Positions 1 to 41,598 of a stretch of 41,598 nucleotides of DNA are shown here, one piece after another. Location: positions 1 to 41,598 of IMG/VR virus record IMGVR_UViG_3300018080_000293; one strand, given 5' to 3'. The DNA comes from a virus. The stretch's first letter is position 1. Each line of letters starts with the position of its first letter. Made by a program: the position numbers and the translations under genes. The notes beneath the pieces were generated by a model. It was given only the letters and a program-made list of their open reading frames with translations, had not been told where the DNA came from and made no database searches.

Positions 1-37
1 GGATGAATCCCAAGTTGATGTGGGAAATAAATGCTGA
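1..37 (+). CDS. C-terminal end of the gene that begins at 41372 (wraps around)
   Basis: Read from base 2 this stretch encodes DESQVDVGNKC and then a TGA at 35-37. The gene at 41372 runs open to the last base and leaves two bases (CC); joined to G1 they make a proline codon and the frame continues without interruption. I see the matching frames; that the ends are joined is inference. If correct the whole protein has 87 residues. Function unknown. Confidence 0.6.
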   Translation, partial: DESQVDVGNKC

Positions 38-66
38 ATTGTTTATGGAGGATTAAAGGAGAAATA

Positions 67-258
67 ATGGAAGTAACTGTTGTATTATCAGACCCTAACC
101 ATGATGGTTTTACAATCATTCTAGTCAATGGTGAATTCATTGGTGCTTTGTTTGGCAAAGCTAAAGTGGAAATATATGAAGGTGATAGTAGGAGGCAACG
201 ATGGTTAGTTAGAGTAGAAGGTAATGCTATCATAGCAGACTACATTAAAAAGGAGTAG
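67..258 (+). CDS. Small hypothetical protein (63 aa)
   Basis: Starts at ATG 67, which follows AAAGGAG with good spacing; the upstream ATG at 31 has no ribosome site and is not chosen. The product alternates beta-prone stretches (VTVVLSD, FTIILVNG, WLVRVEG) and ends in a lysine-rich tail, so a small all-beta fold is likely. It is the first of the run of small early genes after the genome junction and lies 16 bases before the ATPase gene. No family recognised. Confidence 0.7.
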   Translation: MEVTVVLSDPNHDGFTIILVNGEFIGALFGKAKVEIYEGDSRRQRWLVRVEGNAIIADYIKKE

Positions 259-274
259 AAGGAGAATGAGGGCA

Positions 275-967
275 ATGACCACACAACAATTATTAGCATG
301 GAACCCACCCTTTCAACCATACATTATCAGTGGAGGTATATTATTGCCTCAAACCAAGATGATTCTATTTGGTAAGTTTGAAACATGGAAATCAATGGTA
401 GCCATACATACCGCATACTGCTTGGCAGAAGGTAAACCATGGTTTGGCTTCCAAACTAATAAAGCATCATCCTATACAGTTCAGTTAGAAATACCCAAAC
501 AAGAGCATAGGAAGAGAATAGCTAAGTATGTAAAAGGTAATAACATAGACCCAGCCAGTGATGGCATGGTTCACTTCCTAACTGAGACATACTACAAGTT
601 GGACAAGCCATACTACCAAGCTGATTTGGAAAAAGAAGTTGCAGAAGCTAGACCAGCAGTTCTTATAGTTGACCCAATCTATGCTATCATGTCAGGCAGG
701 TTAACTGATGAGTTTGATACCAGAAAGCTACTTGACAGGATGAACGCCATTATTGAAAAGTATAAGCTGGCGGTAATTATGATTCACCATGAGCGTAAAA
801 GTCAGATAGTTGATGGTGAGGTATATCGCTCATCAGAGGATATATTTGGCACCAGTATATTCATTGACTGGTGTGATAGTGCTATCAGGACAACAAAGCT
901 ATCTGATTCCAAGATAGAATTATCCTTTGATAAGGTTCGTCATGCTGAGAAGCAATTAAGACCATAG
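275..967 (+). CDS. RepA-like/AAA_25 P-loop ATPase, 3' end apparently frameshifted
   Basis: RecA-fold NTPase of the kind found in phage and plasmid replication or recombination. A Walker A-like loop GKFETWKS is at residues 33-40, the Walker B strand LIVD at 130-133, and the MIHH segment at 169-172 looks like the sensor strand. The start at 275 is preferred over 266 because the AAGGAG at 259-264 is only one base from 266 but ten from 275. The frame stops abruptly after KQLRP at two tandem TAG codons. In the -1 frame from 964 the text continues as IVVDIAREDLTFKEGL and stops at 1014, overlapping the next GTG start at 1011 as other neighbours here do. Either a sequencing or real frameshift, or recoding; the intact protein would be about 246 aa. 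Confidence 0.75.
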   Translation: MTTQQLLAWNPPFQPYIISGGILLPQTKMILFGKFETWKSMVAIHTAYCLAEGKPWFGFQTNKASSYTVQLEIPKQEHRKRIAKYVKGNNIDPASDGMVHFLTETYYKLDKPYYQADLEKEVAEARPAVLIVDPIYAIMSGRLTDEFDTRKLLDRMNAIIEKYKLAVIMIHHERKSQIVDGEVYRSSEDIFGTSIFIDWCDSAIRTTKLSDSKIELSFDKVRHAEKQLRP

Positions 968-1010
968 TAGTGGACATTGCAAGGGAAGATTTAACTTTCA
1001 AGGAGGGATT

Positions 1011-1265
1011 GTGAAACAAAGAAAGATAAGGTTGTCCAAGAGGTTACCACCAATAGATTTAAAAACTCCAAGAGATTGTGAACCAGTATTAGGCAAGTGT
1101 GCTTATTGTGGGACATTGACTAGATGTAAGAGTTTTACCAAGAATGAGGTAAATACAGAATACCACAGATTATTCACATACTGCTATTTGGAACGAAGGT
1201 CAGAACAATTATTTATTTACTTGTGTGCTACTAATGAACCAGGAATTATAGCAAAATGTAAATAA
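1011..1265 (+). CDS. Small cysteine-containing hypothetical protein
   Basis: GTG start after AAGGAGG (1000-1006). The 84-aa product is basic at the N-terminus (KQRKIRLSKR) and has a CAYC pair plus further cysteines (CEPVLGKC, RCKSF, YCYLE) compatible with zinc binding. It is the last gene before an AT-rich gap with a promoter, so it probably ends the transcription unit that enters from the genome junction. No function can be assigned. Confidence 0.65.
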   Translation: MKQRKIRLSKRLPPIDLKTPRDCEPVLGKCAYCGTLTRCKSFTKNEVNTEYHRLFTYCYLERRSEQLFIYLCATNEPGIIAKCK

Positions 1266-1314
1266 ATAATTCTAAGACTACCTACATCCATAATCTGGTA
1301 CTATATTCTATTAT

Positions 1315-1331
1315 ATATTATATTAAGATAT
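1315..1331. repeat. 17-bp AT-rich word shared with 21858-21874
   Basis: The sequence ATATTATATTAAGATAT occurs here and again at 21858-21874, both times in non-coding AT-rich DNA upstream of or behind a promoter. No other copy was noticed. It could be a bend or unwinding element, or just low-complexity similarity. Confidence 0.4.
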
Positions 1332-1365
1332 GTATTTACAATTAAATATATAGCTCAGATGTTCT

Positions 1366-1377
1366 GAACAAATGTTC
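1366..1377. promoter_or_regulatory. GAAC-N4-GTTC operator-like palindrome
   Basis: GAACAAATGTTC ends three bases upstream of the -35 box of the promoter at 1381. An extra GTTC half-site lies at 1361-1364, and ATGTTCTGA is directly repeated at 1359-1367 and 1372-1380. The same palindrome class occurs near 35429, 35686 and 36687. GAAC-N4-GTTC is the core of the Gram-positive LexA/DinR box; a phage repressor is the alternative reader. Confidence 0.65.
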
Positions 1378-1380
1378 TGA

Positions 1381-1410
1381 TTGACAATAGCTTTGTGACT
1401 GTGCTATAAT
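1381..1410 (+). promoter_or_regulatory. Sigma-70/A promoter for the 1417 regulator gene
   Basis: TTGACA at 1381-1386, an 18-base spacer, and TATAAT at 1405-1410 preceded by TG (extended -10). Both hexamers match consensus exactly. The GTG start at 1417 lies six bases after the -10 box, so the transcript probably begins at or next to the start codon (leaderless). Confidence 0.85.
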
Positions 1411-1416
1411 TAACTT

Positions 1417-1629
1417 GTGAATAAATTAAATTGGCATGTGGTATTATCAGTAACCAAAGAGGAAAAGGGTGCTATTAAATACATATGCTCAATTGAAGGT
1501 ATAACACTAAAGGAATACCTAACCAAAATAATACTTTGCATGACTGGAGGTAATAATGAAATAGATTATGATATACCAATACCAGCCAAATCAAAGAAGG
1601 AAGTAATACTAATAAAAAAGGAGGATTAA
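1417..1629 (+). CDS. Ribbon-helix-helix (Arc/CopG-like) DNA-binding regulator
   Basis: The 70-aa protein opens with a short beta strand (WHVVLSV) followed by two helices around TKEEKGAIKYICSIEG and TLKEYLTKII, the layout of the ribbon-helix-helix fold, which binds DNA as a dimer with the strand in the major groove. The C-terminal third is a charged lysine-rich tail. There is no ribosome site before the GTG; with the promoter ending six bases upstream the mRNA is likely leaderless. Placed directly behind a GAAC-N4-GTTC box, it is a natural candidate for autoregulation and for control of the other boxes. It ends directly against the next gene. Confidence 0.7.
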   Translation: MNKLNWHVVLSVTKEEKGAIKYICSIEGITLKEYLTKIILCMTGGNNEIDYDIPIPAKSKKEVILIKKED

Positions 1630-2271
1630 ATGTCAGAACAAGCACCAAGTTTCAGAGGATTAGAGGAAGGCTATCAAGCAATACCAGTCAAGCATTTCAA
1701 AGGTAAGCTGGAGAGCTTCAATACCGAAATGCGAACCAATGTTACTCCTGCCAAGGAATATGTGAACCTGTTGTTTACTGAACTAGACATCATAGAAACC
1801 TCAGAGCCATATAACTTCCCTATACTCCAACTCTCATTTCCTAGGAGTAAAAGGAAGACTAGCTATTGGGGAGTTCTAGGTGAATCTGGTCTTAAGCATC
1901 TGGGTGAGAATGAGGACTTCCCTAACTTACAAGGTAGATACCTAGAGCTTAAAGTTACTCCAGGTCACATGATGTGGGATGCCTCAAAGGGTGAAGAAAC
2001 TGGTAGGGATTGTTGGGAGATACTCAGTGTATCTGGTGAAGCTGGAGCCAAGCCATCAGGAACTTCTCCATTGAACAGGGCATTGGAATTGCTTGATGGT
2101 AAAAGTGAAGCTGACTTCAACCAATCAGTATTCCAAGATGAGTTGGTCAAGTCTGGTGGCTTGATACCATCAATACTGGACAACACTGATACTGGCTTCC
2201 TTGCCACACTTATATCCACTGGCAGGGCTACTAAGGATGACAGTGGTATATTCCATGTAGTCAAGGAGTAA
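1630..2271 (+). CDS. Hypothetical protein, possible OB-fold single-strand DNA-binding protein
   Basis: 213 aa, ATG after AAAGGAGG at 1618-1625. The N-terminal ~130 residues are beta-rich with alternating hydrophobic residues (VKHFKGKLESF, YVNLLFTELDI, ILQLSF, YLELKVTP), compatible with an OB-like barrel. A small acidic helical part follows (residues ~140-213). It is the first structured protein behind the regulator, upstream of a Cas4-like nuclease and a Sak4-like ATPase, a context where an SSB would fit. That role is inference from context; no signature motif is visible. Confidence 0.6.
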   Translation: MSEQAPSFRGLEEGYQAIPVKHFKGKLESFNTEMRTNVTPAKEYVNLLFTELDIIETSEPYNFPILQLSFPRSKRKTSYWGVLGESGLKHLGENEDFPNLQGRYLELKVTPGHMMWDASKGEETGRDCWEILSVSGEAGAKPSGTSPLNRALELLDGKSEADFNQSVFQDELVKSGGLIPSILDNTDTGFLATLISTGRATKDDSGIFHVVKE

Positions 2272-2273
2272 TA

Positions 2274-2495
2274 ATGGCACAAGAAAATAAACCAGATGAA
2301 GGTAAAATATCAGATGGAGTATGCCCATTCCTAGCGGTTGCTAAGTGTGTTTCATCTGGTGAATTAGACTTTGTAACCGAACATGGTGCAATGTGTCTGT
2401 TATCTAAATGTGCTTTATGGGACGGTATACGAGATATGTGTTCCATAAAAGCTATATCACATAGGTTAATGGACATAGCAGCTGGAGGTGAATAA
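2274..2495 (+). CDS. Small cysteine-rich hypothetical protein
   Basis: 73 aa with five cysteines (C17, C25, C41, C46, C56), no CxxC pair, so metal binding is possible but not obvious. The stop overlaps the next start by one base (TAATG), showing translational coupling. Function unknown. Confidence 0.65.
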   Translation: MAQENKPDEGKISDGVCPFLAVAKCVSSGELDFVTEHGAMCLLSKCALWDGIRDMCSIKAISHRLMDIAAGGE

Positions 2496-2707
2496 TGGCA
2501 TCAACTCATAATGGTAAAACTATAGAATTAAGGAAGTTTTGTGTTGACCAAGCTGCAAACCTAGCCTTAAAAGCATTCCCAAATCCCACCATAACTGATG
2601 TTATCAACAACGCCAAAAAGTTGGAGGAGTATATAAATCCAGTAGAAGTGATAGAGTTAGGAGTAATTGATAAGCTAGCTGTCGAACCTGATGAACAGTC
2701 ACCATAA
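2495..2707 (+). CDS. Small helical hypothetical protein
   Basis: 70 aa, mostly helix-prone (AANLALKAFP, ITDVINNAKKLEEYI), acidic at the C-terminus. Coupled to the preceding gene through a one-base TAATG overlap, and followed by 31 bases before the nuclease gene. No family recognised. Confidence 0.65.
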   Translation: MASTHNGKTIELRKFCVDQAANLALKAFPNPTITDVINNAKKLEEYINPVEVIELGVIDKLAVEPDEQSP

Positions 2708-2738
2708 CCATAGTGTTAAAGAAAGTTGAGGAGTAACA

Positions 2739-3578
2739 ATGCCATTAAGATGGTTTTTATGCCAGAAGTTTGAAGGTAAACCAATCCCACTTGAGGAGTG
2801 TTACAAGTGCCACCAATGTATGACTGAACCTACACTGAGAATAATATCTAATGACAGAGAGTGGACAGGTAATCCATCTACTACCCAATTACTAAATGGT
2901 ACTATGATGGAGTTCCTAAAGATAACCAGGGAGTATGCTTCTGACCCACAAAGGAGAGCCTTTATGCTATCTGGCATAAAATACCATCTTGCATTGGAAT
3001 CAATGGCAAAAGAAATGGGTTTACCAGCCGAGATTGCACTTGGTCCAGATGGACATGATATATTTGACTTGCTTGAACCATGCGATGGTGGCTGGTCTCT
3101 AACAGATAATAAAGATTGGGGAAGCTATAGAGTTGTTAGAGCATTAGGCATAACCAAAATTGGTAAAGGTAAGGATGCTACATTTATAACCAAGCCTGAG
3201 GAAGCTGATGTATTCAATGAAGAACTCCAGTTAAATAACTATAGGATTATGCTGGAGAAAAAAGGAATCACAATAGTCAACATGCAGCTACAGGTTAAAG
3301 TCAGGGATGGTGGATTGCAAGTAGCAGCTACTAGAGGTATTGATTTCAACATTAAATTGATACCAATAAGGAGATTGCCTGATGAGGATGTTCTAATGTA
3401 TTTTAATGCTAAAAAACAAAAGCTACTCAATGCCTTAAAGGACTATGAGACTAATCCAAATTTCTTTCCAGAGATATGTAATGCAGTAGAATCATGGGAG
3501 AACAGAAGATGCCAAGGTCACTGTGATGTAGCAGAATTTTGTCCTAAAGGAATAGTAGAAAAAGGAGGTATGACATGA
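2739..3578 (+). CDS. Cas4-like PD-(D/E)XK nuclease with Fe-S/zinc cysteines
   Basis: Probable exonuclease of the RecB/Cas4 class. Visible elements in order: a cysteine group C8, C21, C24, C27; a helix GIKYHLALE (79-87) matching the GxxxHxxLE motif; acidic residues around D107-D116; the LTDNK segment with D123 and K125, where the D-x-K motif belongs; a Q-x3-Y helix (Q164, Y168); and a C-terminal cluster C247, C258, C262, C268, as in Cas4/AddB enzymes that hold a 4Fe-4S cluster. Length 279 aa suits a phage Cas4-like protein. With the RecA-type ATPase at 4112 it forms a likely recombination or end-processing pair. The extra N-terminal cysteines could hold a zinc ribbon. Confidence 0.72.
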   Translation: MPLRWFLCQKFEGKPIPLEECYKCHQCMTEPTLRIISNDREWTGNPSTTQLLNGTMMEFLKITREYASDPQRRAFMLSGIKYHLALESMAKEMGLPAEIALGPDGHDIFDLLEPCDGGWSLTDNKDWGSYRVVRALGITKIGKGKDATFITKPEEADVFNEELQLNNYRIMLEKKGITIVNMQLQVKVRDGGLQVAATRGIDFNIKLIPIRRLPDEDVLMYFNAKKQKLLNALKDYETNPNFFPEICNAVESWENRRCQGHCDVAEFCPKGIVEKGGMT

Positions 3579-3922
3579 CCACTAGACTAATACATAAGTT
3601 TCCTACAATGGAAACACTGTATTTTGAACCATGCCCTGAGATTCCAAAGAATGAACCTAATATAGCCATGTCTGGAAGAACAGTTAGGGAAGGACATTTT
3701 GAATATGGTTTCATAGTTGAAGGTGATTCAACTGACCATTTCCACTTTAGATGCCCTAACTGCAAAGATGCAGCAAGGGTTATTGGTATTGAGATAACAG
3801 AGTATAAGAATTACCCAGAGCTTTACTTTACCTTATATTGCAATAAATGCAAATTGCTTGGAAGGCGTAAAGTTTGGGTTGGTTGGACAGGAGAACAGAA
3901 GGTACAACATGAAGATATATGA
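3575..3922 (+). CDS. Zinc-ribbon protein
   Basis: 115 aa. A CPNC pair (residues ~62-65) and a CNKC pair (~90-93), about 25 residues apart and joined by beta strands, form a classical zinc ribbon at the C-terminal half. Overlaps the nuclease gene by four bases (ATGA), so the two are translated together. It may bind nucleic acid, but its role is unknown. Confidence 0.7.
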   Translation: MTTRLIHKFPTMETLYFEPCPEIPKNEPNIAMSGRTVREGHFEYGFIVEGDSTDHFHFRCPNCKDAARVIGIEITEYKNYPELYFTLYCNKCKLLGRRKVWVGWTGEQKVQHEDI

Positions 3923-4115
3923 GCTAAGGGAAAAGAAACCAAAGGAGAAATGTTCTGCTGACATAACTGATGTTGTAGTGGAATACAATGATACTCCAGA
4001 TGATTATATACTTGTATACCTTAGCATAGGTTTCTGTGTAAAATTACTCCGTTCGGAATTATTGGGGGTGAATGAGGAAATGAACAAAAAATATCTTGTA
4101 GAGGAGGAAACATGA
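3909..4115 (+). CDS. Small hypothetical protein
   Basis: ATG 3909 is chosen because AGAAGG precedes it; the longer frame from 3858 lies wholly inside the zinc-ribbon gene. The 68-aa product is charged, with a central beta part (DDYILVYLSIGFCVKLL). Overlaps its neighbours by 14 and 4 bases. Unknown function. Confidence 0.6.
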   Translation: MKIYELREKKPKEKCSADITDVVVEYNDTPDDYILVYLSIGFCVKLLRSELLGVNEEMNKKYLVEEET

Positions 4116-4888
4116 TAGCAGGTATATGGGGTAATGATAAAACTGGTAAGACCAGTCTAGCCCTATCATTCCCTAAGCCAATGCATTATATGGAGTTTGA
4201 CTTGGGTGGCTATGATAGAGCAAAACACAGGTTCAAAAAGGAAATTGAGGGAGGACTGATAACTCACAAAGCATACATTGTTCCATTCCAAGGAGATTTC
4301 AGTGAGGTAACCTTTAAGCCAAGTAAGATAATTACTGGTATGAAGGAGTTTTGGTATTCATTCCTACAAGACTATATTGGGTTTCTCAATGCTAATAATG
4401 GTATTGCTACTGGTGTGTTGGATACTGGAACTTTACTTTGGGAAAGCATCTGCACAGCATTCCTACAAGAGAAACAAGAACTACAAATTGATAAAAATGG
4501 AAATGTTATAGGTGGTAGAGAGCTAAGAACTAGCTTGTTACCTATTGAGTATAGAGAACCTAACATTAGAATGAGAGGATTGATATACCAAGCCAGAGTC
4601 CATGGAAAGAATCTTATTCTAACACACCATTCAAGGGATGTATATGCAACAAGACCTAATCCTAAAACTGGAGCATATGAGGAAGTTAGAACAGACCAGA
4701 AGGAAAGAGCTGGATTCAACTCATTAGGGGATAGCACAGACTTGATGCTTCATACCTATCTGGAAGGTGGAGTATTTAAGTGTAGGGTTTGTGATGAATC
4801 TACACCACCTTCATTGATTGGAACTATTATTGATAATCCTACCTATGATATGATACAGCTAATGATTACCAAGCTTAATGGGGGTTAG
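4112..4888 (+). CDS. Sak4-like RecA-fold ATPase (AAA_24 type)
   Basis: Single-domain P-loop ATPase of 258 aa. Walker A GNDKTGKT at residues 7-14, Walker B strand GVLDTG with D104, and the LILTHHSRD segment near 168-176 in the position of the sensor/L1 region. Proteins of this layout in phages (Sak4 group) are RecA/Rad51-related recombinases that act with an SSB. Its location behind a Cas4-like nuclease gene strengthens a recombination role. Overlaps the previous gene by four bases. Confidence 0.7.
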   Translation: MIAGIWGNDKTGKTSLALSFPKPMHYMEFDLGGYDRAKHRFKKEIEGGLITHKAYIVPFQGDFSEVTFKPSKIITGMKEFWYSFLQDYIGFLNANNGIATGVLDTGTLLWESICTAFLQEKQELQIDKNGNVIGGRELRTSLLPIEYREPNIRMRGLIYQARVHGKNLILTHHSRDVYATRPNPKTGAYEEVRTDQKERAGFNSLGDSTDLMLHTYLEGGVFKCRVCDESTPPSLIGTIIDNPTYDMIQLMITKLNGG

Positions 4889-4889
4889 T

Positions 4890-5039
4890 ATGGGTAAACA
4901 TATGAATCTACAAGCCTTCAGAAGGTTCTGTCCTCGTTGTAGTAAATTGATATGCAACGACCACAGGTATTGTGGTAGTAGAGCCAAAAGACCATGTGTT
5001 GTTCATACTACTGAACTAAGAAAACCAGAGGAGGTGTAA
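4890..5039 (+). CDS. Tiny zinc-knuckle protein (49 aa)
   Basis: Begins one base after the ATPase stop and shares TAATG with the next gene. It carries CPRC, then C-x5-C, and another cysteine and histidine (RPCVVH), with many arginines and lysines; a small nucleic-acid-binding zinc module is plausible. No family recognised. Confidence 0.6.
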   Translation: MGKHMNLQAFRRFCPRCSKLICNDHRYCGSRAKRPCVVHTTELRKPEEV

Positions 5040-5398
5040 TGAAAGAAACACAATACCCAATTATATTTGATAAGTGTCCAACATGTGGTTCAACAGAGTG
5101 CGTGGTAGAAACTGAGGTTGCTGATGAAATAGAAAGAGGTAACCTGCCATCTGATATGAAAATTCCTGCACTGATAACAGAGAGTCACCTGATTGACACC
5201 AGGGTTCCTCTAAAGGAAACCAAGAAATTCAATGCATTGGTCAGTTACTACGATATATGTGCCAACTGTGGGAATCTATACTGTAAGCAGATAAGAAGGG
5301 TAACTGGCACAGCAACACCTAGACCTAAGCCTGGACCTCAGATACTTAGACCACCTGACACTTTTATGGGTGGTTCACCATTCATTGGTAGAGGATAA
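5039..5398 (+). CDS. Zinc-ribbon protein with basic proline-rich tail
   Basis: 119 aa. CPTCGSTEC near the N-terminus and CANCGNLYC around residues 78-86 make a two-knuckle zinc ribbon. The tail is rich in P, R and G (ATPRPKPGPQILRPP), probably disordered. It is the last protein gene before the structured RNA region. Confidence 0.7.
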   Translation: MKETQYPIIFDKCPTCGSTECVVETEVADEIERGNLPSDMKIPALITESHLIDTRVPLKETKKFNALVSYYDICANCGNLYCKQIRRVTGTATPRPKPGPQILRPPDTFMGGSPFIGRG

Positions 5399-5433
5399 TT
5401 AGTGAACCTTTACAACCAAATATAGTATCTAAT

Positions 5434-5945
5434 CTTGCTGGTGGCTGCATTGAAACTTGGAGTAGCCTTAATAGGGATGGGTGCCAGTAAGTTAGAGAAT
5501 CCCAGCCACCGATGCTGGATAGCAAGCTCATCTTATGGGTCTAGATTCCCATAGGGTTAGCCCAGCTAGGATGCAAATACTGCAATGCCCGAACGGTAAG
5601 GGTGCAGTAATGAATGTAGTTAGGCAACCGTGAAATGGCTACTGGCTGGGATACCCTGCGAGGCTTGGTGAAAAGGATGTCGTGCCTGAGTAACCCGCAA
5701 GAAAACAAGGTGGTCTGTAGCCAAGCCAGCAGGGTGAAGCCTGAGTCTGAAAGAGGCTTGTCCGAGGCGTTGCATAGGATGAAGGAAACGGGTGCGAACT
5801 GGAATGGGTATAACCAGACGAAAGTCATTACACCGTCCAGACTAGAAACCAAAAGATATGCAGTAGGACTCAGGACGGGCTTGCCAGTGACTTATGCGTT
5901 AAAGGAGTCCATGTCAGGGTGAAAACGTCCCTGAGCTGGCAAGCC
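5434..5945 (+). ncRNA. Large structured non-coding RNA (~510 nt), GOLLD/ROOL-like candidate
   Basis: A 580-base stretch without a credible gene holds many perfect long helices. Examples: 5440-5447 with 5503-5510, extended by 5434-5439 with 5521-5526; 5534-5539 with 5548-5553; 5578-5584 with 5603-5609. Next are 5653-5659 with 5729-5735, stacked on 5662-5668 with 5721-5727 (14 pairs); 5737-5742 with 5754-5759; and 5833-5838 with 5873-5878. The last are 5879-5887 with 5937-5945, enclosing 5915-5919 with 5929-5933. A GAC-GAAA-GTC hairpin (5817-5826) supports the plus strand. It looks richer in G and C than the flanking genes. The size, phage setting and nearby tRNA resemble the ornate GOLLD and ROOL RNAs, but I cannot confirm identity. 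Its ends are estimated from the outer helices. Confidence 0.72.
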
Positions 5946-5978
5946 TTCTGGAAAGGAATGGGGGATAAAGGAGGAGAT

Positions 5979-6581
5979 ATGACACCAACAGAAGAACAGA
6001 TTAAGAGATTTTGGGAGTGGTGTGGGTTTAAGTTCTTTAGACCCTACGAAGGTGGAGCTATTGATGTTATACCCCCCGAAGGGAGTATGTATTTATCTCC
6101 CAGCAAGATGGCAATACCCGAACCAGACCTCAACACCCTCTTTAAGTGGGCTGTGCCGAGGCTATTGCCTATGCTTGAGAACCGATTTAGTCCTGTGACG
6201 AACAAACAAAGAGCCTTACAGTTATTATTCGATAGATGGCTAAATGAGATTCACGAAGGCATAGAACTAGAAGATGCCCTCTTCTGGGCAATCTATAAAG
6301 CAGCAGGATTGGAGGAGAAAATGAAAGACTGGAAAGCTGAAAATCCATATAACCCAACTGATTTGGATTATGGGTTGAGTGTTGCCCCTCTGTCACCCAG
6401 AGAGATGGAAGACTTATGTAGACAGATTTTTGATGATGGATGCCAAGCCCAGGCAAAGAAGCTGGTGGAGTGGGAAGACGAACTATGTAAGGAGCATAAC
6501 AAAGTACCTAATTTACCTGCAATGCCCAGGCGGTGTTGTGAACATTGCTGGCAATCCCTGAAGGAGGAGTTGGGATTATAG
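5979..6581 (+). CDS. Hypothetical protein
   Basis: 200 aa; ATG 5979 follows AAAGGAGG (5967-5974), while the longer GTG at 5919 would lie inside the RNA's terminal hairpin. The N-terminal part is aromatic (QIKRFWEWCGFKFF), followed by DLNTLFKWAVPRLLP; the C-terminus has a cysteine group (RRCCEHCW). Sits between the structured RNA and the tRNA. Word choice here seems somewhat different from the upstream genes. No function assigned. Confidence 0.7.
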   Translation: MTPTEEQIKRFWEWCGFKFFRPYEGGAIDVIPPEGSMYLSPSKMAIPEPDLNTLFKWAVPRLLPMLENRFSPVTNKQRALQLLFDRWLNEIHEGIELEDALFWAIYKAAGLEEKMKDWKAENPYNPTDLDYGLSVAPLSPREMEDLCRQIFDDGCQAQAKKLVEWEDELCKEHNKVPNLPAMPRRCCEHCWQSLKEELGL

Positions 6582-6582
6582 C

Positions 6583-7155
6583 ATGACTGAATCAGGGCGA
6601 AAGAGGGATAGCGTCACAGATGGCGAGGTGAGCCAGTCTGTAAAACTGGCGTCGAAAGGCTTAGTAGGTTCGAATCCTACCTATCCCACCATTCATTGTC
6701 GAAATTGTCACTACGAGCCTAAGAATAGAGGGGTATCAAATAGTATAGCAGCAATAGTGCAGTGCTATCACCCACTTGCTCTGTCCGACCCTGGGAATAA
6801 AAATCCCTGTAGATATTTTGTTCCCAAAGAAGGAATCGAGTTGGAATGGTATATCAAGGGCTGGGATGATTTAGTTCGTATTATAGAAGGCAGATATTAC
6901 ATAAAAGACAAGGGGATAATCTTTAATCCCGAGGAGTGGGAGGCATTTAAGAGTAGATACGTAGCTAAGGGTTGCACTACAAACTTAGGAATCATTGGTG
7001 CTACCTGTAACTGTGGTGCAGAATATCAAGCCGAACAGACTGCAAAGATGCTAGGAGAGCAGTTGAGACAGGAAGGCAGACAGGAAGTGGTGGATTGGAT
7101 AGAATCTAATTTAAAGCAGTTTCAGGGATACCAATATCTTGATGAAGTAAAGTGA
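6583..7155 (+). CDS. Zinc-knuckle protein whose open frame reads through the tRNA
   Basis: The frame is open from ATG 6583, but codons 8-36 are the tRNA-Tyr. Real protein similarity seems to begin at codon 37: HCRNC, then C-x-HP, then NPC match the C-x2-C, C-x-H-P, C pattern of the next gene product (7192). In that gene the first cysteine is residue 5, which would put this start at the tRNA 3' end, where only an ATT (6691) is available. Either ATG 6583 is used before tRNA processing, or translation starts at a non-standard codon on the mRNA left after tRNA excision. The rest is an acidic helical region with CNCGAEYQAEQTAK and a Q/E-rich C-terminus. True N-terminus uncertain. Confidence 0.55.
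   Translation: MTESGRKRDSVTDGEVSQSVKLASKGLVGSNPTYPTIHCRNCHYEPKNRGVSNSIAAIVQCYHPLALSDPGNKNPCRYFVPKEGIELEWYIKGWDDLVRIIEGRYYIKDKGIIFNPEEWEAFKSRYVAKGCTTNLGIIGATCNCGAEYQAEQTAKMLGEQLRQEGRQEVVDWIESNLKQFQGYQYLDEVK
6605..6691 (+). tRNA. tRNA-Tyr (GTA) with encoded CCA
   Basis: Acceptor GGGATAG (6605-6611) pairs with CTATCCC (6681-6687), followed by discriminator A and CCA at 6689-6691. D stem TCAC/GTGA; anticodon stem CCAGT/ACTGG with loop CTGTAAA, giving anticodon GTA; a long class II variable arm as in bacterial tRNA-Tyr; T stem GTAGG/CCTAC around TTCGAAT. All stems are perfect, so the tRNA should be functional. It lies in frame inside an open reading frame (6583-7155). Confidence 0.95.
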
Positions 7156-7191
7156 CAAGCCCAACTCAAGAAATGGAGAAAGGAGGACTAA

Positions 7192-7371
7192 ATGTATAGT
7201 AGCTGTAATGGTTGTGTATTCTTCTACGAAGAACGGGATGTGAACTACAGGACTTGCAAGCATCCTGACTATGATGAGGAGGAAGATGTTTGCCCTGGTA
7301 GATATGATATAGAGGATGCCAAAGCTGATGCAAAAGAAAGACAGAAGCATTTTGCCGAATTGGAGGACTGA
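7192..7371 (+). CDS. Small zinc-knuckle protein (59 aa)
   Basis: ATG after AAAGGAGG (7179-7186). Cysteines CNGC at 5-8, CKHP at 22-25 and C34 form the same C-x2-C, C-x-H-P, C pattern as the tRNA-linked gene before it, followed by an acidic then charged helix. The stop overlaps the next start by one base. Probably a metal-binding module; function unknown. Confidence 0.65.
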   Translation: MYSSCNGCVFFYEERDVNYRTCKHPDYDEEEDVCPGRYDIEDAKADAKERQKHFAELED

Positions 7372-7613
7372 TGACTAAACAGGAAGAGATTAGAGGGACA
7401 ATACAAAGGGAACTTGTCAATGTTGGAGGCATGGATAAGGCTGGAGCTTATACATTTACAGACCAAATCCTCACCTATCTCCACTCTCAGGGTGTAGTGA
7501 TTAAGGTGGATTTAGAACACACGGAACTTGAGTCTTGTGAAGTGGAGATGTTTGGAACGAGGTTTAATGTAATTTCTGCTAAGAATCTCACCGCAACCGA
7601 ACCACTAATATGA
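7371..7613 (+). CDS. Small hypothetical protein
   Basis: 80 aa, coupled to the zinc-knuckle gene by a TGATG overlap. N-terminal helix with QEEIRGTIQREL and a second helix (TDQILTYLHSQG), then a beta part. No motif seen. Confidence 0.65.
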   Translation: MTKQEEIRGTIQRELVNVGGMDKAGAYTFTDQILTYLHSQGVVIKVDLEHTELESCEVEMFGTRFNVISAKNLTATEPLI

Positions 7614-7625
7614 AAGGAGAATAAG

Positions 7626-8405
7626 ATGACTGTAAGCTCACCAATATTCATTGATGTGTTTGAACCAACCAACATTGAAGCCCTTATACACCAATCTGTT
7701 CCTACTATCAAGGACTCATTTAATAACAAAGGGTTTCCAGACTATACATGGATAGATGTATTTAATAGGAGGATAGGTGTATCCAGGAAAAAGATTGGTG
7801 AATTGCTTGGTGATATATCAGGTGCTGAGGAACAGCTAGGCAGAGATATTGAAGGTGTGGATGAATTATGGTTACTGATTGAAGATGCTATCTATAGTCC
7901 AACTCTGTATAGTAGAAAGAATTCACCACCTAAACCTGGTATACAGATATGGACTCCAACCAAAGATGGCAAGTTGTTACACCCTTACCACAAGTATGGT
8001 ATAAGCATAGCACAATTCAATGCTTGGTTATATCAACTGGATAAGTGTGGCATAAGTCATATTGAAACATTCGACTACGAACACACAGCGAGCAGCCTCA
8101 TTGCCATGTATCAAAGCTCTCAGAAGGCAGAACACACCACGCTCAAGCGATATATCAGAACAAAGGCATTGCACAGAGATTGGAATCCGCATGTCCTATC
8201 ATTGATGGGTATTCATAGTCTTAGTGCTGATGGTAAAAGATGTAAAACATTCCTTGGAGAAAAGAAAGCTAAATCACTGATTGATAGATATGGAACTATG
8301 TGGGAAGTATTATGCCAGGATGCTGGTGAGTTAGCACAGACTGAGAGCATTGGAATTGTTGATGCAACCAAAATACTGAAGGCAATAGGTAAGATAAGGA
8401 GGTAG
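7626..8405 (+). CDS. ERCC4/XPF-type nuclease homologue with C-terminal helix-hairpin-helix
   Basis: 259 aa. Residues 41-63 show the ERCC4 core with D44 and a VSRK segment (52-55), where active enzymes have V-E-R-K; the following EEQL and DELWLLIE strand also match the fold. Residues ~192-259 hold repeated helix-hairpin-helix-like text (FLGEKKAKSLIDRYG, ESIGIVDATKILKAIG). Family members cut branched DNA. The replacement of the catalytic glutamate by serine may impair cleavage. Good AAAGGAG ribosome site. Likely a DNA repair or recombination gene. Confidence 0.68.
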   Translation: MTVSSPIFIDVFEPTNIEALIHQSVPTIKDSFNNKGFPDYTWIDVFNRRIGVSRKKIGELLGDISGAEEQLGRDIEGVDELWLLIEDAIYSPTLYSRKNSPPKPGIQIWTPTKDGKLLHPYHKYGISIAQFNAWLYQLDKCGISHIETFDYEHTASSLIAMYQSSQKAEHTTLKRYIRTKALHRDWNPHVLSLMGIHSLSADGKRCKTFLGEKKAKSLIDRYGTMWEVLCQDAGELAQTESIGIVDATKILKAIGKIRR

Positions 8406-8411
8406 AATGGT

Positions 8412-8612
8412 ATGAAGAATATAACATTCAAGGTACTATTTAAGAAGTATGGTATGGTACTAGAATTTAACAATCCTTCAATGGATACTGAATATGATAC
8501 ACTATCATTTGATTTGACAACCAACACCACAAGGAGATATAGCCATTTTGATGGTATGAGCTATATACCTGATGGTGAGTTTGAGATAATAGGAGTAACA
8601 ATTACAGAATAA
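8412..8612 (+). CDS. Small beta-rich hypothetical protein (KTSC-like?)
   Basis: 66 aa, start six bases after the preceding stop. Alternating beta strands (FKVLFKKYGMVLEF, YDTLSFDLTT) and a charged turn; no cysteines. The pattern of a short beta sheet followed by FEIIGVTI is seen in many small phage proteins. Function unknown. Confidence 0.6.
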   Translation: MKNITFKVLFKKYGMVLEFNNPSMDTEYDTLSFDLTTNTTRRYSHFDGMSYIPDGEFEIIGVTITE

Positions 8613-8622
8613 GGAGGTAACA

Positions 8623-8898
8623 GTGGATATACCAAACAACATACTGGATAATATTAAAAGAGAATATAGGTTTATCACAGAACAGTATCCAACAATAAAG
8701 TCTAGCTATGAAGGATTAGCTTTAGTAGAGCAAGGATTTGAGCAATTAAAAACCAGTGTATTTAAACATACTAACCAAGAGTTTGTTAGTGTAGTCCGTC
8801 TAAAAGATTTTGACTACCTCACAATAGGTTCAGAAGCATTATGGCTTGCTACAGTAGCTACAAGGTTTATTGCCGATATTTGCCCACAATGGAAATAA
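8623..8898 (+). CDS. Small helical hypothetical protein
   Basis: GTG start seven bases after AAGGAGG. 91 aa, mainly helical (ILDNIKREYRFITEQYP, GLALVEQGFEQLKTSVF, ALWLATVATRFIADICP). No motif recognised. Confidence 0.65.
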   Translation: MDIPNNILDNIKREYRFITEQYPTIKSSYEGLALVEQGFEQLKTSVFKHTNQEFVSVVRLKDFDYLTIGSEALWLATVATRFIADICPQWK

Positions 8899-8913
8899 AA
8901 GGAGGTAAAATAG

Positions 8914-9240
8914 ATGGAAGAAAAAGAGCCTACAATGAGACCTGCACTTGACACACTAATAGGATGTAGTAAAAAACCACCAAATGAAATACAGCTAACA
9001 TTCAAACTGGTATCAACTCTCCAAGCCATGCAAAATGTTATGAATAGTAAATGGATTGGAGTGGTATTATATTGTGTATATTGCAAAGAGCCACTTAACT
9101 ATACCTATAACAATGGCAAAGTTTTATTTCAATGTCCTAAGTGCAAAGTTAGGTGGGTAAAAAATTCTACATGGGAAGGAGACTCTAAAGATGGAGCAAG
9201 TAAACTCAAAGGTATTTGCACTAGGATATCCAAGGAATGA
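8914..9240 (+). CDS. Zinc-ribbon protein
   Basis: 108 aa. CVYC and CPKC, about 21 residues apart, frame a beta hairpin at the C-terminal half, a typical zinc ribbon. Its last 50 bases overlap the methyltransferase start, so the two genes are expressed together. Possibly a DNA-binding accessory, unproven. Confidence 0.7.
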   Translation: MEEKEPTMRPALDTLIGCSKKPPNEIQLTFKLVSTLQAMQNVMNSKWIGVVLYCVYCKEPLNYTYNNGKVLFQCPKCKVRWVKNSTWEGDSKDGASKLKGICTRISKE

Positions 9241-10012
9241 TGATGGCTGGATAGAATTCCCTGCTGATACTACTGACAGGAAAAACCTATTCTTCCCAGA
9301 AGAAGTCATGCGTCATCCAGCCAAGATGAATTTTCATCTACAGCAATCCATTATAGAGTATGTAGCTAATGATGGGGATATCCTATTGGATATATTTGGT
9401 GGCACTGGAACATTGATGATTGCAGCATTGCAGGGTTGTAGAGTGGTGTTAATAGATATTGAAGATGGATATAACAGACTGTTAGGGGAAGCTAAAGAGG
9501 AATTAGAAAGACAAGTCCCAGGTGCTGGTAGTCTGGTTACTATTATCAAAGGTGATTGTAGGTTAGTATTACCATTCCCATGTAACCATATTATCACATC
9601 ACCACCATATGCTGGTGCTATGGACATTCGTAGGGTAAGAGAAACTAAGGAAGATGCACCCGATGATTTCTTTGCTGAACAGGATAAAGATATGCTGGAG
9701 TATAGTAAGTCTCCACAAAATATAAGTAAGTTAAATACCTTTATCTACAACATGGAGATGGAAAAGATATACCGTAAATGCTACCAAAGCCTTCCACCTG
9801 GTGGAACATTGACTGTGATTATTAAGGATAGAATAGAAGGTGGTGAACGAGTGTATCTTGGTAAGTGGGTTCACAAAGTATGCCTAGCTGCTGGATTCAA
9901 AGAGGATACATGGGCTAAGTGGAGAACACTAGGACATGCATTTACTAAGATAGCTAGAAGCCAAGGTAAGCTGGTAGTTGATGATGAGGATATACTTATA
10001 TTTAGGAAATGA
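9191..10012 (+). CDS. N6-adenine/N4-cytosine DNA methyltransferase
   Basis: 273 aa. SAM-binding motif I DIFGGTGT (67-74) is followed by the acidic end of the next strand (VVLIDIE) and catalytic motif IV SPPY (137-140), the signature of amino-group DNA methyltransferases. No target-recognition domain of usual size is visible, so it is a compact enzyme. No restriction endonuclease gene is adjacent, which suggests a solitary methylase protecting phage DNA. The start uses GGAAGGAG nine bases upstream. Confidence 0.88.
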   Translation: MEQVNSKVFALGYPRNDDGWIEFPADTTDRKNLFFPEEVMRHPAKMNFHLQQSIIEYVANDGDILLDIFGGTGTLMIAALQGCRVVLIDIEDGYNRLLGEAKEELERQVPGAGSLVTIIKGDCRLVLPFPCNHIITSPPYAGAMDIRRVRETKEDAPDDFFAEQDKDMLEYSKSPQNISKLNTFIYNMEMEKIYRKCYQSLPPGGTLTVIIKDRIEGGERVYLGKWVHKVCLAAGFKEDTWAKWRTLGHAFTKIARSQGKLVVDDEDILIFRK

Positions 10013-10014
10013 TA

Positions 10015-10134
10015 ATGGAAGATGAATTCAAACTATACAGGGAATTCCTTAATCACTTACATGGATTATTGCTAAAAGTAATTAAGTCTGGTAAGTGTGA
10101 AGGTAAACAAATTAAATGGAGAAGGAGAAGATAA
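10015..10134 (+). CDS. Tiny basic hypothetical protein (39 aa)
   Basis: Lies between methyltransferase and deaminase: starts three bases after one stop, ends with TAATG over the next start. One helix (KLYREFLNHLHGLLLKVIK) and a basic tail WRRRR. Gene-like spacing supports it; function unknown. Confidence 0.5.
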   Translation: MEDEFKLYREFLNHLHGLLLKVIKSGKCEGKQIKWRRRR

Positions 10135-10592
10135 TGAGACAAGGTTGGGATGACTATTTCTTTGATATGGCAAAGCTAATATCCACAAGGAGCACATGTT
10201 TACGGAGACAATATGGTTGTGTGTTAGTTAAAAACAAACATGTGATTAGCTCTGGATTCAATGGTGCACCTAGAAATCACCCACATTGTAATGTTCTTGG
10301 TTGTGCTAGAGAAGGGATGAAATCTGGAACAAGACCAGAATTATGCAGAGCTGCCCATGCGGAACAAAACGCAGTAGCTAATGCTGCTAGGTTTGGTATA
10401 TCTACTGATGGTTCTGAGTTGTATATCTATCCTGAAGATATGCCCTGTCCTCTATGTGCTAAAATACTAATAAATGCTGGTGTATCTGATATACATTATA
10501 AGAATACGAACTACCCAGGATGGGAATTAAGCAAGTCATTATTCCTACATAGTGGAGTAAGTTTATGGAGTCACAATGAATCTAGCACATGA
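10134..10592 (+). CDS. Deoxycytidylate (dCMP) deaminase
   Basis: Converts dCMP to dUMP for thymidylate supply. 152 aa from ATG 10134 (GAAGGAG before it). Zinc-binding catalytic motifs HAE (H75, E77) and PCPLC (C105, C108) are intact; the N-terminal STCLRRQYGCVLV and SGFNGAP segments are typical. C52, C57 and C71 plus H51 could form the second structural zinc site seen in phage-type enzymes. Overlaps the DNA polymerase start by 17 bases, tying nucleotide supply to replication. Confidence 0.93.
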   Translation: MRQGWDDYFFDMAKLISTRSTCLRRQYGCVLVKNKHVISSGFNGAPRNHPHCNVLGCAREGMKSGTRPELCRAAHAEQNAVANAARFGISTDGSELYIYPEDMPCPLCAKILINAGVSDIHYKNTNYPGWELSKSLFLHSGVSLWSHNESST

Positions 10593-12228
10593 CCCTGAAC
10601 TTAACTTTTACTACTATGGTGAAGAACCACCACATCCTGGTATGTTTAGGAAGTATCTAACAGACCCTAAGCTAGTAGCTGTAGATGTTGAAACCATATC
10701 ACTGAAGGAAAGAATAGCTATTGGGGTTGGTGTAGCTGTTAGTCCAACTATGGCTTTCTACTTTACATTATTTCCATCACCATCATCAGTTACTCCATGG
10801 CATTTACTGAAAGACCCAAGTGTTACCAAGCTATTTCACAATGCTCCATTTGACTTGCTATGTCTTAGGGAGTATGAGATATCCAATGAGAATTCTATTG
10901 ATACTAATATACTTGGTAACCTGTTGAATATCAGACCTACTAGACTAATTGATTTATCTTCCCATGTGTATATGAAGTATGGGATATGGTATGAAGTTGA
11001 GCCAGCAAAAGACTTTTTGGAAAAACATAATGCTAAGGTAATGCTGGATGCACCACAGGAAGCTGTAGCAGTTAAATGCTGTCAGGATGCAATGGCTACC
11101 TTTGGAGTATATAACTTCCTACTGCCTGATACTGATGAGGAATACTTCAACACGGAAAATCAGCTAATCCCTATATTAGTAGATATGTCATGTAAAGGGA
11201 TTCCAATAGACCAAGAAGCCAGAGCAGAGTTTGAAATAAAACTAGCAGCAGAGGTTGATTACTATTCCAGTCTAACTAGGGAGGAAGGATTTAGTATCAG
11301 TTCACCACAGCAAGTTGGTTACATGTTAGCAAAACGTGGTGCTTATAATGTATTCAAAAGGATTCCATTCACTAGAGGTGGCAAAACTGGTAAAAAACAA
11401 TTAAGGACTGATGAAGAAATCTTGAATAAAATGGATGACCCATTAGCTGCTATGATTCTAGCTTATAGGAATAAAGCCAAACTACTTAGTACCTACATAA
11501 GACCATGGGCTAATGAGGACAGGGCATATACTAGGTTTCACCTAGATGCTGTCACTGGTAGGATTAGCTCTACTGATAGGAATATGCAAAACATACCTAA
11601 GGGTAGTGCTAGAGAGATATTCGTTCCTGAGAATGGATGCTTTACTGATGTGGACTTTAGTCAAATAGAGTTAAGGGTATTAGCTAATGTCTCTGGTGAT
11701 ATTGAAATGCAATATATCTTTGATACTGATGGAGATATACACCAAGAAACAGCAGACTTTCTTGGTATACCTAGGAGAATATCCAAGAATGTAAACTTTG
11801 CTATGATATATGGTGCTACTGATAATACCATAGCTGAAACAGCACACATTAGGGATATCAATAAAGCTAGGGAACTAAAGCAAATGTGGTTTGACAAATG
11901 GCGAGGTGCTGGTGACTGGATCCAAACACAACAAGAGGAAGCATTGAGACATCCATATATAAAGACCATGTTTGGCAGGGAGATTAGATTGCCTACTGAG
12001 GAAGAAGAAAGTATAGATAGGATAATGAGGAAGGCTATCAACTATCCTATTCAAGGTAGTGCTGCTGAGATAATGAAGAGAGCATTGATTAGGTGTAAGC
12101 ATTTACCAATGTGTTTGCAGGTACATGATGAAATACTATTTGATGGGAAGGTTGAGTTACCTCAACTAAATGATATAGCCGAGTTGGATACACCTGTAGA
12201 AATTAAATATCTACAGAGGTGGGAGTAA
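10576..12228 (+). CDS. DNA polymerase I, family A, with 3'-5' exonuclease domain
   Basis: Replicative polymerase of 550 aa, short for the family. Exonuclease motif I has D37 and E39 (DVET), and a second acidic motif lies in NAPFDLL. The third exonuclease motif seems altered (CCQDA, without the usual tyrosine four residues before D). Polymerase motif A is DFSQIELR (D360); motif B has R400, K404, F408 and Y412; motif C is HDE (517-519). F408 corresponds to the residue that disfavours dideoxynucleotides. TGRISSTDRNMQNIP is also present. No 5'-nuclease domain and no primase or helicase partner is visible. It is the last plus-strand gene before the convergent late genes. Confidence 0.95.
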   Translation: MNLAHDPELNFYYYGEEPPHPGMFRKYLTDPKLVAVDVETISLKERIAIGVGVAVSPTMAFYFTLFPSPSSVTPWHLLKDPSVTKLFHNAPFDLLCLREYEISNENSIDTNILGNLLNIRPTRLIDLSSHVYMKYGIWYEVEPAKDFLEKHNAKVMLDAPQEAVAVKCCQDAMATFGVYNFLLPDTDEEYFNTENQLIPILVDMSCKGIPIDQEARAEFEIKLAAEVDYYSSLTREEGFSISSPQQVGYMLAKRGAYNVFKRIPFTRGGKTGKKQLRTDEEILNKMDDPLAAMILAYRNKAKLLSTYIRPWANEDRAYTRFHLDAVTGRISSTDRNMQNIPKGSAREIFVPENGCFTDVDFSQIELRVLANVSGDIEMQYIFDTDGDIHQETADFLGIPRRISKNVNFAMIYGATDNTIAETAHIRDINKARELKQMWFDKWRGAGDWIQTQQEEALRHPYIKTMFGREIRLPTEEEESIDRIMRKAINYPIQGSAAEIMKRALIRCKHLPMCLQVHDEILFDGKVELPQLNDIAELDTPVEIKYLQRWE

Positions 12229-12245
12229 CAACAAAACTTCTACAG

Positions 12246-13925
12246 TTAAGCAGGTTGTCTCTGGCTAACTATACTATACTCATCACGGTATTGAGTCTTG
12301 TCCTTTAGTATTGACCAAAACTCATTCCTTCGCTCAATGGCTTCCTTCAGGTATCTCTCAGATATAGACTGTTGTTGGATAGTCACATTCACATAGGTTT
12401 CTGCTGCATGTCTCAGTAATTCCTCAGTAGCTAACCTAGCCTGAGCTTCGGCAATGTATCCATTAGTTGAACCTATACAAGCACCAGCTTCCTGTATGTA
12501 GCTGTTTATTAATCCTAATCGGATGTTTGCCTCATTAAGATACCTATCAACTATACCTAGTCTACCACTACCTTCATCCATATAAGCTCTTGCCTGGTTT
12601 ACACGCTCCTGAGCCAGCTTTATATGCCCATCAACAGTAATCAACCTACCAGTAGCTTCTTGAGAGAACTGTGCTGCGGAAGCTAGATAGGTCTCAGCCT
12701 CAGCTAACTTGGTAGTCCTTACACTCTCGGATAGTCTAGATATAGCTACCTCAGTCTGTGCATAAAGGTTGTATAGTTCAGCTACTCTATCACCAACATT
12801 AACCGAATTGATATAATCATCACCAGAGGTAAGGTAGCCAGCAGCAAGAGTTCTATATGTTCCTTCATCTGTCCATATAGCTGCTATCTCACCTAGTGCA
12901 GTAGCCATTGAAGCTATTTGGGTAGCCACAGAATCTAAAGCTGTGTTGGCATCATCCAATAATGTGGATACATCCTCCAAATCTTCATCAGTGCCACTAC
13001 CAGCTTGTTCAATCTCAGTCGCTACCTTATCCAGTGCATCATTGGCATCAATTATATATGCAGCCGCATTGGTAATAGCGGTTCCAATAGCTGTAGCTTC
13101 ACTGGTTATCTTACCCAATGCTGTATCAACCTTGCCAATATAGGTGGTAACTTTGTCCAATGCTGTCTCGGTTTCTGTAACTGCTATACTGCCAAGATTT
13201 GAGGATGCAGCATCAGCAGCAGTTAAGGCATCATGCAATTCCTTGATACCTCTATTCATAAGAGCATAAGCAGAAGCACCTTTGAGAACCACCTCATCAA
13301 GGATTCTTGGGAAGCTGCCATCAGTAGAAGCTGCTGGAGCTGTGCATTCACCTTGATAGTAAACCAGCAAATGCTTACCCTCAGACAAGGTAGTATAGTT
13401 ACCTTCCTCAGCATAGAGATTAAGATGTAATATGGTTCCCCATGTAGAGAATGGTATAAACTTCATTGGAGTCTCTCCAATAGGATACTCTACTTTAAGG
13501 ATTCTTATGAGGTCACCAATACTACTGATGTCCAGTGTTTGTTTGTCTATGGTATAGCTAATCACATAGCCTGTAGATATAGCCATACTACCACCATCAA
13601 TAGTGGTTATCTTACCAGACCTATAATCCATGGTATAGTCAGTATCCCTGGTATAGGTAGTGGTACCATCAACATTGGTAACTTTCTCAGAACCATAGTC
13701 AATGGGTTTGTTAGCCAAAGCTGTATAAGTCCCATGAGCACCAGCACTTGTCCAAGATTCATCATCCACATCAAGAGTGATGGTAAACTCATAGGTCTTA
13801 TCATCTGGGAAGAATCGGCTAACATCAGCTACAGCTTCGGTAACTGCTCTGGTTAGCTCATCACTATCCCAAGATGCATCGGATAATTCTATCTTTAGAG
13901 CAGCTATCATTTCGGTTAATGTCAT
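12246..13925 (-). CDS. Head-tail adaptor-like N-terminus fused to long coiled-coil repeats
   Basis: 559 aa. The first ~45 residues (MIAALKIELSD, SDELTRAVTEAVADVSRFFP) look like a head-tail connector (gp6-like). Beta-rich text follows to ~residue 200. The rest is long helix: first TALDKV/TALDSVATQI type repeats, then near 420-510 a clear 14-residue repeat with the pattern xRLgxxxxYIxEAx (GRLGIVDRYLNEAN, IRLGLINSYIQEAG and others). A trimeric stalk is a reasonable reading. Start overlaps the upstream stop (ATGA). It is the last gene of the late operon, 17 bases from the convergent polymerase gene, with no clear terminator between. Confidence 0.65.
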   Translation of the reverse strand: MTLTEMIAALKIELSDASWDSDELTRAVTEAVADVSRFFPDDKTYEFTITLDVDDESWTSAGAHGTYTALANKPIDYGSEKVTNVDGTTTYTRDTDYTMDYRSGKITTIDGGSMAISTGYVISYTIDKQTLDISSIGDLIRILKVEYPIGETPMKFIPFSTWGTILHLNLYAEEGNYTTLSEGKHLLVYYQGECTAPAASTDGSFPRILDEVVLKGASAYALMNRGIKELHDALTAADAASSNLGSIAVTETETALDKVTTYIGKVDTALGKITSEATAIGTAITNAAAYIIDANDALDKVATEIEQAGSGTDEDLEDVSTLLDDANTALDSVATQIASMATALGEIAAIWTDEGTYRTLAAGYLTSGDDYINSVNVGDRVAELYNLYAQTEVAISRLSESVRTTKLAEAETYLASAAQFSQEATGRLITVDGHIKLAQERVNQARAYMDEGSGRLGIVDRYLNEANIRLGLINSYIQEAGACIGSTNGYIAEAQARLATEELLRHAAETYVNVTIQQQSISERYLKEAIERRNEFWSILKDKTQYRDEYSIVSQRQPA

Positions 13926-14347
13926 GGTACCTCCACAAACTTATCTAGTGCAGCTAGAATCCATGGTTCAATCTCAAGAGGTCTATCCATGTTGTGATGG
14001 CATTTATCACAGGTGGCACTGATTGTTTCTGGAAGCTTAACCTTATCAGAAGCAATGTTTACCTCAATCTTAAGTAGTTCACTCCACTCATCCATGAATT
14101 TCTTGTATTCAGGGTTTAGTGTACCATCTTCCAGATACTCTACTACTTCTCTACCACGACCTTTATCGGACTCAACTCCATAGGTATCAATTAAGCCACG
14201 CCTAACCACATCCATATCCTTCAAAGCCTCATTAAACATCCTGCTTAGTTTAGCTGCCTGTGAGCTTACCTTTACAGGTAGCCTACACTTGAGTAGTTCC
14301 TGCATGGCACTCTTACCTTCAAAGACATCCTTATTGGTGACTTTCAT
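13922..14347 (-). CDS. DUF1617-like small phage protein
   Basis: 141 aa; ribosome site AAAGGAGG. The start MKVTNKDVFEGKSAMQ with leucine-rich LLKCRLPVKVS, then a long helix around MFNEALKDMDVVRRGLIDTYG, resembles the DUF1617 family found beside phage tail genes. A CDKCHHN group near residue 112 may bind metal. Role unknown. Confidence 0.6.
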   Translation of the reverse strand: MKVTNKDVFEGKSAMQELLKCRLPVKVSSQAAKLSRMFNEALKDMDVVRRGLIDTYGVESDKGRGREVVEYLEDGTLNPEYKKFMDEWSELLKIEVNIASDKVKLPETISATCDKCHHNMDRPLEIEPWILAALDKFVEVP

Positions 14348-14356
14348 GTTCCTCCT

Positions 14357-15583
14357 TTAATCTTCATAACCAGCTAGAACAAATACCGTTGACCCTACCT
14401 TACACCTTAAACCATAGACACATGATTTACCGCTGGTTACATCACCAGATTCAATCATATTAGCTACCGTATCTGCGTTTAGTAAGAACGCAGCAGCACT
14501 TTGACCTTCAGCTAGGATAATAGCACTGTCAGATTGGACTGTATTATGCTGCCTTAACCTCATAAAAGCATTTCTACCTGACGGTGCGTGAGGTGAATTA
14601 TAGCCTATATCCAAAGCACAGAAGTTAGCTACATCATCACCAAAGTCCTCAAAATACATAGAGATACCAAAGAAGTTCTCTATGTTTTTATCAGCTACAG
14701 TTCCAGTGTATATGGTTAATGGCATCCAATCAACTATGTCATCACTAATGTCCATATCAATAGCAATAGCATTTAGCTGTGCAGTACCAGACTGTGCCCC
14801 TGTGCAAGAGTAGTTAATGTATAAGGCACGGTTCATACCTCCAGAGATAGTCATTTCATCGGTCACATCTATCTCCACAGCATTATCAGCAGTTGAACCT
14901 GTCAGTGTGCTGGTAATGGATATTATGGTAGAAGCTGCACCAGCAAAGGTTACCTTACTATCACCAACATTGAAGTCCACATACTCACTGGTTGAGCCAA
15001 GGAATATCTTTAGGTCAATGTCTGTGGTGCCATTACCTATATTGATAGCACCAGTATCATCTGTGGCTGGAACTAGCAAAAACAATGAGCCAGTGTAGTT
15101 AATAACTATATCAGCACCATCACCAAAGATTAGCTGGTCGTTATCACCAAGTTTTAGGTCTACATCCTCAAGTATAAGAGCATCATCACCAAGGTCAAAA
15201 ACAGCATATTTACTTGCTGCACTACCAAACCACTTAAAGTCCATAGACTTGTTGGTTCCATCACCTATGATAATAGCTCCTGTGTCATCGGTCTTGGGCA
15301 TGAAGTAGAAGTTAGAACCGTCCCAATAGAGTAGTAAGTCCAAGCCAGTACCGAATGTCACATAGAAGTCATCTGAGAATATCAGAGATTCCTCTGATAC
15401 ATCCAACTTCATGTAAACACTGGCTGTATCGGTATACCATGTGCAGTCCTGCCCTGTACCATCTACACCATAGGTTCTAGCATCAGTTTTAGATATGTCA
15501 TCATCATCCACAGTCTCCAACTTTAGGTTCATTTTGGTAGAAGTAATAGTATCTCCAGTAGCTACTGCTGTTCCTGTTCCCAT
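14357..15583 (-). CDS. Repetitive beta-structured tail/fibre protein
   Basis: 408 aa from ATG with AAAGGAGG. Short repeats of the form LKLGDNDQLIFGDGADI and NIGNGTTDIDLK alternate with FGSAASKYAVFDLGDD-type strands, as in beta-helical or beta-prism fibre proteins of phages. The region from ~residue 225 (ITSTLTGSTADNAVEIDV) looks like a different, possibly receptor-binding or knob, domain. Rich in D, G and T and poor in lysine. Virion surface role inferred. Confidence 0.65.
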   Translation of the reverse strand: MGTGTAVATGDTITSTKMNLKLETVDDDDISKTDARTYGVDGTGQDCTWYTDTASVYMKLDVSEESLIFSDDFYVTFGTGLDLLLYWDGSNFYFMPKTDDTGAIIIGDGTNKSMDFKWFGSAASKYAVFDLGDDALILEDVDLKLGDNDQLIFGDGADIVINYTGSLFLLVPATDDTGAINIGNGTTDIDLKIFLGSTSEYVDFNVGDSKVTFAGAASTIISITSTLTGSTADNAVEIDVTDEMTISGGMNRALYINYSCTGAQSGTAQLNAIAIDMDISDDIVDWMPLTIYTGTVADKNIENFFGISMYFEDFGDDVANFCALDIGYNSPHAPSGRNAFMRLRQHNTVQSDSAIILAEGQSAAAFLLNADTVANMIESGDVTSGKSCVYGLRCKVGSTVFVLAGYED

Positions 15584-15598
15584 TTATTTTACCTCCTT

Positions 15599-15988
15599 TT
15601 ATGCATATACCACATTGCCATAGCCACCAGTACCATCATATTTACCAGTAGCCACTGTTACTCGGCAATAGGTTATTTCTCCATAGCAAGCTGTGCCATA
15701 TATCCCACACTCTCCACCATAGACACATAGCCCATACTTGCTGTTACCCCATATTACTGGAACAAATACAACTCTACCCTGCTCATTTATAGCAGCTTGG
15801 AAAGTAGAGCCATCCCCACTATAATAGCCAATTGGTAGTGTGCTTAACTCCCTGCGTAAGCTTTCACCTAACATCTGCCATGTAATTGAATTTGGTGGTA
15901 TATGTAACCGCCTACGCTCAAGGTCAAGATATTGTGTATCTCGCCATGAAGATATTTCTTTTGGTAATCCAGTCTTTTCTTTACCCAT
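15599..15988 (-). CDS. Hypothetical tail-region protein
   Basis: 129 aa from MGKEKTG; ATG shares a base with the upstream stop (TAATG), so the upstream in-frame ATG is not needed. N-terminus is charged and helical (DLERRRLHIPP), C-terminus glycine/tyrosine-rich beta (GLCVYGGECGIYGTACYG). Probably a virion component by position. Confidence 0.6.
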   Translation of the reverse strand: MGKEKTGLPKEISSWRDTQYLDLERRRLHIPPNSITWQMLGESLRRELSTLPIGYYSGDGSTFQAAINEQGRVVFVPVIWGNSKYGLCVYGGECGIYGTACYGEITYCRVTVATGKYDGTGGYGNVVYA

Positions 15989-16428
15989 TAAAATACACCT
16001 GTGCAAGTAGGACTATCTCTTGCTATTATCTTCCATTTACCACCTGCACATACAGCAAGATTACTACCTGGTCCATTACAGTTATCATTCACACATGCTT
16101 TTGAACCTGGTGCAAACCAATGTCCTAACAATGCACAATGGTTTTTATCAGGCTGTGGTTCAACTGGTTCAATATCTGTCTTGGTTCTAGGTTGTCTTAT
16201 TACATCTGGAATTTCAAACTCAGCAGTTAATTCTCCAAGGTTTATTTCTAATTGATATAAACCTGGTGACCAACGATGGACTAGGCTAGTAACTCTAACC
16301 CTAGAATCTGTAGGATATACAACATCATCCGTTGGTAGTGTTGTGCATACCTCATCACCATATACCCAATCTTCCAATGGTATATTAGGAGTTGCACATA
16401 GCTCTGAACCGTAAGTCCAATCAGTCAT
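15988..16428 (-). CDS. Hypothetical tail-region protein with cysteine cluster
   Basis: 146 aa from MTDWTYG, again TAATG-coupled to the gene upstream. Two similar N-terminal units (DWTYGSELCATP, DWVYGDEVCTTL), a central beta segment (GLYQLEINLGELTAEFEIP), and a C-terminal cysteine-rich part (CALLGHWF, CVNDNCNG, AVCAGG). Function unknown. Confidence 0.6.
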   Translation of the reverse strand: MTDWTYGSELCATPNIPLEDWVYGDEVCTTLPTDDVVYPTDSRVRVTSLVHRWSPGLYQLEINLGELTAEFEIPDVIRQPRTKTDIEPVEPQPDKNHCALLGHWFAPGSKACVNDNCNGPGSNLAVCAGGKWKIIARDSPTCTGVF

Positions 16429-17264
16429 TATGCTGCCTTTGCCTTGTGACATAGATTTTGACCAGGAGTTAATCCAGTAATTTCTTTCTCAAATGTTCCC
16501 AAGCCAAAGCTGCCTTCCTCATACCACTCATTGTCAAGGGCACCTGAGGTTTCTCCATAATCAAAACCACGCTTTGTAGCTTCACCTTGAGTTATTTCAC
16601 CTTGGAGAGTTGCTGTTGTAGTTGTTATGCTAGTAGCAGCATGGGTCTCCACAAGCAAGGTTTCTGATGAAGTATATGTTACGATTAGCTGTGGTGTATA
16701 ATCAATAGGTGCTGCTCTAAGAAATATATAACCAGTTGCAGTTGTTGGATTATTATTAACATCTTCAGCTAATCTTCCACAAATTCTTGTTATGGCACCA
16801 GCACCTTTATTTATCCTTGCCAGTCCAGCAGCATTTAATGCTATGTCAAGGTATTGCTGACCTGGTAATGAGGTTGCAAAAGCTATCTGACCCATACTTA
16901 TATTGTAGTTCGCTTTGTTAAAATCCCCGTATACTATAGGGTTATGTGGACAAGAACCTCCACCGTCTTGTAGAATTATTGTGACTGAATCACCAAAGTC
17001 ATTCCTAATTACTCCATTAAGGCTATTATCACCAATATAAAGATGTAAGACAGCATAGCTTATATTAGCATCAGATGGTATAGAGGATGTATCAAATACA
17101 CAAAATGCTCTATGCAACCAGTAGGTATCATCGGTATTATCTTGTATCTCACACCTAAATGATAACTCACGGGATACACCTAAACTTGCACCCCAAGTGT
17201 TTGCCCATGTACCTTTGGATGGTCTCTGAGTTTCATAATCTACCGCATCAAAGGTTGTTGACAT
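16428..17264 (-). CDS. Jelly-roll (DNRLRE/CBM-like) plus Fn3-like tail protein
   Basis: 278 aa. Residues ~50-200 resemble the jelly-roll domain found in many extracellular and phage proteins: RAFCVFDTSSIPSDANI, YAVLHLYIGDN, and the closing APIDYTPQLIVTYT. After it, TATLQGEITQGEATKRGFDYG and EITGLTPGQ look like a fibronectin-like module. Such proteins often bind carbohydrate, so cell-surface attachment is a likely role. Coupled to the upstream gene by TAATG. Confidence 0.65.
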   Translation of the reverse strand: MSTTFDAVDYETQRPSKGTWANTWGASLGVSRELSFRCEIQDNTDDTYWLHRAFCVFDTSSIPSDANISYAVLHLYIGDNSLNGVIRNDFGDSVTIILQDGGGSCPHNPIVYGDFNKANYNISMGQIAFATSLPGQQYLDIALNAAGLARINKGAGAITRICGRLAEDVNNNPTTATGYIFLRAAPIDYTPQLIVTYTSSETLLVETHAATSITTTTATLQGEITQGEATKRGFDYGETSGALDNEWYEEGSFGLGTFEKEITGLTPGQNLCHKAKAA

Positions 17265-18280
17265 TAGTCCTCCCTTGAATCATATATATTTACCCTATCA
17301 TATAACTCCACTCTGCAATCATGCGGGATGGTTAGTTTGCCACTTAACTTTTCAAAGATTAGTCTAGTCATAATAGCAGAAGCACGGTTATCGGCATCTG
17401 TTTGGGTGCTTATATCCTCAGCTATATGGTGGCGTGTAACCTCTTTATAGAGACCAATTGATTCCTCATCCCTAGACTCTGCCATGATGACATCCCAATC
17501 ATCAGGGTCTCCACTGGCATTACCATAAACTACTATATGATTTGGAATAACAACCTTGTTTACTTCACGATACTCATAGAAGTAGTGAGTAGAATCACTA
17601 TGGTAATGTTCATCAACATCATCTGAGGACTGTGGGAATCTAACTTCCATCTTCATATCTGCTTTTGGTCTCAAGAAGCTTTTGGTCATAGCTATCAACC
17701 TATAGACTACATCAGCAGGGTTCTCAAATGGAGATTCATTAATCCAAATCTTAGGACAGAAGTCATCTATAATACCATCACTCTGGTCACCTATGGCTAG
17801 TAAGGTAATGTCACCAACAGCCAATATAGCTTCTATGGTATCAAAAATAGTGTATTCCTCCTCATACTGACCATTATAGTAAGGAGGCTCACCTTTAGTG
17901 ATTAGGTCTATCTCCTGTAGGCTTGCCCACATACCTTCACAATGTAGCATGGTATACAATGTCCCTTCTTTACTAACTAATTGTTGGTCCTTAACCCACA
18001 ACCTTGGTGTTTCTGAATAGTCCTTACCTGAACTGGTATAACACCCATAACCTATTTGGAGCCATGCACCTCTGACATCTGCTATATCCCTCTCATTATT
18101 ATAAAGGAATATATTAGCCCATTCATTATATGGTTCTTCCACATGCTCAAGTTGCACTAACCGTTTGGAATAGTCATAAGTATCACCATTCTTTAGTGTA
18201 AGGTATATCCTAATATATGGTGTTACTGATGCAGCCCTCTGAGCAGATTCTAAAGTGGAGCTTATTGACCTCATTTCCAT
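17264..18280 (-). CDS. Putative tail hub/baseplate-like protein
   Basis: 338 aa. Beta-rich with YIRIYLTLKNGDTYDYSKRLVQLEHVEEPYNE (split here across residues ~21-52) and later QTDADNRASAIMTRLIFEKLSG and VELYDRVNIYD. The last pieces match the general pattern of phage tail hub proteins, in which the late strand describes basis vectors for a beta domain. Assignment rests on these weak patterns and position among fibre genes. Overlaps the preceding gene by ten bases. Confidence 0.5.
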   Translation of the reverse strand: MEMRSISSTLESAQRAASVTPYIRIYLTLKNGDTYDYSKRLVQLEHVEEPYNEWANIFLYNNERDIADVRGAWLQIGYGCYTSSGKDYSETPRLWVKDQQLVSKEGTLYTMLHCEGMWASLQEIDLITKGEPPYYNGQYEEEYTIFDTIEAILAVGDITLLAIGDQSDGIIDDFCPKIWINESPFENPADVVYRLIAMTKSFLRPKADMKMEVRFPQSSDDVDEHYHSDSTHYFYEYREVNKVVIPNHIVVYGNASGDPDDWDVIMAESRDEESIGLYKEVTRHHIAEDISTQTDADNRASAIMTRLIFEKLSGKLTIPHDCRVELYDRVNIYDSRED

Positions 18281-18468
18281 TCCATACCAGGCTGTGTTAA
18301 TGCTGAGGTAGGTCTACCAGTAGCTTTCTCAGCCATGCGGTAAACCATAGCAATACATTGGTCTTGTTCTTTTCCTTCATTAACACATTGGGATATGCTA
18401 GCACTAATAGCCTGTTTTATTTGGTCTGGTGAACTTTGTGGTGATAAACTTTCTATTGGTAATGGCAT
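18271..18468 (-). CDS. Small hypothetical protein with CIAMVYRMAEKATG motif
   Basis: 65 aa from MPLPIES, with AAGGAGG just upstream; the longer frame would start inside the previous gene's end. Contains ISQCVNEGKEQDQCIAMVYRMAEKATGR, in two pieces a motif common in small phage structural-cluster proteins and prohead-associated proteins. Role unknown. Confidence 0.6.
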   Translation of the reverse strand: MPLPIESLSPQSSPDQIKQAISASISQCVNEGKEQDQCIAMVYRMAEKATGRPTSALTQPGMEWK

Positions 18469-18478
18469 AGTATCCTCC

Positions 18479-18781
18479 TTATGGTGCCTCATAGCCAGTT
18501 AATATACCAGCTGTGAAGGTCAGTGTATGTCCATCAATAACTCTTGTACCAGTAAGACCATCTGGTATTGGGTGGTGTGCTGTAGCTTTTGCAGCATGAG
18601 CAGCAATAGCAGCTTCAATGCTGGTTGGGAAAGCTGGTGCATCCTCACTAGCCACTAATTCCCAACTACCATCTATATGCTCATACCATTCCCTGCCACC
18701 ATCTGGTAATATCTTTAGCCAGGTAATTTTACCTGCTGCATCTGGTGCAACTTCGGAAACAAAGATTCCATCATTTCCCAT
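18479..18781 (-). CDS. Hypothetical virion-region protein
   Basis: 100 aa from MGNDGIF (AAGGAG upstream). Short strands, an alanine-rich helix (SIEAAIAAHAAKATAHH) and a final TGTRVIDGHTLTFTAGILTG strand pair. Likely a small structural or fibre-associated protein by position. Confidence 0.6.
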   Translation of the reverse strand: MGNDGIFVSEVAPDAAGKITWLKILPDGGREWYEHIDGSWELVASEDAPAFPTSIEAAIAAHAAKATAHHPIPDGLTGTRVIDGHTLTFTAGILTGYEAP

Positions 18782-18792
18782 ATCATTACTCC

Positions 18793-19176
18793 TTAGCAAC
18801 CTTTAACATAGAAAACCCTATCAGCAGCCTGGTCAGCTGCTACATGAACTCTAAGGTGCTGTGCTGCTCCTACATGGAATGTGATATAGAAATCACCAGC
18901 ACTAGAGGAAGTGCCATGGATAAAATGCCCTGTAGCATCTTTATCAAATGCCTGGACTTGTTTAGGAACAGTATCTAGTTCACCATCCCTCTGGATGTAT
19001 AGTGATACTACACCACTAGAATCCAATGCTGGAACATAGACAAGAATATCACCGAACTCCCTACCTAAGTCTACCAGCCCTGAAAAGCGGTCAACATCAT
19101 CACCTGTAAATTCACTAGCTCGGTCAATGTCTATAGTAGCTGTTTTCCATTCACCTGCTTTTGAGTGTGTTAACAT
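18793..19176 (-). CDS. Hypothetical virion-region protein, beta-sandwich-like
   Basis: 127 aa from MLTHSK, with AAGGAG upstream. Alternating strands (WKTATIDID, DILVYVPALD, GVVSLYIQRDG, GDFYITFHVG, LRVHVAADQ, RVFYVKG) suggest a compact beta-sandwich. Placed two genes after the capsid gene; head or tail accessory role inferred. Confidence 0.6.
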   Translation of the reverse strand: MLTHSKAGEWKTATIDIDRASEFTGDDVDRFSGLVDLGREFGDILVYVPALDSSGVVSLYIQRDGELDTVPKQVQAFDKDATGHFIHGTSSSAGDFYITFHVGAAQHLRVHVAADQAADRVFYVKGC

Positions 19177-19198
19177 AATCAACTCCTTATGGTTTTAA

Positions 19199-19218
19199 GG
19201 GGGAGACTAAGCTCCCCC
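19199..19218 (-). terminator. GC-rich hairpin between capsid module and tail genes
   Basis: GGGGGAG (19199-19205) pairs with CTCCCCC (19212-19218) around a six-base loop. On the minus-strand transcript it is followed by TTAAAACC, not a strong U tract, so partial termination or message protection is more likely than full stop. Confidence 0.5.
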
Positions 19219-19229
19219 CTATAACCTAG

Positions 19230-19316
19230 TTACTTCTTTGGCTTCTTAGGTTCCTTGGGCTTCTCTTTGGATTTCTCCTCAACAATGCCTAGCCTAACTC
19301 CTATCTCATTAGCCAT
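19230..19316 (-). CDS. Tiny lysine/proline-rich peptide (28 aa)
   Basis: MANEIGVRLGIVEEK followed by a KEKPKEPKKPKK tail. A TTGGAG lies about ten bases before the ATG, and the frame ends just before the hairpin. Strong charge bias and fit between genes argue for expression; too short for certainty. Confidence 0.4.
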   Translation of the reverse strand: MANEIGVRLGIVEEKSKEKPKEPKKPKK

Positions 19317-19320
19317 GCAT

Positions 19321-20163
19321 TTACTCCAAGGTTAGCCAAACCATAGCATCACCATAGCCACTTACGGTCATCTGGGTCAAGTAGCCTACGGTGTGGGTAG
19401 CATCAGCAGCCTTCAAAGCAATGGTGCCATCTGAATGCATCTGAGCCATACGCTCATTGGCACTGTCACCGAAGTAAGCGGTAGGTGTTACCCAAGCACG
19501 ACCACGCCGCTGAATCCAGCCATAGTATGCACTGGTCATAACACTACACAACACAAGACCTACAGCCGAGGTATAGGCAGCACCACTACCAGCAGAGCTT
19601 GGCTGCAATAGGTTACTGTAGATGGATGGGTATGCTGTCACACCAGTAGAGTTGACTACCAAAGCTGTCTTGAGACCATTAGGGTCATCAAGGTAGATGG
19701 TAACATCATCAACACTGGAAGCAACTTCATTCCCTGCAATCCTATAGGCACAGATATGACCAGATGGGAATACCACCAACTGACCATCTTCATAGGCGTT
19801 TTCTACCCTATCCGTGGTATCATTCAAGACAAGGGTAGTAGACCCCACAGCATAGTCAGAGGTAGCATCAAGGGAACCCTCATAGCCATTAGTTGCAGCA
19901 GAACCAGGAACTAAGTTCCCATTACATACAAAACGACCTTGAGGGCAGGTGGTATTAGTCTCACCGAATTTGCCATAGCGGAATACCCGACCATCAGCAA
20001 ACTCTAGCTTGGTGCCTAGCGGATACTTCTGCACGGAGTCCTGGGTATAGACATCTGGGATTTCATAGTTCACCAGACCTTCTATAACTCTGCGAGGAAG
20101 CCATATGGAAGCTCCATCTTCCAGGGTAACTGGACCTTTAGTTAAAACAAACTGCACGCTCAT
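19321..20163 (-). CDS. Putative capsid decoration/auxiliary head protein
   Basis: 280 aa directly downstream of the capsid gene, with AAGGAGG. Beta-rich, glycine and serine-rich, with CPQGRFVCNG, GYEGSLDATSDYAVGSTTLVL and a C-terminal GWIQRRGRAWVTP plus SDGTIALKAADATHTVGYL (in pieces). Repeated beta motifs and position suggest a head-surface or vertex protein. No family confirmed. Confidence 0.6.
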   Translation of the reverse strand: MSVQFVLTKGPVTLEDGASIWLPRRVIEGLVNYEIPDVYTQDSVQKYPLGTKLEFADGRVFRYGKFGETNTTCPQGRFVCNGNLVPGSAATNGYEGSLDATSDYAVGSTTLVLNDTTDRVENAYEDGQLVVFPSGHICAYRIAGNEVASSVDDVTIYLDDPNGLKTALVVNSTGVTAYPSIYSNLLQPSSAGSGAAYTSAVGLVLCSVMTSAYYGWIQRRGRAWVTPTAYFGDSANERMAQMHSDGTIALKAADATHTVGYLTQMTVSGYGDAMVWLTLE

Positions 20164-20174
20164 TCCATACCTCC

Positions 20175-21200
20175 TTAGTAAGTCACCGCAAGGTCTTGGA
20201 CATCAAAGATGCGACCCAAGCACAGTTTACTTCCCAGCAATGGAGCGGTGTAGGTTACCAACCTGAGACCCTTTGCATCATAATCTTCCAGTTTGTCAAA
20301 GAGTTCAACCTTATAGAGATTTTGCCCCATTTCAGGGTCACCGAAACCAAAGCATAGACCTGGTTCCTGGTTAAACACATCCCCAAACTTTATGAAAAAG
20401 ATGGAGTATGTCACAGTTCCAGTGGTATACTTTGCTCTCAAATCGCTGCCATCACCAACACCATCATTCTCTTGAAGCAGATAATCAGTTGGTATCAAGG
20501 GTATCCCATCAAAGAACATTACCCTCTTACCAATCTCATTATAGCCAAAAGAGATTTGAGACATTGTGTGGTCTCCAGCGGTACCAGCAAATGCCCTCTC
20601 TTGGTAGGCTTCATTGATTCTCCGATGGATACATACTGGCAGGTAGATGATGTCAACACCATACTTCATGGCATCTATCACCGTGCGGAAATTATGTAGA
20701 CTCAAAGCACCACCCTCGTCTATGTCAAGGTCAGTGCCAGTCTGTAGGGCTGCTAATGCATGTAATCCATCAAACTGTTTGGAACCACCATAGGTAATGT
20801 CATCATAGATAAGCTTATCACCTAGTCTCCGCTTCATCCCCTTCTTTGTCTCCCAAAGAGCTTGAGCCTCATAGTTATTGATGGTTCCATAGACATCAAC
20901 TATGAAGTTATCCAACAATCGCTGGATGGCACTCCTCTTGAGAGACGTTTCCTGTAGGCTATATTCAACATTGGAAGTCCAACTCATCTTCTCACCAACA
21001 TCCACATTAGATACACTGTCATCAAGAGTTATGGACTCACGATTCCACTTGATTGACTTTCCCTGTGCCAAAGCAACAGGTACTCTGTCTATCAGGTTTT
21101 CCCGTTTTATGTCCTCCTCAATAACGCCAGGAATCAGCTGTGATTGGGTAAGCTTCTGAGCTTCAGTTAAATTCTTCCAATGTCCAACAACTGCTCCCAT
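20175..21200 (-). CDS. Major capsid protein, HK97-fold type
   Basis: 341 aa, AAAGGAG before ATG. An N-arm helix (LTEAQKLTQSQLIPGVIEEDI), then IKWNRESITLDD and LQETSLKRSAIQRLLDNF, a long helical spine (INNYEAQALWETKKGMKRR), and late strands with FDGIPLIPTDYL and GLCFGFGDPEMG fit HK97-type capsid proteins. It follows the scaffold gene as usual. Size is in the normal range. Confidence 0.85.
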   Translation of the reverse strand: MGAVVGHWKNLTEAQKLTQSQLIPGVIEEDIKRENLIDRVPVALAQGKSIKWNRESITLDDSVSNVDVGEKMSWTSNVEYSLQETSLKRSAIQRLLDNFIVDVYGTINNYEAQALWETKKGMKRRLGDKLIYDDITYGGSKQFDGLHALAALQTGTDLDIDEGGALSLHNFRTVIDAMKYGVDIIYLPVCIHRRINEAYQERAFAGTAGDHTMSQISFGYNEIGKRVMFFDGIPLIPTDYLLQENDGVGDGSDLRAKYTTGTVTYSIFFIKFGDVFNQEPGLCFGFGDPEMGQNLYKVELFDKLEDYDAKGLRLVTYTAPLLGSKLCLGRIFDVQDLAVTY

Positions 21201-21217
21201 AGTATTTCTCCTTTAAT

Positions 21218-21772
21218 TTATTTTGCTCTTAAAGCTGCAATTTCCTCGGAACATTGTTCCAAAGGAGTTTGAGGTACTGGTGAGCCTTGACCACCGCCAC
21301 CTAAATCTAATGGCGGAGGCTTCTTTATACCAGTAGCATTAAAGGTTTCAAGTATCATATCCAACTGTTCAACAGTTTTACCATTAAGGGTTTCCATTGG
21401 TGTTCCGAAGGCTTTGTTTATTATTTCCTTCTTTTGGTCTGTCAACCTTGTATTAAGGTCGGCAACTGTAGCTTTATTAGCTTCCAGCTCTGTTGTTAGT
21501 TGGGTTACTTGTTCCTTTGTAGCCTGTCCCTCCTTGAGTTGTTCCTCCAACTGCACTTTGGCAGCCTGCGTTTGGATGAGGTTATTATGAGCTTGCTCTT
21601 GAGCTTGGGTAAGCTCTGTTACCTGGTCTTTCAGCCCTTTTATCTCTTCCTCCGCCTTTGTCTTATAGGTTAGCAAATCTCGCTCTGGAACCATCTTGGC
21701 AATAGGTGCAGTAGGGTCACCAACTGGTGGAGTATGATTTGCATCACCTTGACCTGGGTTCTCTTGGGACAT
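21218..21772 (-). CDS. Capsid scaffolding protein
   Basis: 184 aa. Disordered proline/glycine-rich N-terminus, a long coiled coil from ~residue 33 to 115 (EEEIKGLKDQVTELTQ, QLEEQLKEGQATKEQV), then a helix with TVEQLDMILETF and a glycine/proline linker. This arrangement and the place just before the capsid gene are typical of scaffolds. Promoter 21793-21821 lies directly upstream, so the capsid module can be transcribed on its own. Confidence 0.82.
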   Translation of the reverse strand: MSQENPGQGDANHTPPVGDPTAPIAKMVPERDLLTYKTKAEEEIKGLKDQVTELTQAQEQAHNNLIQTQAAKVQLEEQLKEGQATKEQVTQLTTELEANKATVADLNTRLTDQKKEIINKAFGTPMETLNGKTVEQLDMILETFNATGIKKPPPLDLGGGGQGSPVPQTPLEQCSEEIAALRAK

Positions 21773-21792
21773 TATACACCTCCTATATTATA

Positions 21793-21821
21793 AGTATATC
21801 ACACTAGAGTTATTATGTCAA
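21793..21821 (-). promoter_or_regulatory. Promoter for scaffold/capsid genes
   Basis: On the minus strand TTGACA (21816-21821), a 17-base spacer, and TATACT (21793-21798) with an upstream TG. The block CTACTTGACATAATA is identical at the TerS promoter (34772-34777 region), so both late promoters share more than the hexamers. Confidence 0.8.
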
Positions 21822-21857
21822 GTAGTTTTCATTATGTAAACTAATATATTTAATTAC

Positions 21858-21874
21858 ATATTATATTAAGATAT
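21858..21874. repeat. Second copy of the 17-bp AT-rich word
   Basis: Same 17 bases as 1315-1331, in the 120-bp AT-rich gap between the giant gene and the scaffold promoter. Next to it, CATTATGTAAACTA (21831-21844) also recurs at 36639-36652. Confidence 0.4.
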
Positions 21875-21895
21875 TAAGTTATAATAAAATATACA

Positions 21896-24800
21896 TTATT
21901 GGTAGAGGCTATAACCTCTGTCAACTAGCTGGTTATACATTTCCTCTGCTTCTGGAGTTAGTAGTGTAGATGTTCTTCCCCAATATAGGAGTTGAGCATC
22001 TAACATTGGCATCACCATGCGGAGTTTCTTTCTAGCATCGGCTACCCTGCTACGATACTGGGATATTAACTGTAGTCCACCTGTAGTGGTATAACCTTCA
22101 ATCTCCTTGGCTCGTAGTGGGTTTATATCTTTAATTAGATAATACTCATCTATTAATTCCTGCTCTTCTTCGGAGAATTCTCCTTTGATTACATTAGCTG
22201 TGTTCCAGTATGGAGCCATATATTCCTTAGTAGCTTCTCTATACATTAACCAGCCAGGAGTTCTATTGCGGTTCATGTAAGTTTCCCAATCAGCTTTTAG
22301 GTCTGGTGGCATAATACTCTCAATAGCATCAAGGGTAGCAAAGTATATTGACCAATCAGTGTAAAGTCGGTTAGTCTCTGGGTCAATTATTTCTTTAGGA
22401 GATAGCTCATACCACATAGCCAGCATTTCATCAAAGGTAGACATGGTTAGATTAACACCTCGTTCATTATAAAATACTGACCGTTCCTCTAGTGTTACTG
22501 GAACAATCCTAAACTTTGTCTTTGCATTAGGATTCATACTCCATGTGCCTGTAGCTGGGTCATAAGTATCACCTCTAAGGTCATGGATATAGCTAGCATT
22601 ATCAGCCATGATTGACCTAACTCTATCTACATATTCTTCTTTAGAAATCCAACCACCTTCACCAGAAAATGCTTGAGCTTCAAGTTCCTTCAACCTCTCC
22701 ATGTTATCATCATTATGTTGGCGAACCAATCCCCAAAACTCTGATAGGATTAGATTTACTTCCTGCTCATGGCTTGGTCTTAGTGGTGCTGTAACTCTAG
22801 GACTAATCCATCGCTTGTATTCCATTGCTTCCTCTATTTGCATCATATCTAGTTGGGATAGTCCACCAACTACATCACCTACTGACTGACCACGCCTACG
22901 AAGTTTGGTTTGCATATCAACTGGTATGCCAGTTATCTCAGCAATGTATTCACCAAACATTTCATAAGCTTCTGTTCTGTCCTCATGGCGAAGTCTGTAG
23001 ATACCACCATGTTCCATAAGTGGTGCAACAGAAGCTACTTTCCTTCTAGCACCAGCCCATAACTTTTCTTCCTCTGGAGTTAGTTCATCATGCCTTTGCA
23101 TCTTTTCCCAAACTGATACACCTGTAATTCCTCTACGAACTTGGTCATCACTAGCCATGTGAGTAGCTTGGGTTATATGCATATATTGTCGGAAGTAGTC
23201 TGGGAATAGCTTATCCTGTAGTAGAATAGCTGCCTTTGAATCTGGATGAGCCATAACAAATATATCTAATGGAGTCCTAGCTATTGCTGGTAACAGTTGT
23301 CCACGCTGTGCTTCTCTACCTCCAAGTGTTGATACTGGAAGACTCCAAAAGATGTTTGGAAAGAATCCCCATCTTTGGGCATAATCAAATGCTTCCAGTA
23401 GCTCTGGGAAAGCATTGTCATAGTATTCTGGATAATCCCTACGCATCAAGGTTGATATGCCACCTTTGAATACCGTGCCTCTGAGAACATTAACATCCAG
23501 TGATGTACCTGGCATATGAATATAACCATAGTCAGAGTTGTCCATATATTTACCCCATGTATTAAGGACACCTGGATGAGTAGCAAAATGACGAGGTAGC
23601 CAGAACCATCTTTGGGATTCATATGTCCAATATGGGAATACAGATTTAGCACCAGCATCCAAAGCATTCATGTTGGAATAATCAGTAAAGTCTTGATGGT
23701 AGGATATCATGGCTTTGTCCATAGCCTCTTGCTTTGTTTTCCACCAGTCAGCTGAACCTTCACCTGCTCTTACTGCTGGAGGTTTAGTTGGAGGCTTTTT
23801 TATGGATGACTCTATAGTTTTCAACTTTGATGCTACAACCTTCATATCTCTATCAAGGATACCATTCATCAATTTCTTTATATTTTTAGTTAAACCAGTA
23901 GTTTCAGGTATGGATTTGATTTGGGATTTTATATCAGAAATCATTGACACTTCTGACCCAGTTAATGGTCTAGTCCAATCAAAGTCTGTCAATGAACCTT
24001 TTATGGCATTAAATTTCTCCATGAAATAACCAGCATCTGACACTTCCTTACCCATTTCACGGAGCATATCACCAGCGTTCTCCAATTTCCTAGCTACCAT
24101 ACGAGCAGCAACAGATTTCTCCTCAGTCATCCTAAGGATATTATACTCAAGGTTAGCATCCCAGAAATCTCTAGCTGGTATATCTGGTGGATGCTCTATT
24201 CCCATAGTTCTACCTTCTAGTTTGGCTGGTTTGTAAATATCCAACTTCTCAAGGTTAGTAGCAAATTCATCTGCGTAGGATTGTAGGATATTAACAGTAT
24301 CATGGTTAATTGAACCATTTATTCTGATGGATTCCAAATCACTCATAAGACTGTCCAGTTGACCTAGCTTTGCTGTAAGTTCATCATGGATAAGTGGGTC
24401 TGAGCGTAGTCCATACACTACTTGGTCATATACATCAGATATAGCATCATCGGTGAACCCTAATGCTTCTCTGGTAGTTCCAGCCCTTCTAGCCATAGCC
24501 TCTGCTTCTACTATTGTGGATTTTACAAAGTATGGTTTACGCATCATGGTCTGGGAATTCATTATAGCATATGCTAGGTTATCCCCTGTGCCATAGTGGA
24601 GTGCTGCTACATCAGCAGGAGTTAGTTTTCTACCAGCAGCATTTAGTATTGGTTGTTGAACAGACCTCTCACCTATAGTAACACTTAGTCCTTTAGCTGC
24701 TGCTTTCTGTAAACCAAACAATTCTGGGTCAGTTATCTCAAAGTGGTGTTTCCAAATTGCATCCATGGCATCATACCATTTAGTTGAACCTGGTCTCACA

Positions 24801-27800
24801 CCTTCTGCTAGTAGTTCTTGACTTTTAGCCATAGCTTTTAGTCTGGTATTGGTAATACCTTCAACCCTAGCCATATATACTGCTAGGTTTTTCTCTAATT
24901 CCTGAGCTTGTCTAGCTTCCATAACACCCATGTTTTCATGGATAAAGTCTAATAGCCTTTTAGCTTGAGTCTCACCTTCATCTAGGAATGGTGCTATACG
25001 CTTATAACCTTCTGAATAGATTTCCGCCCTAGCTTTTCTACTACCTGCTTTAGCACCTTTACGCTGTAATCCAGTAAATAGACCAGATATAACCTCTGGT
25101 AGGTCTGTAGATACATTCTCAAGGAATTGGGCATAGTGCATGAGAGTATCAATATCCTGAACCTTGTCAATGTTTCCTATAGCATCATCAACAAACTTCC
25201 TCATAAACTTAGCTCTGTTCTCTGGAGTTTCTATTAGCTTATTGAATAAAGTATCTTCCATATCAGAACCAAATTTTCCAATATCATCCCATAGTCTACC
25301 ACTAAATGCTGCTTCCCTAGCATAGTCGGTAATTTCACTGAGGTCTGGATACTTCATACAAGCTTCATTAACCTCTGCTGTTTTTATATTCCTAACAGAG
25401 AAGTCTTTTGGATAGTTTCTAGCTGTGGATGGACCAACCAATCCTCTATCTTCAATACCTTTGATAAAAGCCTTTTTGGTTTTATTTGGTAAACCTACAA
25501 TGCCATCAAGACTACTAGGTGGAGGCAAGGCTTCATGGATACCTTTCATAGCATCTGGAGCTACATCATTCAGGTTTTCAATAAATTTGGTCATAGTATA
25601 TCCAGAACGCTGCATGCCTCCTGCCCACTGTGAGGCACGAATTGGGAAATACAAAGCTTCATGGACAGCTTTACCTTTCTGACCTGGTAGCCAACCAAGC
25701 ATGATAATTTTCTCTAGTGCTGGTTTACCTATATCTTCCTCAAGTTCCTTTAGCAATGCTGCTTCTGATATTTCACCAATACCAAATTCAGCACCAGGTC
25801 TAGTTAGTTTATTCTTTAGAATGGTTTTATAACTCTCCTTGGCTAGATAAGCACCTCTTAGCATGTCCTTGTCAAACATCAAACCAGTTGCTACAACTTC
25901 CAATCTAGCTGGAGTATTCTTACCATAGATAAAGCCTCCTCTACCAGATAGAGTTCGGTATATCTCTTCAAACCAATTCCAAGGTGCATAGGAACCAGTA
26001 ATTAGATATGCTCTGGCAAATGGCATAATCAGTTGTTTGTCTATCCAATTAGTCCATATCTTTGTGGTAAGTGGGTCAATTACATTATTCATAACAGCAG
26101 CATGGAAGCCACCATGTAATCTACTGAGGTATACACCTTCCTTAGCTTCCCTAAGTATGTTCAATTCAGTTAGTTTACCAGCTTCTCTTATTGATTCAGC
26201 AATAGGTAACTGTGATATTTCTCTAGCCTTGGATATCGCCTTGTCATAGCTTTCCTTTATAAATTTCTGCACAACCTTCATCCTTGCTTCAGTATCAGTT
26301 ACTTCAAAGACTTCTCTAAGGATTTTCTGTGCAGCTACTTCCATGTTATACACTTGGTATTTACTACCTTTAATTTTAGCATGTTCAATAATATGGTTAA
26401 AATTGGATATCATGCCCTGAGTAATGTCCTCCGCTTGAAGCTTTGAACCTACTCTTGAAGCCAGTGTTAGCAAATCATCATGGGTAAGTGGAGTTCTCTG
26501 CACATATTCCCAACCAAGAATAGCTAGGTCATCTGTTGCATCAGGATGAGCTAATACATGGTTTATCGCTTCTTTATTTAACTCAACAAAATCATCAAGG
26601 GTTATTTGGCTTGCAACTTTACCAGGTTTAACTAGCTTACAATGGATTGCTGATATTTTAGTAGTTGTATCAGTCCCAGCAAAGGTAGCTCTCTGTCCAG
26701 CAGTTTTAGGAAATGTTTTCACCCAACCTTTTACTGCTGTAAATGGTGCTTCTGCAACTGTGATAAATCCTCGTTCAAATGCACCAAGTCCACCCATAAC
26801 TCTACCAATAAATGGGATTCCTTTAGTAGCTTTTGCAGCTTTAATAAATAAGCCAAATCCAAGATATGTTACTGGGTCAAGGACAACCTCTAAACCCATC
26901 TTACTCCATTCACTGTGCTCCCAATCCTGCCATGCTTTACTATGTGCCATCCAGAAGCCCATACCAGCTTCCCTATTCTGTTCATATAACCTGTCCAACT
27001 CTGAGATTATTGCTTCCTCTTCCTTTCTCACATCAGCATTAACAAATGGTCTTGGAAAAATTTGTCCAATCTTGGATGCATACCTTACAGCTATAGCAGT
27101 TTCTGGATAGTTCCAATAAGTCCAGTATGGTTGCATAGCTTCCATAGCAGCTAAAGCTGGTTGGCTAAAGAATAATTTTACCCTATCACCAATAGGCATA
27201 GCTGGCATTTCAGGAGTCTCTAATCCCATTCTATAGCGTCTGATTTGCTCCCTACTGGCTTCATACTCCTCCATCATGGTAGCCCAATCAGTGGTTTGTT
27301 CTTCTATTGCAGCTAATTCCTCATCAGTCAAACCTTTCTCATCTTTTAGATATTTAGTCAACTCTCCTTCAGTCAAATTTTCAGGAAGCTCAGGAGTAGG
27401 TATTTCCTTTTTAAGCCATTTAATCATTTCCTCAACTGTGGTTAGATGAACTCCCTTGAATCTAGGTCTAGTTTCTAAAGGACTGGTTATGAATTCTTTA
27501 GCTGAATCATAATCTTCTGGAGTTAAATCTGTTGGTGCTGTTGGGGATAATATAGCTTCAACACGCATCCTAGCTTGCTCCAAATCAGCAGGGTCAGTGC
27601 TTGGTTCTGGAGGGTGCTGTTTAAGATAATCATCAAAACTGGTAATGTTAGCAGAAGCAAAATCATCTGGAGTAGCAGAATAAACATTTAGAAACCATGT
27701 AGCTTCCTCATACTTGGCAATTTGTTCTAATTCTGCTGGAGCTTCTTTTAAAATTTCCTTTTCAGCTTCCTCTGCTTCTGGTCCAGGTAAACCAGGAATC

Positions 27801-28015
27801 AGTGCTCCTTTAGTAGTATAATGCCTTGGATATTGAGAACGCATCAACCATGATATCACTTTCTGCAATGGAGATAATTCACTGGTTTCAAGCCATGGAG
27901 ATTGTTTGGCTACTCTCTCCTGGCGAGATATCGGTTTTATGGTTTCCAGTATACCAAAAGCATCTGTAGCTTGTTTCTTCCATTTATTAAATGCTTCTTC
28001 AAACCCATTAGGCAT
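21896..28015 (-). CDS. Giant virion-associated protein (2039 aa)
   Basis: Occupies the slot between portal and scaffold where a minor head protein is usual, and takes up about 15% of the window. Predominantly helical and charged; acidic proline-rich N-terminal part (EILKEAPAELEQI, TPELPENLTEGEL). A hydrophobic glycine-rich segment lies around residues 380-430 (YLGFGLFIKAAKATKG, FIGRVMGGLGAFERG). An aromatic block is near 1455-1490 (VFPYWTYESQRWFW, HPGVLNTWGKYM). Few glycine/threonine-rich repeats, so not a fibre. Known parallels are ejected internal virion proteins and large polyvalent proteins; no catalytic motif could be secured. ATG follows AAGGAGG. Confidence 0.75.
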   Translation of the reverse strand: MPNGFEEAFNKWKKQATDAFGILETIKPISRQERVAKQSPWLETSELSPLQKVISWLMRSQYPRHYTTKGALIPGLPGPEAEEAEKEILKEAPAELEQIAKYEEATWFLNVYSATPDDFASANITSFDDYLKQHPPEPSTDPADLEQARMRVEAILSPTAPTDLTPEDYDSAKEFITSPLETRPRFKGVHLTTVEEMIKWLKKEIPTPELPENLTEGELTKYLKDEKGLTDEELAAIEEQTTDWATMMEEYEASREQIRRYRMGLETPEMPAMPIGDRVKLFFSQPALAAMEAMQPYWTYWNYPETAIAVRYASKIGQIFPRPFVNADVRKEEEAIISELDRLYEQNREAGMGFWMAHSKAWQDWEHSEWSKMGLEVVLDPVTYLGFGLFIKAAKATKGIPFIGRVMGGLGAFERGFITVAEAPFTAVKGWVKTFPKTAGQRATFAGTDTTTKISAIHCKLVKPGKVASQITLDDFVELNKEAINHVLAHPDATDDLAILGWEYVQRTPLTHDDLLTLASRVGSKLQAEDITQGMISNFNHIIEHAKIKGSKYQVYNMEVAAQKILREVFEVTDTEARMKVVQKFIKESYDKAISKAREISQLPIAESIREAGKLTELNILREAKEGVYLSRLHGGFHAAVMNNVIDPLTTKIWTNWIDKQLIMPFARAYLITGSYAPWNWFEEIYRTLSGRGGFIYGKNTPARLEVVATGLMFDKDMLRGAYLAKESYKTILKNKLTRPGAEFGIGEISEAALLKELEEDIGKPALEKIIMLGWLPGQKGKAVHEALYFPIRASQWAGGMQRSGYTMTKFIENLNDVAPDAMKGIHEALPPPSSLDGIVGLPNKTKKAFIKGIEDRGLVGPSTARNYPKDFSVRNIKTAEVNEACMKYPDLSEITDYAREAAFSGRLWDDIGKFGSDMEDTLFNKLIETPENRAKFMRKFVDDAIGNIDKVQDIDTLMHYAQFLENVSTDLPEVISGLFTGLQRKGAKAGSRKARAEIYSEGYKRIAPFLDEGETQAKRLLDFIHENMGVMEARQAQELEKNLAVYMARVEGITNTRLKAMAKSQELLAEGVRPGSTKWYDAMDAIWKHHFEITDPELFGLQKAAAKGLSVTIGERSVQQPILNAAGRKLTPADVAALHYGTGDNLAYAIMNSQTMMRKPYFVKSTIVEAEAMARRAGTTREALGFTDDAISDVYDQVVYGLRSDPLIHDELTAKLGQLDSLMSDLESIRINGSINHDTVNILQSYADEFATNLEKLDIYKPAKLEGRTMGIEHPPDIPARDFWDANLEYNILRMTEEKSVAARMVARKLENAGDMLREMGKEVSDAGYFMEKFNAIKGSLTDFDWTRPLTGSEVSMISDIKSQIKSIPETTGLTKNIKKLMNGILDRDMKVVASKLKTIESSIKKPPTKPPAVRAGEGSADWWKTKQEAMDKAMISYHQDFTDYSNMNALDAGAKSVFPYWTYESQRWFWLPRHFATHPGVLNTWGKYMDNSDYGYIHMPGTSLDVNVLRGTVFKGGISTLMRRDYPEYYDNAFPELLEAFDYAQRWGFFPNIFWSLPVSTLGGREAQRGQLLPAIARTPLDIFVMAHPDSKAAILLQDKLFPDYFRQYMHITQATHMASDDQVRRGITGVSVWEKMQRHDELTPEEEKLWAGARRKVASVAPLMEHGGIYRLRHEDRTEAYEMFGEYIAEITGIPVDMQTKLRRRGQSVGDVVGGLSQLDMMQIEEAMEYKRWISPRVTAPLRPSHEQEVNLILSEFWGLVRQHNDDNMERLKELEAQAFSGEGGWISKEEYVDRVRSIMADNASYIHDLRGDTYDPATGTWSMNPNAKTKFRIVPVTLEERSVFYNERGVNLTMSTFDEMLAMWYELSPKEIIDPETNRLYTDWSIYFATLDAIESIMPPDLKADWETYMNRNRTPGWLMYREATKEYMAPYWNTANVIKGEFSEEEQELIDEYYLIKDINPLRAKEIEGYTTTGGLQLISQYRSRVADARKKLRMVMPMLDAQLLYWGRTSTLLTPEAEEMYNQLVDRGYSLYQ

Positions 28016-28026
28016 TACTCACCTCC

Positions 28027-29697
28027 TTATACAGGTGGAGATTCCTCAGTAAATTCTTCTCTTGGTAAAACTTCTCTAACTTCACCAGGCATACCTGGCT
28101 GTGTTGGTTTTTGTGGTGCTCCTATAGCAGCTAACTGTGATTCCAAAGCATCAGCGGATTTGCTAAATAAATTAGCTGTAGCTATGTCACCAGCCTCCTT
28201 GGACATCTTAGCTTGTTCCCTATATGCCAATACCTGAGCTATAGTCTGTGCAACTTCACCCATCATAGCACCATCTCTATTTACCAGAGCTTGCTCTCTA
28301 ATTGCATCCTTAACCTCTGGGAATATCATATCAGTTACTCTAGGGTAGCTAAGTTTGAATTGAGGATTAAGCATCCTAGCCACAGTAGCTCTTTGGACTG
28401 TATTACCAGGAATCTCAAGATTATGTTGTATGTTAAATTCCACATCACTTGGAATATTTGAAGGCATCTTGAATCCGTATGGTTTTAGATTTCTATTCCT
28501 CAATTCAGTTAACCAGAAGTTATCTATACCAGAAAGTAAAGTTCTGTAACCAAGACTATAAGGTGCAAGGACAGACAATGCTGCCGAGCTAATTTGGGAT
28601 GCAAGATAACCAGACATTTGTTGCTGGATATTACCATGTAAAGTCCATGGAAACATGCCTCGCTGTATGCGGTTTGCATAGTCCATAAGAACTGTCCTTA
28701 TCTCCACTGGTATAGGCACAGTTGGTAGAGGCATGACATCTTCCTCTGGTGTTCCTCTAAAGATAGCACCACGTTTGAATATACGCTCTGGACTAAGTAT
28801 ACCTTTAGCACTACGGGATTTCTCAAACCAGCGTGGATTGGATGAGTCCCTAATTAACTGCTGGATATAGCTTTGCATTTTGTTGTTATTGTTAAATTCC
28901 GCAGCGTTTACTGCTACTATAGATTCACCATAACTCTTTTGCCATGAATCACCACTAATTATCACACCATTGTCTGGTAAACCACTGACTGGTGATATCA
29001 ATACTGGAATTATTTTAGAAAACTGCTCGGTAGCTGCAAGCTTGGATTTACTTCTTGCTAGTATATTCTCACCTATGCAAAGGGTATTAGTCACATCACC
29101 ATCTTCATCTAGCTGGAATAAATTGCGTATAATGACATCTGATTTTGGAGCTACTGGAAATGATTGACCATATGCTTTTGCTTTCCTCATAGCAGCTATA
29201 GGTTTCAAAGGATATATATGAGCACAGGATTCCAAGCCATTCTCACCATACTCTGGAAAGACATTTGCTGGATGCCATATCTCTGCTCTTAACTCATTCT
29301 CACTTGCATTGACAAATACTGAATACCAACCAGTAGCAAGTATGAATTCTAATATCCTTCTTTGCCAGGATTGTTTACCTTTTCTAGCTTCTTCCTTCTC
29401 AATGTTCTTCCAACGCTTTTCAATATATTGCTCAAGATAGCTGGTATCAACCATCTCTGGTTCTTCTAATCCTTCAATATCTATCTTATGAGCTACTGTC
29501 CCAGTGATAAGTAGGTGAAGAGCTAAATTATAACCCGTTCTTGGGTCATTAGTTATAACACTCTCCATATCCTCCTGTGCAAGATTATTGGTCATCAGAA
29601 GTAAGTCGTACCAGACCTTGAATTGCTTGTTACGCTCTTTCCAATAATCCCTCAGTGAATCACATTTCTCAATACAATCCTTGATTTCCTTATTCAT
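28027..29697 (-). CDS. Portal protein
   Basis: 556 aa, upstream of scaffold and capsid and downstream of TerL. N-terminal helices (LRDYWKERNKQFKVWYDLLLM), a beta-rich wing with SVFVNASENELRAEIWHP and YGESIVAVNAAEF, the stem region with SYIQQLIRDSSNPRWF, and C-terminal helical crown (AQVLAYREQAKMSKEAGDIATA, in part). Length fits podoviral portals. It overlaps the preceding small gene by four bases. Confidence 0.82.
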   Translation of the reverse strand: MNKEIKDCIEKCDSLRDYWKERNKQFKVWYDLLLMTNNLAQEDMESVITNDPRTGYNLALHLLITGTVAHKIDIEGLEEPEMVDTSYLEQYIEKRWKNIEKEEARKGKQSWQRRILEFILATGWYSVFVNASENELRAEIWHPANVFPEYGENGLESCAHIYPLKPIAAMRKAKAYGQSFPVAPKSDVIIRNLFQLDEDGDVTNTLCIGENILARSKSKLAATEQFSKIIPVLISPVSGLPDNGVIISGDSWQKSYGESIVAVNAAEFNNNNKMQSYIQQLIRDSSNPRWFEKSRSAKGILSPERIFKRGAIFRGTPEEDVMPLPTVPIPVEIRTVLMDYANRIQRGMFPWTLHGNIQQQMSGYLASQISSAALSVLAPYSLGYRTLLSGIDNFWLTELRNRNLKPYGFKMPSNIPSDVEFNIQHNLEIPGNTVQRATVARMLNPQFKLSYPRVTDMIFPEVKDAIREQALVNRDGAMMGEVAQTIAQVLAYREQAKMSKEAGDIATANLFSKSADALESQLAAIGAPQKPTQPGMPGEVREVLPREEFTEESPPV

Positions 29698-29921
29698 ATT
29701 AAACCTCCCAATTTAAGTAGTCCTATGATTCCTCCTATAATCATAATGGTAATGAATATACAACCAGCTGGTCTCCCCATCATATAATGGTGCCATTCCT
29801 TTTTAAGAGGATTGTTATACTCTAATGGCATTGGCTTATGCTTACGGAAGTATGTTGCTCCTTCAGCAAAGCCTATCCACCAAGCATGCCATTCATCCCA
29901 AAATTCATCTGATAATTTCAT
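29694..29921 (-). CDS. Small membrane protein between TerL and portal
   Basis: 75 aa from MKLSDEF; its ATG shares TAATG with the TerL stop, so the upstream ATG in the same frame is not used. Tryptophan-rich N-terminus (FWDEWHAWWIGF) and a C-terminal membrane helix (CIFITIMIIGGIIGLLKLGG). Could be a holin/antiholin or a membrane-anchored accessory; unproven. Confidence 0.6.
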   Translation of the reverse strand: MKLSDEFWDEWHAWWIGFAEGATYFRKHKPMPLEYNNPLKKEWHHYMMGRPAGCIFITIMIIGGIIGLLKLGGLI

Positions 29922-31486
29922 TACCAATTCCATCCTGAACTGCCTACATAACCTCTAGCAACTGGTTTTGTATCCCTACAGATTAAAGCTATGCAAGCAG
30001 AATCATGTATATCATCTATACCAACTGATATAGCTTGGTCACCATTTAATCTAAGGTTACGGCATTGGCTGATAAATTCAATGTCATGGACTATCATATG
30101 ATAAAGCATCCTAGACATGGTTGACATCATCAATTCTTTTGTCTTTGGACTGGTATACCAGCCTAATTCATTGCTTTCCCTACCACTAATAGCATCCCTA
30201 CGGTAGTAAAGATTCGGGTATTCTTTCAGTAATGGTGCTAAAGCCATCCCATGTGAATTAGCTTCCCATGCTAGAGTAGCCCAATTATAATGTTTGCCAA
30301 GCTCCCAAGCAATCTCCTTGGTTTGTTCTGGAGTCCAAAGACCTGCTGCTCTGGCACAGTATTTTGGTATCTCTACACCATCAACTTCATCAGAGGTAAA
30401 TACTGTTAATGCTGTTTGGCTAACCTTAGCTTGTCCAGGGTCAATACCTATAATGTACCATCTATCATTTTCTGGAGGATACCACACATCGGCATGGTTA
30501 AAATGGTCATTGGCTTGGTAGCAATTCTTAGCTTTATCATTCAACATATCAGGGTCATAATACATATCTCCAGTAGCCAAGAAACAATCCATATCATTTT
30601 CTGGATACTCCTGAGGAAATAGTCTACGTGTCTCACCAGACCTTCTCAAGCTTGCCATTTCAAACATCTTATACCTACGCCAGCGTATCTGGTCTAAACT
30701 CAGACCAAAGTTATTGACAAGATTAGCTTCCTCAAGATTCAATTTGAGCTTAACATCAAGACCAAGTCTAGCAACTACTTCCTTCTTATATAGTGGTAAC
30801 TGCTCTATGGAGATTGAGTATTCAGGGTGGTCAAACCAGCGATAGAAATGATTGGTAAATATTGATAGGTTCTCGGCTGCTAATCTATACATTTCACAGA
30901 AAGCATTATCCTCACCATTTGGAGTTGATAATATATCTACTGTTCCACCAGGTGGAACACGCTCTATTGCTGGAACCAATATACGCTCTATGGCTCCTTG
31001 TTCCCAAAAGGCTAACTCATCACAGATAAGATGGTGGATGGTTTCTGCTCTCCCTGCCACAAATGACCTGGCAGAGGATATATACATGGAGCTATGAATA
31101 GAAGGAAAGGTTTTCTCATATGAGGATTGGTGATGCATCTGAGGAAAGCCAGGTATATTTAAGGATTTAACAGTGTTATAGAAGAATTGGGCTTTATCCA
31201 GTAATCGCTGGGTTATAAATTCCTCAAATGCAATGAGAACTGTATTAGTTCCTGGGTTGGTTACAGTATCAATCATCCTCTCAGCAAGGATTAGTGATGA
31301 CATACCTACCTGTGCTGGTTTGAGGTATATGTCTCTACCAGTTTGGGTAGCAATGACATCATTCTGTATTGGGTTTAGAAGATACTGAACCCTATTACGA
31401 GACTTATCCTCAATGACAAGGAGAGTTTCTATAAACTTCTTCTTATCCTTGATAAGGGAAGCAAATACTTCGGTTTGTGCAGACAT
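29921..31486 (-). CDS. terL: Terminase large subunit
   Basis: 521 aa packaging motor. Deviant Walker A KPAQVGMSS at 56-64; Walker B LICDE with D156/E157; coupling region LSTPNGEDN near 186-194; RuvC-like nuclease strand IIGIDPG with D349 and a late acidic motif GIDDIHDS. It cuts concatemers and drives DNA into the prohead through the portal. The start overlaps the tiny basic gene upstream by one base. Confidence 0.93.
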   Translation of the reverse strand: MSAQTEVFASLIKDKKKFIETLLVIEDKSRNRVQYLLNPIQNDVIATQTGRDIYLKPAQVGMSSLILAERMIDTVTNPGTNTVLIAFEEFITQRLLDKAQFFYNTVKSLNIPGFPQMHHQSSYEKTFPSIHSSMYISSARSFVAGRAETIHHLICDELAFWEQGAIERILVPAIERVPPGGTVDILSTPNGEDNAFCEMYRLAAENLSIFTNHFYRWFDHPEYSISIEQLPLYKKEVVARLGLDVKLKLNLEEANLVNNFGLSLDQIRWRRYKMFEMASLRRSGETRRLFPQEYPENDMDCFLATGDMYYDPDMLNDKAKNCYQANDHFNHADVWYPPENDRWYIIGIDPGQAKVSQTALTVFTSDEVDGVEIPKYCARAAGLWTPEQTKEIAWELGKHYNWATLAWEANSHGMALAPLLKEYPNLYYRRDAISGRESNELGWYTSPKTKELMMSTMSRMLYHMIVHDIEFISQCRNLRLNGDQAISVGIDDIHDSACIALICRDTKPVARGYVGSSGWNW

Positions 31487-31593
31487 TATTTTGCCTTGTA
31501 TGGCTTGCCTATTGGTCCTTTGCCTTTGCCACGACCTAAACCTCTGCCTTTGCCTTGACTACGAATTTTACTGCCTGGACATGGTTTTGTCAT
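31486..31593 (-). CDS. Tiny glycine/lysine-rich basic protein (35 aa)
   Basis: MTKPCPGSKIRSQGKGRG followed by LGRGKGKGPIGKPYKAK. Starts right after the stop of the preceding gene and ends TAATG over TerL. Extreme GK/GR content suggests DNA or RNA contact. One of four very basic mini-genes in this part of the late operon. Confidence 0.55.
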   Translation of the reverse strand: MTKPCPGSKIRSQGKGRGLGRGKGKGPIGKPYKAK

Positions 31594-31773
31594 TTACTTA
31601 CTCCTTATCTTTCTTAGGGTTAGTGCCAGTCTAGCTCTCCTACCTAATGTGCCTTTGGCTTTGGCTGCTCTACGTAATTTGGATACTGGGATAGTCTTAC
31701 CTTTCGGCACACCAAGCTGTTTGTGGAGTGCACCTGGATGTTTGATGGCTGACTGAATCCACTTCTTTGCCAT
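31594..31773 (-). CDS. Small basic conserved-type phage protein (59 aa)
   Basis: Starts at MAKKWIQSAIKHPGALHKQLG (AGGAGG upstream), then KGKTIPVSKLRRAAKAKGTL and RRARLALTLRKIRS. The WI-x-AI-x-PGAL-x3-LG opening and RRARLA ending form a pattern I associate with small proteins found in many tailed phage structural regions. Net charge strongly positive; virion DNA-associated role is possible. Confidence 0.68.
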   Translation of the reverse strand: MAKKWIQSAIKHPGALHKQLGVPKGKTIPVSKLRRAAKAKGTLGRRARLALTLRKIRSK

Positions 31774-31782
31774 ATACACCTC

Positions 31783-32949
31783 CTATGCTATCCTATGTAT
31801 ATCCATCCACGTATTATATGTGCCAGTAACAATATTCTCATTACCACCACATTTATGCCATACCATTGCTTCCAACTCATCATCAGCTTCCAAATGTAGT
31901 ATTCTGCCACAAAATGGTTGTGCTACATCGGTTAATGAGCAATGTGTATATGCAATAGCTACCCAAGAACCGTTTACCTTAAATCCAGGTCTCACAAGCT
32001 TATCAGCCGTTGGATTTTGGAATCTAACCTGATGTAATACTATATAATCACCCTCTGCTGGTGCAACAAACACACAATGGTATAACTTGTATGATTCACC
32101 ATTAGCCATAATGTTTGTATCCAATGTAAGTTCACCACTATCAACAAATGCTGTAACTATGGCATAGGTATTATCGGTAGTGTTCCATACCCATGCTCCC
32201 ACATCACCAGCATCAAATCCACCATCAGCATCATGTAATTTATTGGCTTCAGTTGCATCAGCAGCACCAGAAACTACACGGTTATTCCAATCACTACCAG
32301 TATCATAATCCTCAGTGTCAAGCATAACCCTAGTATCTGTTTGGTTTGGTAGTACCTGAGTTGTATTTAGATATACATGGACTCTTTGTGAGAATCCTAC
32401 TGGATTGTCATTATGATATTTCTTGGTAGCTGCATCCTGGTCAGAGGTTGGGTCAGTAACACTAGTTAGCTTATGTGAGTTCATGGAAATGTCTTGGTCA
32501 ACAGTTCCTAGGTGGGTGTCCGTGTTTTGAGTATGTGCTTTACCTACAGCATCTTTTACCTGAGCAGCGGTTGAGGAATTGCCAGCACCATCGTCAACGG
32601 TCTCAGCTTTATCTACTATATCATCTTCATCGGTATCATAGACAGCTTTGGTCATATCTCCACCACCAGCACCAGATACAGAATCATCCACATACTTTTT
32701 GGTGGCAGGTTCATAATTGCCATCAGGAGTGAAAGCACCAGTATTTTCTCTATAGAGATACCTAGCATCACCTCTAGCATTAGTATGGTAATTAGAATGG
32801 TCATCATCAGATAAACCAGCCAATGCACCATGGTCTACTTGTTCTGCACCCCACAGACCAGTAGCAGCATCATAGACCAAGACATAATCATCGGTCAGAG
32901 CCAGGTTCACATCCCTTAGCATATGTAAGGTATCTGGTGTCTTTATCAT
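31783..32949 (-). CDS. Trimeric tail fibre/C1q-like protein
   Basis: 388 aa with GGGAGGT upstream. The N-terminal third has fibre repeats: DHGALAGLSDDDHSNYH, a DARYLYRENTG segment, and two ATKKYVD/ATKKYHN units with LTSVTDPTSDQDAATKKY. From ~residue 195 the text (VHVYLNTTQVLPNQTDTRV, ending GTYNTWMDIHRIA) resembles a C1q/TNF-like trimeric head domain. Likely host-binding. Overlaps the gene upstream by four bases (ATGA). Confidence 0.75.
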   Translation of the reverse strand: MIKTPDTLHMLRDVNLALTDDYVLVYDAATGLWGAEQVDHGALAGLSDDDHSNYHTNARGDARYLYRENTGAFTPDGNYEPATKKYVDDSVSGAGGGDMTKAVYDTDEDDIVDKAETVDDGAGNSSTAAQVKDAVGKAHTQNTDTHLGTVDQDISMNSHKLTSVTDPTSDQDAATKKYHNDNPVGFSQRVHVYLNTTQVLPNQTDTRVMLDTEDYDTGSDWNNRVVSGAADATEANKLHDADGGFDAGDVGAWVWNTTDNTYAIVTAFVDSGELTLDTNIMANGESYKLYHCVFVAPAEGDYIVLHQVRFQNPTADKLVRPGFKVNGSWVAIAYTHCSLTDVAQPFCGRILHLEADDELEAMVWHKCGGNENIVTGTYNTWMDIHRIA

Positions 32950-33239
32950 ACCTTGGTATACCTCCCACTATAACCTATTGGATGAGCTTCTCCACCAACA
33001 TTCTTAACCCTGATATAGTTAGTATATGTTAGGTCAAATCCAAAACGGGAGTAGATACCAGCACCAGTGGTAGAATCAAAGTCTACCTCATTGGTGCCAT
33101 CATAGAAGGAGATTTCTACATCATCCTCAAAGTAGATATTGTTGACTACTACTTCCTCATCCTCACCAGGTCTTATGGTTAGGTAGGCATTGTTCTCAAC
33201 AGATTGTATATCAGAGAATACGTCACCTATTGCTGCCAT
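32946..33239 (-). CDS. Small beta-structured virion-region protein
   Basis: 97 aa, AAAGGAG upstream. Reads as a short beta-sandwich (YLTIRPGEDEEVVVNNIYF, VEISFYDGTNEVDF, YIRVKNVGGEAHPIGYSG). Coupled to the fibre gene downstream, so it may be a fibre-attachment or decoration protein. Confidence 0.62.
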   Translation of the reverse strand: MAAIGDVFSDIQSVENNAYLTIRPGEDEEVVVNNIYFEDDVEISFYDGTNEVDFDSTTGAGIYSRFGFDLTYTNYIRVKNVGGEAHPIGYSGRYTKV

Positions 33240-33330
33240 TTTTCTCCTTTTCTTCCTTATCGGCTAGACAAATATCACATACGCTTTGACCACAGCATGT
33301 TGGTCTACCACATATTACACACCTTGCCAC
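33223..33330 (-). CDS. Tiny zinc-knuckle protein (35 aa)
   Basis: GTG start sharing a base with the upstream stop (TAGTG). CVIC, a CC pair, and CDIC within 21 residues give a rubredoxin-like knuckle, then a charged EKEKNG tail. It covers an otherwise empty gap and overlaps the next gene by 17 bases, where that gene's ribosome site lies. Confidence 0.5.
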   Translation of the reverse strand: MARCVICGRPTCCGQSVCDICLADKEEKEKNGSNR

Positions 33331-33536
33331 TATTTTAATCCTAACTTTGCCTTGCCTTTCCTCAATCCACTATAGGTATAAGCTTTCTGCCCAAAGGCTG
33401 CTATTCTGGTGTGATGTGCTCTAGCTCTGAATGTAGTTTGCACAGGTTTCTTCAGGGCAACACCTTTACGAGTTACCTTTACCCTCACATGCTGGATTAC
33501 ATTCCTTCTGAAACTTGGTTTTCTTGGTGCTGTCAT
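33330..33536 (-). CDS. Small very basic protein (68 aa)
   Basis: AGGAGG-led ATG. Composition dominated by R, K and A (RKPSFRRNVIQHVRVKVTRK, RARAHHTRIAAFGQK, LRKGKAKLGLK). No acidic residue was noticed. Probably nucleic-acid associated; function unknown. Confidence 0.6.
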   Translation of the reverse strand: MTAPRKPSFRRNVIQHVRVKVTRKGVALKKPVQTTFRARAHHTRIAAFGQKAYTYSGLRKGKAKLGLK

Positions 33537-33546
33537 TGTCCACCTC

Positions 33547-33726
33547 CTATTCAGATGGTTTACCTTTTCTTATTCCTCGCTCTATGAGTAGTCCACTTAT
33601 TATAGGAATAGCAAATGCAAGGAACCAAGTAGGTGCAGAATCAAATATCGCAAGAACACAAATAGTAAAGACCAACATTATTACTGATATTGGTCTATAT
33701 ATGGCTTTCAGTTTATCAACACTCAT
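33547..33726 (-). CDS. Holin-like two-helix membrane protein (59 aa)
   Basis: KAIYRPISVIMLVFTICVLAI, a short SAPTWF turn, and FLAFAIPIISGLLIERGIRKG give two membrane helices with a basic C-terminal tail. The RPI...WF...GER-like pattern is common in small phage holin-like proteins. ATG overlaps the upstream TGA (ATGA). Best candidate for the membrane component of lysis; no endolysin gene is adjacent. Confidence 0.6.
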   Translation of the reverse strand: MSVDKLKAIYRPISVIMLVFTICVLAIFDSAPTWFLAFAIPIISGLLIERGIRKGKPSE

Positions 33727-33839
33727 ATCCTCTTCCTATACTTCATACCTCTTTTACCTACCCTCAACACTTGAGCTTTGAATAGGTTACGCCTACCTGC
33801 TACTTTTTGTCTTAGTGTGGCTCTTCTTCCCTTTGCCAT
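33723..33839 (-). CDS. Tiny arginine/lysine-rich protein (38 aa)
   Basis: MAKGRRATLRQKVAGRRNLF then KAQVLRVGKRGMKYRKRI; no acidic residue. It overlaps the gene upstream by 47 bases in another frame and the holin-like gene by four bases. The ATGA junction supports expression, although its ribosome site is weak (GGATGGA). Confidence 0.5.
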   Translation of the reverse strand: MAKGRRATLRQKVAGRRNLFKAQVLRVGKRGMKYRKRI

Positions 33840-34107
33840 TTAGTCCATCCAACTTACTTAGTATTATTGGGAATATAGTTTTACATTCACCTTCTAATGT
33901 TGCTAGGTGTATGCTAATCCCATCAACTTTGTTAACCAAACCTCCATTGCCTTCTTTACCATTCAGTGCTTCAGAGACATGTTCAACCTTTTGTTGAAGG
34001 CATCCATAAGCTTCTCCAGATTTACGATGCTGCCTTAACATGGTGACTATATTAACTACAAATAGTAGAGCTAAACCAACTACAGTTGCAATGTCAACTA
34101 TGCTCAT
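33793..34107 (-). CDS. Membrane-anchored coiled-coil protein
   Basis: 104 aa: N-terminal membrane helix (IATVVGLALLFVVNIVTML), then amphipathic helices (CLQQKVEHVSEALNG, LVNKVDGISIHLATLEGECK) and a lysine/serine tail. Topology resembles small lysis-cassette or spanin-like phage proteins; with the holin-like gene 67 bases on, a lysis role is plausible but unproven. Confidence 0.6.
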   Translation of the reverse strand: MSIVDIATVVGLALLFVVNIVTMLRQHRKSGEAYGCLQQKVEHVSEALNGKEGNGGLVNKVDGISIHLATLEGECKTIFPIILSKLDGLNGKGKKSHTKTKSSR

Positions 34108-34198
34108 CCAACTTCGTTATAATCCTACCATCGTCACGCCTTCTTAACTCGGTATAGTGACAAATCCTACACTTATATAGAATTTCATACCTAGTCAT
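34094..34198 (-). CDS. Tiny CxxC-H protein (34 aa)
   Basis: MTRYEILYKCRICHYTELRR, then a charged end. One CxxCH knuckle. It overlaps the TerS end by eight bases and the next gene by 14, filling the gap exactly as expected for a coupled gene. Confidence 0.45.
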   Translation of the reverse strand: MTRYEILYKCRICHYTELRRRDDGRIITKLDEHS

Positions 34199-34742
34199 TC
34201 TCACCCGTAGCATCTGGACTTGACACTTCGGACAAAGCATGAGGAGGAACTCCTTTACTTACTATCAATTCCTGACTCTCCTTTCTTATACTGAATATCA
34301 AATCAGTGAAATCAAATCCATCACTCTTAGACTCACCAATTATTTGTTGGATTACAGCAAATTGTTGCGGAGTGTAGAATTGTCTTAGCTTTAGGAGATA
34401 TGCATGTTCCTTGTCATCAAGGGTTTCCCCATCAGTTACACTCTTGAGTAGAATATTGAAATCCTTTTGAAGGACTAGATGAAAGTTTCTAGTAAACTCA
34501 AGGTTGAGGAATTCGGAACTAAGCTGCTTCTTTAGCTCACTTATACCACTAAGGTCAAGTGCTTTGAACTCTGGGTCATTTTTACGCCAATTCCTGACAC
34601 TGGATTCAGTAACACCAGCTAATCCAGCAGCTTCTCTAACACCGAATCCACAGACTCTGAAGGAGAGGTATTTGGATTTCCTTGAATCATCTGGAAAATA
34701 TGGCAATATGGATTCTGCTACCTGCTCGGTTTTATCACTCAT
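34191..34742 (-). CDS. terS: Terminase small subunit
   Basis: 183 aa, first gene of the late operon. A helix-turn-helix at residues ~31-52 (FGVREAAGLAGVTESSVRNW) would recognise the packaging site, then a coiled helical oligomerisation region and an acidic C-terminus. The promoter's -10 box ends seven bases before the ATG and there is no ribosome site, so the message is probably leaderless. Confidence 0.82.
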   Translation of the reverse strand: MSDKTEQVAESILPYFPDDSRKSKYLSFRVCGFGVREAAGLAGVTESSVRNWRKNDPEFKALDLSGISELKKQLSSEFLNLEFTRNFHLVLQKDFNILLKSVTDGETLDDKEHAYLLKLRQFYTPQQFAVIQQIIGESKSDGFDFTDLIFSIRKESQELIVSKGVPPHALSEVSSPDATGEND

Positions 34743-34748
34743 ACTTAC

Positions 34749-34777
34749 ATTGTATCACATGCCTAGTATTATGTCAA
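34749..34777 (-). promoter_or_regulatory. Late operon promoter (TerS)
   Basis: Minus strand TTGACA (34772-34777), 17-base spacer, TACAAT (34749-34754) with TG before it. Shares CTACTTGACATAATA with the capsid promoter. The ATG at 34742 is where transcription should begin. Confidence 0.82.
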
Positions 34778-34793
34778 GTAGCTTTGCCGAAAC

Positions 34794-34822
34794 TTGACAA
34801 TATATTTTAATAGTGTTATAAT
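34794..34822 (+). promoter_or_regulatory. Early rightward promoter
   Basis: TTGACA (34794-34799), 17-base spacer, TATAAT (34817-34822) with TG before it. Only 16 bases separate its -35 box from that of the divergent late promoter, so the two should compete or be co-regulated. Confidence 0.85.
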
Positions 34823-34850
34823 TAAATATAGATAGAAAGTAGAGGTAATA

Positions 34851-35270
34851 ATGAATGTATGGATGACCTGGTGTAAAAGGACAGCTAAATGTAAGTATTG
34901 TGAAAAACCTATTGAGAAGGCAACACCTATGGTTAAATGTAGAACAGTAAAAGGTAAGGAGGTAAAATTAACACATTATATGTATTTCCATCCTCAATGT
35001 TGGGTAACTAATGGAATGAACTACTTAAATAATAATCCATACAATCCTGGTCTACGAGGTAGAAGAACACTACCACTATCACCAGAAGATTCCAGAGCTA
35101 GATATTTACTGCTAAGGAAGTATGCAGCATTGAAGCAAAGGTTAAACAACATAGTAACTAAATTCCCAGATAACTTAGAACCTACTCTTAGAATAGAGGA
35201 ACAAATGCAACAGGTTATGATTGAAATAAGTTTAGTTGGAGGTATACCACCAAAATGGCTACTAAAATAA
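34851..35270 (+). CDS. C2HC zinc-finger protein
   Basis: 139 aa, AGAGGTAATA before ATG. CKYC at ~14-17 and HPQCW at ~47-51 make a C-x2-C/H-x2-C finger similar in outline to PARP/HNH-type fingers; a second half is helical with basic residues (ARYLLLRKYAALKQRL). First gene of the rightward operon, thus expressed very early. Role unknown. Confidence 0.7.
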   Translation: MNVWMTWCKRTAKCKYCEKPIEKATPMVKCRTVKGKEVKLTHYMYFHPQCWVTNGMNYLNNNPYNPGLRGRRTLPLSPEDSRARYLLLRKYAALKQRLNNIVTKFPDNLEPTLRIEEQMQQVMIEISLVGGIPPKWLLK

Positions 35271-35422
35271 GTTGTAGAAAATCTCCTACCAAAGCACATT
35301 TTTGGATAGAAGATATATCCAAGCGTAAGGGTGGGTATGGATTATTTAAGTGTAAGCATTGCCATAAAACTGTATGGATGCCTATAACTTATGAATCCGC
35401 CAGAGGTAATGAAATACCTTAA
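35255..35422 (+). CDS. Small CxxC-H protein (55 aa)
   Basis: Overlaps the end of the preceding gene by 16 bases and uses a GGAGGT 11 bases upstream. MATKISCRKSPTKAHFW then a CKHCHK knuckle. Basic; likely metal-binding, function unknown. Confidence 0.6.
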   Translation: MATKISCRKSPTKAHFWIEDISKRKGGYGLFKCKHCHKTVWMPITYESARGNEIP

Positions 35423-35428
35423 TAAGGA

Positions 35429-35440
35429 GAACATCTGTTC
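35429..35440. promoter_or_regulatory. GAAC-N4-GTTC palindrome over a ribosome site
   Basis: GAACATCTGTTC overlaps the AAGGAG that serves the ATG at 35442. No TTGACA lies beside it, unlike the other copies, so it may be fortuitous or act as a roadblock or translational element. Confidence 0.4.
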
Positions 35441-35441
35441 T

Positions 35442-35564
35442 ATGAAGGTCATTGCTATCATACATCCTAAGATTCTCAAGTCCATGAAGAAGCTGGGTCT
35501 CTGCACTAAAGGTTTCATACCAGCCAAAAAACTGCCAGTGGATAATTTGCGAGAGGGAAACTAA
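35442..35564 (+). CDS. Tiny basic protein (40 aa)
   Basis: MKVIAIIHPKILKSMKKLGL followed by CTKGFIPAKKLPVDN and a short tail. AAGGAG is 11 bases upstream. Last plus-strand gene before the reversed island. Function unknown. Confidence 0.5.
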   Translation: MKVIAIIHPKILKSMKKLGLCTKGFIPAKKLPVDNLREGN

Positions 35565-35573
35565 ATATCTCGA

Positions 35574-35660
35574 CTATCTCATAATGCAATTAGCCGTACC
35601 TTTGCCGTATGCAAAGCTAAACTATCCACTAGATATTAGTTATTATTAGCTATGAGGTAG
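35574..35660 (+). other. Structured intergenic element
   Basis: CTATCTCATA (35574-35583) pairs with TATGAGGTAG (35651-35660) with one wobble. Inside, TTAGC (35590-35594) pairs with GCTAA (35616-35620) and TTTGC with GCAAA (35601-35615). GCCGTA occurs at 35593, 35604 and 35671. No U tract follows. Could be a processing signal or small RNA. Confidence 0.4.
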
Positions 35661-35667
35661 GCAAACG

Positions 35668-35714
35668 ATTGCCGTATAGGAAATAGAACATACGTTCTGT
35701 AGCACATTAGTTCT
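35668..35714. repeat. Left imperfect inverted repeat of the 1-kb island
   Basis: The reverse complement of this segment aligns with 36669-36714: the half-sites, the CTATT after the last GTTC, and ACGGCAAT at the edge all match. Mismatches fall in the N4 spacers and linkers. See the right copy. Confidence 0.6.
35686..35713. promoter_or_regulatory. Composite operator, left copy
   Basis: Four half-sites at exact 8-bp steps: GAAC 35686, GTTC 35694, GCAC 35702, GTTC 35710. In reverse complement this is the same order as the right copy, including the same degenerate third half-site. No promoter hexamers adjoin it. Confidence 0.6.
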
Positions 35715-35724
35715 AATACCAAGG

Positions 35725-35760
35725 CAAAAGAAAAGAGCAGCTAGCAACTAAACTGCTCTA
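35725..35760 (-). terminator. Rho-independent terminator of the reversed gene
   Basis: On the minus transcript AGAGCAG (35759-35753) pairs with CTGCTCT (35740-35734) and is followed by a U-rich tract (TTTTCTTTTG). Placed 33 bases after the stop of the 35793-36422 gene. Confidence 0.75.
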
Positions 35761-35792
35761 ATCTTTATCAAGTGTAGTGTCTAGTTAAGCTA

Positions 35793-36422
35793 TTAGCTAA
35801 CTGGCTTGAGAGTGCCATTAGCTATTGCAGCTTTCTTAACTGCTAGCTTAACCTGCCATTGTGCAGAACCACTTGTGGCTTGTTCAAGCTTCACTCTGTC
35901 CTCGGCTGTGGCAAACTTCTCAAAGACCTCGTGTAGCGTTAAGCCATATTCGTCTTTAGTTTTGCCAGCCCTGCCACCCGTGCCAGTGCCAGTTCTCTTA
36001 GTAGCTACTACTGCAAGTGCTACTCTAGCAGTATCGCTTTGTTCATCCGGCAGCTTGTAGCTAATCACAGTGCCTTTCACAGCTTCTACTTTAGCTGCTA
36101 TATCTGGCACTATCTTGACTAGCTCGGCTGCTAGCTTAACATCGGCTACGCTAATCGAGAAATTAGCTTTGCCTAAGCTAGATGCTTTGATAGTCTTGGT
36201 TAGCTCTGTGGCTAATTCAGTTCTTTTGCCAGATAGGGCTTCGGCTTCGGCACGAGCTTTCTCGGCTTCAGCTTTAGCTATACTCTTTTGATGCTCAACT
36301 ATGGCTTGACTAGCAAGCGTAATAGCTGCAACATCATTACTGGCTAAAGCTTTGCTAAGCTCCGATTTCAAGTCGTCAATAGTCTTGGGCTTAGGTGGTG
36401 TTGGCATTGATTGTTCACTCAT
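35793..36422 (-). CDS. Solitary reversed gene (moron-like), coiled-coil/basic protein
   Basis: 209 aa from ATG with GGGAGG upstream. Proline-rich start, long alanine/glutamate helix (KSIAKAEAEKARAEAEAL), a beta-helical centre, a GTGTGGRAGKTKDEYG linker, and a C-terminal helical part (LTLHEVFEKFATAEDR, WQVKLAVKKAAIANG) that could be a winged or helix-turn-helix-like DNA-binding end. It is the only minus-strand gene within the early plus-strand arm and has its own promoters and terminator. TAGC/GCTA words are unusually frequent in it and its flanks. Candidates are a repressor or a lysogenic-conversion type gene; no family recognised. Confidence 0.75.
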   Translation of the reverse strand: MSEQSMPTPPKPKTIDDLKSELSKALASNDVAAITLASQAIVEHQKSIAKAEAEKARAEAEALSGKRTELATELTKTIKASSLGKANFSISVADVKLAAELVKIVPDIAAKVEAVKGTVISYKLPDEQSDTARVALAVVATKRTGTGTGGRAGKTKDEYGLTLHEVFEKFATAEDRVKLEQATSGSAQWQVKLAVKKAAIANGTLKPVS

Positions 36423-36449
36423 TTTTGTTCCTCCCCTATGCTGTATTCA

Positions 36450-36494
36450 GAATAGACAGCTAATGGTTCCACACTAGCTTTGATTTGTCTATTC
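36450..36494 (-). repeat. Perfect 9-bp inverted repeat in the leader of the reversed gene
   Basis: GAATAGACA (36450-36458) and TGTCTATTC (36486-36494), with AGCTA/TAGCT nested inside. In the minus-strand mRNA it would form a leader stem-loop 28 bases before the start codon. Read on the plus strand it is followed by AGTTTTT and could stop antisense transcription. Confidence 0.6.
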
Positions 36495-36544
36495 AGTTTT
36501 TAATGTGCTAGCCAGTGTTGCCACTCTCACTAGCTTATGATTCT

Positions 36545-36573
36545 ATGGTAGCATTTAGCTATATGTATGTCAA
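36545..36573 (-). promoter_or_regulatory. Proximal promoter of the reversed gene
   Basis: Minus strand TTGACA (36568-36573), 17-base spacer, TACCAT (36545-36550) with TG before it. Gives a leader of about 115 bases that includes the inverted repeat. Confidence 0.65.
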
Positions 36574-36639
36574 TAGTTAAGCATCATTTTGTTAGCTTTG
36601 AAGATAAAGAAAATTAGCAAAAACTGCAAAAAACCTAAC

Positions 36640-36667
36640 ATTATGTAAACTAGGAGTGTTATGTCAA
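36640..36667 (-). promoter_or_regulatory. Distal operator-linked promoter of the reversed gene
   Basis: Minus strand TTGACA (36662-36667), 16-base spacer, CATAAT (36640-36645). The GAAC-N4-GTGC site lies three bases upstream of the -35 box, the same geometry as at 1366 and 36687. Would give a leader of about 210 bases. Confidence 0.55.
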
Positions 36668-36668
36668 A

Positions 36669-36714
36669 TAGAACATTAGTGCTTTAGAACGCCTGTTCTA
36701 TTGACAACGGCAAT
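36669..36714. repeat. Right imperfect inverted repeat of the 1-kb island
   Basis: Partner of 35668-35714. In the central 33-bp alignment 24 positions agree by my count, with all differences in spacers or linkers plus one edge base. Confidence 0.6.
36671..36698. promoter_or_regulatory. Composite operator, right copy, between divergent promoters
   Basis: GAAC 36671, GTGC 36679, GAAC 36687, GTTC 36695, each 8 bp apart. TAGAAC-GCCT-GTTCTA (36685-36700) is a perfect palindrome with six-base arms. It lies exactly between the leftward (-35 at 36662-36667) and rightward (-35 at 36701-36706) promoters. Confidence 0.7.
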
Positions 36715-36730
36715 GCTTAGGATATATAAT
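36701..36730 (+). promoter_or_regulatory. Promoter for the 36774 operon
   Basis: TTGACA (36701-36706), 18-base spacer, TATAAT (36725-36730). Two bases downstream of the GTTC of the composite operator. Drives the remaining plus-strand early genes. Confidence 0.83.
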
Positions 36731-36736
36731 TAATTA

Positions 36737-36781
36737 ATGACAAAACTCATAGGAGTCAGTAGAAAGGAGAAGTATGAATAG
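36737..36781 (+). CDS. Possible leaderless leader peptide (14 aa)
   Basis: ATG 36737 lies six bases after the -10 box, as at 1417. It encodes MTKLIGVSRKEKYE and ends over the ATG of the metallopeptidase gene (36774), covering that gene's AAAGGAG. Might couple or gate translation; could also be chance. Confidence 0.25.
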   Translation: MTKLIGVSRKEKYE

Positions 36782-37139
36782 TGAAACAAGTGGTGGAACT
36801 GGCGAGTGTGGTGTATTTATCAAGAATAGGGAAACATACCACACAGAGATATTACCTGAGTCAATGCCAGACCTAGCAGAAGTAGCTTGTAGATACTTCA
36901 ATGTAACTACACCAAGTTTTGAGGTCAGAAACCACAGCCGAAGATGTTGGGGAAAATACATCATAAAGACCAAGACTGTGGCTATCTATGAACCTATTAG
37001 AATGGGTGTTGTGCTACATGAGGTATGTCACCACATTAGGCATGAGGAATCACTGAGAACTGGCATTAAAGAACAAGGACATCACGACCATAGATTCAAG
37101 CAGATACTCCAAGAGGTATACAATCTATTTGATATTTAG
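36774..37139 (+). CDS. Zincin-type metallopeptidase-like protein
   Basis: 121 aa, AAAGGAG before ATG. HEVCH at 82-86 is the HExxH zinc motif on a helix, followed after ~17 residues by GHHDHRF (102-108), which can supply the third ligand, as in minimal SprT/WLM-like domains. No signal peptide, so it should act in the cytoplasm, perhaps on DNA-protein adducts or a regulator. First gene behind the operator-controlled promoter. Confidence 0.75.
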   Translation: MNSETSGGTGECGVFIKNRETYHTEILPESMPDLAEVACRYFNVTTPSFEVRNHSRRCWGKYIIKTKTVAIYEPIRMGVVLHEVCHHIRHEESLRTGIKEQGHHDHRFKQILQEVYNLFDI

Positions 37140-37152
37140 GAAAGGAGGAAGC

Positions 37153-37320
37153 ATGGACATTAAGCTAGAAGGCAAGAAGCTGACTATCCAGACTGAGGTT
37201 ACTGAGGGCACAGTATCCAGCTCTGGAAAGTCAATGGTAGTCGCCACTACCAATGGCTTTGTTGGCGTTCCTGACAGTGACCTTAAGGTTAGCATAAATG
37301 TCATAAAACCAAGGCGTTAA
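37153..37320 (+). CDS. Small conserved-type phage protein (55 aa)
   Basis: ATG 37153 after AAAGGAGG; the longer frame would overlap the previous gene. MDIKLEGKKLTIQTEV, a SSSGKSMVVATTNGF segment and KVSINVIK form a four-strand pattern seen in small phage proteins of unknown function, in which the SGKS is part of a beta turn, not a P-loop. Confidence 0.68.
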   Translation: MDIKLEGKKLTIQTEVTEGTVSSSGKSMVVATTNGFVGVPDSDLKVSINVIKPRR

Positions 37321-37328
37321 TTGGTTCA

Positions 37329-37360
37329 CCCTGCTTACTAGCAAGGGTTAGTAGGTAGGG
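37329..37360. other. Strong intergenic hairpin and adjacent palindrome
   Basis: CCTGCTTACTA (37330-37340) pairs with TAGTAGGTAGG (37349-37359), with two G-U pairs, plus C37329/G37360. GCTAATTAGC, a perfect palindrome, follows at about 37365-37374. No U tract; more likely an RNA stability or processing element, or protein site, than a terminator. Confidence 0.5.
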
Positions 37361-37398
37361 ATGGGCTAATTAGCTCAAATAAAATAAGGAGGTATCCA

Positions 37399-37578
37399 AT
37401 GGCAAAGATAGGGAATGAAGCAAAGCTTATCCTAACACTAGCTAAGGAACGAATGGCTAACAAGTATGATGACATTGACATCGGAAATAGCCGAGACTTC
37501 CTGTCAGGATATAAGCAATGCCTACAAGACTTCGTGGTAACACTTGACAATGTAGTATTGGAACTAGAATCCAAATAA
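37399..37578 (+). CDS. Small helical hypothetical protein (59 aa)
   Basis: AAGGAGG upstream. MAKIGNEAKLILTLAKERM, then a helical CLQDFVVTLDNVVLELE end. Acidic C-terminus. Function unknown. Confidence 0.6.
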   Translation: MAKIGNEAKLILTLAKERMANKYDDIDIGNSRDFLSGYKQCLQDFVVTLDNVVLELESK

Positions 37579-37586
37579 GGAGGTGA

Positions 37587-37727
37587 ATGGTGAAACCTGA
37601 GAAAGCAACAGCAGACCATATACTACTAGCACTTTGCTGCCTCATTGGTAAACAAGGCACTGACTGGGATTACCTTGAGGAACAAAGAGAACCATTATTA
37701 TACCCATATATACTGAATATGAATTAA
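37587..37727 (+). CDS. Small hypothetical protein (46 aa)
   Basis: ATG 37587 (or GTG 37590) after AAGGAGG. Helix ATADHILLALCCLIGKQG, then a polar stretch ending YPYILNMN. No motif. Confidence 0.5.
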   Translation: MVKPEKATADHILLALCCLIGKQGTDWDYLEEQREPLLYPYILNMN

Positions 37728-37739
37728 AAGGAGGTTAAC

Positions 37740-37991
37740 ATGGAAGAAATTGAAGGATTAAAGGAAACTCTATCCACACTTGATTCATTGGATGAATTTG
37801 CCAAGCAACATCCAGAAATTTGGGATGCTGTAAGTGATGGTGGACATTTTGTGTGTGAGATTCTAGCATCAATAACCAGTAATCATGTTGAATTGTTACC
37901 ACTAGCAGAAAAATTGGTTTCACTCACTAAAGCATCCATTATATATGGCTACTGGCATTGCTATACTAACAAAAAACTCAACGGTAGATAG
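37740..37991 (+). CDS. Small helical hypothetical protein
   Basis: 83 aa with AAAGGAGG. Acidic N-terminal helices (EIEGLKETLSTLDSLDEFA) and a hydrophobic central helix (HFVCEILASITSNHVELL). No motif recognised. Confidence 0.65.
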   Translation: MEEIEGLKETLSTLDSLDEFAKQHPEIWDAVSDGGHFVCEILASITSNHVELLPLAEKLVSLTKASIIYGYWHCYTNKKLNGR

Positions 37992-38001
37992 GAGGTGAAA
38001 C

Positions 38002-38352
38002 ATGGCTTATGAAGATGTTAAGATACTGCTACATGGAAGGAATAGGAAGAAATTCAGCAACAACACATACCTATACACTGATGAGGATTGGGATGGTTCC
38101 GAACAAATAGTAATGAAGCTTCATGAACATCCAATAGCTATCTTCACCAAGAATTATGTTGCCTTATCAGCTTGTAATTGGTATACTAATACAACCAAGG
38201 ATAGGTTAAACGTAGCACTCCAGATAGCTAGAACTCCATTATGTGTATTCCAAAAACACTTTCGTTGGTATATTAGGAACCATGAACGAAATACCGACTA
38301 CCTATTCTTTACTGGTATAAAGGTAAACTATGATGGAACAATTAGAATATGA
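38002..38352 (+). CDS. Hypothetical protein
   Basis: 116 aa, AGGAGG-led. Basic N-terminus (LLHGRNRKKF), then mixed strands and a helix (TKDRLNVALQIARTP) and FRWYIRNHER. Overlaps the next gene by 23 bases. Function unknown. Confidence 0.65.
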   Translation: MAYEDVKILLHGRNRKKFSNNTYLYTDEDWDGSEQIVMKLHEHPIAIFTKNYVALSACNWYTNTTKDRLNVALQIARTPLCVFQKHFRWYIRNHERNTDYLFFTGIKVNYDGTIRI

Positions 38353-38554
38353 CCATAAGCTAGTTAATGACCTTAAAGAGGCAGGATTCTATCCAATTGG
38401 TGGATTCTACCACTACTGTCCTCTCTGTAATAGTGGCTTATATTGGTCAGGTAAGCATGACACCTTCGTATGTATCGGATGTGCTGCTGTCCTACCAATG
38501 GATAACATATTCTTATCAGAGCAACCTTGCATAATAGAGGAGGAAGAATGTTAG
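38330..38554 (+). CDS. Zinc-ribbon protein
   Basis: 74 aa (a second ATG follows at 38333). CPLC at ~30-33 and CIGC at ~48-51 around an aromatic hairpin, then an acidic C-terminus with EEEEC. Typical compact zinc ribbon. Confidence 0.65.
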   Translation: MMEQLEYDHKLVNDLKEAGFYPIGGFYHYCPLCNSGLYWSGKHDTFVCIGCAAVLPMDNIFLSEQPCIIEEEEC

Positions 38555-38676
38555 AGGAAATAGTAAGATACCTTGCTGGAGGTATTGGCATAGGCTGTCT
38601 AATCATGGGAATAATAGCTTATACCATTATCTGTAGAACATGGAATGGCAAAGGGAAAGGAGGTAAACATGGGTAA
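38548..38676 (+). CDS. Small single-pass membrane protein (42 aa)
   Basis: MLEEIVRYLAGGIGIGCLIM and GIIAYTIICRTW form one membrane helix, followed by a GKGKGGKHG tail. AGGAGGAAG precedes the ATG and both ends overlap neighbours. Function unknown. Confidence 0.5.
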   Translation: MLEEIVRYLAGGIGIGCLIMGIIAYTIICRTWNGKGKGGKHG

Positions 38677-39088
38677 AGGTTACTCGGCTAGAGAAAAAGG
38701 CAAGTGGATTAAGGAACATAGGCAGGAAATAATTGAAAGCTATCTTAAGGATGGAGCTTCTGTAACCATCGGAAAGTTCAACATATCTAGCTACACCGTA
38801 GCCAAGATAGCTAGGGAGAGTGGTATCCTTGGTCGTAGTGGTACAGGTTTAAACTCTGATAATAAGGTTACTCCTGCAAGTATAGCTGATGCCATAATCA
38901 ACAAGTGTATTGCTATGGATGTTGCTAAAGCAGCAGCGGAAACAGAGAACATAACCTTGCGTGGACAGGTAGTAACTCTGCAACAGGAGGTTGAAAAGTT
39001 AAAGCTGATTATTCAAAGTGCTGATACCAAGCGTAACATAGAATTCCAAGAAAAGCTATCCAGAGTAGTAGCTACATCAGGAGATTAA
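38669..39088 (+). CDS. Helix-turn-helix DNA-binding protein with coiled coil
   Basis: 139 aa from ATG 38669 with AAAGGAGG; the longer start at 38645 lacks a ribosome site. Residues ~19-55 (QEIIESYLKDGASVTIGKF, SSYTVAKIARESGIL) read as a helix-turn-helix. From ~95 a coiled coil (ENITLRGQVVTLQQEVEKLK) should mediate dimerisation. Likely a transcription regulator of early/late switching. Confidence 0.65.
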   Translation: MGKGYSAREKGKWIKEHRQEIIESYLKDGASVTIGKFNISSYTVAKIARESGILGRSGTGLNSDNKVTPASIADAIINKCIAMDVAKAAAETENITLRGQVVTLQQEVEKLKLIIQSADTKRNIEFQEKLSRVVATSGD

Positions 39089-39105
39089 ATAGCAAGGAGG
39101 TGATA

Positions 39106-39276
39106 ATGCCAAGGAGACATAGGTTCACACCAGAAGAAAAAAGCAGTGGTGGCAAGACTGGTTTCCAAAAAGCTGTTGCGTCAGTCCAAGCTCGTCACAA
39201 CCTCAGCTTTAGTGAAGCTGTCCAATGGGTGAAGAATAGAATCAGTGGTAAACCTAATAAAAATAAGGAGGAATAG
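39106..39276 (+). CDS. Small basic protein (56 aa)
   Basis: AAGGAGG eight bases upstream. MPRRHRFTPEEKSSGGKTGF then QKAVASVQARHNLSFSEAVQWVK: a basic start followed by two helices. Possibly DNA-binding; no family recognised. Confidence 0.55.
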   Translation: MPRRHRFTPEEKSSGGKTGFQKAVASVQARHNLSFSEAVQWVKNRISGKPNKNKEE

Positions 39277-39277
39277 A

Positions 39278-39517
39278 ATGCAAATAATATATAAATCCCA
39301 AGAACAGGAAAGTATAGCCCTCGGTTTAGTATGTGCTGGCATTCCAATAAGGTTTCCAACTGGAGAAGAAATCTATATTAGAGTATCTATATACCGAAAG
39401 ATAGTAGACCCTAAAGAAGTAATGATAGTAAACCTACGAAATGGATATGGCTATATATATCCATCAAGTAAAGAGGTTATTGTAGTCAGTGCTGAAGTCC
39501 ATGTAAAGGAGGAATAG
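39278..39517 (+). CDS. Small beta-rich hypothetical protein
   Basis: 79 aa from ATG 39278 (AAGGAGG upstream; the earlier ATG at 39245 is inside the previous gene). Strands IRFPTGEEIYIRVSIYRK, EVMIVNLRNG, EVIVVSAEVHV. Ends one base over the next GTG. Confidence 0.6.
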   Translation: MQIIYKSQEQESIALGLVCAGIPIRFPTGEEIYIRVSIYRKIVDPKEVMIVNLRNGYGYIYPSSKEVIVVSAEVHVKEE

Positions 39518-39831
39518 TGACAGAAGAACAGAAGGTTGAATACATTAAAGTTTCCAAAGAAGAACTGGACACTAGATGTGGAGAAATAGCTAAGTTTGTG
39601 GAGAACAACAAAGAGCTTTTCAATACTATACTCCATGAACCTCTCACTGAGGCAGTAATGTCCATTGCCATAGAGAGAACCATAATGGATACAGTGGTTA
39701 AAGGTGATGTAGAACTAGCATTGTCAATAGGATTCACATCCATCTTTATCTTTGGATTCAAGTATTGCCAGGAACTGCAAAGGTTAATAATAGATGATTG
39801 GAAAAAGGAGTGCATTAGTGAACAAGGTTAG
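39517..39831 (+). CDS. Helical hypothetical protein
   Basis: GTG start (TAGTG junction) with AAAGGAGG nine bases upstream. 104 aa, helical, with a hydrophobic stretch near 70-85 (ELALSIGFTSIFIFGFKYC). No motif. Confidence 0.62.
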   Translation: MTEEQKVEYIKVSKEELDTRCGEIAKFVENNKELFNTILHEPLTEAVMSIAIERTIMDTVVKGDVELALSIGFTSIFIFGFKYCQELQRLIIDDWKKECISEQG

Positions 39832-39970
39832 ATGTATTAATGGTAAAGAGATAACCGAATACATAACTGCCAAAGGTCGGAAACACTACTGTAATTCCAA
39901 GGAAACATGGATTCCTAGGAGAAAACTTGAGCGTAGTAGAAAGTGTAATAAGTTTGGAGAAAGGAGGTGA
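39818..39970 (+). CDS. Small basic cysteine protein (50 aa)
   Basis: GTG after AAAAGGAG. C6, C25 and C43 with many K/R (PRRKLERSRKC). Overlaps the previous gene by 14 bases and its end contains the AAAGGAGG of the next. Confidence 0.5.
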   Translation: MNKVRCINGKEITEYITAKGRKHYCNSKETWIPRRKLERSRKCNKFGERR

Positions 39971-39973
39971 AAA

Positions 39974-40204
39974 ATGGTTACACTAATATCCAGCACAAGT
40001 AGTGATGGTAAGCATAGGGTTTGTTGTGACATTTGTTATAATGCAAAAGGTCCAACCTGCACCTGTGTTTGCCAAGGTCTCAATCATGGAGTAGGCTTAG
40101 ACCAAGCTATACAGAATACCAAAGAGCTTGGAGATGAGCTTATAACCCTATTGACTGAGGTTAAGGAGCAAGATGAGAGTAATCAAGAAAACAACCAGAG
40201 TTGA
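39974..40204 (+). CDS. Small cysteine-rich protein
   Basis: 76 aa. CCDIC and TCTCVCQG give six cysteines within residues 17-33, then a helix (LDQAIQNTKELGDELITLL) and a polar tail. Metal binding likely; unknown function. Confidence 0.65.
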   Translation: MVTLISSTSSDGKHRVCCDICYNAKGPTCTCVCQGLNHGVGLDQAIQNTKELGDELITLLTEVKEQDESNQENNQS

Positions 40205-40349
40205 GGAACTAATAGATAGCTTAAAGGAAATGCCAAAAGATGCCTATGTATTCCTTTATCCAGGTGATTGGGTTGATAATCCAGGTATAATAATCAGAAC
40301 TAATCCTGAAAGTGAAGGACTGATTTTGATTGAACTGGAGCATGATTAA
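40173..40349 (+). CDS. Small hypothetical protein (58 aa)
   Basis: Overlaps the previous gene by 32 bases; AAGGAG upstream. Basic helix (RVIKKTTRVEELIDSLKEM), then strands YVFLYPGDWV and GLILIELEHD. No motif. Confidence 0.55.
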   Translation: MRVIKKTTRVEELIDSLKEMPKDAYVFLYPGDWVDNPGIIIRTNPESEGLILIELEHD

Positions 40350-40357
40350 CCAGGGGC

Positions 40358-40387
40358 TTGACAAATGAATATAATAGGTGATATAAT
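40358..40387 (+). promoter_or_regulatory. Promoter upstream of the 40496 regulator
   Basis: TTGACA (40358-40363), 18-base spacer, TATAAT (40382-40387) with TG before it. It overlaps the first codons of the small membrane protein, so its main target is probably the DNA-binding gene at 40496 with a leader of about 100 bases. Confidence 0.75.
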
Positions 40388-40499
40388 TAATTATGTCATA
40401 TTTTTTGGTGGAACCTTAGCCATCTATTTAGCTGTATTATTCCTTGTGATAGGAGGATTCATACTGCTAATACAATGGTATAGAAGGAGAAATAAATGA
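40365..40499 (+). CDS. Small single-pass membrane protein (44 aa)
   Basis: MNIIGDIINYVIFFGGTLAI, then YLAVLFLVIGGFILLIQWY and RRRNK: one or two membrane helices with a positive C-terminus. No clear ribosome site. Ends ATGA over the next gene. The promoter inside its start raises doubt about its expression. Confidence 0.42.
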   Translation: MNIIGDIINYVIFFGGTLAIYLAVLFLVIGGFILLIQWYRRRNK

Positions 40500-40903
40500 C
40501 AAAGTCCTTAAAACAGAAAGTCCTAGAGGAACGAGGTCTTATTGAACACAAACCTGCTAAAGGTAAGCACAAGAGATTGGTTACAATACCACCATCAAAC
40601 TTGGATTATCTTAAAACACCTCAGATGAAATACCTTGAGCTAGTCCACAAGAAGCCTATAGAAACCCTATTGATGGAAGGTAGTCTAAGCATTGTAGCCA
40701 AGAAGCTAGACATAGATACCAGCACAGCTAGTAGATGGATAAAGAAACTTAAACTCCGCTATGATAAGGATAACTTACCTGTCTGTGAAGGTTGTGCTAG
40801 ATTCCAAAGAATGTGTGAGCTAGGTATCTGTGCTATTCTAGCTGACCTTGATGATTGGGATTTAATCCTTATCAAACAAAAAGAATTGTTAGGAGGTGAG
40901 TAA
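40496..40903 (+). CDS. Helix-turn-helix regulator with C-terminal cysteine knuckle
   Basis: 135 aa. Residues ~61-84 (GSLSIVAKKLDIDTSTASRW) are a clear helix-turn-helix; downstream CEGC and CELGIC supply four cysteines for a zinc knuckle. N-terminal part is basic. Has its own promoter, so likely a phage transcription factor, possibly for the late operon. Confidence 0.72.
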   Translation: MTKSLKQKVLEERGLIEHKPAKGKHKRLVTIPPSNLDYLKTPQMKYLELVHKKPIETLLMEGSLSIVAKKLDIDTSTASRWIKKLKLRYDKDNLPVCEGCARFQRMCELGICAILADLDDWDLILIKQKELLGGE

Positions 40904-41160
40904 TGGGAGTGACTGAATCATTTAATCCACACATAGAGGACATGCTGGCACAATCCCTACATAGTAATTATGGTTTTATATTCATAGGTGTTGACCATGG
41001 TGACATGCATGGGGAAGATACTAAAGCCATGATTAGGGTTGCTAATATGACTACTGATGAGGTAGTAGCATCTATTCAAGCACTTATGGAAAGCTTGTTA
41101 GAAACTATGCATAAGATAACCCAGGAGCAAGATAGCCAGGATAACATAAATCTAAATTGA
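40903..41160 (+). CDS. Small hypothetical protein
   Basis: 85 aa coupled by TAATG to the regulator gene, with AGGAGG upstream. Strand GFIFIGVDHGD, then helix TTDEVVASIQALMESLLETM and a polar tail. Function unknown. Confidence 0.62.
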   Translation: MGVTESFNPHIEDMLAQSLHSNYGFIFIGVDHGDMHGEDTKAMIRVANMTTDEVVASIQALMESLLETMHKITQEQDSQDNINLN

Positions 41161-41169
41161 GGAGGATAT

Positions 41170-41388
41170 ATGAGATTATTAGAAGTAATGCTAACCCTTG
41201 ATGAGGCTATGCATAACCTCAAAGACTATCCTAATAAGGACAAAGCACAAAGAGCTTTTGGATGGTTAGGTGCAATGTTAAATTATTATCCAGAAGATAC
41301 AGTGCTTGTGTTGCATGTTGAGGTAGAGCCTAACTGGATGGAATTAAAAGAAAGCAGTAAAGAGGTTGAACATGAACATACTGATTAA
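41170..41388 (+). CDS. Small helical hypothetical protein
   Basis: 72 aa with GAGGAGG upstream. EVMLTLDEAMHNLKDY and AQRAFGWLGAMLNYYPED suggest a helical hairpin; acidic histidine-containing tail (EVEHEHTD). Overlaps the next gene by 17 bases. Confidence 0.6.
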   Translation: MRLLEVMLTLDEAMHNLKDYPNKDKAQRAFGWLGAMLNYYPEDTVLVLHVEVEPNWMELKESSKEVEHEHTD

Positions 41389-41598
41389 TCAGCCAGAGGT
41401 AGGTGGTAGAATGGTAGCTAAGAAGTTTATCCTTGACCTGATTGCCTATCATGGAGAACTTACCTGTAATTACATTTGTCATAGCTTGTTCAATGAACCA
41501 ATCATGGGAGTAGGTGACATAGACAGTCAGGTTCCTTGGCTATTGACTAACCAGCTGCTCAAAGAAATGGAGAACATGGTATGGATACGAATGAATCC
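41372..41598 (+). CDS. Hypothetical protein, open at the window end
   Basis: Starts inside the previous gene and runs to the edge: MNILINQPEVGGRMVAKKF, helix ILDLIAYHGELTCNYICH, later LLTNQLLKEMENMVWIRMN. The shape suggests a small winged-helix-like domain (helix, helix, then a long helix and WIRM strand). Completed by bases 1-37 if the molecule is circular, giving 87 aa. Confidence 0.6.
   Translation, partial: MNILINQPEVGGRMVAKKFILDLIAYHGELTCNYICHSLFNEPIMGVGDIDSQVPWLLTNQLLKEMENMVWIRMN

Follow-up and report, generated by a model that had tools for sequence, protein, structure and literature searches.

Between two early genes of an uncultivated phage, at positions 5431-5946 of the + strand (~520 bases), lies an RNA that looks, by sequence comparison, like a member of a new, phage-specific and modular RNA family. 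The window, i.e., the whole stretch of DNA analyzed, is a virus record of 41,598 nucleotides (41.6 kb) whose phage genes include those for a DNA polymerase, a major head protein and a terminase. It is highly probable that a real structured RNA class is represented here. Since covarying units are found in ~60 other uncultivated phages and match no catalogued family, they look like a new RNA class, a possibility that the sequence-only reading had raised; as a family it appears categorically new, since separable pseudoknotted modules around a stand-alone core are unlike the building principle of the phage RNAs GOLLD and ROOL. Covariation, a conserved protein frame and an intron match were looked for as outcomes bearing on the earlier proposal of a large, multi-helix non-coding RNA; covariation is present among the homologues, a conserved frame and an intron match are absent, and the proposal stands.

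The RNA locus belongs to a run of early genes, with a 119-aa gene upstream (stop codon at 5398) and a 200-aa gene downstream, which starts with the ATG at 5979 and is preceded by a Shine-Dalgarno (SD) sequence. As had been read from the letters, the ORF list of the window holds no plausible gene between 5399 and 5978 (+), where two mechanical ORFs (95 and 103 aa) extend across part of the RNA region, and neither a promoter nor a terminator above chance was found at the window locus. Elsewhere in the window, a single ORF of 2039 aa (21896-28015, minus strand) lies amid the structural genes. The predicted minimum free energy (MFE) of 5399-5978 (+) is -202 kcal/mol vs. -176 ± 5.8 for 100 dinucleotide shuffles (z = -4.4, 0/100), and the - strand folds more weakly (z = -3.0). 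Neither flanking gene returned relatives in protein scans. A search with the DNA polymerase identified loci L002 and L003, whose proteins are 80% identical, and L004, at 51% identity. In L003, a highly divergent form of the RNA, identical in its 3' stem, lies directly 3' of an AAA_24 gene; L002 has a short form, and none is found at the matching place in L004. The L003 and L002 RNAs also fold better than their shuffles (z = -3.5 and -3.9, respectively), and no protein frame is conserved in the L003 RNA.

Read from the 5' end, all on the + strand, the window RNA is preceded by an AU-rich leader (ACAACCAAATATAG, 5399-5430) that loosely resembles the leader of the relatives (TTAACAAYTRAATAG); because it fails the two-mismatch test, this assignment is tentative. 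The 5' module (5431-5494) is A-like, with outer stem P1 CUUGCUGG/CCAGUAAG near 5434-5492 and the inner hairpin GGCUGC/GUAGCC, and is the second best window match of R1, the model of module A (13.3 bits, E = 0.10, filters off). Between this module and module B, an extra arm (5499-5560) folds as a CUUAUGGG hairpin, and CCCAGCCA is able to pair with the 3' strand also used by P1 of module B; a short form of this domain occurs in L002 at 6950-7205. Module B (5561-5652), with P1 CCCAGCUA/UGGCUGGG and inner GUAG/CUAC, is matched by R2, the module B model built without the window, L002 and L003, whose best window match is 5561-5650 (26.9 bits, E = 3.7e-5). In module D (5653-5735), found in the window and L003, CCCUGC/GCAGGG (5654-5659/5729-5734) stacks on GGCUUGG/CCAAGCC (5662-5668/5721-5727). 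Module C (5740-5874) is formed by CCUGAGUC/GACUCAGG (5740-5747/5867-5874), a helix that is absent from the single-sequence MFE structure and is backed by comparison. The 3' module (5877-5946) is a degenerate module A with P1 GGCUUGCCAG/CUGGCAAGCC (5878-5887/5936-5945, 10 of 10 pairs) and P2 CAGGG/CCCUG, and is the best match of R1, a model that includes the window's relative L003, in the whole window (18.9 bits, E = 0.003, filters off). The stack at 5653-5735, the stem at 5878-5945 and the 5' stem near 5434, all named previously, exist, and as R1 and R2, built from other loci, match here, three window modules fall in the reported stretch. No pseudoknot is evident in the two A-like modules of the window, both of which are degenerate; the canonical copy, with an identical P1 and a score of 55.8 bits, sits in L003 at the position of the window's 3' module.

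Module A is the core module, ~60-100 nt long, and consists of an outer stem (P1) and an inner helix (P2) crossed by a pseudoknot, with the conserved unpaired bases UGU, AAACUAU and NGAAR. A pattern of this module matched 46 viral stretches, which represent 41 distinct copies. As the inner letters of P1 and P2 are set by the pattern itself, covariation was scored outside those letters, where the outer pairs alternate among UA, GC, CG and AU, and the inner pair of P2 reads CG in 15, UA in 14 and AU in two copies, plus wobbles. P1 and P2 together yield 59 two-sided covariation cells vs. 25 in shuffles (0/500) and a covariation score of 0.228 vs. 0.092 ± 0.013 in shuffles (0/500), and all slid registers are worse. 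In L003, L119 and L121, two core pairs of P1 are swapped in compensation; a separate scan for swapped stems returned these three as good copies, plus unrelated matches. The pseudoknot is formed by the bases after UGU and those before NGAAR: each copy's own partner gives 2.24 pairs vs. 1.57 ± 0.11 when partners are exchanged among copies (z = 6.2, 0/20000), in a permutation test whose anchor was picked after inspection; a looser search without the anchor reaches only z = 2.1 and sees no signal in the variable bases by themselves.

Module B is a motif separate from A, GCCAGCUA...UAGCUGGC with a small hairpin whose cap is mostly GAAA, and is found in 18 viral stretches with an 18-base exact pattern. 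Its P1 and P2 covary modestly (7 two-sided cells vs. 1.4, 0/500). The inner helices P3 and P4 both look compensated by eye; under partner permutation P3 is marginal (z = 2.0) and P4 fails (z = 1.3), and such further inner helices of module B are suggestive at most. Modules C, D and E were identified by eye and pattern. The motif of the putative module C, CCUGAGCC...GUAGGCUCAGG, occurs in ~10 relatives, and the window has a compensated U-A in place of C-G. Module D occurs also at 4972-5048 of L003, where its outer stem has become UGCGA/UCGCA with the pairing kept. The module order 5' A-like, B, D, C and 3' A is identical in the window and L003. Module A often occurs alone, composite forms reach ~500-600 nt, and comparison shows that gain and loss affect whole modules.

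Searches with the AAA_24 profile yielded 35 loci, in which recurring RNA motifs near early genes were recognized by reading, and module A was found in ~60 uncultivated viral contigs. Run on 88 loci, R1 matched 67 times at E ≤ 1, in the majority far below 1e-3; 26 of the 34 whole viral records have a match, mostly a single one. Two copies each are found in L121, L053 and L075, in separate places in L053 (11438-11522 and 4430-4516) and L121 (11182-11262 and 12146-12228). The RNA region had no blastn match among 50,697 phage and 72,556 plasmid records, and a typed module A consensus likewise had none in phages and plasmids. Across 84,980 cellular genomes, the module B pattern was not found and the module A pattern matched 19 times; only L107, from a Dehalococcoidia metagenome-assembled genome (MAG), is member-like (51.8 bits), the other 18 score ≤32 bits, and those that were read resemble chance. 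Among 294 genomes of the class Dehalococcoidia, R1 found the same contig only, and the AAA_24 profile, run without a positive control, found nothing. By these strict patterns, the modules appear near-absent from cellular genomes, and they may be present there more widely.

An AU-rich consensus leader precedes the RNA in 15 of 61 loci vs. 0.15 expected and marks its 5' side; beyond this enrichment, a reading of the leader as a promoter is not supported. A tRNA 660 bases downstream, noted from the sequence, was confirmed as tRNA-Tyr (GTA) at 6605-6691; since it covers the beginning of mechanical ORF 6583-7155, the true start of that gene probably lies later. No tRNA was called in L002, L003 or L004, tRNAs were called at few of the ~60 loci, and most copies are without a nearby tRNA. 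On the Dehalococcoidia contig, a tRNA match (L107:1038-1123, 39.5 bits) whose anticodon loop is abnormal lies between the leader and module A, and its acceptor stem has the letters of P1 of module A. Stretches near the RNA that are tRNA-like by eye were seen in L014, L031, L065 and L093, and L067 has a called tRNA-Met. Upstream of the RNA, L002 (6880-6922) and L003 (4651-4686) have in common a GC-rich hairpin, GGAGGCUCAG...CUGGGCCUCC, that lacks a T run. By eye, terminator-like hairpins follow the RNA on its 3' side in L043 and L045, and GACAGAACAACTGAG is common to L045 and L091 ahead of such hairpins. Five modules A lie between an SD-like sequence and a start codon (L087:4269-4333, L088:14417-14493, L121:11182-11262, L096:1771-1848 and L057:239-334) and look inserted or bridging.

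The best explanation, which we hold tentatively and would put a little short of an even chance, is that a stable RNA of a new modular class is released from the operon transcript and acts in trans. We propose that the RNA would be transcribed as part of the operon, fold while emerging and be cut from the transcript, much like operon tRNAs, after which it would persist as a stable, trans-acting molecule. In the least certain step, each module would be a binding unit, interchangeable with the others, that scaffolds or sequesters an RNA-handling factor of host or phage; decoying host defense would be an example of the latter, with pseudo-ToxI of phage PhiTE, a precedent for phage RNA decoys (PMC3475682), as its one point of reference. 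Such a scaffold or decoy mechanism in trans is plausible rather than probable. An elaborated form, in which interchangeable pseudoknotted modules, cut from the operon like beads on a string and possibly derived from or mimicking tRNA, would each bind or decoy a different RNA-handling or defense factor of the host, is unlikely. Covariation of module A and its pseudoknot, the compensated P1 swap, covariation in P1 of module B, the kept module order, the leader and the terminator-like hairpins in L043 and L045 all speak for the trans-acting RNA. Its size, its usual presence once per genome, its variable neighbors and the leader shared with the L107 tRNA favor action in trans over action in cis.

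The main rival, which is possible although on balance doubtful, is a cis-acting mRNA element that would, for instance, block exonucleases, provide a processing point, let transcription read on or tune initiation of the next gene. It is favored by how closely the RNA is fitted between genes and by the copies placed between SD and AUG. Of 53 intergenic copies whose upstream neighbor was scored, 49 share the strand of that gene, which often ends ≤30 nt away; many copies are only a few bases from the stop codon and the start codon, ~11 stand-alone copies lie ≤25 nt from the next start codon, and ~5 sit between SD and AUG. These placements, together with the lack of a promoter or terminator above chance in the window and the two-copy loci, count against a trans-acting RNA. 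Yet the neighboring genes sort into 41 clusters upstream and 49 downstream, of which the largest is a family of 19 upstream genes, so varied that the RNA is not dedicated to one gene (assignments of opposite-strand downstream genes are unreliable, since the gene finder was crude). The element also usually occupies one locus per genome, and composites of 500-600 nt are large for a role in cis.

The other explanations are all improbable. Module A might contain one or more small self-cleaving ribozymes, HDV-like or of a new type: its fold is compact and pseudoknotted with conserved unpaired bases, and theta ribozymes, which are HDV-like, are known next to tRNAs in gut phages (PMC10879173). What makes this improbable is that the base at the would-be catalytic C (J4/2) is G in eight, C in seven and U in three copies, that the strand order has an extra outer stem and that Rfam ribozymes were unmatched. 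A divergent, cage-forming GOLLD or ROOL would agree with a phage-borne, ornate RNA of ~520 nt with one tRNA nearby; that attribution did not hold, as no Rfam 15 match beyond chance appeared at E ≤ 10, the modules are separable and occur alone, and tRNAs are found at few of the ~60 loci, leaving it with little probability. As little can be given to a DNA-level element such as a single-strand replication origin, which would account for the usual single presence and for the proximity to replication genes in several phages, against which stand the fixed orientation relative to the upstream gene, the better fold of the sense strand and, in small numbers, the wobbles at covarying pairs (8 G-T vs. 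4 A-C). A self-splicing intron or other mobile intervening RNA is very improbable: modules come and go as units and some lie between SD and AUG, yet, save for a probable chance match in L060, none was seen within a gene, and no conserved core or domain V of group I or II introns was matched in Rfam by the window or its relatives. Chance structure or an unrecognized gene, for which the two overlapping ORFs might be invoked, is hardly credible in the face of covariation, model matches in unrelated loci and the frameless L003 RNA.

To the best of our knowledge, few large structured phage RNAs have been described, and no function has been assigned to any that is ornate. A minimal form of ~60-100 nt with a covariation-supported pseudoknot, together with composites that carry add-ons, makes this class experimentally tractable: module A is small enough for structure determination, probing and pull-down, and each module can be tested singly. 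If the modules are indeed decoys or scaffolds, they would point to a general RNA-based strategy of uncultivated phages.

Compared with Rfam 15, the whole window gave no match at the gathering thresholds and the RNA region only one chance match at E ≤ 10; matches at E ≤ 10 for L003, L002, L107 and L031 were chance only, except the tRNA beside the RNA in L107, and 14 further loci gave none at gathering. Fremin et al. reportedly compiled a large phage and virome catalogue, and catalogues outside Rfam could contain the module class. The candidates in published catalogues of structured RNAs (PMC2864571, PMC8040213) were likewise found by covariation, while the class described here is absent from Rfam 15. 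The tRNA cloverleaf model (RF00005) did not match the RNA of the window, L003 or L002, and the tRNA of L107 is a separate neighbor; that tRNA shares stem letters with module A, whereas the modules themselves were unmatched in the scanned stretches. ToxI consists of near-identical repeats of ~36 nt. As with ToxI and pseudo-ToxI (PMC3475682), the units here are phage-encoded pseudoknot RNAs, but the modules are unlike one another and 60-150 nt long. With HDV-like theta ribozymes (PMC10879173) they share phage-borne crossed helices near some tRNAs, whereas the outer stem of module A encloses the pseudoknot and the position of the catalytic C is not conserved. ROOL and GOLLD are large, ornate and pseudoknotted phage RNAs of unknown function that often lie near tRNAs, and GOLLD forms a 14-mer nanocage (PMC12286853). 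The GOLLD covariance model was unmatched at gathering and at E ≤ 10, as was that of ROOL in the window, L003 and L002, and proximity to tRNA islands, often seen for ROOL, has its counterpart in one tRNA in the window and none in L002-L004. Large, ornate and phage-borne like both of them, the window RNA belongs in kind with these phage RNAs; as a family it matches nothing known, and unlike them it is a chain of small, separable modules of 60-150 nt, mostly without tRNAs, whose core often stands alone.
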